Part shown: piece by piece, positions 1-64,000 of the stretch
Layout: every line of letters starts with the position of its first letter
Numbering within the stretch: the stretch's first letter is position 1
Origin: Gallionella sp.
Lineage (GTDB): Bacteria > Pseudomonadota > Gammaproteobacteria > Burkholderiales > Gallionellaceae
Reading direction: 5' to 3'
Length of the DNA stretch: 64,000 nt
NCBI GenBank assembly: GCA_028707275.1
Contig: JAQTUP010000001.1
Span: forward strand, 434,001 to 498,000
Notes under the pieces: generated by a model
Database searches by the model: none
Told to the model about the DNA's origin: nothing
What the model saw: only the letters and a program-made list of their open reading frames with translations
Program-made: the position numbers and the translations under genes

Positions 1-520
1 CATCATGACCTTCGTAGACACCCCGGGCGCCTATCCCGGCGTGGGCGCGGAAGAACGCGGCCAGTCAGAAGCCATCGGGCGCAACCTGTATGAGATGAGC
101 GAATTGCGTGTACCTGTGATCTGCACCATCATAGGAGAAGGCGGTTCAGGCGGTGCGCTGGCCATCGCAGTAGGGGATGCCATGCTGATGCTGCAATACA
201 GCACCTATTCGGTGATTTCGCCCGAAGGCTGCGCCTCTATCCTGTGGAAGAGCGCCGAGAAAGCTCCCGATGCGGCAGAAACGCTGGGGATCACCGCGAC
301 CCGCTTAAAATCGCTGGGTATCGTGGACAAGATCATCAACGAACCATTGGGCGGGGCACATCGCGATTACCCGGCTACCATGCAGAGCGTGAAAAAAGCG
401 TTGCAGGATGCACTGAAAATTGCACAGGAAAAAACGACTAACGACTTATTGCATGACCGCTTTAATCGCCTGATGAGCTATGGAAAGTTCAAGGAAGTCG
501 ATCTCGCACCTGTTGCCTGA
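1..520 (+). CDS. accA: Acetyl-CoA carboxylase carboxyltransferase subunit alpha (C-terminal part)
   Basis: Carboxyltransferase alpha subunit of acetyl-CoA carboxylase. With AccD it transfers the carboxyl group from carboxybiotin to acetyl-CoA to make malonyl-CoA, the first step of fatty-acid synthesis. Only about the last 172 codons are here; the gene enters from the left edge. The crotonase-type core is visible ([10 protein letters not shown], then [10 protein letters not shown] and [11 protein letters not shown], which shape the CoA and oxyanion pocket), followed by the usual helical C-terminus. The stop lies 41 bases inside tilS, and accA next to tilS is a common proteobacterial arrangement. 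Identification is from motifs and neighbour; nothing looks broken. Confidence 0.97.
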
Positions 521-1850
521 ACGGGTCGCGGCGACGTTAGCCCCGCTGATCCCTGTCGGCAGCCGTATTCTGACAGGCTTGAGCGGAGGGGTAGACTCGG
601 TGGTGCTGCTGCATCTGCTGCACGAGTTAGCGCCCCGTTTTTCATGGCAAATCTCGGCACTGCACGTTCATCATGGCATCAGCCCCCATGCCGATACCTG
701 GGTGGATTTCTGCGCCGCCTTGTGCCAGCGATACGATATTCCGCTGCACATACAGCATGTGGACATCACCCCGCTGCTCGCGCAAGGCATTGAAGCTGCC
801 GCACGCGAGCTTCGTCATGCGGCGTTTGCCGCACAACCCTGCGATTTTGTAGCCCTAGCGCATCACGCTGACGATCAGGTTGAAACCCTTTTTTTACAAC
901 TGCTGCGCGGCGCGGGGGTGCGCGGCGCCAGTGCGATGCCTGTTCTTAGCCAGTCAACGCGGGGCACCACGCAAAAACGGGTACGTCCCTTGCTGCACAG
1001 CACGCGCTGTGAAATTCTGACCTATGCCGCAGCACAAAATCTGGCATGGGTAGAAGACGAAAGCAACGCGGATGACAGCTATCCGCGCAACTTCCTCAGG
1101 CATCAATTGTTGCCGCAGCTGGCCAAAAAGTTCCCCGCTTATCGCCAGACCCTCTCGCGCAGCACCCGGCATTTTGCAGAGGCTGCCAGTTTGCTGGACG
1201 AGCTCGCAGAACAGGATGCAGCTAGCTTTATACGTGAAGGCACACTGACTGTCAGCGCGTTGCAGACCTTGAGCCCGGCACGGGCAAAAAACCTGCTGCG
1301 TTTTTTCCTGCACCAGCATAGCTTCCCCATGCCGCAAGTCGTGCAACTGGAGGACATGCTGCAACAACTCTCTGCGGCAAGGCAGGATGCGAGGGTGTGC
1401 ATCAGTTTTGGTGGCGGCAACTTTGAGCTGCGCCGCTATCAAAACCGGGTGTATGCCTTGCGCACCCCGGGCAAATTCGACAGCCACCAGGTATTGTCCT
1501 GGCAAGGCGAAACGAGCCTGGCCTGGCCGGCGCTGGACTCGCGCGTCTCGTTCCGGCACACATGCGGCGAGGGGCTTGATTTGGCCAGATTGCAAGCTTC
1601 GACGGTAACATTGCGCCATCGCCGGGGAGGCGAATCGCTGCGTCCCTCAAAAAATGCTGCCAGTCGCACACTCAAAAATTTGCTGCAAGAGCATGAAATC
1701 CCCCCCTGGCAACGCGACCGCCTGCCGCTGCTGTATTGCGGCGAAGATCTGGTCTGCGCGCCGGGCGTGGCCATTGCAGCAGAATACCAGGCAGCCCCAG
1801 GCGATGCGGCCCTCTCGGTGACAGTGGACAGCACAAAAGTGCTGCTGTAA
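480..1850 (+). CDS. tilS: tRNA(Ile)-lysidine synthase
   Basis: TilS uses ATP and lysine to convert the wobble cytidine of the CAU-anticodon tRNA(Ile) into lysidine, so the tRNA reads AUA and is charged with isoleucine. The PP-loop motif SGGVDS is at residues 35-40, followed by the N-type ATP pyrophosphatase fold ([20 protein letters not shown]) and the TilS middle and C-terminal domains up to residue 456, a normal length. The ATG at 480 overlaps the end of accA, which suggests coupled translation. Start choice is moderately certain because no strong ribosome-binding site stands out inside accA. Confidence 0.96.
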
Positions 1851-2000
1851 CAACAACCGATACTGCAAAATGCGGAAAGATTAACCCGTTATCGATCGCC
1901 TCTGCGTTACCTGCCCAGGCATGTTTGACGCTGCAACGAGGACATACAAAGCAACCGCGCCAAAACGATAGCCAGACCAACGCTCAACAGGATGAATCAC

Positions 2001-3365
2001 ATGAAAAAAGCTCTGAAATTCGCAATGTGGACGGCAATCGCCTTGCTGAGTACACCCGTGCTAATCTACCTGGTCTGGCTCACGGGTAACCTGAAAGATG
2101 ACGCGCTGGATCCCGAACTCGCGGCTTTACTCACCCGCACTCCGCCGCAGATTGACGAGAAACACAACGCATACTTCGACACACTCGCGCTGAGCATCCC
2201 GGAAAATCTGGAACCCCATGCATGGGGGGTATCCTGGTTTGCTCAGGTCAGCGCCAATGACCAGGCGGCGCTGGCTGGCAGACACGTCAATCCAGTCAAA
2301 ATCGAAGCTTATCCGGATACATCGGCGCAAGTCGCACAGTTCTGCGCCAAGCCCGAATCATCCTGCCTGGACGAAGTCGCTGCCAACACGAATGGCGCGC
2401 AGCAATATCTGGATCAAAATGCCTTTATATTGCAGCGTTACGATGCATTGCCAGGCAAAGATTACCAGGAACCCTACCGAAAACTGAGCGCATGGTCGAC
2501 TTTCGCGCCCAGAGCACCGCTACAGCGGGCGGGCAAACTCGCGCTGACCCGAATCGCCCTTGAAATCAGCCAGGGGAATGATGAGATGGCACTATCCCGC
2601 TGGCAAAAGGAAACCGCCTTCTTGCTGCTTCAGGGGAAAAATTCCTATAGCCTGATCGACAAGCTGGTGGTTGACAGCCTCCTCCTCCGCTATCAAAGAG
2701 TGCTGGCCGACTATCTCTCCACCCGCCCGGCTCAACTCAATGCGCAACAAATACAGGCCATGCTTGCCCCGTTCACCCGCGAGGCGCTCGGTTTGCAGTT
2801 CCCATTGGAAAACCAGGCCATAGAGGTCGCCAGAACCTTCATCAGTATCACCCCGGAAAATGCCACAGAAATTGGCCAGACTGAAGACGCTGATATCAGC
2901 GCACAATGGATCTTGCAGTTACTGAGTCCATTTTTGGACCGAAATGCCACGGCGAATATGATGGCCGCTAAAAACCTGGAATGGGCTCGCATCGCTACAC
3001 TGGAAGACGCCGCCTACCGGACAGCCCTGGCATCCAAATTCATGCCTGATCCGTCATTCAAACTCAGCTACCATAATCCGGCAGGCACATACCTCGCGAA
3101 CATATCCGAGCCCGATTTCACCACCTACCTTTATAAAAATGATCTTGTCATCGCAAACTCGCGGCTGCTGACCTTGGCGTCCGACCTGATAGCCCGCGAC
3201 ATCAAGTCATCCGAACAAATAGCGCAGGAAATCATCAGCCGTGGCGACGAACTGAAACACCCCTTTACCGGAGAGGCGCCGGTCTGGGATAAAAATGCGC
3301 GAACACTGAGCTATCCGGCTCCGCAAAGGTTCAGCGGGCAAAAGCCACTGACCGTCCGGCTATAA
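2001..3365 (+). CDS. Membrane-anchored protein of unknown function
   Basis: I do not recognise this family. The protein has a short basic N-terminus and one hydrophobic segment at about residues 8-27, then a long hydrophilic, mostly helical domain of about 425 residues, so it is probably an inner-membrane-anchored periplasmic protein. I chose the ATG at 2001 because AGGA lies about nine bases upstream; an ATG three codons earlier (1992) has no such spacing. Two cysteines (in QFCAKPESSCLD) could form a disulfide. It follows tilS by 150 bases and is followed by a non-coding gap, so it may be a single-gene unit. Codon use resembles the neighbours. Confidence 0.75.
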   Translation: MKKALKFAMWTAIALLSTPVLIYLVWLTGNLKDDALDPELAALLTRTPPQIDEKHNAYFDTLALSIPENLEPHAWGVSWFAQVSANDQAALAGRHVNPVKIEAYPDTSAQVAQFCAKPESSCLDEVAANTNGAQQYLDQNAFILQRYDALPGKDYQEPYRKLSAWSTFAPRAPLQRAGKLALTRIALEISQGNDEMALSRWQKETAFLLLQGKNSYSLIDKLVVDSLLLRYQRVLADYLSTRPAQLNAQQIQAMLAPFTREALGLQFPLENQAIEVARTFISITPENATEIGQTEDADISAQWILQLLSPFLDRNATANMMAAKNLEWARIATLEDAAYRTALASKFMPDPSFKLSYHNPAGTYLANISEPDFTTYLYKNDLVIANSRLLTLASDLIARDIKSSEQIAQEIISRGDELKHPFTGEAPVWDKNARTLSYPAPQRFSGQKPLTVRL

Positions 3366-3780
3366 GCCGCGCCTTGCACGCTAACGCGAGACTCGCGCAG
3401 CGTTTCGTTTATCCCGGCTTCTGGCACGGGACATATTCCCCTGACACAAAAACGGTGATAGGATGTGTCCCGCTTGCCTGTCCGCCCCCGGCACATTGCA
3501 CCGCAGGTACGGTGCAAGGCCCAAAGCGCATATCTCCCAGATGAGGAACTGGCGCAAGCAGCTGATTCACCGCAGCAAAAGAAAGCCTGTTGCAGCAGAA
3601 TCGGTGTAGCGAGTCGGCCTGCGGATATATATCCGTGGCTGTCTGTGGTTTTCCCCTGCCGGAAAATCACGCGCCAGAACCAGGATTTAAAGGGGATATG
3701 CATGCCCATGCTGCACGCCGTCGTCATTCCCCGGTTTTTAAATCCTCTGCAATCAATGGATCATTCCCGGGAGAACAGAC
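3366..3780. other. Intergenic region with one perfect inverted repeat
   Basis: No convincing gene in these 415 bases. A perfect 8-bp inverted repeat (TTGCACCG / CGGTGCAA, 6-base loop) lies at 3496-3517 and could be an operator or a weak terminator. A GGGAG ribosome-binding site lies just before the ATG at 3781. Confidence 0.5.
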
Positions 3781-6591
3781 ATGAACGACGAACACACAAA
3801 AGTTTTGATGCGCGGTAACGCGGGTGTTACAGCACTCAAGGATGCATTACGCAAAATACTGGGGGAGCAGGCCGCAAACTATCCGGGCTTATCCGACGGC
3901 AATGCCTTCGATACCGACACCGAGTCCGCCTTGCGCGCGTGGCAGGCGAGCATCGGGCTGGTCGCCGACGGAATCGCAGGACCGCGTACACGAGTCTTGC
4001 TGGGCATGGCGCCCGATGCCGTAGTGGAAGTGGACGCCGCCACAGTGTGCAAACTTTTCCCCTACACCCGCAGCTCCAGCATCGCAAAAAATCTGCCTTA
4101 TGTGACAGCCGCGCTGGCAACGTTCGGCCTGACCGATCTGAACATGATCTGCGCAGCGCTGGCGACGATACGCGCCGAAGCCGAAGGCTTCGCGCCCATC
4201 GCCGAATTGCCGTCCCACTTCAATACACCCCCCGGCATGCCCGCCTTCAGCGCCTACGACAATAAACGGGGCAACCAAAATCCCGGAGACGGGGCGCGTT
4301 ATCGCGGACGGGGCTATGTGCAACTGACCGGGCGCGACAACTACAAAAAATTCGACGAAATCCTCGACATACCGCTGAGCGAGAATCCGGATATAGCCTG
4401 TGCGCCTGAAGTGGCCGCCTGCCTGCTGGCCGCCACGCTGGCTTCGAACAGGGAAAAACTGGACACAGCGCTTGCCGCTGGCAACCTGAAGGCTGCGCGC
4501 AAAATAATCAATGGCGAAACACACGGCCAGGAGCGCTTTTCCAAAACCTACCTGGATGCGCAAAAAGCCCTTGCCGCTCTGACTATGGCCGGCGCCACAC
4601 GCGCCACAGCACCTGCGCGCCGCGCAGCACTCAATGTGACAGCCGATCCGCGTGATTTACGCGACCGTCCGTATATGCCACAGCCCGATTCCCTGCCGCA
4701 GCAATACCCTGAAGACGCCAAAATCCAGTCTTTGCTGGGCGTTTACAGCCGTGCCGGACTCATTCTGGATCAGGGATCAGAAGGCGCCTGCACCGGATTC
4801 GGCTTAGCCTGCGTCATCAACTACCTGCGCTGGAAAACCGTCGGCATGCCCGCCCGGCTCGAATCGGTCAGCCCGCGCATGTTGTATCATTTTGCCCGCC
4901 GTTTCGACGAATATGAGGGCGAAGACTACAGTGGATCGAGCTGCCGGGGGGCGCTCAAGGGCTGGTATCACAACGGCGTTTGCCGAAAATCGATGTGGAC
5001 TTACCAGGCCGGCCGCGAAACACTCCCCGAACAGGGCTGGGATACTGACGCTGTCGAACAGACACTGGGCGTGTATTACCGGATAGACCTGAAAACCATC
5101 ACCGACTTGCAGGCCGCCATTTCAGAAGTCGGCGCGATTTACGTTTCAGCCTATACCCATGCCGGCTGGGATGTGGTCAGCGCCCTCACGCCCTCGTCAC
5201 ACGCCGATCTGCCGGTGATCGCCTTTGACGGCAGGCCGTCCCGCAGCGGCGGGCATTCTTTCGCACTGGTGGGCTTTAACCGCACAGGCTTCGTGCTGCA
5301 AAATTCCTGGGGAACCAGCTGGGGCGCCGGAGGATTTGCCGTCATCAGCTATGCGGACTGGCTGGCGCACGCAATGGATGCATGGGTCGCCTCTTTAGGG
5401 GTGCCGGGCGTCGTCTCCGGTCGACTGATCGCGGGCGAAAAAGCCGGGACAGCTGCCGCCGGCGCCGCACAGACTAACTGGTGGGACAAGGAAACAGCCT
5501 ACCGCCACAATATCGTGCTGGGCAACAATGGCCGGGTGAATCACTTCGACAAGATAGACGGCGTCACCCGCACCCTGCAACATCAGGCCTGTGTGCTGCC
5601 CGATACCTGGTTCCGGGATCACCCGCATCCGGTCAAACGCCTGGTGATCTATGCACACGGCGGACTCAACAGCGAGGAGTGTGCCATCAAACGCGCCCAG
5701 GCGATGGGGCGATATTTCCTGGGCAACGGCTGTTACCCGCTTTTTTTAGTGTGGAAGAGCGGCATGCTCGACGCCATAGGCGATATTCTGGCGGACAACG
5801 CCGACAAGGCGGGGGGAGCGCGCGACTGGCTGAACGACAAGCTCACCGATCCTCTCGTCGAAAAAACCATCGGTCGCCCCTTCGCGCGCCCCCTTTGGAC
5901 TGAGATGAAGGAAAATGCCGAACTGGCCGCAGAAGCGGGACACGGCGGCGACTTGCTGACCGATGCCCTGCTGTCACTGGTCGGCAGCTGGGGGGATCAT
6001 TTCGAGATTCACCTGATCGGCCATTCGGCCGGATCCATCCTCCTCGGGCGGCTGCTGAACAACCTGGCGCAAAAAGGCCTGAGCGCGCATATCAGGACCG
6101 TCAACCTGTACGCCCCCGCCTGCACCGTGTCTTTCGCCAACCGCTACTACGCCCCGCATGAGGCGATCATGAAGAACCTTTATCTGGATATTCTGGCGGA
6201 CAAGCAGGAGCAGGACGACAACGTGGCCTATATCTACCAAAAATCCCTGCTGTACTTTATTTCAAACGCGCTCGAATCCGACACCCTGATGCCCATCCTC
6301 GGCCTGGCTAACGTCTACGATCCGGAATTTGACGGCTGGGACGGCTCATCCGACAGCTCAGAGGCGCTCACCAACTGGCGCAACGCAGTGAAAATCAGCC
6401 ATTTATTGCAGCGCATGAAGTTTCACGATGCAACAAAATTCATCAGCCGACGAGGCAGTGGCGTGCAGCAAAAGTCCGATAATCCCTCGCATGGCGGCTT
6501 CGACAACAATGTGGACGTCATCGCCAAGACGCTGGAGCGGATCACCGGCGCACCGCTGGTTTTGCCCGTCGACGATCTGGTCGGATTCTAG
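3781..6591 (+). CDS. Four-domain cell-wall/protease/lipase-like protein
   Basis: A 936-residue protein that joins four enzyme-like regions. Residues about 8-70 are a peptidoglycan-binding domain (ALRAWQASIGLVADGIAGP). Residues about 78-265 look like a GH19 chitinase/lysozyme fold (RAEAEGF with possible catalytic glutamates at 133/135, GRGYVQLTGRDNY). Residues about 290-545 are a papain-type cysteine peptidase: Cys337 in QGSEGACTGFG, His492 in GGHSFALVGF, Asn508 in LQNSWGTSWG. Residues about 600-936 look like an alpha/beta hydrolase with nucleophile Ser749 in GHSAGS and an oxyanion-like YAHGG. No signal peptide or membrane segment is visible, so secretion, if any, would need a specialised route. 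A second copy of the last 155 codons lies downstream. The role is unknown; an antibacterial effector or a lytic enzyme for phage or predation are possibilities. Confidence 0.85.
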   Translation: MNDEHTKVLMRGNAGVTALKDALRKILGEQAANYPGLSDGNAFDTDTESALRAWQASIGLVADGIAGPRTRVLLGMAPDAVVEVDAATVCKLFPYTRSSSIAKNLPYVTAALATFGLTDLNMICAALATIRAEAEGFAPIAELPSHFNTPPGMPAFSAYDNKRGNQNPGDGARYRGRGYVQLTGRDNYKKFDEILDIPLSENPDIACAPEVAACLLAATLASNREKLDTALAAGNLKAARKIINGETHGQERFSKTYLDAQKALAALTMAGATRATAPARRAALNVTADPRDLRDRPYMPQPDSLPQQYPEDAKIQSLLGVYSRAGLILDQGSEGACTGFGLACVINYLRWKTVGMPARLESVSPRMLYHFARRFDEYEGEDYSGSSCRGALKGWYHNGVCRKSMWTYQAGRETLPEQGWDTDAVEQTLGVYYRIDLKTITDLQAAISEVGAIYVSAYTHAGWDVVSALTPSSHADLPVIAFDGRPSRSGGHSFALVGFNRTGFVLQNSWGTSWGAGGFAVISYADWLAHAMDAWVASLGVPGVVSGRLIAGEKAGTAAAGAAQTNWWDKETAYRHNIVLGNNGRVNHFDKIDGVTRTLQHQACVLPDTWFRDHPHPVKRLVIYAHGGLNSEECAIKRAQAMGRYFLGNGCYPLFLVWKSGMLDAIGDILADNADKAGGARDWLNDKLTDPLVEKTIGRPFARPLWTEMKENAELAAEAGHGGDLLTDALLSLVGSWGDHFEIHLIGHSAGSILLGRLLNNLAQKGLSAHIRTVNLYAPACTVSFANRYYAPHEAIMKNLYLDILADKQEQDDNVAYIYQKSLLYFISNALESDTLMPILGLANVYDPEFDGWDGSSDSSEALTNWRNAVKISHLLQRMKFHDATKFISRRGSGVQQKSDNPSHGGFDNNVDVIAKTLERITGAPLVLPVDDLVGF

Positions 6592-6602
6592 GGACGCGCC
6601 GT

Positions 6603-6671
6603 TTTAATCCGTTCATGGTGAGCCTGTCGACAAGCTCAGGAGAACTCTGTCGAACCATGTGCGGATTAAAT
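6603..6671. repeat. Long imperfect hairpin repeat, copy 1
   Basis: The outer arms TTTAATCCG and CGGATTAAA enclose inner arms ATGGT / ACCAT and a REP-like core (GTCGACAAGCTCAGG). It begins 11 bases after the stop of the four-domain gene. A nearly identical copy lies at 8970-9038 after the truncated gene copy. It may act as a transcript 3' end or be a mobile palindrome. Confidence 0.8.
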
Positions 6672-6701
6672 CAATCATCCTTAAAGCCTCATTTCATCCA
6701 T

Positions 6702-6798
6702 GCCTGTCTGCCCTACCCGCGATAGCAGGAGGTGACAGGTAGGCCTGTCTGCCCTACCCGCGATAGCAGGTGACAGGCAGGCCTGTCTGTCTGTCATG
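6702..6798. repeat. Short tandem repeat (about 40-bp unit)
   Basis: Two near-identical units (6702-6742 and 6743-6780) beginning GCCTGTCTGCCCTACCCGCG, differing by a 3-base gap, and then a partial third unit. The unit contains the short palindromic motif CTGTC/GACAG. No gene overlaps. Confidence 0.75.
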
Positions 6799-6849
6799 TT
6801 ACTTCACTGAAGTTACGCAGTAACCTCAGTCGTGTATTCAAATCGACTT

Positions 6850-7130
6850 CGCCGGGGGCAGCCCGGCCTGCCCGCCGCAGGCAGGCTGCTGGCGACTTTC
6901 TTTTGAGTCGCCAAAAGAAAGTCGCTAAAGAAAAAGCGACCCCGGTTTGCCGCGCCGCCAGGCTGTTACCTGCCTGCCGCAGGCAGGGCAGTCAGGCGGC
7001 GTTCCCTTGATAGTCACAAACAGGCGGGGCTGCGCAACTCGCACGATCCGCTTCGCGGCCACGTGCTCAAACAGTGCTCGCCTAACCCCACCGCTTATTT
7101 GCGGCTATCGTCGGCGACGCGCAGGGGTTG
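6850..7130 (+). repeat. Intergenic repeat, left inverted copy
   Basis: About 280 bases that match the reverse complement of 12532-12770. Shared blocks include GCGACTTTCTTTTG, GGCGGCGTTCCCTTGAT, GGCGGGGCTGCGCAACTCGC and GTGCTCAAACAGTGCTCGCC. This copy carries two extra small palindromes (CCTGCCCGCCGCAGGCAGG near 6868 and a related one near 6970) that the right copy lacks, so small elements have nested in it. I see no protein-coding gene. The repeat type resembles interspersed repeats of other betaproteobacteria (from memory). Confidence 0.85.
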
Positions 7131-7379
7131 TCGGTGACGCGCAAAGATTATCCCCCCCCCAACTAATTTGATGACTCACCAAGCCTGATTTTAGAAGCTT
7201 GTGCGTAACATCAGTTACTTCATGAAGAACCCCAAGCCCATCCGGAAGAGCCAAGGCGCAGGCGCTCCAGAACATCAAGTTCACGAAATCGCCCGCCGTC
7301 TTCACGCAGGCTGGGGAGTTGAAAGAGGGGTCAGCTGAGCCATTGAAAGTCTGTTTTCCGGTCGAAAAGAACGCTGCGT
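7131..7379. other. Intergenic region
   Basis: No gene recognised. A run of nine cytosines occurs near 7153. The segment between the repeat and the Rpn gene has no clear family match; short frames here lack recognisable motifs. Confidence 0.4.
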
Positions 7380-8369
7380 TCAGTGCGTAGCTACCCCGAA
7401 AACATCATCGGCTTGCGCCGCATCTATCGCCAGATCAAACCAGGCTTCAATCTGTTCTGCCGATGCCGCCGCAATCCGTGCGCTAATATCGGGGGCGATC
7501 ACACCAAACCGTTTGGTGAGCAACTTTTGCAAGGCAAAAGCTTCGCCCTGCTGCATCCCTTGTTGCATCCCTTGTTGCATCCCTTGTTGCATCCCCTGCT
7601 GCAAGCCCTGCTGCATCCCCTGTTCAATCCCGATTTCGATGCCTTTTTCAACCCCCTTCGATTCTGCCAGAATCAGCGAGCCGCGTTGCAAAATGATGAA
7701 ATCGCGGCGCTTGAATTGAATCTCCAGCTCTTCGCGGCTCATCGCGGCCTCATTGGCAAAGGAAAAAGCCTGGTTGATGCCGGGATCGGAGGCCAACGCG
7801 TCCGGGATGTATTCCATGCTTCCCGCATTTTTTAAGAAGAAGATCCACTTATCCTGAATGGTCGCCAGCTCATCCAATGTCAGCGTGAATTTCGGCAGTT
7901 CGACAAAAATCAGTTCGACATCATCACTGTATTCGATAAAACGCTTGCGTTCAGTGAGCCTGAAGCGACTGATGCACTCGTCACTGCCTTCAAACATGGA
8001 AAAATCGGTAAAAGTCAGCGCGATGACCGGATTGAGCAAGGTGTAATCCTCACCTTTTTGCAACTGATTCGCATACTCCTTGGCGGCATTGTGCAGGATG
8101 CGCTTCTCGAAGCCCGGCACGTTGAGCACCTGCATTTCGATAATCACGTGTTTGCCGTTCGCCAGCACGGCTTTGACATCCACGTAGGTATCTTTCATGC
8201 CTTGCAGCATGGGAATCTGGTACGGGTCGACGATAGTCAGATCGACTATCGCCTGTTCGCCCTGATAATCCAGAATGGCGTTGAGAAAGCTGGTCAGCAC
8301 AGGCTTTGAGCCTTCCGAACCGAATACCCGCTTGAAGGCGTAATCGGTTTTAACATCTAAAAAGCGCAT
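7380..8369 (-). CDS. Rpn-family recombination-promoting nuclease / PD-(D/E)XK transposase-like protein
   Basis: A member of the Rpn (YhgA-like, PD-(D/E)XK) family, whose studied members are DNA endonucleases that promote RecA-independent recombination. The N-terminus has the family pattern: FLDVKTDYAFKRVFG at 3-17, then TYVDVKAVLANGKHVIIEMQ with the catalytic Asp and the Glu-x-Gln of the PD-(D/E)XK site. The C-terminal third holds the characteristic run of MQQGMQQG-type repeats before a short helical end. The ATG at 8367-8369 has GGAG just upstream. It is the only mobility-related gene here and lies between the two copies of the duplicated gene tail, so it may have been involved in the rearrangement; that is inference. 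Confidence 0.9.
   Translation of the reverse strand: MRFLDVKTDYAFKRVFGSEGSKPVLTSFLNAILDYQGEQAIVDLTIVDPYQIPMLQGMKDTYVDVKAVLANGKHVIIEMQVLNVPGFEKRILHNAAKEYANQLQKGEDYTLLNPVIALTFTDFSMFEGSDECISRFRLTERKRFIEYSDDVELIFVELPKFTLTLDELATIQDKWIFFLKNAGSMEYIPDALASDPGINQAFSFANEAAMSREELEIQFKRRDFIILQRGSLILAESKGVEKGIEIGIEQGMQQGLQQGMQQGMQQGMQQGMQQGEAFALQKLLTKRFGVIAPDISARIAAASAEQIEAWFDLAIDAAQADDVFGVATH
7549..7632 (-). repeat. In-frame 12-bp tandem repeat inside the Rpn gene
   Basis: Seven consecutive 12-base units of the type TGTTGCATCCCT (plus-strand reading) encode a repeated four-residue G-M-Q-Q unit in the Rpn protein. Because 12 is a multiple of three, unit gain or loss would change protein length without a frameshift. 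Confidence 0.9.
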
Positions 8370-8470
8370 CGCTTAACTCCCTGAATCATCATGCCTTCAT
8401 TTTAGCATGCCCCGCAGCCTGCTACTCTCAGCGAAAAATTCGAGCTCGTCACGAACGGCGCTCAAACTGT

Positions 8471-8959
8471 TTGTTGGCCGACGCTGCCTGCACCGTGTCT
8501 TTCGCCAACCGCTACTATGCCCCGCATGAGGCGATCATGCAGAACCTTTATATGGATATTCTGGCGGACAAGCAGGAGCAGGACGATAACGTGGCCTATA
8601 TCTATCAGAAATCCCTGCTGTATTTTATTTCAAACGCGCTCGAATCCGACGCCCTGATGCCCATCCTCGGTCTGGCCAACGTCTACGATCCGGAGTTCGA
8701 CGGCTGGGACGGTTCATCCGACAGCTCAGAGGCGCTCACCAACTGGCGCAACGCAGTGAAAATCAGCCATTTATTGCAGCGCATGAAGTTTCACGATGCA
8801 ACAAAATTCATCAGCCGACGAGGCAGTGGCGTGCAGCAGAAGTCCGATACTCCCTCGCATGGCGGCTTCGACAACAATGTGGACGTCATCGCCAAAACGC
8901 TGGAGCGGATCACCGGCGCACCGCTGGTTTTGCCCGTCGACGATCTGGTCGGATTTTAG
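8471..8959 (+). pseudogene. Truncated second copy of the four-domain protein's C-terminus
   Basis: From 8486 to the stop the sequence repeats the last 155 codons of the 3781-6591 gene with no insertion or deletion. It lacks the nucleophile GHSAGS and everything upstream. The open frame begins only with a TTG and has no ribosome-binding site, so I treat it as a remnant. Most base differences from the first copy are silent; I count about four amino-acid changes (for example Lys to Gln and Leu to Met near the start). That suggests the copies diverged while both were full coding genes and that this one was later cut off. Confidence 0.85.
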
Positions 8960-9050
8960 GGCCGCGCCGTTTTAATCCGTTCGTGGTGAGCCCTTCGACA
9001 AGCTCAGGAGAGCGCTGTCGAACCATGTGCGGATTAAATCAATCATCCTT
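8486..9050 (+). repeat. Direct repeat of 6118-6682 (about 565 bp)
   Basis: This block matches 6118-6682 with a constant offset of 2368 bases and no gaps, covering the gene tail, the stop and the downstream hairpin. Similarity starts abruptly at GCCTGCACCGTG and ends abruptly after AATCATCCTT, so both edges are recombination or insertion boundaries. Confidence 0.9.
8970..9038. repeat. Long imperfect hairpin repeat, copy 2
   Basis: Second copy of the element at 6603-6671, with the same outer arms TTTAATCCG / CGGATTAAA and the core TTCGACAAGCTCAGG. Confidence 0.8.
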
Positions 9051-9057
9051 CGTTAAC

Positions 9058-9077
9058 AACCGGGGCTCCCCGGTTTT
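9058..9077 (+). terminator. Candidate rho-independent terminator
   Basis: A perfect 8-bp stem AACCGGGG / CCCCGGTT with a 2-base loop, followed by TT and a further T-rich stretch. It follows the truncated gene copy. Confidence 0.55.
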
Positions 9078-9402
9078 CGCCTTTTATCTTTGTCCTTCGC
9101 TGCTTTGCCAACATCCCTGTGACGAACAGTGATATGGTTCTGGATAATCGCACACCGCAAAGACGGCACGCATCGCACACAGCCATACTTGTTAAACCAA
9201 GGAATCACATGACCGCAAATCGCACCGGTTTTTTTGAGCAGAAGCGATAAATCGCGGGTGAGATCTGAACTTGATATAAATGTCGTAATGCAACCCCCGT
9301 CTGCCAGACACAATGAGTCGTTGCTCGCTACGCTTGTTCAGAAATGATTGCGATGCGGCTCCATTTGGTTTGTGAAAAGCAACATTACGCCAAGGGCATA
9401 GC
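9078..9402. other. Intergenic region upstream of the RelA/SpoT gene
   Basis: No gene recognised in about 325 bases. A minus-strand open frame here lacks recognisable motifs. The segment must hold the promoter of the gene starting at 9403, but I see no confident -35/-10 pair. Confidence 0.35.
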
Positions 9403-12400
9403 ATGAATCTTTTGGATTACGAAAAGCAGTATTTTTCTCTCTATGCTGAATATGCGGGTACTGTGCGGTTCATTATAGAGAAGGCAATAGCCGCTACTGG
9501 CGGCTTGCCTGTCCTTCAGTCAATTCAAGCGCGGGCAAAAGCGCCGGACAGACTGAAAGCTCGCCTTGAGGAAGTTGGCTTGATTGAGTCGCAGAGCATT
9601 GAAGAGGATCGAAAAGACCTCGCTGGAATTCGGCTAATCTTTTACACGAACACTGACGTTGATAGATTTTTAGCATCTCGCCTTGTTTTCGAGAATTTCG
9701 AGATTGACCAGCAGGCCACGAAAATTCACCACCCTACGAAAGAAAACGAGGGTACACGATATCAAGCAATACATTATGTCGTAAGCCTGAAGGAAGAGCG
9801 CGCCAAGCTCCCGGAATATGCAAAGTTCAAGAATTTGCGTTGTGAAATTCAAATCCACACCATCCTGAATCATGCATGGTCTGAAACTTCACACGATATT
9901 CTTTACAAGGATCGTCCGCGCGACGGGTTTGGCTCCAAGGCAATGGAGTCCATTACCAAACGCTTCAATAACATCATGGACACGTATCTGATGCCCGCTG
10001 GCTACGAGTTTCAGCGAGTTCAGCATGATTACGAGCGGCTTCAACAGGGCAAGGAGCTTTTCGACAGAGACGCTATTGCATCACTACTCAGTGCAAAGAA
10101 TAACAACGAGCGATATGATCTTCTCGTGTCTCTAAAGGAAGTCGCGTTACCCAATTACGACGACATCGCGGCGATTTTCAGAGATCTGTACGAACCATTG
10201 CTCGAAAGCGCCAAGCTGGCGCGATCAACACCAGACGAGCAAATCGACACGCCATTCGGTAAGCTTAAAGGTAAGACTTCAACTGATGTATTGCGTGTCA
10301 TCATTCAGATTTTTGATTACCTTCGATATGTAAATATTGAGAAAACATTCAACGCTTACTGCGAGCTATTTGAGGCGGAATCAGACGCTGATGTGCGTAA
10401 ACAAATTCTGGATAGTGTAAAACGCCTATCCGAATACGAGTTTAAAACTTGGAATCAAGTTGGGCCACAAATTCAGCAGTCCCTGGCAAATATGCTGCCT
10501 CAAATGAAGCCAGAGAGACAAGCATCCCTCCGCACACTAATCATAACTGTATGGCGCGAACTATTGGCCGGAGACATCTCGGGTACGACTTGGTCAGCCG
10601 ATTCAGTGACATGGCAAACTGGAGCTTTGCCTGTATCAGACACGCTAAAACAGATACGCGGTCTGGCTATCGCTGGTCTCTTTGATCTCTTTCAAGGTGC
10701 GCAAACAGACAAGGAGAAAATGGATATTTTTCCTGCCTTGGATGCCGCCGCACAGTTACCCCATCAAGCTGCGTACTCCAATGAATTGCTGGCGCTCACC
10801 CTTGTCAATTCAAAGCAAATTGTCGATTTTTATTTAGGAGTGTCCGACACGCTTTCCTATGAACTGCTGGAACATATCGAGCATAAGCTTCTGTGGAACT
10901 ACCGGCATAACCGCCAACTTATTGATGACGAAGGCGGCAGGTTCAATTGCAAAACTGAAGCCCAAGCACTCATCGGCGCTATCGAGGCATTCCGTGACCG
11001 CATTAATACGGACGAGGACTTTGTGCGTTATAAGACGCTCGTGGGATACCAGGCGGTCTTTCCCCAGCATTGGATCGACAACAAGTTCGACTACCAAGGA
11101 GTCAAGGAATATCGCAAAAAACAAATAGACGAGTTTGTGGATTCCATAACTGCCGAAAACGAAGCAAAATGGTTTGTATTCATGGAGCGTTGCGCTCTTA
11201 CCGAATCAAATGATATGGCGACCTTCCCTACCTTCGTCGCATTTGTTGAGGCTCTGGCGAAAGCAAAGCCTGTGGTTGTTGATAGATACCTTGAGGCTGC
11301 AACAGAGAACCTTCTTAATTTCTTGCCGGGTTTTCTCGATGGGCTAGCTCAAAGCGGCAATGAGGATATTTACCTGCGTGTGCTGACAAGGTTTACAGAA
11401 CAAGGGACACAGCTAACCGCGCTGGCAAGGCATTGGAGAAATTCAAAGCCAACGCAGCCATCGCTGATTTCCGAAGTTCTCAGGAAGGCGATTGCCGCTA
11501 AAGATAATATTGCAGTTATCGAATGCATGCTCTTTTCGATGGAAGAAAGCGGGAGCCAAAGAGTTCCACCAAGCAAAGACTTCTTCCTCCCGGCACTGGT
11601 GTACCTGACAGAAAACAAGGATGCGCGTTGGGTGCAACGGGCTTGGTTTTTGGGGGAAATACCAGACTTCTTTGAGCACTTGTCTGACGATGATGCCACG
11701 CTCCTATTGCAAAACCTTGTCCCAGCACCGCGAATCGGGTACGACTATGAAAGGCTGCTTGAACTGATTGCAGAGCATTACCTCCAAGCTGTCTGGAAGC
11801 ACTTCGGCGACCGACTAACCTACGAGGCGGATAAAGAGGGCGATGATAAATACGAAGCCATACCATATGGGTTTGATGGACCTGAAAAGCAACTCTCGCA
11901 AGATGTTGCACTCGCAATTTCATTTGGACGTACTCGGTTTGCTCAAGATAAAGAATTATTTCAATACAGAGGAGGACGCCTACTAAGTTCGATATTTCCA
12001 CACTGTGCTGAGACTTTTGCGCAGGCCTTGGCTAACCTGGTAACTAACGGCAACGAGACCGATGCAGATTTTGTGTTAGATGTTATGCAGAACTATAATG
12101 AAGAGCCTTCCACTCACGAAGTGCTCAAACGAATCGTGGATCGCTATTCTCAGGACGAATCAAAACTAAACAGGGTGGAAATTTGTTTCGACAAGACCGG
12201 CGTGGTAATGGGGGAGTTCGGATTTGCCGACGCATATCGAGCAAAAAAACAATCCATATTGGCATGGGTGGATGACCCACGCCCGGCAGTCCGAAACTTT
12301 GCCAAGAATCATTCTGCTGAGTTAGATATCCGCATTATTTCAGAGCAAAAGCGAGCTGATGAACGCATCGCAATGAGACACCGCGAGTTTGATGCCGACA

Positions 12401-12444
12401 TCGGTTCTGAGGGCAACAAGCAATCAGGAACAGACCACAATTAA
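9403..12444 (+). CDS. Large RelA/SpoT-domain protein (putative alarmone synthetase with long C-terminal region)
   Basis: The first roughly 200 residues form a RelA/SpoT nucleotide pyrophosphotransferase (SYNTH) domain: DLAGIR at 72-77, GTRYQAIHY at 117-125, and EIQIHTILNHAWSE from 148 with the catalytic Glu-x-Gln, then HDILYK. No HD hydrolase, TGS or ACT domain is seen, so this is not the housekeeping Rel/SpoT. About 800 further residues are mostly helical and unrecognised; they could be a sensor or a toxin-neutralising region. Small alarmone synthetases of this domain class include toxins and phage-defence proteins (toxSAS, CapRel), which make (p)ppGpp or ppApp or pyrophosphorylate tRNA. The base composition is visibly more AT-rich than the neighbours. 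The gene lies between inverted repeats and ends in a strong terminator, consistent with an acquired single-gene module. The defence role is inference. Confidence 0.85.
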   Translation: MNLLDYEKQYFSLYAEYAGTVRFIIEKAIAATGGLPVLQSIQARAKAPDRLKARLEEVGLIESQSIEEDRKDLAGIRLIFYTNTDVDRFLASRLVFENFEIDQQATKIHHPTKENEGTRYQAIHYVVSLKEERAKLPEYAKFKNLRCEIQIHTILNHAWSETSHDILYKDRPRDGFGSKAMESITKRFNNIMDTYLMPAGYEFQRVQHDYERLQQGKELFDRDAIASLLSAKNNNERYDLLVSLKEVALPNYDDIAAIFRDLYEPLLESAKLARSTPDEQIDTPFGKLKGKTSTDVLRVIIQIFDYLRYVNIEKTFNAYCELFEAESDADVRKQILDSVKRLSEYEFKTWNQVGPQIQQSLANMLPQMKPERQASLRTLIITVWRELLAGDISGTTWSADSVTWQTGALPVSDTLKQIRGLAIAGLFDLFQGAQTDKEKMDIFPALDAAAQLPHQAAYSNELLALTLVNSKQIVDFYLGVSDTLSYELLEHIEHKLLWNYRHNRQLIDDEGGRFNCKTEAQALIGAIEAFRDRINTDEDFVRYKTLVGYQAVFPQHWIDNKFDYQGVKEYRKKQIDEFVDSITAENEAKWFVFMERCALTESNDMATFPTFVAFVEALAKAKPVVVDRYLEAATENLLNFLPGFLDGLAQSGNEDIYLRVLTRFTEQGTQLTALARHWRNSKPTQPSLISEVLRKAIAAKDNIAVIECMLFSMEESGSQRVPPSKDFFLPALVYLTENKDARWVQRAWFLGEIPDFFEHLSDDDATLLLQNLVPAPRIGYDYERLLELIAEHYLQAVWKHFGDRLTYEADKEGDDKYEAIPYGFDGPEKQLSQDVALAISFGRTRFAQDKELFQYRGGRLLSSIFPHCAETFAQALANLVTNGNETDADFVLDVMQNYNEEPSTHEVLKRIVDRYSQDESKLNRVEICFDKTGVVMGEFGFADAYRAKKQSILAWVDDPRPAVRNFAKNHSAELDIRIISEQKRADERIAMRHREFDADIGSEGNKQSGTDHN

Positions 12445-12472
12445 AAAAGGCGACCAACCGGTCGCCTTTTTT
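12443..12472 (+). terminator. Rho-independent terminator
   Basis: A run of A, a perfect 7-bp stem GGCGACC / GGTCGCC with an AACC loop, and six T. It starts at the stop codon of the RelA/SpoT-domain gene, and the flanking A tract makes it possibly bidirectional. Confidence 0.92.
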
Positions 12473-12531
12473 AATTCAACTTCAGAACTTACTACCCTAC
12501 CTATTTCCTTGTGCAGACTGCATGTATACAC

Positions 12532-12770
12532 CCCCTGTGCGCCGCCGAAGATAGCTGCAAACAAGCGGTGGGTTAGGCGAGCACTGTTTGAGCACGTGGC
12601 CGCACAGCGGATCGTGCGAGTTGCGCAGCCCCGCCTGTTTGCAGCCATCAAGGGAACGCCGCCAGACTGTCGGCAGTCAGGCGGCGCGGTAAGCCGGGGG
12701 CGCCTTTTCTTTAACGACTTTCTTTGGGCGACGCAAAAGAAAGTCGCCAGCAGCCGGGCTGCCCCCGGCA
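12532..12770 (-). repeat. Intergenic repeat, right inverted copy
   Basis: Reverse-complement partner of 6850-7130. It runs almost to the stop of purL. Together the two copies bracket about 5.4 kb holding the Rpn gene, the truncated gene copy and the RelA/SpoT-domain gene. Confidence 0.85.
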
Positions 12771-12775
12771 AGGAT

Positions 12776-15700
12776 TTACCCCACCCACTTCCGGGCGTTC
12801 TGGAACATCTTCAGCCAGGCGCCGTTTTCCTGCCAGTTTGCCGGATGCCAGGAGTTTTGCACCGCGCGGAACACGCGTTCAGGATGCGGCATCATAATGG
12901 AAAAACGCCCGTCCGGCGTGGTCAGGCCGGTAATCCCCCGGGGCGAACCGTTGGGATTGAGCGGATAGGTTTCAGTCGCCACCCCCCGATTATCCACATA
13001 ACGCAAAGTCACCAGCGGCTCTGCGGCTTTGAGTTTTTTGGCGCTGCCAAAGTCGGCATACCCCTCGCCGTGCGCCACCACAATCGGCATGCGACTGCCC
13101 GCCATCCCCTCGAAGAAAATGGACGGCGACGGCTGAATCTCAACCATCACGAAACGCGCCTCGAATTGCTCGGACTGGTTGCGCGAGAAATGCGCCCAGG
13201 TATCCGCGCCGGGAATGATCTCGTGCAAATTGCTCATCATCTGGCAGCCGTTGCACACGCCCAACGCGAAGGTGTCGGTGCGATTGAAGAAACCTTCAAA
13301 TTCATCGCGGGCTCGCGAGTTGAGCAGGATGGATTTTGCCCAGCCCTCGCCCGCCCCCAGCACGTCGCCGTAGGAGAAACCGCCGCATGCGGCCAGGCCT
13401 TTAAAATCGGACAGCTTGATGCGACCGCTGATGATATCGCTCATGTGCACATCCACCGCCGCAAAACCCGCGCGGTCAAACGCCGCTGCCATTTCCACCT
13501 GGCCGTTCACGCCCTGCTCCCGCAGGATCGCCATCTTGGGACGAGAAAGCATGCTCCCTCCCCCTTGCAGGGGGAGGGTTGGGGTGAGGGTAGACGCCTG
13601 GACGGCACTCGCAGCTTTGCCCCCCATCCTGGCCTTCCCCCCTGCGGGGGGAAGGAGAGGTTCATTCAAATCATAGGTCAGTTTCACATGCAGGCCAGGA
13701 TCAGTCGCATCGAGCAGGCGGTCGTATTCTGCCTGTGCGCAATCGGGATTGTCGCGTAACTTCTGCATCTGGTAAGTGGTTTCAGACCAGATGCGTTGCA
13801 AATTGACGCCGCTGTCACTATACAACACGTCAACGCCGCGACAGATATTGAGCATGCCGCTTTGATTGGGCTTGGCAATCTGCTGCGCGGCTAATCCTGC
13901 CTCATTCGCCAGCTTCAGCACCCGCGCCGCATCGCTGTTACGCACCTGAACCACCGCCCCCAGCTCTTCGTTGAACAAGGCGGCGAGGGTGTCGCCCGGC
14001 AAGTCGTCAAGTTGTACGTTTAAACCGATATGTGAGGCGAAGGACATCTCGCACAGGGCGACAAACGCGCCGCCGTCCGATCTGTCGTGATAGGCGAGCA
14101 AGGTTCCGTCCAGATTCAGCGACTGAATCAATTCGAAGAATGATTTGAGCGCGGCTGCCGAATCCACATCGGGAGCTTCATCGCCCACCTGCTTGTAAAC
14201 CTGCGCCAGAGCCGATCCGCCCATGCGGTTTTTCCCCTGCCCCAGGTCGATCAACAGCAGCGTTGTCTCAGGATCGGCCAGCAGTTGCGGGGTGAGTGTG
14301 CTACGCGTATCCGCACAGGGCGAGAAAGCGGTGACGATCAGCGACAGGGGCGACGTGACTGATTTATTCTCCTCGCCCTCCTGCCAGGCGGACTTCATGG
14401 ACATCGAGTCCTTGCCGACCGGAATGCCAATGCCCAGCGCCGGACACAGTTCCATCCCCACAGCATGCACGGTATCGAACAGCGCGGCATCTTCGCCGTG
14501 ATGACCGGCCGCCGCCATCCAGTTCGCCGACAACTTGATGTCGCCGATTTTTTCGATGCGTGCGGCGGCGATATTGGTGAGCGCCTCCCCCACCGCCATA
14601 CGCCCCGATGCGGCAGCATTCACCAGCGCCAGCGGCGTGCGCTCGCCTAAAGCATACGCTTCCCCCAGATACGTATTAAACCCCATCAGCGTGACGGCCA
14701 CATCCGCTACCGGCACTTGCCAGGGGCCTACCATCTGGTCGCGCGCGGTCATGCCGCCTACGGTACGATCGCCGATGCTGATCAAAAAAGTCTTGTTTGC
14801 GACGCACGGCAGACGCAGCACGCGTTCGACGGATTCCTTCAAATCGAGCGCAGAAGTGTCGAAAGCCGCAAGTTTTGGCGTCTCGCGCACGACATTGCGC
14901 GTCATCTTGGGCGGTTTACCCAACAACACCGACAAGGGCATATTCACCGGATCGTTGTCGAACTCGGTGTCGTGTACGATAATCTGATCGTCTTCCACCG
15001 CCACCCCCACTACCGCAAACGGGCAGCGTTCGCGCTCACAAAAGGCGCGGAATTCTTCGAGGCGTTCCGGTGCAATCGCCAGCACGTAGCGCTCCTGGGA
15101 TTCGTTGCACCAGATTTGTCTGGGCGACATGCCGGTTTCATCCAGTGGGATACGGCGCAACTCGAAAGCCGCGCCGCGCCCGCCGCCATGCACCAGTTCC
15201 GGCAAGGCATTGGACATACCGCCCGCGCCCACATCGTGGATGGACAGAATCGGGTTGGCATCGCCTAGCTGCCAGCAGCGGTCGATCACTTCCTGCGCAC
15301 GGCGCTGCATCTCAGGATTGCCGCGCTGCACGGAATCGAAATCCAGGTTTTCGGCGTTGCTGCCGGTATCCATGCTGGAGGCCGCCCCGCCCCCTAAACC
15401 GATCAGCATACCGGGGCCGCCCAGATGCACCACCAGCGCGCCGACCGGCAGATCGTGCTTATGTGTGTGGATCGCCGAGATGCTGCCCAGGCCGCCGGCC
15501 AACATGATGGGTTTGTGATAGCCGCGCATCTCGCCGTCCACGTTTTCTTCAAAGGTGCGGAAATAGCCGGTCAAATTCGGACGACCGAATTCATTGTTGA
15601 AGGCAGCGCCGCCCAAAGGCCCATCCAGCATGATCTGCAGGGCGGTTACGATACGGGAAGGCTTGCCGTAGGTCGTAGCCGACAGGGAAGAGTTTAAGGG

Positions 15701-16831
15701 AGAAGAGATCGCACCTTCGGTGCTCAAGGGTGAAACCGCAGCGCTCCCCCTTCCCTCTTCCCCCTTCTCATACTTTTCCCACGGTTGCACGAAGCCCGGA
15801 ATATTCAGGTTGGATACCGAGAAGCCGGTGAGTCCCGCCTTGGGGCGCGAGCCGATACCGGTCGCTCCCTCGTCGCGAATCTCGCCGCCCGATCCTGTCG
15901 CGGCGCCTGCAAAGGGCGCAATCGCCGTCGGATGGTTATGCGTTTCCACCTTCATCAGGGTGTGGGTCAGCTCTTCGCTGAACGCATAGTCACCTCCTGC
16001 GCGCGGATAGAAGCGTTCGACGGACGCGCCTTCGATCACCGAAGAATTGTCCGAATACGCCACCACCGTGCCTTCAGGGCTGAGCTTGTGGGTGTTGCGT
16101 ATCATGCCAAACAACGACATGTCCTGCACCACGCCGTCGATCACCCAGTCGGCATTGAAAATCTTGTGGCGGCAATGCTCGGAATTGGCCTGCGCAAACA
16201 TCATCAGCTCGACATCGGTCGGATTGCGCTGCAACTTCTTGAAATTATCGACCAGATATTCGATCTCATCTGCCGACAACGCCAGCCCCATCTCGCGGTT
16301 GGCCTCAGCCAGCGCATCCGCGCCACCTTGTAAAATATCGACGCTCTCAAGCGGCAAGGATGAGCCTTGATGAAATATTTTTGCCGCCGCCTCGTCGATA
16401 CTGCCCAACACCGACTCGGTCATACGGTCGTGCAGCAGTGGCAGCACCAGAGATTTTTCGGCATCGCTCAACGCGGCGTTGTTCCGGGTGGACAAGTAAT
16501 ATTGCACGCCGCGCTCAATGCGCTGCACACCGGTCAGGCCGCAATGCTGCGCGATGTCGGTGGCTTTGGTCGACCAGGGTGAAATCGTGCCCAGACGCGG
16601 CACCACCAGCACGCATTCGCCGACGGGTTCAGCGGACGACTTGCCCAGACCCAGCACTCGATCCAACAGACGGGCTTGCGCCTTATCCAGCTTTGCGCCT
16701 CGCAGCGCGCTGAAGTAACAATGAAGCGCATCCGAGATGACGACATTGGGGGCGACGGCACTCAAAGAGGCGCGCAATTTTTCCAAACGGAAGGCGGATA
16801 AGGCAGAACTGCCGACAGAGACTTTAAACAT
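12776..16831 (-). CDS. purL: Phosphoribosylformylglycinamidine synthase (single-chain PurL)
   Basis: Makes FGAM from FGAR, glutamine and ATP in step 4 of purine synthesis. This is the long proteobacterial form, with N-terminal, synthase and C-terminal glutaminase domains in one chain. Visible marks are [15 protein letters not shown], the ATP-binding region around [27 protein letters not shown], and the class I glutaminase nucleophile cysteine in [12 protein letters not shown]. The length of 1351 residues exceeds the usual roughly 1300 because of two in-frame low-complexity inserts: about residues 350-382 (just before [11 protein letters not shown]) and about 1053-1093 (the linker before the glutaminase domain). 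Both come from palindromic or 7-bp-type DNA repeats. Core motifs are intact, so the enzyme is probably active. Confidence 0.97.
13556..13655. repeat. Two GC-rich palindromes inserted in frame in purL
   Basis: CCCTCCCCC/GGGGGAGGG (13556-13578) and CCTTCCCCCC/GGGGGGAAGG (13633-13655) flank a spacer. Together they encode a Pro/Gly/Ala-rich stretch that is not part of normal PurL and sits in the linker between synthase and glutaminase domains. Confidence 0.85.
15690..15776. repeat. Purine/pyrimidine hairpin repeat inserted in frame in purL
   Basis: The left arm is rich in GGGAAGAG and GGGAGAAGAG and the right arm in CTTCCCTCTTCCCCCTTCTC, with a short middle. It encodes about 30 extra residues between the conserved QPWE and YGKPSR segments of PurL. 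Confidence 0.8.
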
Positions 16832-16864
16832 GACGTAGGCGGTGAGAATAAAATTCGGGACGCG

Positions 16865-16870
16865 ATTATA
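16865..16870 (-). promoter_or_regulatory. Candidate -10 box of purL
   Basis: A perfect TATAAT on the minus strand, about 35 bases before the purL ATG. The -35 region is weak, so an activator or other context may matter. Confidence 0.5.
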
Positions 16871-17022
16871 CTATGCACTGCACCTTAGATTCAGCAAGCT
16901 ATGCAAACCCGGATTTTGTCATTGAGGCGAAAGCCTGCATCCGGTTAAATAAATCAGCTGGATGCAGGATCAGGTCCGGTGTGACGATATTTTGATTCTA
17001 TTTATCAATCAAAAGGATAGCC

Positions 17023-17952
17023 ATGACCTTGACGAGCAGGGCAATTCAACTCATCACGCAAAAACAGCTCGCCGCATCGCTTTTACGGCGTCAAAAAGAC
17101 AGCCACAAAGGCATGTTCGGCACCGTTACCGTCATCGGCGGCGCATCCGGCATGACAGGAGCGGCACTGCTGGCGGCGCGCGCGGCGTTAAAACTCGGCG
17201 CCGGATGCGTACATGCCGTGCTGCTGGCGGAGGACGCGCCGGTCGCAGATCTGCTGCAACCGGAGTTGATGCTGCATAAGGCATCTGACCTGCCCGACTT
17301 CCACCCCCATCCCGACGGCCCCCTCGCTTCGCTCTCCCCCTCTAAGAGGGAGGGAACAAACGTGAAAAGCCTTTTTAATTCCGATGTACTTGTCATCGGT
17401 TGCGGCATGGGGCGTGACATGAGCGCGCAGAAGCTACTCAGAGATTCACTGCAAAGCCCGGCGACACTGGTGCTCGATGCCGATGCGCTCAATCTGGCGG
17501 CGGCGCACCCCGACTTGCACGAACAGCTTGTCGCACGACAAGGCCCGACCGTGCTCACGCCGCATCCTGGTGAAGCTGCGCGCCTGCTGGCCTGCCACAC
17601 GGCCGACATTCAGGCCGAACGGGTCGCCTGCGCGCTGCGACTGGCGCAAAAGTTTTCCTGCTCAGTGGTATTAAAAGGCGCGAACAGCCTGTGCGTCACC
17701 CGTGACGGGCAGCTTTTTGTCAATGACACCGGCAATCCGGGCATGAGTGCGCCGGGCATGGGGGACGTGCTCGCCGGGATGATTGCCGCCTTCATCGCCC
17801 AGGGCCTGAGCGCGGACGACGCGATGCTGCTCGCGGTGCACCTGCATGGCGCGGCAGGCGACGAACTGGCAGAACACACAGCCCTTGGCATGACCGCAAC
17901 GGAAGTGACGAATCAGGCGCGAGAGCTGCTCAATCGGTGGATCTCGCGATAA
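17023..17952 (+). CDS. nnrD: ADP-dependent NAD(P)H-hydrate dehydratase
   Basis: Repairs NAD(P)H damaged by hydration: dehydrates the S form of NAD(P)HX using ADP. Ribokinase-like fold. Visible marks are GTVTVIGGASGMTGAALLAARAAL at about 32-55, VLTPHPGEAARLL, and the nucleotide-binding NPGMSAPGMGDVLAGM near the C-terminus. AAGGATAG lies just before the ATG. The epimerase half (NnrE) is not fused here. About 20-25 residues at about 90-115 (HPHPDGPLASLSPSKREGT) are a low-complexity insert encoded by a CCCTCT/AGAGGG palindrome at 17338-17350; the frame remains open and the catalytic motifs are intact. Divergent from purL. Confidence 0.93.
   Translation: MTLTSRAIQLITQKQLAASLLRRQKDSHKGMFGTVTVIGGASGMTGAALLAARAALKLGAGCVHAVLLAEDAPVADLLQPELMLHKASDLPDFHPHPDGPLASLSPSKREGTNVKSLFNSDVLVIGCGMGRDMSAQKLLRDSLQSPATLVLDADALNLAAAHPDLHEQLVARQGPTVLTPHPGEAARLLACHTADIQAERVACALRLAQKFSCSVVLKGANSLCVTRDGQLFVNDTGNPGMSAPGMGDVLAGMIAAFIAQGLSADDAMLLAVHLHGAAGDELAEHTALGMTATEVTNQARELLNRWISR
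17315..17355. repeat. GC-rich palindromic element inserted in frame in nnrD
   Basis: CCCTCGCTTCGCTCTCCCCC followed by the palindrome CCCTCTAAGAGGG (17338-17350). It resembles the element at 59545-59575 inside hsdM, which has the same CTCGCT/AGCGAG and GGGGGAGAG words. Confidence 0.7.
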
Positions 17953-18045
17953 ATTTTGTATTCATTCGGGTATCCACCGGCGAAGTTGGTTGGAAGGTTT
18001 TTGAGAGCACGCGACTGCGTAACATCAGGTATTCATCGCCTGAAA

Positions 18046-18582
18046 TCATTCCTGCCGCCACTGGCCGGGTTCCAACCCGTCCACGGTCCATTCACCGATG
18101 CGGTAGCGGATCAGCCGCAAGGTAGGAAACCCCACCGCAGCGGTCATGCGCCGCACCTGACGATTCCGGCCTTCCTTGATGGTCAGCTCCAGCCAGCTGG
18201 TGGGGATGGCACGGCGCTCGCGCACCGGCGGATTGCGCGGCCAAAGATGGGCAGGCTCATCCATCAGGCAAGCACCGGCAGGCCGGGTCATACCGTCCTT
18301 GAGTGATACGCCCGTGCGCAATTGATCCAGCGCCCGCTCGTCGGGCACGCCCTCCACCTGCACCCGGTAAGTCTTGGGCAGCTTGTGTTTCGGGTCGGTG
18401 ATGCGGTGTTGCAGCGCCCCGTCGTCGGTCAATACCAGCAGGCCTTCGCTGTCCGTATCCAGTCGTCCGGCGGGATAAAATTCGGGAAGAGGAATATAAT
18501 CCGCCAGGGTCGGATGCAGGCCATCGCGGCTGAACTGGCAGATGACGCCAAACGGTTTGTTGAACAGCAAAATGCGTCCCAT
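18046..18582 (-). CDS. rluE: RluE-type rRNA pseudouridine synthase
   Basis: A RsuA/RluB/C/D/E/F-type pseudouridine synthase. The catalytic motif [15 protein letters not shown] includes the invariant aspartate, and [22 protein letters not shown] is the usual C-terminal motif. At 178 residues it is short and lacks an N-terminal S4 domain, which fits RluE, the enzyme for one uridine of 23S rRNA helix 89 (U2457 in E. coli numbering). The start [12 protein letters not shown] matches the family start. Single-gene unit between nnrD and icd, convergent with nnrD. Substrate is by family analogy. Confidence 0.88.
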
Positions 18583-18643
18583 GGGAATTCCAAGTTATTT
18601 TAAGCTGGCATTTTACCGCGTCTTATTCCGGCGCAAGCGTTAA

Positions 18644-20920
<2,277 letters not shown>

Positions 20921-20956
20921 CGCGTTGCAGACCGGATTTTGACACCAGCAGGCAGC

Positions 20957-20984
20957 AAAAAGCCCGGACAGACCGGGCTTTTTT
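20957..20984. terminator. Bidirectional rho-independent terminator between icd and csp
   Basis: AAAAAGCCCGG / CCGGGCTTTTTT with a 5-base loop. The genes converge on it, and both orientations have A and T tracts. Confidence 0.92.
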
Positions 20985-21000
20985 CGAAACCTGATGCCGG

Positions 21001-21204
21001 TTAAGGCGCCTGGATGTTCGAAGCTTGCTTGCCCTTGGGGCCTTGTACCACATCAAAGGTCACCTTCTGGTTTTCCTTGAGTGACTTAAAACCGCTCATG
21101 TTGATCGCGGAGAAGTGTGCAAACAGATCTTCGCTGCCATCATCTGGAGTGATAAAACCAAAACCTTTTGCATCGTTAAACCATTTAACTGTACCAGTAG
21201 CCAT
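21001..21204 (-). CDS. Cold-shock protein, CspA family
   Basis: A 67-residue nucleic-acid chaperone with a single cold-shock domain. RNP1 is [10 protein letters not shown] and RNP2 is DLFAHFSAI. It melts RNA structure at low temperature or in stationary phase. AAGGAAG precedes the ATG with good spacing. The leader from the predicted promoter is about 105 bases, long enough for the thermosensitive leader structure known in this family. Which of several paralogues it is cannot be told from the window. Confidence 0.97.
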
Positions 21205-21317
21205 GTGATAACTTCCTTACAATGAAAAAACGGGATTCCCCGCGAAACTGTTTGAATCTAAGACCGCACACGGCAATACCGGTACTGCAGTACACTTTGA
21301 ATCAAACACCAGTTTGT

Positions 21318-21347
21318 ATTTAACTCTGGCTTACCCGCCTTTGTCAA
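21318..21347 (-). promoter_or_regulatory. Candidate promoter of the cold-shock gene
   Basis: On the minus strand a perfect TTGACA (21342-21347), an 18-base spacer and TTAAAT (21318-21323). It places the transcript start near 21310, about 105 bases before the ATG. Confidence 0.65.
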
Positions 21348-21427
21348 ACAGTTATTTTTAATTTTTTAACAGGCTTGAAAAAACGTTGCCTGGCACCCAA
21401 TTCAACAGCCACAGTCGGAACGAACAT

Positions 21428-21736
21428 ATGCCAAAAGAACATGACAGCAACACGGTATTCGCCCCGGAACGCGCCCTGATCCGCCCACCCGGCATGTATA
21501 AAGTGCTATTGTTCAACGACGATTACACCACGATGGAATTTGTCGTCGAAGTATTGCAGCGTTTTTTTTCTATCCACAGTGAACGGGCGCAACAACTCAT
21601 GCTGCAAATCCACAACGAAGGGTCGGCCGTTTGCGGGATTTATACCCGTGATGTAGCCGAAACGAAGGTCTCCCAGGTAACAGAATTTGCACAACAGCAC
21701 GAGCATCCGCTACGATGCGGCATGGAGGAAATTTAA
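21428..21736 (+). CDS. clpS: ATP-dependent Clp protease adaptor ClpS
   Basis: A 102-residue adaptor that binds ClpA and delivers N-degron substrates (proteins with Leu, Phe, Tyr or Trp at the N-terminus). The core is PPGMYKVLLFNDDYTTMEFVVEVL, with the N-degron pocket residues Asn-Asp-Asp and the following Thr, and the ClpA-binding segment HNEGSAVCGIYTRDVAE. The ATG at 21428 was chosen; the frame extends upstream without a ribosome-binding site. It is followed immediately by clpA, the standard arrangement. Confidence 0.97.
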   Translation: MPKEHDSNTVFAPERALIRPPGMYKVLLFNDDYTTMEFVVEVLQRFFSIHSERAQQLMLQIHNEGSAVCGIYTRDVAETKVSQVTEFAQQHEHPLRCGMEEI

Positions 21737-21737
21737 A

Positions 21738-23978
21738 ATGATTGCGCAAGATCTGGAAGTTAGTTTGCACCTGGCTTTTGTCGAAGCACGCCAAAAACGC
21801 CACGAGTTCATCACCGTGGAGCACCTGCTGCTCGCCATGCTGGACAATACCGCAGCCGCTCAAGTGCTGCGCACCTGTCACGCGGATATTGAAGAGTTGC
21901 GCCGCACGCTGGTCGAGTTCATCGACAACAACACGCCTGTCGTGCCGGGCTCCGGTGACATGGACACCCAGCCCACGCTCGGATTTCAACGCGTGATCCA
22001 GCGCGCCATCCTGCACGCACAATCTGCCAACAAGAAAGAGATTTCCGGCGCCAATATCCTCGCCGCGCTGTTTGGCGAGAAGGATTCTCACGCCGTTTAT
22101 TTTTTGACGCAACGCAATATCAACCGTATTGATGTGGTGAATTACATCGTCCAAGGAGCCGCCCCCCAGCCCGGCGCGCCTCCCGCACAGCCGGAGACGT
22201 CTGTCGAATCGCGCGAAGAAGGCGCGCTGAAACTCTACACCACGGATCTGAACGCAGCAGCGTTAGCCGGCAAGATAGACCCGCTGATCGGGCGCGCAGC
22301 GGAACTCGAACGCGTCATCCAGACCCTGTGCCGCCGCCGCAAGAACAACCCGCTGTTAGTCGGCGAAGCGGGCGTCGGCAAGACGGCCATTGCCGAAGGT
22401 CTGGCTCGACGCATCGTCGAGGACGACGTGCCGGATATACTCAAGGACGCACATGTTTATTCGCTGGACATGGGCGCACTACTGGCCGGCACGAAATATC
22501 GCGGCGACTTCGAACAACGCCTCAAGGCAGTGCTGAAGGAATTGAAGGACGCGCCTCATGCAATCTTGTTCGTCGACGAGATACACACCCTGATTGGTGC
22601 CGGTTCAGCCTCGGGCGGCACGATGGACGCGTCCAACCTGCTCAAGCCCGCGCTGTCCAGTGGCGCGTTAAAATGTATCGGCGCCACCACCTATCAGGAA
22701 TACCGCAGCGTTTTCGACAAGGATTCCGCATTATCCCGCCGTTTCCAGAAAGTCGATGTACCAGAACCTTCCGTCGAACAAACCATCGAGATTCTGAAGG
22801 GCTTGAAGTCGCGCTTCGAGCAACATCACAGCATCAAATACAGCGCGGCGGCCATCACCAGCGCGGCCGAGTTGTCCGCACGCTTCATCAACGACCGCCA
22901 CTTGCCTGACAAGGCCATCGACGTGCTCGACGAGGCGGGTGCCGCGCAACGCATCCTGCCCAGGTCGAAACAGAAAAAGCTGATCGGTCGGCACGAAATC
23001 GAGGAGATCATCGCAAAAATTGCGCGCATCCCTACCCGCACCGTGTCGCACGACGACCGCAACGCACTAAGGACGCTGGATCGGGACTTGAAAGCCACGG
23101 TATTCGGCCAGAACAAGGCGATCGATGCGTTGGCCACCGCGATCAAGATGTCGCGCAGCGGTCTTGGCAACCCGCAAAAGCCCATCGGCAGTTTCCTGTT
23201 CTCAGGGCCTACCGGCGTGGGCAAGACAGAAGTTGCAAGGCAGCTGGCCTATGCCATGGGCATGCCGCTGCACCGCTTTGACATGTCCGAATACATGGAA
23301 CGCCACGCCGTCTCCCGCCTGATCGGCGCGCCTCCGGGCTACGTGGGCTTCGATCAGGGCGGACTGCTGACAGAGGCGATCAGCAAACAGCCGCATTCTG
23401 TGTTGCTGCTGGACGAGATCGAAAAGGCTCACCCGGATGTATTTAACATCCTGCTGCAGGTCATGGATCACGGCACCCTCACCGACAACAACGGGCGCCG
23501 CGCCGATTTTCGCAACGTAGTCGTCATCATGACCACTAACGCGGGAGCGGAAGCGCTCAACAAGAGCCAGATCGGCTTTACCAAGACGCCGTCTTCAGGA
23601 GACGAAATGGCGGATATCAAGCGCCTGTTCACGCCGGAATTTCGCAACCGCCTGGATGCCATCGTCTCGTTCGCCCCGCTGGACAAGGAAATCATCCTGC
23701 GCGTGGTAGACAAGTTTTTGATACAGCTCGAAGAACAGTTGCACGACAAGAAGGTGGACGCACACTTCACCGATGCGCTCAAGGAGCACCTGGCCTCAAC
23801 AGGCTTCGACCCGCTGATGGGTGCTCGCCCCATGGCGCGGCTGATACAGGACACCATCCGCTCGGCGCTCGCCGACGAACTGTTGTTCGGCCGACTGGCT
23901 CACGGCGGAGAAGTCACCGTGGACGTCAAGGATGGGAAAGTGCTGCTGGAGTTTGAAAAGGAAGCGGCAATCGCCTGA
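21738..23978 (+). CDS. clpA: ATP-dependent Clp protease ATP-binding subunit ClpA
   Basis: AAA+ unfoldase that feeds substrates to ClpP. It has a Clp N-domain (about 1-145), AAA module 1 with Walker A GEAGVGKT at 209-216, and AAA module 2 with GPTGVGKT at 490-497. The ClpP-docking loop is in SQIGFTK. Length is 746 residues, as usual, and there is no ClpB middle domain. GGAGG lies inside the end of clpS about ten bases before the ATG, so translation is probably coupled. A clear terminator follows. Confidence 0.97.
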
Positions 23979-23980
23979 AG

Positions 23981-24014
23981 ACAAATCGCCGCATGACTTC
24001 ATGCGGCGATTTGT
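23981..24014. terminator. Strong inverted repeat between clpA and glmM
   Basis: A perfect 14-bp stem ACAAATCGCCGCAT / ATGCGGCGATTTGT with a 6-base loop, right after the clpA stop. The genes converge, so it can serve both; the T tract is short. Confidence 0.75.
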
Positions 24015-24038
24015 CGGGTACGGCCTGAAGGCGGCCGA

Positions 24039-25391
24039 CTACGCTGCCAGTCGGCGCACCACCTCGGCGATGCGCTGTGCAGATTGCTCGACCAACTGCT
24101 TGTCCTCACCCTCCACCATCACACGCAGCAGCGGCTCAGTGCCTGACGGGCGCAGCAGCACACGGCCACGGCCATCGAGCGCCAGCTCCGCCTCTGCGAC
24201 AGCCGCCCTGACCTCCGCGTGCCCCAGGCAGTCCACCCCCCGGGCCACCCGCACATTGATCAGAATTTGCGGATATAGCTGCAAATCACCTGCCGCCTCT
24301 GCCAGACTCTGTTTATTGCTGCGCAATGCGTCGAGCACTTGCAGCGCGGACACGATACCGTCGCCCGTGGTGTGCTTGTCCAGACAGATAATATGTCCGG
24401 AGTTCTCGCCCCCCAGTTGCCAGCCTTGTTGCTGCAAAACCTCCATCACATAACGATCCCCGACGCGAGCGCGCAAGAATGGAATATCCATGCGCTGCAT
24501 GGCATGCTCGAAGGCAAGATTGGTCATCAGCGTACCCACCACCCCGCCGGTCATAGTCCCCTGCTCCTTGCGATGCCTTGCGATCACGTACAGCAGCTGG
24601 TCGCCATCGTAGAGCACGCCCGTGCTGTCGACCATCACCAGCCTGTCGCCATCGCCGTCCAGCGCAATCCCCAGATCCGCGCGATGCTCGAGCACGGCCT
24701 TTTGCAAATTGGCAGGCGAGGTCGCGCCATATCCGTCGTTGATATTCAGTCCATCCGGACTCACGCCTATGGCCACCACCTCGGCACCCAACTCGTGAAA
24801 CACGTTGCGCGCCAGATGGTAGGTTGCTCCATGCGCACAATCCACCACGATTTTCATGCCGCGCAAATTCATCTGTGTCGGAAACGTGCTCTTGCAAAAT
24901 TCGATATAGCGACCGACAGCGTCATCCAGTCGTCTAGCCTTGCCCAGGTGATGGGATGACTCGATCTTAATTTCCCCGTCGACACCGGCTTCAATGGCAT
25001 GTTCGACTTCGTCGGGTAATTTTGTGCCCGAAGCCGAGAAAAACTTGATACCGTTATCTTCAAACGGATTATGCGAGGCGGAGATCACGATGCCCGCCTG
25101 CAAGCGCAGGGTGCGGGTCAGATAAGCCACGGCAGGGGTAGGCACAGGTCCTGCCAGATAGACATCGACACCGGCGGCGATCAGCCCCGCTTCCAGCGCG
25201 GATTCGAGCATATAACCTGAAATACGCGTGTCCTTGCCGATCAAAACGGCAGGCCGCTCACCCGCTGTGTGTTCAGCCGATGCCAATACCCGTCCTGCCG
25301 CGTAACCTAAACTCATCACAAACTGAGGGGTAATCGGAAAATCCCCTACCCGCCCGCGAATCCCGTCAGTACCAAAATACTTTCTGCTCAT
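24039..25391 (-). CDS. glmM: Phosphoglucosamine mutase
   Basis: Interconverts glucosamine-6-phosphate and glucosamine-1-phosphate on the route to UDP-GlcNAc for peptidoglycan and LPS. The 450-residue alpha-D-phosphohexomutase has FGTDGIRG at 6-13, the phosphoserine loop SASHNP (Ser106), the metal-binding DGDGDR, and the C-terminal phosphate site [11 protein letters not shown]. The ATG overlaps the folP stop by four bases, so it is coupled to folP. The folP-glmM pair downstream of ftsH is a classic proteobacterial order. Confidence 0.98.
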
Positions 25392-26212
25392 TGCGCATCC
25401 CCGTTAATTGCGTTCCATATCTTCAAAGCATCCACCGTTTCCCGGACATCATGTACCCGTACAATCTTTGCGCCGCGCTGCACGGCGATCAATGCGGCGG
25501 CGATACTGGCCGACATACGCTGCTGCGCATTTTGCCCGGTCAGCGCGCCCAGCATGGATTTTCGGGACAGCCCCGCCAGTACTGGCACACCCAGCAACGT
25601 TAATTTTTCCAGTTCACGCAACAGCGCGAGATTGTGTTCCAGCGTTTTTCCAAAGCCAAACCCCGGGTCGATGACGATGCGCTCGCGCGCAATGCCAGCG
25701 GCTTCTGCCACCACGATCCGTGCGCGCAAAAAAGCTGCGACCTCGTCCAGCACGTGGCCGTATCCGGGTTGAAGCTGCATGGTTTGCGGCTCGCCCTGTT
25801 TATGCATCAGGCACACGGCCACCTGGCTGTCCGCCACAGCCTTCATCGCCGCCGCATCTTGCAGGGCGTTAATGTCATTGACCATACAAACGCCGAGTGC
25901 AATTGCCTGTTTCATCACCGCAGGTTTGAAGGTGTCTATCGAAACGGCAGCGCCATGCAGACCTTCGATGACAGGCAATACGCGATCCAGCTCTTCCTGA
26001 AGGCTGACAGGGGAGGCGCCAGGGCGGGTTGATTCACCTCCGATATCGACGATATCGGCGCCCTCTTCCAGCAACTTCAACGCGTGAGCGATGGCCGATT
26101 CACGCCCGCTGTGCCGCCCCCCGTCAGAAAATGAATCAGGGGTGACATTGACAATCCCCATCACCAAAGGACGGGAGAGATCGAATTGAAATGAGCCGCA
26201 GTGAAGAAACAT
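25388..26212 (-). CDS. folP: Dihydropteroate synthase
   Basis: Condenses 4-aminobenzoate with dihydropterin pyrophosphate in folate synthesis; the target of sulfonamides. A TIM barrel of 274 residues with [11 protein letters not shown] at 22-32, GGESTRPGA, and the C-terminal IVRVHDV motif. It lies downstream of ftsH after an 83-base gap filled by a 7-bp repeat array. It shares an ATGA overlap with glmM. Confidence 0.98.
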
Positions 26213-26290
26213 GTGAAGGGTGAAGGGTGAAGGGTGAAGGGTGAAGGGCCGAAGGTTTCCCCCTTACCTCTTCCCCCTTCCCTCTTTACC
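26213..26290. repeat. 7-bp tandem repeat with complementary arm
   Basis: Five copies of GTGAAGG in a row (26213-26247), followed by a pyrimidine-rich arm (CCCCCTTACCTCTTCCCCC) able to pair loosely with them. It fills the ftsH-folP gap. It belongs to the 7-bp-unit hairpin family seen elsewhere in the window. Confidence 0.85.
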
Positions 26291-26295
26291 GCCGT

Positions 26296-28194
26296 TCAGG
26301 TTTCCTGTGCTGGATGAGCGGTCGCTGCCGCCGGTGCGCCAGGCGCAGCGGGGTCTTTGGGCGGCACTTGAGTATACTGACTGGGCTTGGGCGGACGCGG
26401 CGGCCTGCCCTCCATGATGTCGTTGATCTGGTCAGCATCTATGGTTTCCCATTCCAGCAGCGCCTTGGTCATCGCCTCGATCTTATCGCGATGCGTCTCG
26501 ATCAGATTTCGCGCCAGCGCGTACTGCTGGTCGATGATGCGGCGAATCTCGTTATCCACCTTTTGCATGGTCGCTTCGGAAATATTCTTGTGTGTCGTCA
26601 CCGAACGACCCAGAAAAACCTCGCCCTCATTTTCGCCATAGACCATAGGACCCAGCGCTTCTGACATCCCCCACTGGGTCACCATCCTGCGTGCCATATC
26701 GGTCGCACGCTCAAAATCGTTCGAAGCGCCGGTCGTCATCTGATTCATGAAGATTTCTTCCGCGATGCGCCCGCCGAACAGCACAGCAATGGTAGAGAGG
26801 ATGCGCTCCTTATCCATGCTGTAGCGATCCTCGGATGGCAACTGCATCGTCAGACCCAGCGCGCGGCCGCGCGGGATGATCGTCACCTTATGCACAGGAT
26901 CCGTCTTGGGTGAGAGTTTGGCCACCACCGCATGACCCGATTCGTGATAGGCCGTGTTGCGACGCTCTTCTTCCGGCATCACCATCGAACGCCGTTCGGC
27001 GCCCATGAAAATCTTGTCCTTGGCGGCTTCAAAATCGTCCATTTCGACAAAGCGCTTGGCACGACGCGCGGCAAACAACGCGGCTTCATTCACCAGATTG
27101 GCCAAATCGGCACCCGACATACCCGGTGTGCCACGCGCAATCACATTGGCATCCACGTCCGGTGCGCAAGGCACTTTGCGCATGTGCACCATCAAAATTT
27201 GTTCGCGGCCGCGAATATCCGGCAGCGGCACGACAACCTGACGATCGAAGCGGCCGGGACGCAACAGCGCCGCATCGAGCACATCGGGCCTGTTGGTCGC
27301 GGCAATCACGATCACGCCGGAAGCGCCCTCAAAACCGTCCATCTCGACCAGCAAGGCGTTAAGCGTCTGTTCGCGTTCGTCATTGCCACCGCCCACCCCT
27401 GCGCCGCGCTGGCGGCCCACCGCGTCGATTTCGTCGATAAAAATGATGCAAGGAGACTGTTTCTTGGCCTGTTCGAACATGTCGCGCACGCGAGCGGCGC
27501 CCACACCGACGAACATTTCCACAAAATCCGAACCGGAAATAGAAAAGAACGGCACCTTCGCTTCACCGGCTATCGCCTTGGCCAGCAAGGTCTTTCCCGT
27601 CCCCGGGCTACCCACCATCAAAACACCACGGGGAATGCGTCCGCCCAGATTCTGGAATTTTGTCGGGTCGCGTAAAAAGTCCACCAGTTCAGATACTTCC
27701 TCCTTGGCCTCGTCGCAACCGGCCACATCGGCAAAGGTCACTCGTTCCTTGGCCTCGTCCAGCATGCGCGCACGCGACTTGCCGAAGGAAAAGGCGCCGC
27801 CCTTGCCCCCCCCTTGCATCTGACGCATGAAGAACACCCAGACGCCGATGAGCAAAATCATCGGAAACCAGGAGACAAAAACATTCATCAAAAAGGACTG
27901 TTCCTCTTCGGGCTTCGCCTCAATGCTCACCCCGTTCTTCAGCAGATCCGAGACCATCCACAAGTCGCTGGGCGCGTAGGTACTGATGCGTTTGCCATCG
28001 GTTGTCGTCGCATTTAACGTACGCCCTTCGATCACCACCTTGGCGATCTGACCTTTCTTGACTTCATCCAGGAATTGCGAATAGTCCAGATGGGCTTGCG
28101 CAGTCTGTTGCTGGCGTGTATTGAACTGATTGAATACAGTCATCAAAACCAGCGCCACAACCAACCAGATTGCAATACTTTTAAAATTGTTCAA
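26296..28194 (-). CDS. ftsH: ATP-dependent zinc metalloprotease FtsH
   Basis: Membrane-anchored AAA+ protease that degrades damaged membrane proteins and regulators such as LpxC. Transmembrane segments are at about 6-21 and 104-123, with a periplasmic loop between them. Walker A GSPGTGKT is at 195-202, the second region of homology includes [17 protein letters not shown], and the zinc site HESGH is at 417-421. Length 632 and a Pro/Ala-rich tail are normal. The rlmE-ftsH-folP-glmM order matches proteobacterial convention. Confidence 0.98.
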
Positions 28195-28256
28195 GATATT
28201 TCCTTAATATACGCGCACTGCTACAGAAGTATGTCATTAGACTATGTATCTGCTGA

Positions 28257-28877
28257 TTACTCAAGTTTTCCTGTACCCAACAGATACACCTCGCTGCTGC
28301 GATCGCGTGAAGCGCGCGGTTTGCGGGCAACCACACGAACAAAACGAGTACGCATCAGCCTCATGTAATCTTCGAACCCTGTCCCCTGGAACACTTTGAC
28401 CAGAAAACTGCCGTCCGGCTTCAGATGCTCGAAGGCAAACTCCATCGCCAGTTCAGCAAGATAGATCGAGCGGTCCTGATCTACCGACGATACGCCGCTG
28501 AAGTTGGGGGCCATATCCGAAATTACAAGCCCTACCTGCTTGCCATCCAGACTGGATTCGAGCTTTTTGAGCACCTCTTCGTCGCGAAAGTCGCCCTGAA
28601 TGAACTCCACGCCGCGCAAAGGTTTGAGCGGCAACAGATCCAGCGCGATAATCTTGCCGCCTGCACCTATTTTGTTCGCAGCCACCTGACACCAGCCGCC
28701 GGGCACAGCGCCCAGGTCAACTACCACCAGCCCGGGCTTTAGCAGGTGATCCTTGTCATTGATCTCCAGAAGCTTGTATGCCGCGCGTGAACGATAGCCT
28801 TCTTTTTGAGCGAGTTGCACAAAAGGATCATTAATATGCTCACGCATCCATTGTTTACTGGTTTTGGAAGGCTTCAT
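28257..28877 (-). CDS. rlmE: 23S rRNA (uridine-2'-O)-methyltransferase RlmE (FtsJ/RrmJ)
   Basis: Methylates the ribose of U2552 in the A-loop of 23S rRNA. At 206 residues it is the usual size. Visible: [12 protein letters not shown] with a catalytic Lys, the SAM motif [11 protein letters not shown] (a DLGxxPGGW pattern), [10 protein letters not shown] with a catalytic Asp, and SFLVKVFQG with another catalytic Lys. It precedes ftsH in the same direction and is divergent from yhbY. Confidence 0.97.
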
Positions 28878-28915
28878 CGTTTAGAATCCACACCTTAGAA
28901 AATATTGAGAAAATT

Positions 28916-29266
28916 ATGCTATCGCTGACCGTAACAGAACGCCTGACACTGAAGGGCCGCGCCCACCAATTAAAACCAACCGTCATGATAGGCAATGCCG
29001 GCCTGACTGAGTCTGTGCTGAAAGAAATCGAACAGACATTGAAACTCCACGAACTCATCAAGATCCGCGTGATGGCAGAACGCCCGCTGCGCGAAGCCAT
29101 CCTGACCGAAATCTGCACCAAATTAAACGCGGCGCCCGTGCAACACATCGGGAAAATTCTGGTGGTGTATCAACCTAACCCGGACGCGGACAAAATCGAA
29201 ATTCGCCAGATGCCGCGCCACAAGGGCAAAAAACCATTGACCAAGAAACAACTGGGCAACAGATAA
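28916..29266 (+). CDS. yhbY: YhbY-type CRM-domain RNA-binding protein
   Basis: A small ribosome-associated RNA-binding protein linked to 50S assembly. The CRM fold is clear: LTLKGRAHQLKPTVMIGNAGLTESVLKEI with the GxxG loop in MIGNAGL, and HELIKIRVMAE. The 116-residue form has a basic tail (RHKGKKPLTKKQLG) longer than the minimal family member. Divergent from rlmE across about 38 bases, so their promoters overlap. Confidence 0.93.
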   Translation: MLSLTVTERLTLKGRAHQLKPTVMIGNAGLTESVLKEIEQTLKLHELIKIRVMAERPLREAILTEICTKLNAAPVQHIGKILVVYQPNPDADKIEIRQMPRHKGKKPLTKKQLGNR

Positions 29267-29268
29267 AA

Positions 29269-29342
29269 CAGTGAGTAGCGAGTGGAGCGGCGCGCGGCGC
29301 CTCTGTGGGAAGTGGAAAACCACTCCCTACTCTCCACTCCCC
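29269..29342. repeat. Hairpin repeat with 7-bp-like units between yhbY and greA
   Basis: Arms of the type GTGAGTAGCGAGTGG and CCACTCCCTACTCTCCACTC bracket a GC-rich middle. The arms pair, so it could terminate both convergent genes, though there is no long T tract. Confidence 0.7.
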
Positions 29343-29346
29343 AGCT

Positions 29347-29823
29347 TTAGATGTACTGCACTTCGATCAATTCATATTCCCTGATACCGCCCGGCGTCTT
29401 TACCTCGGCCACATCACCGCTGTATTTGCCTATCAGTGCGCGCGCAATGGGTGAACTGATCGAAATCTTGCGCTCCTTGATATCCGCCTCATCGTCACCT
29501 ACGATCTGGTAAGTCACCACATCCCCGCTGTTCGATTCTTCCAGGACGACCGTTGCGCCAAACACGCAGCGCCCACTGGCGTTCAGCGTCTTAGGATCGA
29601 TAATCTGCGCGCTGCCCAGTTTACTTTCCAGCTCGATGATGCGGCCTTCGACAAATCCCTGCTTGTCCTTCGCGGCCTCATATTCTGCATTTTCAGAAAG
29701 GTCTCCTTGTGCGCGCGCCTCGGAGATGGCGTTAATCACCCAGGGACGTTCTACCGTCTTGAGCTTATGCAACTCCTGACGCATTTTTTCTGCGCCAATC
29801 AAAGTCAAAGGGATCTTGATCAT
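29347..29823 (-). CDS. greA: Transcription elongation factor GreA
   Basis: Rescues backtracked RNA polymerase by stimulating transcript cleavage. An N-terminal coiled coil (about residues 8-75) is followed by an FKBP-like globular domain, 158 residues in all as in E. coli. The tip acidic residues lie in DLSENAEYEAAKDKQ. I chose the ATG at 29823, preceded by AGGTGAG, over an in-frame GTG four codons earlier. The carA-carB-greA order is common in proteobacteria. Confidence 0.97.
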   Translation of the reverse strand: MIKIPLTLIGAEKMRQELHKLKTVERPWVINAISEARAQGDLSENAEYEAAKDKQGFVEGRIIELESKLGSAQIIDPKTLNASGRCVFGATVVLEESNSGDVVTYQIVGDDEADIKERKISISSPIARALIGKYSGDVAEVKTPGGIREYELIEVQYI

Positions 29824-29837
29824 ACTGAAACTCACCT

Positions 29838-29930
29838 AGTAATTAGTTATTAGTCGTTAGACATAAGTTGTTGTTGTCGCTACGCGCAGTTTGTCTTGTC
29901 AACAAACGAACGACCAGCGACTAACGACTA
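29838..29930. repeat. Hairpin with 7-bp-like units overlapping the 3' end of carB
   Basis: The arms TAGTTATTAGTCGTTAG and CTAACGACTAGC pair across a middle segment. The right arm supplies the last codons and stop of carB, so the natural CarB C-terminus is replaced or extended by repeat-encoded residues. Confidence 0.7.
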
Positions 29931-32900
29931 GCTGCTGCTGTTCTCTTATGTTGCGTCTGCACATCATAAACCTGCAAATCGTCAATATGACTCAAACCGA
30001 CACAGGCCGCACGCGCCCCCGCCAGCGTCGTGTAATAAGTCACTCTCCCCTGCAAGGCTGCATTGCGGATGGAATAGGAATCGCGCATCACGGCAGGATT
30101 GCTGTCTACCGTATTGACGATCAGCTTGACCTCACCATTTTTTACCATATCAACGATATTCGGACGGCCTTCCCCTACCTTGTTCACCACGGTCACCGGA
30201 ATACCGGCCGCAGTGATGGCGCTCGCCGTACCACGGGTGGCCAGCAGGGAAAAACCCAGCTCCGTGAGCGAGCGGGCGATTTCGACCGCCCCCGGCCTGT
30301 CTGCTTCTCGCACGCTGATAAAGACATTGCCGTCTTTTGGCAATTTAACGGAAGCTGCCAGTTGCGACTTGACGAAAGCCTCGGCGAACGTCTCGCCGAC
30401 CCCCATCACCTCGCCGGTAGATTTCATTTCGGGCCCCAGAATAATATCCACGCCGGGGAATTTAATGAACGGGAACACCGCTTCCTTGACGGAATAATAA
30501 GGCGGCACTACCTCGCATGTCACGCCCTGCTGTGCCAGAGATTGACCTGCCATGCAGCGCGCGGCAATTTTTGCCAGCGGCACACCCGTTGCCTTGGAGA
30601 CAAAAGGCACCGTACGCGAGGCGCGCGGGTTGACTTCCAGCACGTAGACCGTCTCACCCTGAATCGCGAACTGTACATTCATCAGCCCGACCACGTTGAG
30701 TGCGCGAGCCATTGCCACCGTCTGGCGGCGCAGCTCATCTTGCATGCCCTGAGACAGGCTGAACGGAGGCAGGGAACAGGCAGAATCACCGGAATGAACG
30801 CCCGCCTCTTCGATATGTTCCATGATGCCGCCGATGATGACATCGACCCCGTCCGACACCGCATCCACATCCACTTCGATGGCGTCGTTCAGGAAACGAT
30901 CGAGCAAAATAGGCAGTCTTTCCGGATAGGTCGCAGACATGATCTCCGCATCGCGCATGTAACGCTCCAGGTCGACCTGCGCGTGAATAATCTCCATCGC
31001 GCGCCCGCCCAACACATTGGAAGGGCGCATCACCAGCGGATAACCGATGGCGGCAGCGCCCATCAGGCCTTCAGACACGGTACTGGCCGTCCGGTTGGGC
31101 GGTTGCTTCAAACCCAGCTGCATCAACATCTGCTTGAAGCGTTCGCGATCTTCCGCGCAATCGATCATGTCAGGGGAGGTGCCGATGATAGGCACGCCAT
31201 GCATTTCCAGACCGCGCGCCAGACTCAACGGCGTCTGTCCGCCGTATTGCACGATCACGCCAACCGGTTGCTCGACGGCCACGACTTCGAGCACATCTTC
31301 GAGCGTCAGCGGCTCGAAATACAATCGATCCGAAGTATCGTAATCGGTAGACACGGTTTCAGGATTGCAGTTAACCATGATGGTTTCATAGCCGTCCTCG
31401 CGCATCGCCAGCGCCGCATGCACGCAGCAATAATCAAACTCGATGCCCTGACCGATACGGTTAGGCCCGCCACCTAACACCATGATTTTTTTGTTGTCAG
31501 TGGGGCGAGCTTCGCATTCCTCTTCATAAGTGGAATACATGTAAGCCGTGTCGGTCGAAAATTCCGCAGCGCAGGTGTCCACGCGTTTATACACCGGGCG
31601 CACGCCCAGCGCATGACGATAGGCGCGCAGCGCCGCCGCATCGGTATCCAGCAAGAAGGCCAGACGCGCATCGGCAAAACCGCTGCGTTTTAATGCGCGC
31701 ATCTCCTCGAAACGGACGCTTTCCAGCGTGCGCCCCAAAAGACTCTGCTCCTGGCGAACCAGGTCCGCGATCTGCACGAGGAACCAGCGGTCAATCTTGC
31801 TGATATCGAACACTTCATCCACACTGAGCCCGAGACGGAAGGCATCCGACACCGCCCAGATACGATGAGGCCCCGGATTTCTCAACTCGGCAGTCACTTC
31901 GTCCAACCTGTTAAATTTGGTGTCCAGGCCGTTTACGCCCACTTCCAGTCCGCGCAGCGCCTTCTGAAAGGATTCCTGGAAGGTGCGGCCTATCGCCATC
32001 ACTTCACCCACCGACTTCATCTGGGTGGTCAGGCGATCATTGGCCTGAGGAAATTTTTCAAAGGCGAAACGCGGTATCTTGGTGACGACATAGTCGATCG
32101 ACGGCTCAAACGAGGCCGGTGTCGCCCCGCCCGTAATATCGTTTTGCAACTCATCGAGCGTAAAGCCCACCGCCAGCTTGGCTGCAACCTTGGCAATCGG
32201 AAAACCGGTCGCCTTGGAGGCCAGCGCACTGGATCTTGACACGCGCGGGTTCATTTCGATGACCACCATGCGACCGTCGTCCGGGTTGATGGAGAACTGC
32301 ACGTTGGAGCCGCCGGTTTCCACGCCGATTTCGCGCAGCACGGCAAGAGACGCGTTGCGCAGAATCTGGTATTCCTTGTCGGTTAAGGTCTGAGCCGGCG
32401 CCACGGTGATCGAATCCCCCGTATGCACCCCCATCGGATCCAGATTTTCAATCGAGCAGATGATGATGCAATTGTCATTGCGATCGCGCACCACCTCCAT
32501 CTCATACTCTTTCCAGCCGAGCAAGGACTCTTCGATCAGCAATTCGTGAGTCGGCGATGCTTCCAGCCCGCCCTCGCAAATCGTCACGAACTCCTGGCGA
32601 TTGTAGGCAATCCCGCCGCCGGAACCGCCCATCGTGAAGGACGGGCGAATGACCGTCGGAAAGCCCAGCACCTGCTGCACCTGCAACGCCTCTTCCATGC
32701 TGTGCGCAATGAATGAGCGCGCAGACGCCAGGCCGATACGTGTCATCGCCTGCTTGAATTTCTCCCGGTCCTCTGCCATATCGATCGCGTCGATCGAGGC
32801 GCCGATCATCTCGACATTGTATTTTTCCAGCACGCCATGACGCGCCAGTTCGAGCGCGCAATTGAGCGCCGTCTGCCCGCCCATGGTCGGCAAAATCGCA

Positions 32901-33151
32901 CAGGGACGTTCCTTGGCGATAATTTTTTCGACGATCTGCCAGGTAATCGGCTCGATGTAAGTGGCATCCGCCATATCAGGATCGGTCATAATCGTCGCCG
33001 GATTCGAATTCACCAGCACGACGCGATAACCCTCCTCGCGCAACGCCTTGCAGGCTTGCGCGCCGGAGTAGTCAAATTCGCAGGCCTGCCCGATGATAAT
33101 AGGGCCGGCGCCGATAATAAGTATGGATTTCAGGTCTGTACGTTTTGGCAT
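29921..33151 (-). CDS. carB: Carbamoyl-phosphate synthase large chain
   Basis: Makes carbamoyl phosphate from bicarbonate, ammonia (passed from CarA) and two ATP, for pyrimidine and arginine synthesis. It has two tandem ATP-grasp halves (about 1-400 and 550-935), an oligomerisation domain between them, and a C-terminal MGS-like allosteric domain (about 935-1076). Visible marks are [20 protein letters not shown] at the start and the matching [18 protein letters not shown] in the second half. Length 1076 is normal. The last residues (KRTAAASR) come from a hairpin repeat that contains the stop codon. Downstream of carA after a 93-base repeat-filled gap. Confidence 0.98.
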
Positions 33152-33159
33152 ATTTTCGG

Positions 33160-33243
33160 GAAGAGGGAAGGAATCAGGGATAAGGGGCAGAGAGCGGCTG
33201 GTTTACCCTTCTCACATCCCTCTTCTCCCTTCTCCTAACCCCT
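33160..33243. repeat. Purine/pyrimidine hairpin repeat between carA and carB
   Basis: The left arm GGGAAGAGGGAAGG and right arm CATCCCTCTTCTCCCTTCTC can pair around a 25-30-base middle. It has the same architecture as the insert in purL at 15690-15776. It fills the carA-carB gap and may modulate the operon. Confidence 0.75.
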
Positions 33244-33244
33244 C

Positions 33245-34438
33245 TTACTTCCTTTCTTTCATCAATTTCACAAAGCGATCGAACAAACCATCCACATCGT
33301 GCGGGCCCGGACTCGCTTCAGGATGACCCTGGAAACAGAACGCCGGCTTATCTGTCAGTTCGAAGCCTTGCAAGGTTCCGTCAAACAGGGAAACATGGGT
33401 CGCGCGCGCATTTGACGGCAAGGTGGCCGCATCGACTGCAAAGCCGTGATTCTGGCTGGTGATCATCACCTGACGGGTCGCCAGATCCTGGACGGGATGA
33501 TTAGCGCCGCGATGTCCGAACTTCATCTTCACCGTACGCGCGCCCACCGCCAAACCTAAAATCTGATGCCCCAGACAAATACCGAACAGAGGAATACCCG
33601 CTTCCAGTATCTGTTGCGTTGCCAAAATCGCGTAATCACAAGGTTCAGGATCGCCCGGCCCATTGGACAAAAACACGCCGTCAGGCTGCATCGCCAACAC
33701 GTCCGACGCCGAAGTTTTGGCCGGGACGACCGTGATGCGGCAGCCGCGCGAAGCTAACATGCGAAGAATATTGCGCTTCACACCGAAATCGTAGGCAACG
33801 ACATGAAAAGACGAGGATGCAGGATGCGGGATGCGGGATGCAGTTTCTGCTGAATCCTGAATCCTGAATCCTGAATCCTTGATCGCATCTTGACCGTGAA
33901 CGGTGCCCAGCTGCCATACACCCTCGCTCCATTCGTAGGGCGCATCGCAAGTCACGACCTGCGCCAGATCCATACCGGCAAGACCTGCAAAAGCGCGCGC
34001 GGCGATGAGCGCTGCGGCCTCATCAGTGCCTGTCGCGATGCAACCACTCATGGCGCCTTTTTCGCGCAAAATGCGCGTCAGTTTACGCGTGTCGATACCG
34101 GCGATGGCGACGACATTATTCGCCTTCAAATAATCAGGCAAAGATTGCGTGCTGCGCCAGTTGCTCACCGTCAGTGACAGATCGCGAATAATCAGACCGC
34201 TGGCAAAAACTTCACGCGACTCAACATCTTCATCGTTCACACCGACGTTACCGACATGAGGATACGTCAGCGTGACAATTTGCCGACAATAGGATGGATC
34301 AGTTAGAATTTCCTGATAGCCGGTCATGGAGGTGTTAAAAACCACCTCACCCGTGCTGCTGCCGGGAGCTCCGATGGAAACACCGCGAAACACCGTCCCA
34401 TCGGCAAGTACAAGAATGGCAGGATTTGTTTGCGTCAC
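33245..34438 (-). CDS. carA: Carbamoyl-phosphate synthase small chain
   Basis: The glutaminase subunit, which releases ammonia for CarB. The N-terminal CPSase domain ([21 protein letters not shown]) is followed by a class I glutaminase domain: nucleophile cysteine in [10 protein letters not shown] and the His-Glu pair in [10 protein letters not shown]. The start is the GTG at 34438, because GGGAGGTATCT lies right before it and the family starts here; an in-frame ATG 17 codons upstream has no spaced ribosome-binding site. The resulting 397 residues exceed the E. coli length by about 15. The excess is an in-frame insert just before [17 protein letters not shown], encoded by a 7-bp repeat hairpin at 33814-33883. 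Confidence 0.96.
33814..33883. repeat. 7-bp tandem-repeat hairpin inserted in frame in carA
   Basis: The left arm is four copies of a GGATGCR-type unit, the right arm four copies of AATCCTG, and the arms are largely complementary. It encodes roughly [19 protein letters not shown] in the linker between the two CarA domains. The same unit word (GGATTCA / TGAATCC) recurs at 44341-44362 and 52978-53036. Confidence 0.9.
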
Positions 34439-34509
34439 CAGATACCTCCCAAGATAGACATAAAGAAGCGGGAAGAACCGTGAGTTCATCCCGCATAAGA
34501 TTGTCGCGC

Positions 34510-34515
34510 ATTATA
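34510..34515 (-). promoter_or_regulatory. Extended -10 promoter of carA
   Basis: The minus strand reads TGCTATAAT, an extended -10 element, with the box at 34510-34515. It gives a leader of about 65 bases before the GTG start. No strong -35 box. Confidence 0.6.
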
Positions 34516-34672
34516 GCAGAAGAGCCGCATCAAACGGAAGCGCGCACCCGTCAAAACGAATAGTGACTGATGTTACTGCGTCACATCAAATAGTGAGTAG
34601 GATACAATCGGGCCGCTACGCGCAGCTGCCTGACGAGGTCATTCCGACCCGCGCAATTTGAAAGAATCGAAT

Positions 34673-35206
34673 ATGCTTGAAGTATTTATTTTAGCGCTCG
34701 CACTGAGCATGGATGCCTTTGCCGTTGCCGTCGGGCTGGGATCAAAAGGTAACATTCGCGGACTGGGCCTCAAGGCCGGACTGTTTTTCGGCATTTTCCA
34801 GGCGCTGATGCCCTTTTTAGGCTATCTGGGCGGACGCGGGGTTTTGGGCTGGGTCGATGCCTACGCCCACTGGATCGCCTTTGGCTTACTGGCGCTGATC
34901 GGCGCCAAAATGATTTATGAAGGTCTGCAAGAAGGGATAGAAGAAGACATCAAGGCTGTCACCAACAAGATGATGCTGATCCTGGCAATCGCCACCAGCA
35001 TCGATGCCATGGCGGCCGGATTCAGCCTGACGCTGCTCGACATGAACGCTTATCTGGCGTGTTTGATGATAGGCGCAACCACATTCATCCTCAGCTGGGC
35101 GGGCGTGCTGATCGGTCATCGCAGCGGCGCGGGGCTTAGCAGTCGCGCAGAAATATTCGGCGGGACGGTACTGATACTGATAGGGTTCAAGATTTTGCTC
35201 TTTTAA
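34673..35206 (+). CDS. mntP: Manganese exporter MntP
   Basis: Six-helix inner-membrane Mn(II) efflux pump. The two inverted halves carry the family signatures SMDAFAVAVGLG (about 12-23) and ATSIDAMAAGF (about 105-115), whose aspartates are essential in E. coli MntP. Length 177 is usual. I chose the ATG at 34673; a TTG five codons earlier is in frame but unsupported. Divergent from carA. I looked for a yybP-ykoY manganese riboswitch upstream and did not recognise one. Confidence 0.94.
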   Translation: MLEVFILALALSMDAFAVAVGLGSKGNIRGLGLKAGLFFGIFQALMPFLGYLGGRGVLGWVDAYAHWIAFGLLALIGAKMIYEGLQEGIEEDIKAVTNKMMLILAIATSIDAMAAGFSLTLLDMNAYLACLMIGATTFILSWAGVLIGHRSGAGLSSRAEIFGGTVLILIGFKILLF

Positions 35207-35239
35207 AACGCAGAACCCGACTTGAGCGGCCTGTTAGTC

Positions 35240-36205
35240 CTACAGCCACCCTGAACGTTTGAAGCTGCGATACAAAATTCCGCAGGTCACGCCGATCACC
35301 AGCAAAGCCATCGGATAGCCGTATTCCCAGCGAAGTTCAGGCATGTTCCTGAAGTTCATCCCCCACATACCGGCAAACGCGGTGGCGACGGCAAAAATAC
35401 CCGCCCAGGCAGCCAGCCGTTTGTTCACTTCATTTTGCTCGATGGAGACCGTGGATTGGCACACCAAAATCGCCGTGGTGATAATGTCCCGCATGGCGTC
35501 TATCGAGGCATTGATACGCATCAGATGGTCATCGACGTCGCGAAAATACTCCTGGGTTGTCGCACAAGTCGGCGGCACGCGCCCGCCGTGCAGCTTACCC
35601 GTGGTCTCCATCAACGGCACGACCGCATGCTTGAGCACCAAGACCCGGCGCTTGAGCTCATAGAGCTGCGAAATATTGGCCAGCGCCGCCCCCTTGTCAA
35701 ACAGGCGTTCCTCAATGGATTCCATCTGAGACTCCAGCTCATTCATCACCGGAAAGTAACGATCCACCACGGCATCCATCAACGCATACAGCACGAAGCC
35801 TGAACCCATACTCAGCAGTTGCGGCTCACGCTCGCAACGCTCGCGCACGCCCGAAAAATCCAGCTGACTGCGGTTGCGTATGGAAAGAACGAAGTTTCGT
35901 CCGACGAACACACTGATTTCGCCCACCGTCAAGGCGTCATGATCAGCCTCGACGACATGCATCACCACAAACAGCGTGTCACCGTATTCCTCTATCTTGG
36001 GGCGCTGATGGCCGTGACGGGCATCCTCGATGGCCAGATCGTGCAGGCCGAATTCTTCCTGCATCTTTTCGAGCTCGACTTCTGTCGTATCTCGCAGCGA
36101 TACCCAAACCAGACAGTCGCCGCGCGCCAAATAATCGCTGATTTCTTCGACATCAATATCGGCCAGCTTGACGCCACTCTGATAAGCCACACAATTAATC
36201 AACAT
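35240..36205 (-). CDS. corA: CorA-family magnesium/cobalt transporter
   Basis: Pentameric Mg2+ channel. It has a long cytoplasmic N-terminal domain, a stalk helix, and two C-terminal transmembrane helices (about 262-281 and 293-311). The signature GMN is in FAGMWGMNFRNMPELRW between the helices. 321 residues is typical. Convergent with mntP and downstream of dapB, spaced 62 bases. Confidence 0.96.
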   Translation of the reverse strand: MLINCVAYQSGVKLADIDVEEISDYLARGDCLVWVSLRDTTEVELEKMQEEFGLHDLAIEDARHGHQRPKIEEYGDTLFVVMHVVEADHDALTVGEISVFVGRNFVLSIRNRSQLDFSGVRERCEREPQLLSMGSGFVLYALMDAVVDRYFPVMNELESQMESIEERLFDKGAALANISQLYELKRRVLVLKHAVVPLMETTGKLHGGRVPPTCATTQEYFRDVDDHLMRINASIDAMRDIITTAILVCQSTVSIEQNEVNKRLAAWAGIFAVATAFAGMWGMNFRNMPELRWEYGYPMALLVIGVTCGILYRSFKRSGWL

Positions 36206-36267
36206 AAAGGCATAACCTAAAAATCAACACTCACCGGCAACACCCGGCAGGATACCAAACGATCGAC

Positions 36268-37463
<1,196 letters not shown>

Positions 37464-37505
37464 AGTCTCTATTCTCGTAATTTCAAAAAGCTGCCGCATG
37501 ATACC

Positions 37506-39167
37506 TCAAGCCGATACACCCAGCATCTCCCCGGCACACAAACGCGTGGCATCGGTGACCGTAACACCGCCCAGCATGCGGGCAATTTCAGCCACACGCA
37601 GCTCGCCGCTCAGCACCTTGATGTGACTTGAGGTGACGCCATCCTGTAGTGTTTTCCCGACCAGCCAGTGCTGATCGGCCTTCGCCGCCACCTGCGGCAA
37701 ATGGGTGACGCACAAAACCTGGTAGTCGCGCCCCAGCTGGCTTAGCAGCTGCCCCACTATTTCGGCCACGCCCCCGCCAATACCGCTGTCGACTTCGTCG
37801 AAGATCAGCGTCGGCACGCTGGCCACCCGGCAAGTGGCCACCTGTATCGCAAGACTGATGCGCGACAATTCACCGCCGGACGCGACGCGGATCAAACTGC
37901 GCAGCGGCAGATCAGCATTGGTCGACACCTGAAACTCGATTGCGTCCAGACCATGCTCATTGCCATTTTCCAACGGCGACAAGGCGACAAAGAAGCGGCC
38001 GCCCGGCATAGCCAGATTCTGCATGGAAGCGCTCACCTCCTGCGCCAGCCTGTCAGCGGCTAGCTGTCGGCTGCGACTCAACTGTTGCGCGCCCTCAAGA
38101 TAGCGCTGCCGGGCAGCTTCTTCCTGCCGCACGAGTTCTGCCAGATCGAATTCATGGCCCAGCACAGACAACCTGGCCGCCACTTGCCGCAACACCTCGT
38201 TTAACCGTTCCGGCACCACCCGATACTTGCGCGCCATATCCATGACAGCTTGAATTCGCGATTCCATCTCGGCCTGTTGCCGGGGATCGACATCGAGGTG
38301 CTGCTGATAATGACGCAAACTGTGCACGACCTCCTGCAAATCCGCCCGTGCGCTCTCCAGCAATCCCAGCGACTCACCCAGACGCGGGTCGTGCACCATC
38401 ACGTCCCGCAGACGAAGCATCAGCGCATCGAGCTGTGTCAGACAGGCATGATCGGCGTCACCCAGCGTATCGATACCAAAGGCTGCGGCATCTTGCAAAC
38501 TGGCCGCGTGTGATATGCGAGCATGGTCGGCCTGCAACGCCACCCATTGCGCCTCATTGAATGCCAGACTTTCCAGTTCGGCGCACTCGAACGCCAGCAA
38601 TTCGCGCTCGGCGGCGATCGCCTCCGAATTAGCGCTCAGGCTGATGCGGCGATTGTTCAGCGCCTGCCACTCATGAAAGCTCGCGGCCACCTTTGCAACA
38701 GCCACGCTCAACTCGGCATAGTCGTCCAGCAAGGCTCGCTGCGACTGAACCTGCGACAGCGATTGATGTGCGTGCTGCCCGTGAATATTGAGCAGATACT
38801 CGCCCGCCTCGCGCATCTGCTGCAAAGTAACACTGCGCCCGTTGATGAAGCCGCGCGTGCGTCCGTCGGCCTCGAGCTGACGTCGCATCAGACACACCCC
38901 TTCATCGGTATTGAGCGAGCGAGCCTTTAGCCAGTCCTGCAAAGCGGCCAGCCGTCGGATGTCGAACTCGGCGGTGATTTCTGCCCGGGCACAATCTTTT
39001 CGCACCATGCCAGCGTAGCCTCTTTCACCGAGCGTCATCAGCAGCGCATCAATCAAAATGGATTTTCCGGCGCCCGTTTCACCCGTCAGGGCCGTGAACC
39101 CGGACCCGAATTCCACGTCCAGCTGGGAGACGATGACAAAATCCCGGATGCTCAGAAACTTTAACAT
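37506..39167 (-). CDS. recN: DNA repair protein RecN
   Basis: An SMC-like ATPase acting early in double-strand-break repair. Walker A TGETGAGKS is at 28-36, a long coiled-coil middle runs from about 150 to 370, and the C-terminal half holds the signature (RVASGGELSRISLAIQ) and Walker B (TLIFDEVDSGIGG). I start it at the ATG at 39167 (MLKFLSIRDFVIVSQ), the family position; the frame runs on upstream. 553 residues. nadK lies directly upstream in the same direction, a common pairing. Confidence 0.97.
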   Translation of the reverse strand: MLKFLSIRDFVIVSQLDVEFGSGFTALTGETGAGKSILIDALLMTLGERGYAGMVRKDCARAEITAEFDIRRLAALQDWLKARSLNTDEGVCLMRRQLEADGRTRGFINGRSVTLQQMREAGEYLLNIHGQHAHQSLSQVQSQRALLDDYAELSVAVAKVAASFHEWQALNNRRISLSANSEAIAAERELLAFECAELESLAFNEAQWVALQADHARISHAASLQDAAAFGIDTLGDADHACLTQLDALMLRLRDVMVHDPRLGESLGLLESARADLQEVVHSLRHYQQHLDVDPRQQAEMESRIQAVMDMARKYRVVPERLNEVLRQVAARLSVLGHEFDLAELVRQEEAARQRYLEGAQQLSRSRQLAADRLAQEVSASMQNLAMPGGRFFVALSPLENGNEHGLDAIEFQVSTNADLPLRSLIRVASGGELSRISLAIQVATCRVASVPTLIFDEVDSGIGGGVAEIVGQLLSQLGRDYQVLCVTHLPQVAAKADQHWLVGKTLQDGVTSSHIKVLSGELRVAEIARMLGGVTVTDATRLCAGEMLGVSA

Positions 39168-39187
39168 GGCAAGGTGGCCTTTAACAG

Positions 39188-40060
39188 TTAGAAGGCCTGA
39201 TTCCAGAGCAGCTTCTCGCGCAGGGTATGGTAATAACTGTGCCCCACCGGGTGCAGCAAACACGCGTAATCAGGGTGACGCGAGACGATAATCTTGTCAT
39301 GCGGCTGCATATCAAAGCTGGTGTGGCTGTCCAGACGGACGCGAATATCACCCGTGCGATGCATCAATATTTCCAGCACCGACGAACCATTAACCACGAT
39401 AGGCCGGTTGCTCAGGGTATGCGGGCAAACAGGCACAAGTTCGAGCACATCAAGGCCTGGGTGCAGGATAGAGCCGCCGGCCGACATCGCATAGGCCGTT
39501 GAGCCTGTCGGCGTGGCAATAATCAGGCCATCAGCACGCTGGTTATACAGATATTCGCCATCTATGCGCACCTCGAATTCGACCATACTGCTGATCTGGC
39601 TGCGATGCACCACCACTTCGTTAAAGGCCAGGCCGCCGAACACCTCGACTTCATCTCGCAACACGCGCGCGGACAACAGGAGTCGCCGCTCGACGACAAA
39701 CTCGCCACAGAGCATCGCGGCGACAATCTCCAGCATGTTTTCCACGGTCAGGTCCGTTAAAAAACCCAACCTGCCCTGATTCACACCGATCAACGGCACA
39801 TGATGCACTGAAAAGACGCGGGCGATATTGAGCATGGTGCCATCGCCGCCGATCACTATGGCCAGGTCCGCCACGGCGGCCATTTCATCCAGATTCATGA
39901 CAGGATAAGGATGAACGGGAAGATGTTCGGCCGTCAGATTGTCCACCAGCACATTCAACCCTCTGTCGGCTAAAAATTTGGCCAGACGCAACAAAGGCGC
40001 CGCAACTTCGAGTGACTTGTGCTTACCGATAAGCGCAACGCTTTTGAAGGAAAATTTCAT
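39188..40060 (-). CDS. nadK: NAD kinase
   Basis: Phosphorylates NAD to NADP. The catalytic GGDGT is at 71-75 (IVIGGDGTMLNIAR), the NE-type motif is in LAFNEVVVHR, and the C-terminal domain has TPTGSTAYAMSAGGSILHP. I start at the ATG at 40060 (MKFSFKSVALIGK), which matches the family; the frame extends upstream without support. 290 residues. Confidence 0.97.
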   Translation of the reverse strand: MKFSFKSVALIGKHKSLEVAAPLLRLAKFLADRGLNVLVDNLTAEHLPVHPYPVMNLDEMAAVADLAIVIGGDGTMLNIARVFSVHHVPLIGVNQGRLGFLTDLTVENMLEIVAAMLCGEFVVERRLLLSARVLRDEVEVFGGLAFNEVVVHRSQISSMVEFEVRIDGEYLYNQRADGLIIATPTGSTAYAMSAGGSILHPGLDVLELVPVCPHTLSNRPIVVNGSSVLEILMHRTGDIRVRLDSHTSFDMQPHDKIIVSRHPDYACLLHPVGHSYYHTLREKLLWNQAF

Positions 40061-40262
40061 GACCGTGATTAAACCACAACGTGCAGATAATGACAAAGCG
40101 CAAGACCGACTTCGAAGCACATACCCGCACAGAAGTCGAATGACTCGCGGCAATTGGCATTAACCTTTATGATGACAGCGCTTTGCAAACAGGGTGCCCG
40201 GGCTGCCTCTCGGGTAATGATTCTTCGCATTTTTGCACCACTACGTTCATTCGGGAGAAATT

Positions 40263-40703
40263 TTGAAACAACAACTACAACGTCCGACGGGTGCATTCGT
40301 CGGTGCATCATGGGCAGCTCTGTTTATTGGTACGCTTACCTATCTTATCGGCCTGTGGAATGCACAGATGCAACTCAATGAAAAGGGCTACTATTTCACC
40401 ATTTTGTTGTATGGCCTGTTTTCCGCCGTTTCCTTACAAAAATCAGTGCGAGACCGTCTGGAAGAAATCCCCGTGTCAGGTATTTATTTTGGCTTATGCT
40501 GGGTATCAATCGGCATGTCCATCCTGCTGTTGACCGTCGGCTTGTGGAACGCGACACTCGCCTTAAGTGAAAAGGGGTTCTATGCCATGTCCTTCGTCCT
40601 CAGCCTGTTCGCCGCCGTGACCGTGCAGAAAAACGTCCGGGATATTTCACTGCTCCAAGAAGAGCCGCACACCCAAAATCACACAGACGCTCCTCATTCC
40701 TGA
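40263..40703 (+). CDS. YiaA/YiaB-family inner-membrane protein
   Basis: 146 residues with four transmembrane helices in two similar halves; each half has the family pattern (FIGTLTYLIGLWNAQMQLNEKG, then LLTVGLWNATLALSEKGFY) followed by LQKSVRD / VQKNVRD. The start is a TTG at 40263: GGGAG lies five bases upstream and the family begins here. Function unknown; E. coli yiaA/yiaB have no firm role. Divergent from nadK. Confidence 0.9.
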   Translation: MKQQLQRPTGAFVGASWAALFIGTLTYLIGLWNAQMQLNEKGYYFTILLYGLFSAVSLQKSVRDRLEEIPVSGIYFGLCWVSIGMSILLLTVGLWNATLALSEKGFYAMSFVLSLFAAVTVQKNVRDISLLQEEPHTQNHTDAPHS

Positions 40704-40775
40704 AAGCGAAGCCTGAGCAGGGCGCCCCCCTGCTCTGCCCACACAACCTGCATCCTCAATCCTCAATCCTGCCTT

Positions 40776-42623
40776 TCACTCCTCCAGTGCCATTTCCAGT
40801 TCCAGCCAACTCTCTTCGAGCTCATCGACCTTAGCCTGCACGATTTCGCGCCGTGCATTCAGCTGGGCAATGAAGTCGCCGCTGCAATCACTATAAGTCG
40901 CCGGATCGCCGAGTTGACGGTTGATTTCGGTCAGTTCAGCCTGCGCCTTGTTTAATTCGACTTCTAATTTGCCGCGCTTCGATTGCAGCGCCTTCTTGTT
41001 CGGCTTTACTGCGACGGGCGTGGATGGTTTGGCAGGTTTGGCCTGCATCGTCTCGCGCGGACGACGCGACTCGATCCAGCTCTTGTAGTCCTCCAGATCG
41101 CCGTCGAACAGGCGCGCTTCACCGTCGGCCACCAGCCACAATTCATCGGCCACCGCACGAATCAGACTACGGTCGTGAGAAACGATCACCACCGCGCCCG
41201 TGTATTCCTCAAGCGCGATGGTCAGCGCATCGCGCATATCCAGATCCAGGTGATTGGTAGGCTCATCGAGCAGCAGCAAGTGGGGTTTTTGCCAGGCAAG
41301 CAAGGCCAGTGCCAGACGGCTTTTTTCGCCACCGGAAAAACTTGCCACCGGACGATCCTCAGCGTTACCGGCCAGACCAAACCGGCCAAGGAAGGTGCGC
41401 AGTGCCAGCGTGGTTTCACGAGGGGCTACCCTTTCCATATGCTGCAAGGGCGTAGCACAACTGTCGAGATTTTCCAGCTGATGCTGGGCGAAGTAACCGA
41501 CGCGAATATCAGGAGTGACTTCCAGCCGACCCGCAGTGGGCGCAATCTCGCCCACCAGCAGCTTGATCAGCGTGGATTTACCCGCGCCATTGGGGCCTAA
41601 CAGTGCGATGCGCGCACCGGCTCGCAACACCATGTTGACATTCTTGAACAACGTCTTCTCGCCATAGGAAAAACCCATATTATCGAGGCGCATCAGCAGA
41701 TCCGGGCTGCGTTCGGGCGCTTCAATCTCCAGCTCAAAATGACCGTCCGTGATGTGAACGGCGGCGATGCGCGTCAATCTCTCCAGCGCCTTGACGCGGC
41801 TTTGCGCCTGGCGCGCCTTGGTGGCCTGTGCGCGAAAGCGGCGCACAAAGTCTTCCAGATGCGCGATTTTCAGCTGCTGCGTCTGAAAGGCCTGATTCTG
41901 TTGCGCAATTTTTTCGGCACGGGCACGCTCGAAATCGTCGTAGTCCCCGGCATAACTGTCAATGACGCCATCGTGAACATGCGCGATGCGATTGACCGTG
42001 GCGTTGAGAAATTCCCGGTCGTGCGAAACCAGCAAGATACTGCCAGGATAGCGCGCCAGATATTGCTCCAGCCAGAGAATCGCTTCCAGATCGAGGTGAT
42101 TGGTGGGTTCATCGAGCAGCAACAAATCCGCCCTGTGCATCAGCGCGCGAGCCAGGTTCAGGCGCATGCGCCAGCCGCCTGAAAAACTATCTACCGTGCG
42201 TTCGAGGCTGCCCGTATCGAAACCCAGTCCGTTCAGAAGTTGCGCGGCACGTGCGGGGGCGCCGTAACCGTCGATGGCCTCGAAGTGCTGCTGAGCGTCA
42301 AACCACGCCGCGTCATGCGTCCCTTGTGCCAGGATTTTCTCGAACTGGCGCAACCTGACATCACCGTCGAGCACGAATTCGATAGCACTCTGGTCTGAGT
42401 TGGCAATTTCCTGCTCGACATAGGCCAGGGTCTTGCCGCTTTGCAGCGAGACTTCGCCGCTTTCGACCTTGAGTTCGCCGCGTATCAGGCGGAACAGGGT
42501 GGATTTTCCGCAGCCATTCTTGCCCACCAGCCCGATGCGCTGATTGGCGAACGCCTGCAAATTTGCCTGACTGAACAGCGGTACGCCGCCTTGCAGGTAG
42601 GTCATGTTTAATATATTGAGCAT
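40776..42623 (-). CDS. yheS: ABC-F family ATPase (YheS-like)
   Basis: A soluble twin ABC protein that acts on the ribosome rather than in transport. Walker A GKNGCGKS (about 34-41) and GPNGAGKS in the second half, two signatures (FSGGWRMRLNLA and FSGGEKSRLALAL), two LLLDEPTNHLDL Walker B motifs, and the ABC-F linker FVRRFRAQATKARQAQSRVKALER between them. The C-terminal tail is a basic coiled coil. 615 residues and sequence pattern fit YheS more than EttA or Uup. Role by family only. Confidence 0.93.
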   Translation of the reverse strand: MLNILNMTYLQGGVPLFSQANLQAFANQRIGLVGKNGCGKSTLFRLIRGELKVESGEVSLQSGKTLAYVEQEIANSDQSAIEFVLDGDVRLRQFEKILAQGTHDAAWFDAQQHFEAIDGYGAPARAAQLLNGLGFDTGSLERTVDSFSGGWRMRLNLARALMHRADLLLLDEPTNHLDLEAILWLEQYLARYPGSILLVSHDREFLNATVNRIAHVHDGVIDSYAGDYDDFERARAEKIAQQNQAFQTQQLKIAHLEDFVRRFRAQATKARQAQSRVKALERLTRIAAVHITDGHFELEIEAPERSPDLLMRLDNMGFSYGEKTLFKNVNMVLRAGARIALLGPNGAGKSTLIKLLVGEIAPTAGRLEVTPDIRVGYFAQHQLENLDSCATPLQHMERVAPRETTLALRTFLGRFGLAGNAEDRPVASFSGGEKSRLALALLAWQKPHLLLLDEPTNHLDLDMRDALTIALEEYTGAVVIVSHDRSLIRAVADELWLVADGEARLFDGDLEDYKSWIESRRPRETMQAKPAKPSTPVAVKPNKKALQSKRGKLEVELNKAQAELTEINRQLGDPATYSDCSGDFIAQLNARREIVQAKVDELEESWLELEMALEE

Positions 42624-42679
42624 GCCTGTATGATAGCAGAGGGATACTGTTCGCCCGAATCGAATTAATCAGGCATCTG

Positions 42680-43636
42680 TCATTCCGCCGACTTTGCAAG
42701 GCGCCACGCATGCCGCGCTCGCTCGTCCAGAAAACTCCAGGCAACCAGGCGACTCTTCTTCTGTCCCTGCGCCATCTCTATCGTCCTGTCATCAGTCACA
42801 CCCGCCTTTTTCAGCGCACGATAAACGCCGGGCAAGGTCACAGATTTCGATACCAGCGTGGTAAACCACAGGCAACGGTCACGAAACTGTGCGCTCTCTT
42901 CTATCATGCGACAGATAAAAGCCTCCTCGCCCCCGGCACACCACAGCTCCGCGCCCTGCCCGCCGAAATTCAGCGCAGGTTTTCCGGCGGCTTCACGACC
43001 AAGATTCTTCCATTTGCGCTGCGTGCCAAGATTGGCTTGTGCCAGCGAGGCATGAAAAGGCGGATTGCACAAAGTGAGATCGAACCGCTCGCCGGGATTG
43101 ATGATGCCCCGGAAGACAGACCGTACGGATGTTTGCAGACGCAGTTCGATGACAGAGCCCAATTCCGGGTTCGCATCCAGGATACGCTGCGCATTGGCGA
43201 TCGCCACAGGATCAATGTCGCTGCCTGTAAATCGCCAGCCGTATGAACGAGCGCCTATCAGCGGATAGATACAGTTAGCCCCCGTCCCGATGTCGAGCGC
43301 CCGGATCTGTTCGCCGACAGACACGATGCCGCTCTGTGCCAGCAGATCGGCCAGATAATGCAGATAATCCGCGCGACCCGGTATCGGCGGGCACAAGTAT
43401 TGCGCCGGTATCTCCCAAGCTTTGATGCCATAGCTGTCGGCCAGCAACGCCCGGTTGAGCGCCCTGACCGCCGCAGGATCGGCAAAGTCGACAGACTCGT
43501 CACCATGTGCATTGACCGACACGAAAGGCGATAATTCGGGAGAAACAATGACCAGACGCCCAAAGTCATAACGCCCCCGGTGCAGGTTGCGCGGGTGCAG
43601 GCGTTCGACGGCCTTCAAGGTGTGTTTATTTTTCAT
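42680..43636 (-). CDS. rlmF: 23S rRNA (adenine-N6)-methyltransferase RlmF
   Basis: Methylates N6 of A1618 in 23S rRNA. The start [21 protein letters not shown] is the family opening, [12 protein letters not shown] is the SAM-binding loop, and LCNPPFHAS is the NPPF catalytic motif of adenine-N6 methylases. 318 residues. Same direction as the ABC-F gene, 56 bases upstream. Confidence 0.95.
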
Positions 43637-43786
43637 ACGACATTATCCACCCAAACCCGATTTTTGAGCTTTCCATCGGCTTGTCGCATCCTTCCGGACA
43701 AAACATCACAGTCCGAAGGCTCAACTGCCCCGGTGTACGCAGAGGAATACCCGGACAAATCATCAGCCGAAAAAGTCGTATGGGGT

Positions 43787-43815
43787 TTGACATTTCAGCC
43801 GCTTTATCCTATAAG
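43787..43815 (+). promoter_or_regulatory. Sigma-70-type promoter of the cysteine-cluster gene
   Basis: A perfect TTGACA (43787-43792), a 17-base spacer and TATAAG (43810-43815). It is among the best -35/-10 pairs in the window and points at the small gene starting at 43893. Confidence 0.75.
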
Positions 43816-43892
43816 AAAATGCTGTAGATAGTTTAATCATTTCAGGGATGAAATATCACCTGAGCGGCTCGTCAATCGCAAGGGTGCAATCA

Positions 43893-44180
43893 ATGAATAT
43901 AAAAACCGCCGATACAGGCAACGACATTTCATGCTCTACGTGCAAGGCATGCTGCTGTCGGCTGGAGGTGATGCTGATGGGGGACGACGACATTCCGGTC
44001 GAACTCACCGAACAGGATCTGTGGCACGGGTGGGTCATGGCGCGCCTTGATGACGGCTGGTGCAAGGCGCTGGACAGAAAAACCATGAAATGCACGATCT
44101 ACAAACGCCGCCCGATGATCTGCCATGACTATCAGGCAGGCGACATCGACTGCATGCAGGAAAGACTGCTGCACAACTGA
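43893..44180 (+). CDS. YkgJ-family cysteine-cluster protein
   Basis: A 95-residue protein with eight cysteines: a CSTCKACCCR cluster near the start, then Cys in GWCKALD, KCTIYKRRPMICHDY and DIDCMQ. This is the CxxCxxCC-type pattern of the YkgJ/UPF0153 family, which is expected to bind zinc or an iron-sulfur cluster; function is unknown. I prefer the ATG at 43893 (AAGGG about ten bases upstream) over one at 43848. It has its own strong promoter and no operon partner. Confidence 0.85.
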   Translation: MNIKTADTGNDISCSTCKACCCRLEVMLMGDDDIPVELTEQDLWHGWVMARLDDGWCKALDRKTMKCTIYKRRPMICHDYQAGDIDCMQERLLHN

Positions 44181-44331
44181 CAGGCCGCTGCAAAACTATT
44201 GAGCTCGTCGATACTGCGTCAAAAAACGACTCAAAATGCTCATTTACTACATGTAAACTCCGATTTTTCGTCGCTTTTTTCCTTGTATCAGCTTCGCTCA
44301 TAACGTTTTTCAGCAACCTGCTAACAGGCGG
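44181..44331 (-). repeat. Interspersed intergenic repeat
   Basis: About 150 bases, with the minus strand running from GCAGGTTGCTGAAAAACG through CGTTATGAGCGAAGC, GGAGTTTACATGTAGTAAA and GAGCATTTTGAGTCG to TTTTGCAGCGGCC. It resembles a repeat I recall between genes of many betaproteobacteria; only one copy is in this window, so copy number here is not shown. Confidence 0.55.
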
Positions 44332-44340
44332 CCAGCCCCC

Positions 44341-44362
44341 CCCTGAATCCTGAATCCTGATT
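44341..44362. repeat. Short 7-bp tandem repeat
   Basis: Three tandem copies of the TGAATCC-type unit right at the stop of the RND gene. Same unit word as in carA (33814-33883) and at 52978-53036. Confidence 0.75.
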
Positions 44363-47300
44363 TACTCCTCCTTCACTTTGAACCACGCGGCATACAGCGC
44401 CGGGAGAAACAAACAGGTGAGCAAGGTTGCCACTACCAGTCCGCCCATGATGGTGACAGCCATCGGACCCCAGAATACCTGGCGGGTGAGCGGAATCATC
44501 GCAAGAATGGCCGCAGCGGCGGTCAGCATGATGGGGCGGAAACGGCGCACGGTAGAGCCCACGATAGCCTCCCAGCTTGTTTTCCCCTCCTCCTCATCCT
44601 GACGTATCTGATCCACCAATATCACCGAATTGCGCATAATCATGCCGGCTAAGGCAATAAACCCCAGATTGGCGACAAAACCGAACGGCACCTGGAAAAT
44701 CAGCAGTGAGGCGGTCACGCCGATCAATCCCAGCGGGGCGGTAAGCAGCACGATGATGGTGCGGCTGATGCTTTGCAACTGCACCATCAGCAGGGTAATC
44801 ACGCCGATGAGCATCAGCGGCATCACCGCCATGATCGCCGTCTGCCCCTTGGCGGATTCTTCGATGCTGCCGCCCATCTCGATGTGATAATCGGCGGGCA
44901 GCGTCGCGCGCAGCGTTTCCAGTTGCGCGTTGAGTTCCCCTGATGCGGTGGCAGGTTGAGTCTTGTCATTCATGTCGGCCAGCACCGTCATGGTAGGCTG
45001 CCGGTTGCGCCGCCAGATGACGGCTTCTTCGAGCACAGGCACCAGTTTTGCGACCTGGGACAGGGGCACATGACGACCACCGGCGAGCGGAATATCCAGC
45101 CCTTCCAGACGATCGAGCGAGCGCGCGTCACTCGCGCCGCGCCATACCACGTCGATCAGCTGATCGTCCTCGCGATATTGGGTCAGAGCCACACCGTTGA
45201 GCCAGCCTTGCATCGCCTGAGCGATCTCACGACTGGATGTACCCAGCACGCGCGCCTTGTCCTGATCGACCACAATGCGCACGCTTTTGACTTTTTCATT
45301 CCAGTCAAAACTGATGTCCTGCAAATGCGGGTTGGCGCGCATCAATTCGGCCACTTTCGCGGCAATCAGCCGCACCTGTTCGACGTCCGCGCCGCTTACG
45401 CGAAACTGCACCGGATAACCGACCGGCGGGCCATTCTCCAGCCTCACTACATGAGGATGGATATGACTGAAGCCACCGGCTGCCGAGGTAAATACCTGCT
45501 CCAGACGCAGCTTGAGTTCCTCGCGTTTTTGGAAGTCTTTGGTCAGAATCACGCATTGCGCGTAGTTATCGCTGAACAATTTCACATCCAGCGACAAGAA
45601 GAAGCGCGGTGAACTGTTGCCGACGTAGCACGAATAGCTGGCGACAGCCGGATCGGCCTTGAGCATCGCTTCGATGCGCCGGGTCTCATGTTCGGTAGAC
45701 ACCAGCGATGCGCCTTGCGGCAACCAGATATCCACCATCAGCTCCAGACGGCTAGAAGAGGGGAAAAACTGTTTTTGCACTCCGTGACCGAATGCCACGA
45801 TGGACAACACAAAAAGCAGAATCGTCCCGGCAATCACCTTCCAGCGATGACGCAGGCAGCCTGTCAACAAGGCGCGAAAACGGCGATAGAACGGGGTGTC
45901 ATAGATGTCCTCGCCGTGTTTTTGGGCTTTTGCAATCAGCTTTGCTGAGTCGAGCAACTTAAAACCCAGATAGGGCGTGAACACCACCGCGACCAGCCAG
46001 GACACCATCAGGGCTATCGTCACCACGGCGAAAATCGAAAAGGTGTATTCGCTGGCCGCAGATTTTGAAAAGCCCACCGGCGTGAAAGCCGCCGCCGTAA
46101 TCAACGTGCCGGTGAGCATCGGAAAGGCCGTGGACGTATAGGCGAAAGTGGCCGCCTGAAAGCGATCCCACCCCTGCTCCATTTTCACCACCATCATTTC
46201 CACCGCGATAATCGCATCGTCCACCAGCAGCCCCAGGGCGATGACCAGCGCGCCCAGCGAGATACGCTGCAAATCGATGCCGAATATTTTCATCATGAAA
46301 AAGGTGATCGCCAGCACCAGCGGGATGGACAAGGCGACCACCGTGCCGGTACGCCAGCCCAGGCTCAAAAACGAGACGGCCAGCACGATCAAAATGGCCT
46401 CTCCCAGCGAATTCTGGAACAAAGAGATCGAACCCTTGACCACCTCGGGCTGATCGGCCACCACATGCAGATCCACGCCCACAGGCAGGGTCGCCTTGAT
46501 CGTGTTCATCGCGGCATCAAGATTTTTGCCTAATTGTATGACATTCCCGCCCTTGTCCATGACAACGCCTATCCCTATGGCCGGCACACCGCCGACCCGC
46601 ATCTGCGGTTTTGGCGGGTCGCTCAGGCCACGCGACACCTTAACGATGTCGCCCAAACGCAGATGACGTCCGTTCAACAGCAGCTCGGTATTGCGTATCC
46701 GCTCGACGCTGTCAAACCCGCCTGTCACGCGCAGCCAGATCCGGTCACTGCGGGTATCGACAAAACCTGCCGGGGAGATCACATTCTGCTGTTGTAACGC
46801 CGCAGCTATTTGTGCCGGGGTCACGCCAAAACTTGCCAGACGCGCGGCAGAGGCATCCAGATATATTTTTTCATCCTGCACGCCGATCAGTTCGACCCGC
46901 CTGACATCCGGCACCCGCTTCAAATCAAGCGCTGCCTGTTCCGCGTAGCGGCGCAAGGCGGCCAGATCAAAGCCATCTCCGGTCAGGGCGAAGATGTTGA
47001 TCTGCACATCGCCGAATTCGTCGTTGGGGAAGGGGCCTTGCACACCGGCGGGCAAGGTATGGCGAATATCATCCAGTTTTTTTCTGACCTGTCGCCAGGC
47101 TTCGGGCACTTCCTGTTTGGGGGTGTAATCCTTGAGCACCACAAACACCATGGACTCACCGGGCTTGGACGCCGAGCGCAGCGCGTCCACCCAGGGGGTT
47201 TCCTGCAACTTCTTCTCTATTTTTTCGGTCAGTTCGTGCTCGACTTCGAGCGCGGCAGCCCCCGGCCAGAGCGTGCGCACCGCCATTACCTTGAAGGTAA

Positions 47301-47427
47301 AGTCAGGATCTTCGGCGCGCCCCAGATTAAAATAGGAAATCACCCCCGCCGCCATCAGCACGATGATGAGATACAACACCATTTGCTGGTGCGTCAGCGC
47401 CCAGGCTGAGAGATTAGGCCCTTTCAC
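44362..47427 (-). CDS. RND efflux permease, HAE1/AcrB type
   Basis: Proton-driven inner-membrane efflux pump of 1021 residues with 12 predicted helices and two large periplasmic loops. Visible: the N-terminal helix near residue 17-34, the helix pattern LGALVIALGLLVDDAIIAVEMM with the proton-relay aspartates in helix 4, and the C-terminal half repeat (LGFIALAGMIMRNSVILVDQI). Substrates cannot be told from sequence. It overlaps the adaptor gene by ATGA. No outer-membrane channel gene is adjacent, so it would use one encoded elsewhere. Confidence 0.95.
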   Translation of the reverse strand: MKGPNLSAWALTHQQMVLYLIIVLMAAGVISYFNLGRAEDPDFTFKVMAVRTLWPGAAALEVEHELTEKIEKKLQETPWVDALRSASKPGESMVFVVLKDYTPKQEVPEAWRQVRKKLDDIRHTLPAGVQGPFPNDEFGDVQINIFALTGDGFDLAALRRYAEQAALDLKRVPDVRRVELIGVQDEKIYLDASAARLASFGVTPAQIAAALQQQNVISPAGFVDTRSDRIWLRVTGGFDSVERIRNTELLLNGRHLRLGDIVKVSRGLSDPPKPQMRVGGVPAIGIGVVMDKGGNVIQLGKNLDAAMNTIKATLPVGVDLHVVADQPEVVKGSISLFQNSLGEAILIVLAVSFLSLGWRTGTVVALSIPLVLAITFFMMKIFGIDLQRISLGALVIALGLLVDDAIIAVEMMVVKMEQGWDRFQAATFAYTSTAFPMLTGTLITAAAFTPVGFSKSAASEYTFSIFAVVTIALMVSWLVAVVFTPYLGFKLLDSAKLIAKAQKHGEDIYDTPFYRRFRALLTGCLRHRWKVIAGTILLFVLSIVAFGHGVQKQFFPSSSRLELMVDIWLPQGASLVSTEHETRRIEAMLKADPAVASYSCYVGNSSPRFFLSLDVKLFSDNYAQCVILTKDFQKREELKLRLEQVFTSAAGGFSHIHPHVVRLENGPPVGYPVQFRVSGADVEQVRLIAAKVAELMRANPHLQDISFDWNEKVKSVRIVVDQDKARVLGTSSREIAQAMQGWLNGVALTQYREDDQLIDVVWRGASDARSLDRLEGLDIPLAGGRHVPLSQVAKLVPVLEEAVIWRRNRQPTMTVLADMNDKTQPATASGELNAQLETLRATLPADYHIEMGGSIEESAKGQTAIMAVMPLMLIGVITLLMVQLQSISRTIIVLLTAPLGLIGVTASLLIFQVPFGFVANLGFIALAGMIMRNSVILVDQIRQDEEEGKTSWEAIVGSTVRRFRPIMLTAAAAILAMIPLTRQVFWGPMAVTIMGGLVVATLLTCLFLPALYAAWFKVKEE

Positions 47428-48467
47428 AGCGCGCCGCCGCTTGCAGACTCGACAGGCAGAATCTTTTCGCCCGGCGACAGCCTGTGCACACCGGCGCTGA
47501 CGATGCGCTCACCCGCCGAGAGTCCGCTGCCTATCACGGCGCCCCCGTCGCGCCAGGCAACAATTTCAACCTGCCGCAGGCTGACGCTGTGATCTGCTGC
47601 CACAATCCATACAGCGGTATGCCTGCCCTGCTGATAAATGGCCGACACCGGGATCAACAGATCCGGCGTGCTCCGCTGCGCCCTGATAAAACGCACGCGG
47701 GCGGTCATGCCCAGCGCAACCTTAGCAGGATCCGTGAGCGTCACGCGTGCAGCATAAGTGCGACTGACTGGGTCTGCTGCGGGCGACAATTCGCGCAAAC
47801 GCCCCGATAACGGCACACCGCCCTCCCCTGACAACAGCAGTACCTCCGCCGCATCCCCCACCTGATGCATGAAAAACTGCGCTTCGGGTATTTCGATTGA
47901 AACTTCCATCTCACCTGACTGTGCCAGGCGCACCACGGCTTGCCCGGCGCTCACCACTTGTCCGACATCAGCGAGCACCGCTGTGACTATGCCCTCTTTG
48001 TCGGCATACAAGGCCGTGTAATCCGACTGATTAAGCGCAAGACCTGCCTGTGCTTTTGCAGTTTGCAGTCCGGCCTCTTTCGCGTCCAGCGCGGACTGAC
48101 TGACAAAGCCCTTGCTGTGCAATTCGCGGTAACGCATCAAATCATTCTCGGCAAGCTTGTACTGCGTCCTGGCAGCGTCCGCCTGCAAACCGGCATCCGC
48201 AGGATCAATACGCGCCAACAGCTGACCTGCCCTGACTTTTACGCCCGCCTCCACTAGCCGTTCGACTATTTTGCCGCCGCTGCGAAACCCCAGCAGCAGC
48301 TCGTGGCGCGCACGAATCTCGCCGCTGTACGCCTCGACATCGGCCACGGCCATAGAACCTGCCAGCTGGGTCAAGGCGGGTCGTACCGCTTTGACAGGAG
48401 GCGGAGCTTCCTTGCCGCAGGCAGTCAGGGCAACTGCGAACAAGAGTAACAAGCGGGCTGATTTCAT
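47424..48467 (-). CDS. RND pump periplasmic adaptor lipoprotein
   Basis: Membrane-fusion subunit for the pump encoded just downstream. The lipoprotein signal MKSARLLLLFAVALTACGK has lipobox LTAC, followed by a lipoyl/barrel-sandwich half (GFRSGGKIVERLVEAGVKV...GQLLARID), a helical hairpin at about 95-145, the second lipoyl half, and beta-barrel and membrane-proximal domains. 347 residues. It has its own promoter upstream. No TetR or MarR regulator is encoded beside it. Confidence 0.94.
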   Translation of the reverse strand: MKSARLLLLFAVALTACGKEAPPPVKAVRPALTQLAGSMAVADVEAYSGEIRARHELLLGFRSGGKIVERLVEAGVKVRAGQLLARIDPADAGLQADAARTQYKLAENDLMRYRELHSKGFVSQSALDAKEAGLQTAKAQAGLALNQSDYTALYADKEGIVTAVLADVGQVVSAGQAVVRLAQSGEMEVSIEIPEAQFFMHQVGDAAEVLLLSGEGGVPLSGRLRELSPAADPVSRTYAARVTLTDPAKVALGMTARVRFIRAQRSTPDLLIPVSAIYQQGRHTAVWIVAADHSVSLRQVEIVAWRDGGAVIGSGLSAGERIVSAGVHRLSPGEKILPVESASGGAL

Positions 48468-48498
48468 TGTCTATCATGATTTGCTTAACAAGACATGC

Positions 48499-48527
48499 AA
48501 TGTAGTTTTCAAACGGCTGTTTGTCAA
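48499..48527 (-). promoter_or_regulatory. Promoter of the efflux operon
   Basis: On the minus strand TTGACA (48522-48527), a 17-base spacer, and TACATT (48499-48504), about 30 bases before the adaptor ATG. Confidence 0.7.
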
Positions 48528-48695
48528 ACGGAAGAAAAATGAGAGGAGGAGAAGAAATCAGGTTGAACTTTTTAGCTCACGGCCATTCTGACACCAACCT
48601 TGCATGGCAGGCGTGATTGTCGCCATGTAGAATCAGCGGACGACGGCCTTTGGTTTCCTCCCAAGCTCAGAACGAATGGCAGAAATGCATAATCA

Positions 48696-49286
48696 ATGAT
48701 AAAAACATCCGAATCCGACTCAAAGCATCGCCCGTTCACCGTGCACTACTCCCGGCGCGATGCGGCAGACAGAGCCGAGATCGAGCAATTTATTCACAGT
48801 ATTTTTTTCCAGACCTGCGGCGCAAAAGTCAGGTTTTTCCTGCCTACGCTGATCAGCCTGCGCGATCAGGAGGGCAAAATCATGGCCGCTTGCGGCATAC
48901 GCAATGCCGGGGAAGAACGCCTGTTTCTGGAAAATTACATGGACACCTCAGTCGAGTGTCGGCTCTCAGAACTCGTGGGCACAAGCGTTCAACGCAGCGA
49001 TATTGTTGAAATAGGCAATTTCTCGGTCGCCGAACTGGGTATGGCCAGACAGCTGATAGGCGCCATCTTCGACCAGCTGCATGCGACATCCAAACAGTGG
49101 GCGGTATTCACCGCCGTGCAGAGGGTATACAACGCCATGGTTAAGCAGGATATCATCCCGGAAATCTTGTGCGCTGCCGATATAAAAAAACTCCCGCCTG
49201 AAGAGCAATCCGAGTGGGGCAGTTACTACCAGCAAAACCCGCAGGTCATGGCGGTACGGCGCATGGAACTGCGCACGACAAGCTAA
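48696..49286 (+). CDS. Thermostable-hemolysin-family protein
   Basis: 196 residues matching the thermostable hemolysin (delta-VPH-like) family: the middle holds EERLFLENYMDTSVECRLSELV, then VEIGNFSV and a C-terminal helix-rich part. Despite the name, no signal peptide or pore-like segment is seen, and the fold pattern (a beta sheet with ENYMD and VEIGNFSV strands) recalls GNAT or AHL-synthase-like acyltransferases; that is inference. First gene of a five-gene operon, 24 bases before an acyl ligase, which argues for an enzyme role in making or moving an acyl product rather than haemolysis. Confidence 0.85.
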   Translation: MIKTSESDSKHRPFTVHYSRRDAADRAEIEQFIHSIFFQTCGAKVRFFLPTLISLRDQEGKIMAACGIRNAGEERLFLENYMDTSVECRLSELVGTSVQRSDIVEIGNFSVAELGMARQLIGAIFDQLHATSKQWAVFTAVQRVYNAMVKQDIIPEILCAADIKKLPPEEQSEWGSYYQQNPQVMAVRRMELRTTS

Positions 49287-49310
49287 ACCGGCCATCCACG
49301 GAGAAAAAAC

Positions 49311-50801
49311 TTGCAACCATCCATCATCGCCGCACTCAACCTGGTCTGTGAAAAGCAGCCGGACAGACCCGCGCTCACAGGCGCCAACTACTCGTTAAGC
49401 TATCGGGATCTGCAAAACGCCATCGCCGACATCAGCCGGGCACTCCTCTTCATGCCGGGCAAAACGCTGGGGCTGGCCGTTGATAACTCGCCGTTATGGG
49501 CCGCCATTGATCTGGCGGGCTTATCCTCCGAAAAAGTCATCATTCCCCTGCCCTTCTTTTTCTCAGGCGAACAGATCGCGCACAGCCTGCGCGATGCAGG
49601 CATTACCCACATCCTCACCGACCAGCCCGATCTTTATCAAACGATTCTTGCCAGCTCCGGCATAAAAACAGCAGCGGTTCTGATGCACACCTTCTGCGGC
49701 CAGGAAATCAGCGAGATTCGCCTGTCCGACATCGCCGAAAAGAATTTGCCGGCAGGCACGGTCAAAGTCACTTACACCTCGGGCACCACGGGGCATCCCA
49801 AGGGTGTTTGTCTGTCGGCCTCTGCACTGTACAGCGTGGCGCAATCGTTGCTCGCCGCCACCCGTGGACAACCGACAGACCAGCATGTCAGTGTGCTGCC
49901 GCTGTCCACCCTGCTGGAAAATCTGGCCGGCGTGTATGTGCCGCTGCTGGCGGGAGCGACCTGCCATTTACTGCCGCAAGCGGCCGTGGGTCTTTCCGGC
50001 TCCAGCGGGTTTAACGTGAGTCTGATGCTTGCCACACTGATCGAACATCAGGCGAGCACCACGATTCTGACGCCGCAATTGCTGCATGCGATGGTCGCGG
50101 CAATCGAAGCGGGACACCCGGCGCCTGGTCGGCTGCGTTTTATTGCCATCGGCGGCGCCACAGTATCCGAGCGCCTGCTGCTGCGGGCGCAGGCGCTGCA
50201 CCTCCCTGTCTTTGAAGGCTATGGCTTGTCCGAATGCGCATCGGTCGTGTCGCTCAACACCGAAGATGATCACTGCATGGGCAGTGTCGGAAAACCGTTG
50301 CCTCATACGAGGCTGAAATTTAGCGACGATGGCGAAATTCTGGTGTCCGGTGCAACCCTGCTGGGCTATACCGGCGGCGAACCGGTGCCTGAATTCTGGC
50401 CGACAGGCGACATCGGTCATCTGGACGAAAAAGGCTTTTTGCACCTGACGGGGCGCAAGAAAAATATTTTCATCACCTCGTTCGGCCGCAACGTATCCCC
50501 CGAATGGGTGGAACGCGAACTAACCCTGCATCCGGCCATCGGTCAGGCTGCCGTGTTCGGCGAGGCGCGCCCGTGGAATGTAGCCGTCATCGTGCCGCGA
50601 GCCCATGCAACAGAGGACGCGGTCAATCAGGCGATCGCGGAAGCTAACCATGTGCTGCCGGACTATGCTCAGGTAAAATGCTGGCTGGCCGCTAAAATGC
50701 CGTTTCTGCCGCAAAACGGCCAGCTCACCGCCAACGGGCGAATTAAACGCGAGGCGATCCTGGCTGAATATCAGACAGCCATCGAGCAACTTTACTGCTA
50801 A
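49311..50801 (+). CDS. AMP-dependent acyl ligase
   Basis: ANL-superfamily enzyme that activates a carboxylic acid as acyl-AMP and then passes it to CoA or a carrier. The P-loop is VTYTSGTTGHPKG (about 153-165), then FEGYGLSECASVVSLN, FWPTGDIGHLDEKGFLHLTGRKK, and C-terminal NGRIKR with the catalytic lysine. The start is a TTG at 49311 with GGAG at good spacing; 496 residues, shorter than long-chain FadD types. In a tight operon between the hemolysin-family gene and a diiron-type oxygenase, so it likely activates that pathway's fatty or aromatic acid. The substrate is unknown. Confidence 0.92.
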   Translation: MQPSIIAALNLVCEKQPDRPALTGANYSLSYRDLQNAIADISRALLFMPGKTLGLAVDNSPLWAAIDLAGLSSEKVIIPLPFFFSGEQIAHSLRDAGITHILTDQPDLYQTILASSGIKTAAVLMHTFCGQEISEIRLSDIAEKNLPAGTVKVTYTSGTTGHPKGVCLSASALYSVAQSLLAATRGQPTDQHVSVLPLSTLLENLAGVYVPLLAGATCHLLPQAAVGLSGSSGFNVSLMLATLIEHQASTTILTPQLLHAMVAAIEAGHPAPGRLRFIAIGGATVSERLLLRAQALHLPVFEGYGLSECASVVSLNTEDDHCMGSVGKPLPHTRLKFSDDGEILVSGATLLGYTGGEPVPEFWPTGDIGHLDEKGFLHLTGRKKNIFITSFGRNVSPEWVERELTLHPAIGQAAVFGEARPWNVAVIVPRAHATEDAVNQAIAEANHVLPDYAQVKCWLAAKMPFLPQNGQLTANGRIKREAILAEYQTAIEQLYC

Positions 50802-50832
50802 CATCAGACAATCGATCATAAAGGGTGAACCC

Positions 50833-51504
50833 ATGACCATTTATCAGCAACTGCTGGCCGCCACCTGCGCCGAACGAAATGAATTGCAGAGTCTGCCCAT
50901 CATCTCTGCGGCGGCAAGGGGGGAGGTCAGCCTTGAAGCGTACACGGCCTTCCTGACCGAGGCCTACTATCACGTCAGGCACACCACGCCGCTGCTGATG
51001 TCATGCGGCGGGAGACTGCCTGCAAAATACGAGTGGTTAAGAACCGCTGTAGCCGAATACATCGAGGAAGAAGTAGGTCATCAGGAATGGATACTGGGCG
51101 ACATCAAAGCCTGCGGAGGGGATGCAGAAGCGGTACGCACCGGCACGCCCCGCCCCGCCACCGAACTGATGGTAGCTTACGCTTATGACACCATCGCGCG
51201 CGTCAATCCTGTCGGCTTCTTCGGCATGGTACTGGTATTAGAAGGCACAAGCGTGGCGCTGGCCACCCACGCGGGTCGCGCGTTGCAGCAAAGTCTGGGA
51301 CTGGGGAAAGACGCCTTTTCCTACCTGACTTCGCACGGCTCGCTGGACGTGGGGCATGTCGATTTCTATGAATCGCTGATCAATCAGGTGACCGACCCGG
51401 ACGATCAGGCGTGCCTGATCCATTGCGCCCGCATGTTCTACAAATTATACGGCGACATCTTCCGCGATCTGGGCGCGCGATTTTTACCGGGAGCCACAAC
51501 ATGA
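50833..51504 (+). CDS. Haem-oxygenase-like diiron (TenA-like) protein
   Basis: A 223-residue all-helical protein of the TenA/haem-oxygenase-like fold. The spacing of possible metal ligands fits the iron-containing redox (HDO) subgroup: Glu43, Glu80 and His83 in YIEEEVGHQEW, Glu137 in LEGTSVALA, and His168, Asp172, His175 in SHGSLDVGHVDF. Known HDO enzymes include UndA (fatty acid to terminal alkene) and BesC or SznF types. It has a good AAGGGTGA ribosome-binding site and overlaps the SDR gene by ATGA. It probably oxidises the product of the upstream ligase; this is inference. Confidence 0.85.
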   Translation: MTIYQQLLAATCAERNELQSLPIISAAARGEVSLEAYTAFLTEAYYHVRHTTPLLMSCGGRLPAKYEWLRTAVAEYIEEEVGHQEWILGDIKACGGDAEAVRTGTPRPATELMVAYAYDTIARVNPVGFFGMVLVLEGTSVALATHAGRALQQSLGLGKDAFSYLTSHGSLDVGHVDFYESLINQVTDPDDQACLIHCARMFYKLYGDIFRDLGARFLPGATT

Positions 51505-52304
51505 ATCTTGCCAAAAAACGCATCATACTGACAGGCGCGGCAGGTGGCATCGGTTACCGTCTGGCACTGTTGCTCGCAAAAAAGGGCGCGCATCTGGCGC
51601 TGGTGGAACGCAATGCTCAGCGCCTGAGTGAGATCTGCGCCGAGATCAATCAAAGCGGGGGGCAAACCTGCGCCATCGCGCTGGATCTGACCGCTGACGG
51701 CGCGGCAGGAGAAGTCATAGACACTGCCTTGCAAACGCTGGGCGGGATTGATATTATCATCAACAACGCCGGTATCATGGACTTCACGCTGTATGAGCGC
51801 CAGTCACCCGAACGCATCGATCAGGTCATCAACGTCAATGTGATTGCACCCATGCTGCTGGTGCGTGCCGCCCTGCCTCACCTGCTGGCGCAGAACAGCG
51901 GGCGTATCGTCAACATCGGCTCGGCATTCGGCTCCATCGGTTTTGCCCACTTCGCAACCTATTGCGCCAGCAAATTCGCCATGCGCGGATTTTCTGAAGC
52001 CCTGCGCCGTGAACTGGCCGACAGCCAGGTCGGCGTCTCCTACGTTTCACCGCGCGCGGCCAGGACGGCACTGAACGACGAGCTGACCACCCAGATGTTA
52101 ATTGAAACCAAGACCAACATGGATGAACCTGACTATGTCGCGGCACAAATCGTACAGGCCATCGAACAGGAGGCCAAAGAATATTTCATCGGCCAGCCCG
52201 AATCCTTCTTTGCCAGATTAAACGGCATGTTCCCGCGCCTGGTCGATGGCGGCTTATTGAAAAACACGCGCATTGCCCGCAAATACGCATCCATGAAAAA
52301 GTAG
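51501..52304 (+). CDS. Short-chain dehydrogenase/reductase
   Basis: 267-residue classical SDR. The cofactor motif TGAAGGIG is at 11-18, NNAG in the middle, and the catalytic Tyr-x3-Lys is in YCASKFAM with an upstream serine in NIGSAFGS. Start at the ATG at 51501, which overlaps the previous stop; the longer upstream frame is not supported. A slightly extended C-terminus (FARLNGMFPRLVDGGLLKN) resembles SDRs of lipid metabolism. It likely reduces or oxidises an intermediate of the operon's pathway. Confidence 0.93.
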   Translation: MNLAKKRIILTGAAGGIGYRLALLLAKKGAHLALVERNAQRLSEICAEINQSGGQTCAIALDLTADGAAGEVIDTALQTLGGIDIIINNAGIMDFTLYERQSPERIDQVINVNVIAPMLLVRAALPHLLAQNSGRIVNIGSAFGSIGFAHFATYCASKFAMRGFSEALRRELADSQVGVSYVSPRAARTALNDELTTQMLIETKTNMDEPDYVAAQIVQAIEQEAKEYFIGQPESFFARLNGMFPRLVDGGLLKNTRIARKYASMKK

Positions 52305-52335
52305 TCTGAATCTAGCCATCACACGAGAAACTCAA

Positions 52336-52971
52336 ATGAAAAAATACGCATACTTTTTAGCCTTAGCCTTCAGCATCAACACCGCCTTCGCTGCCACCCC
52401 GCTGGATAGCGCCATCACAAAATTGCAACACGAATGGGCGACGGCCAATTACCAGACAGCCGAAACAGATCGTGAAGCGGCGCTCAAAAAACTATCCGAA
52501 GAGGCGCATCAGGTAACGGCCAGCAACCCCGGGCGCGCCGAACCGCTGATCTGGGAGGGCATCATCACCAGCACGCTGGCCAAATATCAGTCTATGTTCT
52601 CGGCAGGCGGCACGGCAAAAAAGGCGCGCGACTTGCTGCTGGCGGCGGAAAAAATTGACGCGAATGCACTCGAAGGCTCCGCGCTGACGTCGCTTGGCAG
52701 CCTCTATTACAAGGTTCCGCGCTTCGGTTCTTTTGGTGATTTTGACAAGGCGCGCGACTATCTTGAACGCGCGCTCAAGGTCAATCCGAACGGCATAGAC
52801 CAGAACTACTTTTATGCGGACTTCTTGCTCGAACGCGGCGAATATGCCAAATCGCTGGAATACTTCAAAAAGGCGCTGAATGCCCCTGCACGCCCAGGCC
52901 GCGAAGATGCGGATGCCGGTCGCCGTGCCGACATCAATGCCGGTATCAAGAAGGCAGAGAAAAAGCTCTAA
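52336..52971 (+). CDS. Exported TPR-repeat protein
   Basis: 211 residues with a cleavable signal peptide (MKKYAYFLALAFSINTAFA) and then TPR-like helices: KARDLLLAAEKIDANALEGS, KARDYLERALKVNPNG and SLEYFKKALNAPA. Probably a periplasmic partner or scaffold. It lies 31 bases after the SDR in the same direction, so it seems part of the same operon. Function not recognised. An array of 7-bp repeats follows the stop. Confidence 0.8.
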   Translation: MKKYAYFLALAFSINTAFAATPLDSAITKLQHEWATANYQTAETDREAALKKLSEEAHQVTASNPGRAEPLIWEGIITSTLAKYQSMFSAGGTAKKARDLLLAAEKIDANALEGSALTSLGSLYYKVPRFGSFGDFDKARDYLERALKVNPNGIDQNYFYADFLLERGEYAKSLEYFKKALNAPARPGREDADAGRRADINAGIKKAEKKL

Positions 52972-52977
52972 AAGGCA

Positions 52978-53036
52978 GGATTCGGGATTCGGGATTCAGG
53001 ATTCAGGATTCAGGATTCAGGATTCAGGACAGGATT
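52978..53036. repeat. 7-bp tandem repeat array
   Basis: About seven tandem copies of GGATTCR (first GGATTCG, then GGATTCA), followed by CAGGACAGGATTCTGCC. Lies between the TPR gene and hemH. Same unit family as in carA. Confidence 0.92.
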
Positions 53037-53104
53037 CTGCCGATTCGCACCTTAACGCAACACCCCTGCCGGACTTGCGCACGACCCTTGGTTTTACATA
53101 AAAT

Positions 53105-54190
53105 ATGACCTACCAGACTGAACCCGCATACACCCACGGCACGCCGCAAAAGACCGGCATTCTGCTGGTCAATCTTGGCACGCCTGACGCGCCCACGGCA
53201 AACGCCGTGCGCCCGTACCTCAAACAGTTTCTGGGAGATCCGCGTGTCGTGGAGATCCCGAAACTGCTCTGGTGGCTGATACTCAACGGGATCATCCTCA
53301 ACGTGCGCCCGAAGAAATCTGCCGCAAAATATGCCAGTGTCTGGCTGCCCGAGGGCTCTCCCCTGCGCGTCTATACCGAAAGACAGGCAAAACTGCTAAA
53401 GGAGGATCTGGCAGAGCGCACTCAGGCGCCCCTGGTAGTGGACTTCGCGATGAGCTACGGCAAACCCTCTATCCCCGACGCGTTGCGCCGTCTGAAAGAA
53501 CAAAACTGCCAGCGCATCCTGATAGCCCCGATGTTCCCGCAATATGCGGCCAGCTCGACAGCCCCGGTGTTTGACCAAGTGTTCGATGCGATGAAACAAA
53601 TGCGCAACGTGCCGGCTGTCCGTACCATCAAAAATTTTCATGACGACAAAGGTTACATCAAGGCACTGGCGGCCAGCATTAACGACTACTGGACAGTACA
53701 TGGCCGCCCGGAAAAGCTGGTGATGAGTTTTCACGGCGTGCCACAGTACACACTGGACAAAGGCGACCCGTATCACTGCGAATGCCACAAGACCGGACGC
53801 TTACTGGCCGAGGCGCTGGGCTTGCAAAAAGAAGAATATGCCGTTAGTTTCCAGTCTCGCTTCGGCCGTGCCGAATGGATCAAGCCCTACACGACCGCGA
53901 CGCTGGTCGAACTGGGGCGTCAGAAAACCCGCCGCGTGGATGTAGTCTGTCCGGGCTTTGTCGGTGACTGTCTGGAAACGCTGGAAGAAATCGCCATGGA
54001 AGGGCGCGAGGACTTTCATGCGGCAGGCGGCGGCGAATACCACTACATCCCCTGCCTCAACGACAGAGCAGACTGGATACACGCCCTGACGGATCTGGTG
54101 ATGGACAACCTGCAAGGCTGGCTCGCGCTGCCCGATCCTGTCGAACTGGAACAGGGCCGACTGCGCGCACTGTCCATGGGCGCGAAATAA
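53105..54190 (+). CDS. hemH: Ferrochelatase
   Basis: Inserts Fe(II) into protoporphyrin IX, the last step of haem synthesis. [14 protein letters not shown] at the N-terminus; the catalytic His in [17 protein letters not shown] and the matching Glu in [18 protein letters not shown]. 361 residues, normal for proteobacteria. The preceding repeat array separates it from the TPR gene, so it may have its own promoter. Confidence 0.97.
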
Positions 54191-54335
54191 CGGCGGGCTA
54201 CGCCCGACCCGCTCGTGACTCGCTGATAGCCGCTGGAATGACAGTTGTCACGCGAAACGTCGCTAATTTCGAACCTGCGGGCCAGGTGCGAGGAGAAATA
54301 ACGATCAAGACTACACTGCGCTTGCCTGCAAATTA

Positions 54336-54833
54336 TCAGCAACCAAATAACTTGAGCAGCGCATCTATCGTCGGCTCTTTACTTCTACCGGCCAGCAAGC
54401 TGACTGAGCCGAAATGCAATGCATAGTTATCCCGTTGAGTCGGATCGTTGTTTACAAATGGGGCGAACTGTTTTTTCAGCACATGAGCGTCACCATTTGC
54501 TGACTTTCCGATCAACCGCAACATCATCGCCTCAAGGCAAGGCTCAGATTTGAGTACCTGTATTTTCTTGCTTTTCGCCAGTTTTTCAGTTTTGGCATTC
54601 CAGTCGGTGTCCGTATCGAGCAAGGCGGCAACTGCATCATAATCAGCGTTAGCAATTTGCCGGGCAGTCCAGTCAATGACATGTAATGCTCCCTTACCAC
54701 GGGCATTCTTGATCGTCACCGAAAGCCCGCAGCCACGCGGCACATAAAGCTGTTTGAGATGATTCAGAAACGCCTCTTCGTGGCGTCCTTCGCCGACGAT
54801 CAATAAAGTACGCTGTGCTTTCCAGATAGCCAT
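54336..54833 (-). CDS. Small Toprim-like protein (RloB/AriB-like)
   Basis: 165 residues with a Toprim-type pattern: hydrophobic strand LLIVGEGRHEEAF with Glu15, and the Asp cluster LLDTDTD (Asp73, 75, 77). Toprim nucleases use exactly such a Glu plus DxD metal site. It begins five bases after the stop of a RloA/AriA-like ATPase, so the two form a pair. In related pairs the Toprim partner is the toxic nuclease (PARIS AriB cleaves tRNA; RloB is the restriction-linked version). This one is much shorter than AriB; identity as RloB or AriB is not certain. Confidence 0.75.
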   Translation of the reverse strand: MAIWKAQRTLLIVGEGRHEEAFLNHLKQLYVPRGCGLSVTIKNARGKGALHVIDWTARQIANADYDAVAALLDTDTDWNAKTEKLAKSKKIQVLKSEPCLEAMMLRLIGKSANGDAHVLKKQFAPFVNNDPTQRDNYALHFGSVSLLAGRSKEPTIDALLKLFGC

Positions 54834-54838
54834 GACGA

Positions 54839-56020
54839 TCAGAATACAGGCACAGCGCCATAAGCACCGGCCATGTATTTGGCATAAAAATTATCATCAT
54901 TGCGGATACCTTCCACCGCATCCATGCGACTGGCGGTACTTTCGCAGTCTTGGTTTTTTTGCACCAATATCACCTGCGACTTATGTACCAGATTCAACAC
55001 CTCGATGGCGTGACAGGTAAACAAAAGCTGTGCGTTATGCGGGTTGGTTGAGGGATTTGCGAACAAGTCGAGGATAGGCTCCAGCATGTGCGGATGCAGA
55101 TCGTTCTCGAATTCGTCGATGATCGCCAGGCCGCCAATCTCCAATGTTTGCAACAGCCGCGACAACAGTACGAATGCACCCTGCGTACCGCTTGATTCAA
55201 GCGCAAAAGGCAACTTAAATTCAGCGTTCCTGTTTTTGTGTCTGCCAAACGGCACCCATACTGTCTGGCTGGGTTCCTGTGGATTATTAACGACAAATTC
55301 CTGCAACTCGACGCCGGACAAGCCTAAATCCCATGCGGACAACAAATACTCCATCCGCTCACGTTGATCGGCATGAGCTGAAAAATGTTGCGCGGCCACC
55401 TGAACATCCTGACTGCCAATCGGCATGCGACCCAATACATTGACATTGGTATTCACTTGGGACGCTGTCATGCGCACAGCCAGCGGCACACCAAACTGCG
55501 CCGCCCAGGCAATCAGCGAAACATTTGGGCGCACCTTGCGCGCTTCCTGCGGAGCCAAACCAAAATCCTGCTGTTTGACCACATAGGTCTTGGTTTCTGC
55601 ATCCCAATCCCGAACAAACACATAACCAAACCGTTCGCGTTTTTGGTAAAGCGCTTCATGCAGCACCCGTTCAGGCGTGCAGCGCAACACATAACGCCAC
55701 AGCTTGCCGTCAATATCCAACGTGCACTCCAGCTCACTCGGTTCATTTGTGTGCGCTGCGTGCGGGGCAACAGGAATGCCCGCATCAGGCAGCGTCTGAA
55801 ATGAACTGGTGATGAACCAACTGATAAATGCCATAGGCTTCAGCAGCGCGGTCTTGCCACTGCCATTCGGGCCAATCACCGCCATCAGTTTGGATACCCT
55901 CTCACCGGTCGGCACATCGCTCATCCACTCGGTCATGGCGACCTTGCGGCTGATAGTCAGATCGACTTCGATCCGCTCACGGAAGGACTGGAAGTTTGAG
56001 AATGCATAGCTATGCAGCAC
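54839..56020 (-). CDS. RloA/AriA-like AAA ATPase
   Basis: 393-residue ABC-type ATPase of the AAA_15/RloA class. Walker A GPNGSGKT is at about 50-57, a signature-like ESSGTQG at about 275-281, Walker B LAIIDEFEND at about 298-307, a switch His in LLFTCHAIEVLN, and the family C-terminal KYMAGAYGAVPVF. I start at the GTG at 56020, because AGGTGA is five bases upstream; another GTG three codons earlier is possible. It precedes a Toprim gene, so likely a two-gene defence module (RloAB or PARIS-like). In PARIS the ATPase senses phage anti-restriction proteins such as Ocr, which suits its place beside a type I restriction operon. Function inferred. Confidence 0.85.
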   Translation of the reverse strand: MLHSYAFSNFQSFRERIEVDLTISRKVAMTEWMSDVPTGERVSKLMAVIGPNGSGKTALLKPMAFISWFITSSFQTLPDAGIPVAPHAAHTNEPSELECTLDIDGKLWRYVLRCTPERVLHEALYQKRERFGYVFVRDWDAETKTYVVKQQDFGLAPQEARKVRPNVSLIAWAAQFGVPLAVRMTASQVNTNVNVLGRMPIGSQDVQVAAQHFSAHADQRERMEYLLSAWDLGLSGVELQEFVVNNPQEPSQTVWVPFGRHKNRNAEFKLPFALESSGTQGAFVLLSRLLQTLEIGGLAIIDEFENDLHPHMLEPILDLFANPSTNPHNAQLLFTCHAIEVLNLVHKSQVILVQKNQDCESTASRMDAVEGIRNDDNFYAKYMAGAYGAVPVF

Positions 56021-56031
56021 TATAATCACCT

Positions 56032-56075
56032 TTATTTTGCATTATCAACATAATTTTGTTGGTAATGCAAAATAA
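56032..56075 (-). promoter_or_regulatory. Palindromic operator overlapping the ATPase promoter
   Basis: A long interrupted palindrome: outer arms TTATTTTGCATTA (56032-56044) and TAATGCAAAATAA (56063-56075), inner arms TCAACA / TGTTGG. On the minus strand TTGCAT (56065-56070) and GATAAT (56041-56046) are spaced 18 bases, so -35 and -10 both lie in the arms. A dimeric repressor binding here would block the promoter. Confidence 0.7.
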
Positions 56076-56104
56076 CACGATTTAAATCGGTGAGCAAGAT
56101 GGAT

Positions 56105-56185
56105 TTACTGCCGCTGGCAAAACACCTGAGACAGCAACGCGTCGAAGGCGGATTGCAGTAATTGGATGGGTTCGAACAGCGCGAC
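56105..56185 (-). pseudogene. 3' remnant of a second hsdS gene
   Basis: On the minus strand a 26-codon piece reads VALFEPIQLLQSAFDALLSQ then VFCQRQ and stop, and aligns with the hsdS C-terminus VALIESIQ...ATFDALLSQAFAA, with a short internal deletion. An in-frame TAG lies just upstream, so the piece is dead. It separates the STAS gene from the ATPase gene and marks an old hsdS end. Confidence 0.8.
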
Positions 56186-56348
56186 CTATTTCAAGGAGTC
56201 TGAACTTTATGCTGCCGTACGATTAGCCAACCTCAGCAGAAAAAAGTTGGCACGTCAAAACCAAACCCGCGATTCTGATTGAAATGAATTTGTAATGGTT
56301 GTTTGAGTCGATTTGTGTGGCATGCACACAATTACCGGACGCAATGAT
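56186..56348. other. Intergenic region
   Basis: No gene or clear signal recognised between the hsdS remnant and the STAS-like gene. It may contain further degraded hsdS sequence that I could not align. Confidence 0.3.
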
Positions 56349-56657
56349 TTAGTGAGAATGAGCCTTGAGGTACTGATCGCAACGATCAGCGGCAACAAAC
56401 TGCAAAATTGCCTTCACATCGTCAGAGCAGGACTTGAATACCAGACGTCCCAAAACATCGGGGCCATGCTGAAGAACCAGCACCCCGACGAGACCGTCGA
56501 TGAATGATTGAGTGGCTTCAATACCGGAGAAATCGAGAACAACCTCTTCGCCTTGAGCCAAGGAGATTTCAATTTTTTCCCTGATGGGAGTTGCACTTAA
56601 CCGAGGGCCGACAAGACGACCGTGAGCGTATGCTTGGAGTAATACAGATGTACGCAT
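56349..56657 (-). CDS. STAS-like (DUF4325-type) domain protein
   Basis: 102 residues with the pattern of the STAS-like DUF4325 family: EVVLDFSGIEATQSFIDGLVGVL is the beta-strand, loop and helix in which STAS antagonists carry the serine or threonine that is phosphorylated (here Thr or Ser in EATQSF). It follows the GHKL ATPase gene by about 44 bases; a GTG start at 56696 would leave only 5 bases. A GHKL ATPase with a STAS partner is the design of anti-sigma/anti-anti-sigma switches. Here the pair is the tail of the hsdM-hsdS operon. Function is inferred. Confidence 0.75.
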   Translation of the reverse strand: MRTSVLLQAYAHGRLVGPRLSATPIREKIEISLAQGEEVVLDFSGIEATQSFIDGLVGVLVLQHGPDVLGRLVFKSCSDDVKAILQFVAADRCDQYLKAHSH

Positions 56658-56701
56658 GATGCTGCAAGAATAACCTAATTGGCAGCGAGTCCACAAGCTG
56701 T

Positions 56702-57664
56702 TTATTCAAAACGAAGGTTAACCGGCGGTATATTGTCCAATGACGGCAGAAGCTCCCGCACGCGTACATCCGCCAGCTTAGTGCGGCTGACTTCCATTGC
56801 AATACCAACTCCCTGCCAGTAAGCATCTGCTTTTTCTCCGCTGTAACCGGTTGTACTGTGCATCGCATTACCACTTGCCAATATCATCCGACCACCAGCA
56901 TGTTCAGCAATTCTGCAAGAGGTAGTCAATCCAACACCCTGATTAACGGAATCAGTAAACAAACCCAAATCGCGATTACAGCTAATGCGCGGGCGTAACG
57001 CCAGAAGAATGGCCTGAAGATGCCGCTTTTGCAGCAGCTCTGAATGCGACTGCAACGATTCCAAGAACCCGCATCCGTTATCAACTACGCCTAAACGAAT
57101 AAGATCTTTTTTAGGGTAATACTGGCTTGCAACCCAGACGCACGCATATTTATTGCCACGCCTTGCATGGGTTAGCGCATTTTCCAACAGCTCATTGAGG
57201 GCGTACTGCAACGGTTCGACCAATCGTTCGTATGGTGTATATCCTGACATTTCGTCAGGTTTTTCATTCGTATCTTCACGGCCAATCATGGCTTTTGCAA
57301 GACGATATGCTGCATCACCCACATCCGCCTGATTGGCTATTTGCGTTAATTCCACCAACTCGCCACTGCGATCACGCCGCGCTCCAGTGTTATGCGCACA
57401 ATCAACCAACTCCACACCATGAAATACATCCATGCGTTGCAAATAGCCACTTAAATTTGCTGAAAGCTGACGAACGACAATAGCGCAACCTTTGTTTCTG
57501 ACTGAATTAAAACATGCTCCCAACATCGCCATACCAAAAGGATCGACATAACGCAATTGCCCGGCATTAATTTCAACGACACCTTCCGAATCCAGAATTT
57601 CCTGGCAGACCGATACCGTTATCAGCGCTGAAGGGGCAGACAGGTAGGCAGGGAAAATGTTCAT
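56702..57664 (-). CDS. GHKL ATPase with N-terminal STAS-like region, coupled to hsdS
   Basis: 320 residues. The N-terminal 100 or so look STAS-like (VVEINAGQLRYVDPFGMAMLGACF), and the rest is a GHKL ATPase or kinase: N box LNELLENALTHA (Asn157, Glu158, Asn162), G1 box VVDNGCGF (Asp195), G2 box NQGVGLTTSCRIAEHAGG (243 onward). No sensor or receiver domain, so it is not a classical histidine kinase. Its ATG overlaps the hsdS stop, so it is cotranslated with hsdS. The next gene is a separate STAS-like protein. The two resemble an RsbW/RsbV-type partner switch, here attached to a restriction system; the signal and target are unknown. Confidence 0.85.
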   Translation of the reverse strand: MNIFPAYLSAPSALITVSVCQEILDSEGVVEINAGQLRYVDPFGMAMLGACFNSVRNKGCAIVVRQLSANLSGYLQRMDVFHGVELVDCAHNTGARRDRSGELVELTQIANQADVGDAAYRLAKAMIGREDTNEKPDEMSGYTPYERLVEPLQYALNELLENALTHARRGNKYACVWVASQYYPKKDLIRLGVVDNGCGFLESLQSHSELLQKRHLQAILLALRPRISCNRDLGLFTDSVNQGVGLTTSCRIAEHAGGRMILASGNAMHSTTGYSGEKADAYWQGVGIAMEVSRTKLADVRVRELLPSLDNIPPVNLRFE

Positions 57665-58824
57665 GCGGCAAACGCCTGAGACAGCAACGCGTCGAAGGTG
57701 GCTTGAGCCGTTGCGGTAGCGGCGGCTTGTTGGGACTGGATAGATTCGATCAACGCTACCTTTTCGTTGAAGGCAATTTGAATGTGAAGTGGCGGCAAAG
57801 GAATTCGAAAGTCTTTCAAACGTTCTGTGTCCAACTTTTTTGTGCCATGAGCTGCTGTGGAAACCAAGCCCAGCAATTGTTGTTGAGAGACCTTCATAAG
57901 CCATAACAAGTAGCCGACTGTGATCTCTGAAACCGGAAACAGTGCCTTCATATCTTGGTTGATAGTGTGCTCAACCAATGACTGGGCAACAGGCACAGTA
58001 TGTACAAGAATCATTCCTCTGACCACAATGAGAAGTGAACCAATTGGCACCAGCTTTATGTTTGTTTCAGCAAGGACTTTGCGGCTGACATGATCAATGG
58101 CATTGACAATGTACACCTGCTTCATATCCTTTGGGCTTACCCATGGCAGGTCGCCCTGCCAGAAATCTTCCCTTGATTTCGATGGAGTTCCTCCACTCAT
58201 GAAGGACACGAGGTCTTGCAGCAGACGAACCGGCCATCCCTTCGGATTCGTCGCCGGATCACCGAACATATCGAGAAACAGTGCAGGAATGAGCTCGGCA
58301 GCTTTTTTCTCGGCCTCGCGCCGCAATTTTACGATGCCATCGGCGCGGGACAGAATATCCACGATGCGGCGTTGCTCTACGAGTGAAGGCAGTGGAACAT
58401 CAAGGTCTTTTAGTATTCTTTGATTGATATTTGGTTGAGCCACTCCACGAGCCAGACGATTTAACTCACCATGCTGAGAATCCAAAAAATATTTCAGATA
58501 CTGCGAATCGAGTTGAGCATTGTCCTTCGGAACAACCCCTGCTATTGCCTGATTAGTTGCAGCTTCAATTCCAAGAACGGCAGTACGCCCGATGGTGGCA
58601 AAAATTGAAATTAACACTGTACCCAATGGCATCAGTTTGGCGCTACTGTTTTTAATACCGGCCTCTGTAAGGGATTCATCTGTTAAAAGCACTGTTCCTT
58701 GAAGCATGTCAGTGATTTTCACCCATGAAATTCCGCCACCGAAGTATTCCAACTTTGTTCGTGATGGTGTTCCACCGGTAAGAATTTGGCAGACCTCGCC
58801 TAACTTACGGCCAAGATTCGTCAT
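57661..58824 (-). CDS. hsdS: Type I restriction-modification specificity subunit
   Basis: Reads the DNA target for the methylase and restriction complex. Two target-recognition domains, each opening with a GGTPS motif (QILTGGTPSRTKLEYFGG at 14-31 and SFMSGGTPSKSREDFWQG in the second half), each followed by a conserved helix (VEQRRIVDILSRADGIVKL and the C-terminal LIESIQSQQAAATATAQATF). 387 residues. The ATG overlaps the hsdM stop and the stop overlaps the ATPase start. Recognition sequence not predictable from here. Confidence 0.96.
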   Translation of the reverse strand: MTNLGRKLGEVCQILTGGTPSRTKLEYFGGGISWVKITDMLQGTVLLTDESLTEAGIKNSSAKLMPLGTVLISIFATIGRTAVLGIEAATNQAIAGVVPKDNAQLDSQYLKYFLDSQHGELNRLARGVAQPNINQRILKDLDVPLPSLVEQRRIVDILSRADGIVKLRREAEKKAAELIPALFLDMFGDPATNPKGWPVRLLQDLVSFMSGGTPSKSREDFWQGDLPWVSPKDMKQVYIVNAIDHVSRKVLAETNIKLVPIGSLLIVVRGMILVHTVPVAQSLVEHTINQDMKALFPVSEITVGYLLWLMKVSQQQLLGLVSTAAHGTKKLDTERLKDFRIPLPPLHIQIAFNEKVALIESIQSQQAAATATAQATFDALLSQAFAA

Positions 58825-60659
58825 GCAGATAGCTCCGCCAATACAGCCCTCAAAGCTTCCACTTCCGCTGCAATTTCCACTTCAATGGCTGCCAGCTCAT
58901 CCAGTAACTCGCGCGGATCGCGATGTATTGCTGCCGTCTGACTCATCGGGCGGTAACGTCCGGCAGAAAGATTGAAGTCGTTGCTGCGAATTTCAGCTGC
59001 GGTGGCAAACCACCATTTGTGCGGCCATTCACCACCCCCACCCCGTCCCTCCCCCGTCGAGGGGGAGGGGGTATCGGCGTCTTCCCCCGCCTGCCTGTCG
59101 GCAGACATGGCGAGTGTGGAAGGGGTAGACCACTCTGCCCATTTCTCTTTACGATGCAGGTAGGTATCCGCCAGCATCGGCAAGTCGTCCGCCGCAATGG
59201 GCGTGTCGTGATTGGCATCCATTTTATAGCCATCATTATCGGCATGCAGGAACAGAACCTTGTCGGTCGTGCCGCCCTTGCGGAAGAACAGCACGGAAGT
59301 CTTTACGCCGGAATACGGCTGGAACACGCCGCCCGGCAGTGACAATACGGCCTCGACCGTGTTGTTCTCAATCAGTTGGCGACGCAATTCCTTGTGTGCG
59401 CCGGTCGAGCCGAACAACACGCCTTCGGGAATGATGACACCGCATCTGCCACCACCCCCACCCTTGCCCTCCCCCGTCAAGGGGGAGGGAATCAATGATT
59501 TGCCCTCACCCGTCGAGAGGGAGGGAGTTTTCGCTCCTTCCCCACTTTGCGCAGGGGGAGAGCGTAGCGAGGGGGATCTGGGATGAGGGGCTCTGAGACA
59601 ATCCATCATGTATTTCAGGAACAGGATTTCGGTAGAGGTGCTGGTGCCGACCTTCACTTCATCCACGATGCGGTCTTTGTCCACGCGACCGGAGAAAGGC
59701 GGATTAGCCAGCACGACGTGATAGCCTTCCAGCGGCAAACCCAACTCGGCTTTGCGTTCATTGTCCTGTGTAGTGGTCAAGCCGTTACGCAGCTGGATAC
59801 GCACATTGGGCAGGCCGCGCAGCGTCAGGTTCATCGTGGCTAAGCGCACCATCTTGGGATCAACGTCGTTGCCGTAGAAAGTGCTGTTTTGCAGCACGGA
59901 GACTTGTGCCGACGAGAGTTTGTCACCGATACCACGCTTTTGCAGTTTGCCATCTGATTCCGCGTCGCTGATCCCACTGGGCGATGAGTTGGCAAGACGA
60001 ATGTGGTTGTAGGCTGCTGCCAGAAAGCCTGCCGTACCCGCTGCCGGATCGTAAATGGTTTCGCCGATTTTGGGGTCGAGCATATCCACGATGGCGCGAA
60101 TCACATGGCGCGGCGTGCGAAACTGACCGAGTTCACCCGCCTGTTTAATCTGACGCAGCACATGTTCGAACAAGTCACCCTTGGTGTCGGCATCAGCTTG
60201 ATCCAGACGCAGGCCATCCACCAGATTGACCACCTGAGTCAGTACCGTAGGTTCGTCGATAGTGAGACGCGCACCATTCATGAAGTTGAAGGCGGAACGC
60301 TCGGCCACTTCGGCAAAGAACGGGAATACCTCGTCGCGCACGAAGCGCACCAGTGATTCGCCGCTCAAGCCTTTCGCCCATACCGACCACTTGAAGCGGG
60401 ATTTAGCGATGGTTTTGATGCCGGTTTCCGGGGCATTGAGCGGATTACGCAACGTCCATTCACCCGCGAACAGCGACTCATATGGCGACTTCATCACCTT
60501 GGCCTTCATGGTGTTTTCAGCGTCGATACCTTCGATGAGATAGAAGAAGAACAGGAAAGACAGTTGCTCGGCATTGCTCATCGGATCCGGATAGCCGCCA
60601 CCGTAAAGGTAGTTGCGTATCTGGTCGATGGACTGGCGCATTTCTGGGGTTAATGACAT
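58821..60659 (-). CDS. hsdM: Type I restriction-modification DNA adenine methylase
   Basis: N6-adenine methyltransferase subunit. The helical N-terminal domain (MSLTPEMRQSIDQIRNYLYG) is followed by the SAM motif DPAAGTAGFLAAA at 204-216 and catalytic NPPF at 319-322. I start at the ATG at 60659, which has AGGAACGAC before it. At 612 residues it exceeds typical HsdM, because of two in-frame low-complexity inserts (about 356-405 and 515-545; Pro/Gly/Ser-rich with TGEG repeats) encoded by GC-rich palindromes. Both follow the catalytic NPPF motif, so the enzyme may still work. Cotranslated with hsdS. Confidence 0.95.
   Translation of the reverse strand: MSLTPEMRQSIDQIRNYLYGGGYPDPMSNAEQLSFLFFFYLIEGIDAENTMKAKVMKSPYESLFAGEWTLRNPLNAPETGIKTIAKSRFKWSVWAKGLSGESLVRFVRDEVFPFFAEVAERSAFNFMNGARLTIDEPTVLTQVVNLVDGLRLDQADADTKGDLFEHVLRQIKQAGELGQFRTPRHVIRAIVDMLDPKIGETIYDPAAGTAGFLAAAYNHIRLANSSPSGISDAESDGKLQKRGIGDKLSSAQVSVLQNSTFYGNDVDPKMVRLATMNLTLRGLPNVRIQLRNGLTTTQDNERKAELGLPLEGYHVVLANPPFSGRVDKDRIVDEVKVGTSTSTEILFLKYMMDCLRAPHPRSPSLRSPPAQSGEGAKTPSLSTGEGKSLIPSPLTGEGKGGGGGRCGVIIPEGVLFGSTGAHKELRRQLIENNTVEAVLSLPGGVFQPYSGVKTSVLFFRKGGTTDKVLFLHADNDGYKMDANHDTPIAADDLPMLADTYLHRKEKWAEWSTPSTLAMSADRQAGEDADTPSPSTGEGRGGGGEWPHKWWFATAAEIRSNDFNLSAGRYRPMSQTAAIHRDPRELLDELAAIEVEIAAEVEALRAVLAELSA
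59030..59130. repeat. GC-rich palindromic insert in hsdM (C-terminal)
   Basis: CCCTCCCCC/GGGGGAGGG at 59047-59069, then a smaller CCTGCCTGTCGGCAGACATGG palindrome-like unit at about 59090-59112. It encodes a Gly/Ser/Pro/Thr-rich stretch. Confidence 0.85.
59445..59595. repeat. GC-rich palindromic insert in hsdM (after the NPPF motif)
   Basis: Two palindromes of the CCCTCCCCCGTCAAGGGGGA type at 59467-59489 and 59503-59525, followed by a GGGGGAGAGCGTAGCGAGGGG unit (59548-59572) shared with nnrD. It encodes about 50 residues. Confidence 0.85.
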
Positions 60660-60951
60660 GTCGTTCCTGTTTATTGTTTTAATGGGGATTTTTACCACAC
60701 CCACCCTAACCTTCCCCCGTCAAGGGGGAGGGAATATTGTAGTTTGCCTCCCCCGTCAAGCGGGAGGGGATTATCGTTTTTCCTCCCACGTCAAGGGAAG
60801 GGAATATTGTAGTTTGCCCCCCGTCGAAGGGGAATATCGTAGTTTGCCTCCCCCTTCGAAGGGGGAATATTGTAGTTTGCCTCCCCCGTCGAAGGGAGAA
60901 TATTGCAGTTTGCCTCCCCCGTCGAAGTGGGATGGAGTCCTTAACCTTGAA
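60660..60951. repeat. Tandem array of palindromes in the hsdM leader
   Basis: Seven GC-rich palindromes of the type CCTCCCCCGTCGAAGGGGGA (at 60711, 60747, 60782, 60817, 60847, 60881 and 60913), with most separated by the same 14-base spacer AATATTGTAGTTTG, a period of about 30-36 bases. A further copy (60962-60984) is inside the end of the DUF559 gene. Spacers are conserved, so it is not a CRISPR. Lying between DUF559 and hsdM, it could weaken or pause operon transcription. Confidence 0.88.
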
Positions 60952-61320
60952 TCACTCCACTCCTTCCCCCTTGACGGGGGAAGGTAGGGATGGGGGTGCG
61001 GATGTCAACGCTCGCAAAATATCCGCCAGCACCTCATCCACTTCATTCAGTACCTGGTTATTCCAGTAACGCAGCACGCGAAAATTTTGTGCTGTCAGCC
61101 AGGCATCGCGCTTTACATCACCATATTCTTCGTCCGCATGTTGCCCGCCATCCACTTCGACAATCAGACGCGCCTCCAGACAAACAAAATCCACGATGTA
61201 ACACCCCAGCGGAAATTGGCGACGAAATTTGTGTCCATTCATCTGTCGCAGCCGTAAACCACGCCAGAGCTTGCGTTCCGCATCCGTCATGGATTTGCGC
61301 AGTTCCCGCGCAGCGCTCAT
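60952..61320 (-). CDS. DUF559 endonuclease-like protein
   Basis: 122 residues of the DUF559 family, a Vsr/PD-(D/E)XK-like nuclease fold: LRKSMTDAERKLWRGLR, then HKFRRQFPLGCYIVDFVCLEARLIVEVDGGQHA with the catalytic Asp and Glu, and FRVLRYWNNQVL. Its ATG overlaps the hsdR stop, so it is part of the restriction operon. The last 15 residues (SAPPSLPSPVKGEGVE) come from a palindromic repeat that supplies the stop codon. The role beside hsdR is unknown. Confidence 0.9.
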   Translation of the reverse strand: MSAARELRKSMTDAERKLWRGLRLRQMNGHKFRRQFPLGCYIVDFVCLEARLIVEVDGGQHADEEYGDVKRDAWLTAQNFRVLRYWNNQVLNEVDEVLADILRALTSAPPSLPSPVKGEGVE

Positions 61321-63485
61321 TGCCGCAGTCCGATTCCTTTCGACACAGAAGAAATCCCGTCTTCATCTTCATGAAATACATGTGCGTTGAGGCTTTCCAT
61401 TACTTCATCCAGTTGCGCCTTGCCGCCGAAGACGCGTAACGCATTCTGGTATCCGCCTTGTGAACTGAAAATCGGCAGCGCAAAATGGTCGCTGGTGAAT
61501 TCATCCCATGTTTCGGCGTTGGCACGTATCTGGCTGCCGACCACACGCAACAGGTTTTCTTGTGCCGGATTGATGTCCCTTCGACCTTGCTCAGGACAGG
61601 CTTGCCGCGACAGCAACCAAGCCTCGAAGCGCGCGCCTAATTCGCAGGCTTTCAGCTCGGAGGCTTCCGGGAATACCATGTTGCCGTCCTCATCTACCGT
61701 GACCCATTCGCGGGTGGCTGGGTCGATTTGATCGTCAACGTCAAGCGACAGCAGGCGGCGAGGTTCATAAGGTTTTTTGGGCGGCTGTTTGGCCACCATG
61801 ATTCCGCCTTGCGCGTAAACATCGTCGTCGCCGTGGTAGTCAGCAACGCCGACAAAGTCGAACATGGTAAACACCGGCTTATTCTGCGCCTTGCGTGTGC
61901 CGCGTCCGCGCATCTGTTGATACAGCGTGACGGACTTGGTGAAACGAGCAAACACCAGATTGGTGACTTCCGGGCAATCAAAGCCGGTATCCAGCATGTT
62001 TACCGACACCAGTATTTGCGGGAACGGCTCTTTCTTGAATCGTTTGATCCTGCTCATCGCATCCACGGTGTCGTCCTGCCCCATGCCTGACACCACATAA
62101 TCAGCATAGCGCACATTCGGCGACGACTTCTTGTCGGCAAAGGCCTCGTCAAACATCTGGGCCAGCGTTTCGGCATGGCGTTTAGTAACGGCAAATACGA
62201 TGGTTTTTCCCAGCAGTGGTTTGCGCTGAATGCCCTTGTGGTCGATGTAGCCGTTATCCATCACCTGCCTGAACTCACGCACCAATGCGCGGTTGCGTTC
62301 CGGGATGGTGAAGCGCCGCTCCAGCGCATTCGGGTCGATCATCACCGAATCGGATTCCTTGAACAGCACCTCAAATTCCTGCCGAGTTTTGGTATCCATT
62401 GCCGACCAGTCGAGTTCAGTGCGTTTGACCTCGAAGCCACCTTCAGCAGCGGTTTTTACGGTCTTGGCCTTGTAAATCTGGTACGGCACGAGATAACCCT
62501 CTTTGATCGCATCTTTCATCTTGTAGCTGAAAGTGGGTTTGTCTACCTCAAAGAAACGCATCGTGTCGCGCACGAATAGCTTGTCATCCTCATTCCCGGT
62601 TGTCGCATCATCACCACTGACGCAAGGCGTGGCAGTGAGGCCGAACTGTATGCCGTCAAAATGTTTGAGTACGCCGCTCCACTTGCCGTAGATGCTGCGG
62701 TGGCATTCGTCCGAGATAATCAGATCGAAATATCCGGCAGAGTATTCGCCGTAAATATTGACCATGCTTTGCAGCGTGGTGATGGTGATGCGTTTTTCAT
62801 CCTGAAAACGACGACCAGCACGCAGTACATAAGACGGGTAATCCGGCAGATTTTCGGCGAAAGCATCTTCGGTCTGTATGGCCAGCGGGATGCGATCCAC
62901 CAGAAACAGCACGCGGGTAATAGCATTGGCCTCGAACAATCGCTTAATGAGCGCTGCGGCAGTGCGCGTTTTTCCAGTACCGGTTGCCATTTCTACCAGC
63001 AACTTGCGACGCCCTTGCTCAATCTCCTGGCACAAGGTCTGGATGCAACCTTGCTGGTAATCACGACCGGCAATCTTTACATCAATGGGAACGGACAGCG
63101 GCTTGCGTGCAACTTGCAGCGTGGCAAATCGACGCTCAAGATCATCCTGCTTGAAGAAGGTTTTGACGGGACGCGGATAGGCTTCACGCTGCCATTCCCA
63201 GAACTGAATCTCATTACCGTTAGCGAGAAAAATGTAAGGAACTTTGAGTTGCCTGGCGTAATTCTTCGCTTGCTCGGTAGCATCACCGGGACTGAATGAA
63301 AAGCGCTTGGCTTCAATCACGGCAATCGAGCGACCATGACGATCACACAGCACATAGTCGGCGCGCGTGCCGTCCGGCATGAGGACTTCAAAACGGACAT
63401 TAAAACCATCGGCAAGACTCCAGCCCTGCGCAGCAAGCTGGCTGTCGATGATGACGCGTGAGAAGGCTTCGTTGGTGGATTTCAT
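61317..63485 (-). CDS. hsdR: Type I restriction enzyme R subunit
   Basis: The DNA-translocating nuclease subunit. An N-terminal PD-(D/E)XK nuclease (Asp43 in TRADYVL, Glu58 and Lys60 in VIEAKR), helicase motif I ATGTGKT at 167-173, motif II DECH at 259-262, and motif VI QQMRGRGTRK. The C-terminal domain matches the EcoEI-type HsdR end. 722 residues is right for that short class. Start is the ATG at 63485; a GTG six codons earlier is also in frame. A roughly 12-residue insert at about 625-637 (SRQACPEQGRRD) is encoded by a REP-like palindrome. Motifs are intact. Confidence 0.95.
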   Translation of the reverse strand: MKSTNEAFSRVIIDSQLAAQGWSLADGFNVRFEVLMPDGTRADYVLCDRHGRSIAVIEAKRFSFSPGDATEQAKNYARQLKVPYIFLANGNEIQFWEWQREAYPRPVKTFFKQDDLERRFATLQVARKPLSVPIDVKIAGRDYQQGCIQTLCQEIEQGRRKLLVEMATGTGKTRTAAALIKRLFEANAITRVLFLVDRIPLAIQTEDAFAENLPDYPSYVLRAGRRFQDEKRITITTLQSMVNIYGEYSAGYFDLIISDECHRSIYGKWSGVLKHFDGIQFGLTATPCVSGDDATTGNEDDKLFVRDTMRFFEVDKPTFSYKMKDAIKEGYLVPYQIYKAKTVKTAAEGGFEVKRTELDWSAMDTKTRQEFEVLFKESDSVMIDPNALERRFTIPERNRALVREFRQVMDNGYIDHKGIQRKPLLGKTIVFAVTKRHAETLAQMFDEAFADKKSSPNVRYADYVVSGMGQDDTVDAMSRIKRFKKEPFPQILVSVNMLDTGFDCPEVTNLVFARFTKSVTLYQQMRGRGTRKAQNKPVFTMFDFVGVADYHGDDDVYAQGGIMVAKQPPKKPYEPRRLLSLDVDDQIDPATREWVTVDEDGNMVFPEASELKACELGARFEAWLLSRQACPEQGRRDINPAQENLLRVVGSQIRANAETWDEFTSDHFALPIFSSQGGYQNALRVFGGKAQLDEVMESLNAHVFHEDEDGISSVSKGIGLRQ
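61576..61612. repeat. REP-like palindrome inserted in frame in hsdR
   Basis: CCTTCGACCTTGCTCAGGAC then AGGCTTGCCGCGA. Same TTCGAC...GCTCAGG core as the hairpins at 6603 and 8970. It encodes about 12 residues in the C-terminal domain. Confidence 0.75.
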
Positions 63486-63503
63486 GGGTTGAGAGGTTAG
63501 CAC

Positions 63504-64000
63504 AATCCGACTGTTTTAAGCTTCATAGGCGTCAATTCTTTACCACCTCATTGATGTGCTAATTTCAACCTTATTGCTTCAGGCAATTGAAGGAGATTTT
63601 CAACTATTGTCGTGCTAAACGGCTACTTAATTTCTTAGTCTTTCAACAGGCAATGACGACAAAGCGATGAGAACGGTCAACCGTAGATATGGTAGCGCGA
63701 CCTGCCGTTGTTTTTGGCAATGTACATCGCCTCGTCTGTCGGCTTTAATGTCAAATGTAAGGCTGCGTGCGCACCTTAGAAGTATTCAGCCCGCTGTTTT
63801 TATTGATATTCTTGTTTGACCGAGTGCCACGAGAGTCTGATCCTAATTTTTCACCCCGGCTATCAACAGTACACCGCCAACGACCAGCGGAAGATTTTGC
63901 AAAATAACACCTAAATCCACGCTAAATTCACCCATTCAATAAGCCCGTTGACGACACCCGTTAAACTGCCATGCGCGATACTAACAAAATCAGTGTGGAA
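63504..64000. other. Island edge: mostly non-coding with gene fragments
   Basis: Apart from the GGDEF fragment at 63677-63763, I see no intact gene. A possible 30-residue minus-strand hydrophobic ORF (63843-63935, ILQNLPLVVGGVLLIAGVKN) and an open frame entering from the right edge (down to a stop at 63911) may be broken or partial membrane-protein ends. Low support. Confidence 0.3.
63677..63763 (-). pseudogene. 3' remnant of a GGDEF (diguanylate cyclase) gene
   Basis: The minus strand reads TLKPTDEAMYIAKNNGRSRY then HIYG and stop, the typical end of a GGDEF domain (xADxAMYxAKxxGRNRY). A stop codon lies a few codons upstream, so only the last roughly 28 codons survive. It marks where the restriction island replaced an older gene. 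Confidence 0.85.

Follow-up and report, generated by a model that had tools for sequence, protein, structure and literature searches.

Two systems in which a kinase-STAS pair turns DNA damage into an immune output, CapKS and VapKSC, are described in PMC13373217 (2026). CapK is an ssDNA-activated HTH-STAS-GHKL kinase and CapS, its substrate, is a STAS-wHTH repressor; 88 of 443 capKS pairs lay directly downstream of R-M systems. In VapKSC, a kinase without HTH acts on the STAS antitoxin of a PIN toxin, and the toxin-blocking tail of VapS runs to residue 116. The first-pass annotation of the Gallionella locus studied here had known of no characterised system of the form found there; CapKS and VapKSC, both characterised pairs of a STAS-GHKL kinase and a STAS substrate (PMC13373217), are such systems. 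Judged from sequence and from that description, the Gallionella pair, K and S, falls within this general type and has neither VapC nor wHTH.

A putative kinase-STAS gene pair behind hsdS

The window, the whole stretch of 64,000 nucleotides that was analysed, contains a type I R-M operon in which hsdR, hsdM and hsdS are all present, in order. The operon, the pair and the elements downstream are listed below.

61317..63503, minus strand: hsdR (HSDR_N_2, ResIII, EcoEI_R_C)
60952..61320, minus strand: DUF559 gene between hsdR and hsdM (PF04480)
58821..60704, minus strand: hsdM with two in-frame insertions (N6_Mtase)
57661..58824, minus strand: hsdS, type I specificity subunit (Methylase_S)
56702..57664, minus strand: K, a STAS-GHKL putative serine/threonine protein kinase of 320 aa (open reading frame, predicted fold, conserved boxes)
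56349..56657, minus strand: S, a DUF4325 STAS-like putative substrate of 102 aa (Pfam, profile search, predicted model)
56120..56155, minus strand: remnant resembling the 3' end of hsdS, downstream of S (36 nt, 92% identical to 57670-57705)
56032..56075, no strand: palindrome with 22-nt arms before the AAA gene (sequence)
54839..56029, minus strand: AAA_21 ATPase gene (AbiLi-like), the next gene downstream of the pair (Pfam, PADLOC)
54336..54833, minus strand: gene paired with the AAA gene, RloB/AbiLii-like (RloB 31.1 bits against a cut-off of 31.5)

The HsdM insertions, of about 45 and about 26 residues, are absent from three or four relatives covering the place. They overlap repeat copies, and a 24-nt palindrome pattern was found 8 times in the genome compared with 0 times for the reversed control. 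Methylase_S matches occurred at 4 places in the window genome and a DUF4325 match at one only, so the three other Methylase_S loci are without the pair.

The start codon of K overlaps the stop codon of hsdS by ATGA, as the first-pass annotation had stated. That annotation had also read K as a GHKL ATPase with its own N-terminal STAS-like region, a reading it would have given up had the protein not modelled as a GHKL fold. Both points were borne out: K starts at its own STAS domain, without an N-terminal HTH (Pfam, predicted model), and its predicted fold is that of a SpoIIAB-like kinase, the nearest folds being SpoIIAB and then RsbW. Identity to partner-switch kinases in the fold alignments was 16-21%. 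The N and G boxes already reported are present as in the RsbW/SpoIIAB anti-sigma kinases, with E158, N162 and H166 kept in all 22 rows of the K alignment (L038, L044 and L051 were left out of this alignment and of the tree). MutL/MORC-type GHKL proteins occur in R-M systems; this identity was not favoured for K, SpoIIAB being clearly the nearest fold. Position 39 of K is aromatic in 20 of 21 rows and faces a Trp of a Deinococcus kinase in the alignment; an aromatic residue there is a common STAS feature, and as support for ssDNA binding it would be weak. At its C-terminus K has a conserved L-x-F tail (56705-56716; F319 in 21 of 22 homologues), possibly a docking motif for a partner; residues 316-320 are of low confidence in the predicted model.

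The STAS-like gene that had been noted after the ATPase gene encodes S, which consists of one STAS-like domain only, without wHTH (Pfam, predicted model). Its motif T49-Q50-S51 (Ser51 codon at about 56505-56507) is strongly conserved in the alignment, T49 in 25/25 rows and S51 in 24/25. Ser51 aligned without gaps to the RsbS serine, which we take to be Ser59, and falls in the RsbS/VapS phospho-acceptor region; it is the predicted phospho-acceptor. Since the VapS serine stands opposite Q50 in both VapS alignments, one residue off Ser51, the acceptor could be Ser51 or possibly Thr49. The partner-switch type first proposed for the pair is supported. Sequence and predicted models together show K to be of the STAS-GHKL kind, with a kinase fold like that of SpoIIAB, and S to be STAS-like with a conserved Ser51.

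Among solved structures, the S profile matched Escherichia VapS (9z7o; E 2.7e-4), the sole relative below E 0.01. A vapKSC-like operon on a Deinococcus plasmid was found using a stretch of VapS. Its kinase aligned to K over both domains (hhalign E 6.5e-12) and its STAS protein aligned to S with E 1.5e-4 at a probability of only 51.4; the S profile search at E 0.01 did not find this Deinococcus VapS. K and S resemble VapKSC, as described in PMC13373217, in several respects: the putative STAS-GHKL kinase has no HTH, the small STAS protein encoded after it carries a conserved Ser/Thr, K is homologous along both of its domains, S is homologous too, and the context is anti-phage. However, S with its 102 aa is shorter than VapS, and no VapC/PIN toxin was found next to the window pair (AAA_21 and RloB stand there instead) or among the scanned neighbours elsewhere. 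Like CapKS, the pair joins a GHKL protein, here a putative kinase, to a putative STAS substrate, and some loci have R-M systems upstream; but K has no HTH, S has no wHTH and therefore cannot be a CapS-type repressor, and the pair follows hsdS by start-stop overlap.

Other known systems were further removed. The DrmA model of DISARM (PADLOC PDLC02567, 1750 positions) was matched by K at 33-271 and by S at 313-393, which suggests members with a K-S region joined to a helicase; the window locus has no helicase, and no match spanning the K and S parts of the model was found in 200 genomes searched. Accessory genes of type I R-M loci, presumably the rlo genes, are comparable in being extra genes within or after hsdRMS, with AAA and RloB homologues downstream in the window, whereas Pfam, PADLOC and NCBIfam placed neither K nor S in an R-M accessory family; NCBIfam gave no family for either protein up to E 0.1. 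In the literature searched, no description was found of a kinase-STAS module that lacks an output part and belongs to a type I operon.

Distribution and genomic contexts of the pair

A genome-contig scan for K relatives gave 29 loci. L056 was not counted as a relative (a 49-residue match in a 600-aa ORF), L040-L043 and L052 were copies of L039 and not counted separately, and two near-identical Pseudomonas plasmids were counted once; together with the window and the Pseudomonas plasmid pair, the scan loci make 25 distinct loci. In 24 of them S comes after K in the same orientation, and the 25th (L044) is cut by a contig end. The distances of K and S agree (Mantel r 0.91, L037 and L050 left out), as expected if the two move as a unit, and the genes travel together. 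No third conserved gene was recognised with the pair, and in many loci the gene after S lies on the other strand.

Restriction genes stand directly upstream of the pair in 8/25 loci (window, L028, L030, L031, L032, L033, L037 and L050). K overlaps an intact hsdS in three (window, L028, L032) and, as read by eye, an hsdS remnant in two (L030, L050). The pair lies 232 nt behind an HsdM-HsdS-HsdR operon in L033, behind C5-methylase, AAA and PDDEXK_7 genes in L031, and behind HsdR and YgjP in L037, where K has no STAS domain. A short fragment before K in L033 was read by eye as DUF262; Pfam gave nothing for its 38 residues. In one further locus (L036) HsdR/HsdM genes lie downstream, and on the Pseudomonas plasmid the pair neighbours an adenine methylase gene in divergent orientation. 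In the remaining 15 loci, ORF lists, blastp against the window Hsd proteins and Pfam of chosen neighbours showed no recognised R-M gene adjacent; adjacency in L034 covers less than 1 kb upstream and in L044 nothing downstream. Several of the 15 have the pair beside housekeeping genes, and in L038 a neighbour on the opposite strand is an HNH endonuclease gene.

The first-pass annotation had expected linkage to hsdS in other genomes. This held in part and failed in the 15 loci just described; strict hsdS linkage was rejected, and the regular linkage expected of an integral R-M subunit was not seen across the 25 loci. In a tree of K built from 22 K rows with one outgroup, restriction upstream applied to 8 of 21 labelled rows and took 4 changes against a shuffle mean of 6.6, with 4 or fewer in 7/500 shuffles; the trait is somewhat clustered, mostly in beta-type lineages. 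Within the window's family K was found in 4/120 genomes, and all four carriers (window, L028, L031, L037) stand behind restriction genes.

The hsdS-like remnant downstream of S reads LLQSAFDALLSQVFCQRQ-stop and is probably the scar of a recombination in the hsdS tail. Taken with the hsdS remnants that immediately precede K in L030 and L050, this scar after S suggests a pair that travels together with hsdS 3' ends or enters them. K is damaged by frameshift or deletion in 4/25 loci (L037, L038, L050, L051), in some of them perhaps through assembly errors.

Eleven more distant K relatives were kept outside the 25 loci. S was adjacent in two (L006, L026), in the same open frame or fused in five (L019-L023), and not present within the stretch fetched in four (L017, L018, L025, L027); a K-like protein can thus stand without S. 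GHKL and DUF4325 are joined in single proteins in L019-L023 (L022 confirmed with Pfam) and at L037:13986-14993. The latter, a single HTH-GHKL-DUF4325 protein shortly after AAA-RloB in the same locus, joins kinase and substrate-like parts with a DNA-binding domain. Two S-less STAS-GHKL proteins lie beside genes read as type III mod/res (L017) and beside a gene read as a DEAD-box helicase (L018). In two Pseudomonas genomes (L045, L049) the pair adjoins IMS-family (UmuC-like) polymerase genes in convergent orientation, perhaps an insertion hot spot only. A viral home of the pair was rejected, as a pattern scan of viral contigs gave no close relative. Marinitoga phage MPV1 (L006) has a distant GHKL-STAS pair with a DNA methyltransferase nearby; it follows a gene annotated as a chromosome segregation ATPase and precedes a serine recombinase.

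Alternative roles of the pair

The alternative that survives best, although we hold it doubtful, is post-translational relief of restriction: S would bind the restriction complex and restrain or license it, and K would sense breaks and phosphorylate S, thereby toggling restriction. The start-stop overlaps with hsdS in the window, L028 and L032 and the position directly behind restriction genes in eight loci speak for it; with Methylase_S at only 4 places in the window genome, the adjacency looks far above chance by a rough estimate made without a control set. However, 15/25 loci have no recognised adjacent R-M gene, the restriction genes differ in kind (L031, L037), and the three other Methylase_S loci of the window genome lack the pair. 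Moreover, all three HsdM relatives from 369 genomes were without a K match at E 1e-10, and other genes follow hsdS at those loci. The regulation of restriction itself, as the first-pass annotation had put it, is not supported by a pair found behind type I, C5-methylase/AAA/PDDEXK_7 or HsdR-YgjP genes and mostly with no recognised R-M gene seen adjacent; since adjacent restriction genes differ or are absent, a specific HsdS/HsdM partner is unlikely, and with contexts this varied direct control of restriction is possible but disfavoured.

An improbable alternative is that, like CapKS, the pair links the upstream restriction operon to the downstream abortive-infection-like AAA-RloB genes, either through repression at the palindrome or through S keeping AAA/RloB inactive. 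The gene order is that of the loci with R-M, capKS and immune operon in PMC13373217, with AAA-RloB and a palindrome at the AAA start following the pair. AAA-RloB also follows the pair in L037, its AAA protein being 82.8% identical to that of the window, and L047 has an AAA_21 gene before the pair. Yet in 22/25 loci no AAA_21 gene of the window type was seen next to the pair; the order of restriction, pair and second defence described in PMC13373217 fits the window and not most of the 25 loci. Three other AAA relatives were found in the 369 genomes, L061 and L063 with RloB and L062 without, and none of their genomes had a K match at E 1e-10. Using a script, palindromes were found before the pairless relatives L062 and L063, not L061, and none at the script's threshold before the AAA gene of pair-bearing L037; the window palindrome therefore belongs more likely to the AAA unit than to the pair. 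The absence of a DNA-binding domain such as wHTH from S, together with these pairless palindromes, led us to reject the palindrome as an S operator. The hsdS-like scar further separates the pair from the AAA-RloB genes, which are probably a unit of their own. A reverse-transcriptase-like gene, whose RVT_1 score of 23.3 bits does not reach the cut-off of 29.6, stands a few kb away from the AAA-RloB relative of L063.

Equally improbable is a classical partner switch with K as anti-sigma factor, S as antagonist and a sigma factor as output. The SpoIIAB and RsbW folds and the RsbS-like serine agree with it, as does an Alicyclobacillus plasmid on which a distant pair follows a gene with the annotation sigma-factor-like helix-turn-helix protein. 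But unlike in SpoIIAB/SpoIIAA, RsbW/RsbV and RsbT/RsbS, K has its own STAS domain, the nearest relatives by sequence, among those solved or compared, belong with VapK/VapS, and no sigma-factor domain was found among those neighbours of the 25 loci that were scanned with Pfam, a part of all neighbours. Least credible by far is a passenger that inserts downstream of other operons and is functionally unconnected with restriction: scattered contexts (15/25), remnants of genes where K begins in L030 and L050 and the four damaged K genes accord with it, but catalytic residues of K and acceptor residues of S are nearly invariant down to about 30% identity, which implies a pair whose function is under selection, and eight of 25 loci behind restriction genes exceeds expectation by a rough estimate.

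Proposed mechanism and significance

We favour, with a probability of about 0.6, a VapK/VapS-type kinase-substrate module that most likely has as its output a protein from another part of the genome and not HsdS itself; an output elsewhere is argued for by a family without DNA-binding domain or constant third gene that stands beside different restriction systems or none. S would be the substrate of K and, unphosphorylated, would hold a partner protein. K would be activated, plausibly by ssDNA by analogy with CapK as portrayed in PMC13373217, and would then phosphorylate S, which would release the partner. In the window genome the pair occupies the accessory slot after hsdS and, given this position and the overlapping codons, is probably made together with the restriction enzyme; phage DNA cut by that enzyme could provide the signal for K. 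More tentatively, the restriction operon may carry its own break sensor, in which K would sense ssDNA from HsdR cuts and S would alter the restriction complex or a second defence arm elsewhere.

The pair is conserved and apparently mobile, without an output part and sometimes joined to restriction genes by overlapping codons. Relative to CapKS and VapKSC, as these are presented in PMC13373217, it is of the same recently described kind but without the output parts, and with characterised relatives it is less surprising than first thought. Were the pair to respond to cleavage products, first-line restriction would be tied to a later response, and identifying the missing partner could reveal a new effector or direct phospho-control of restriction.
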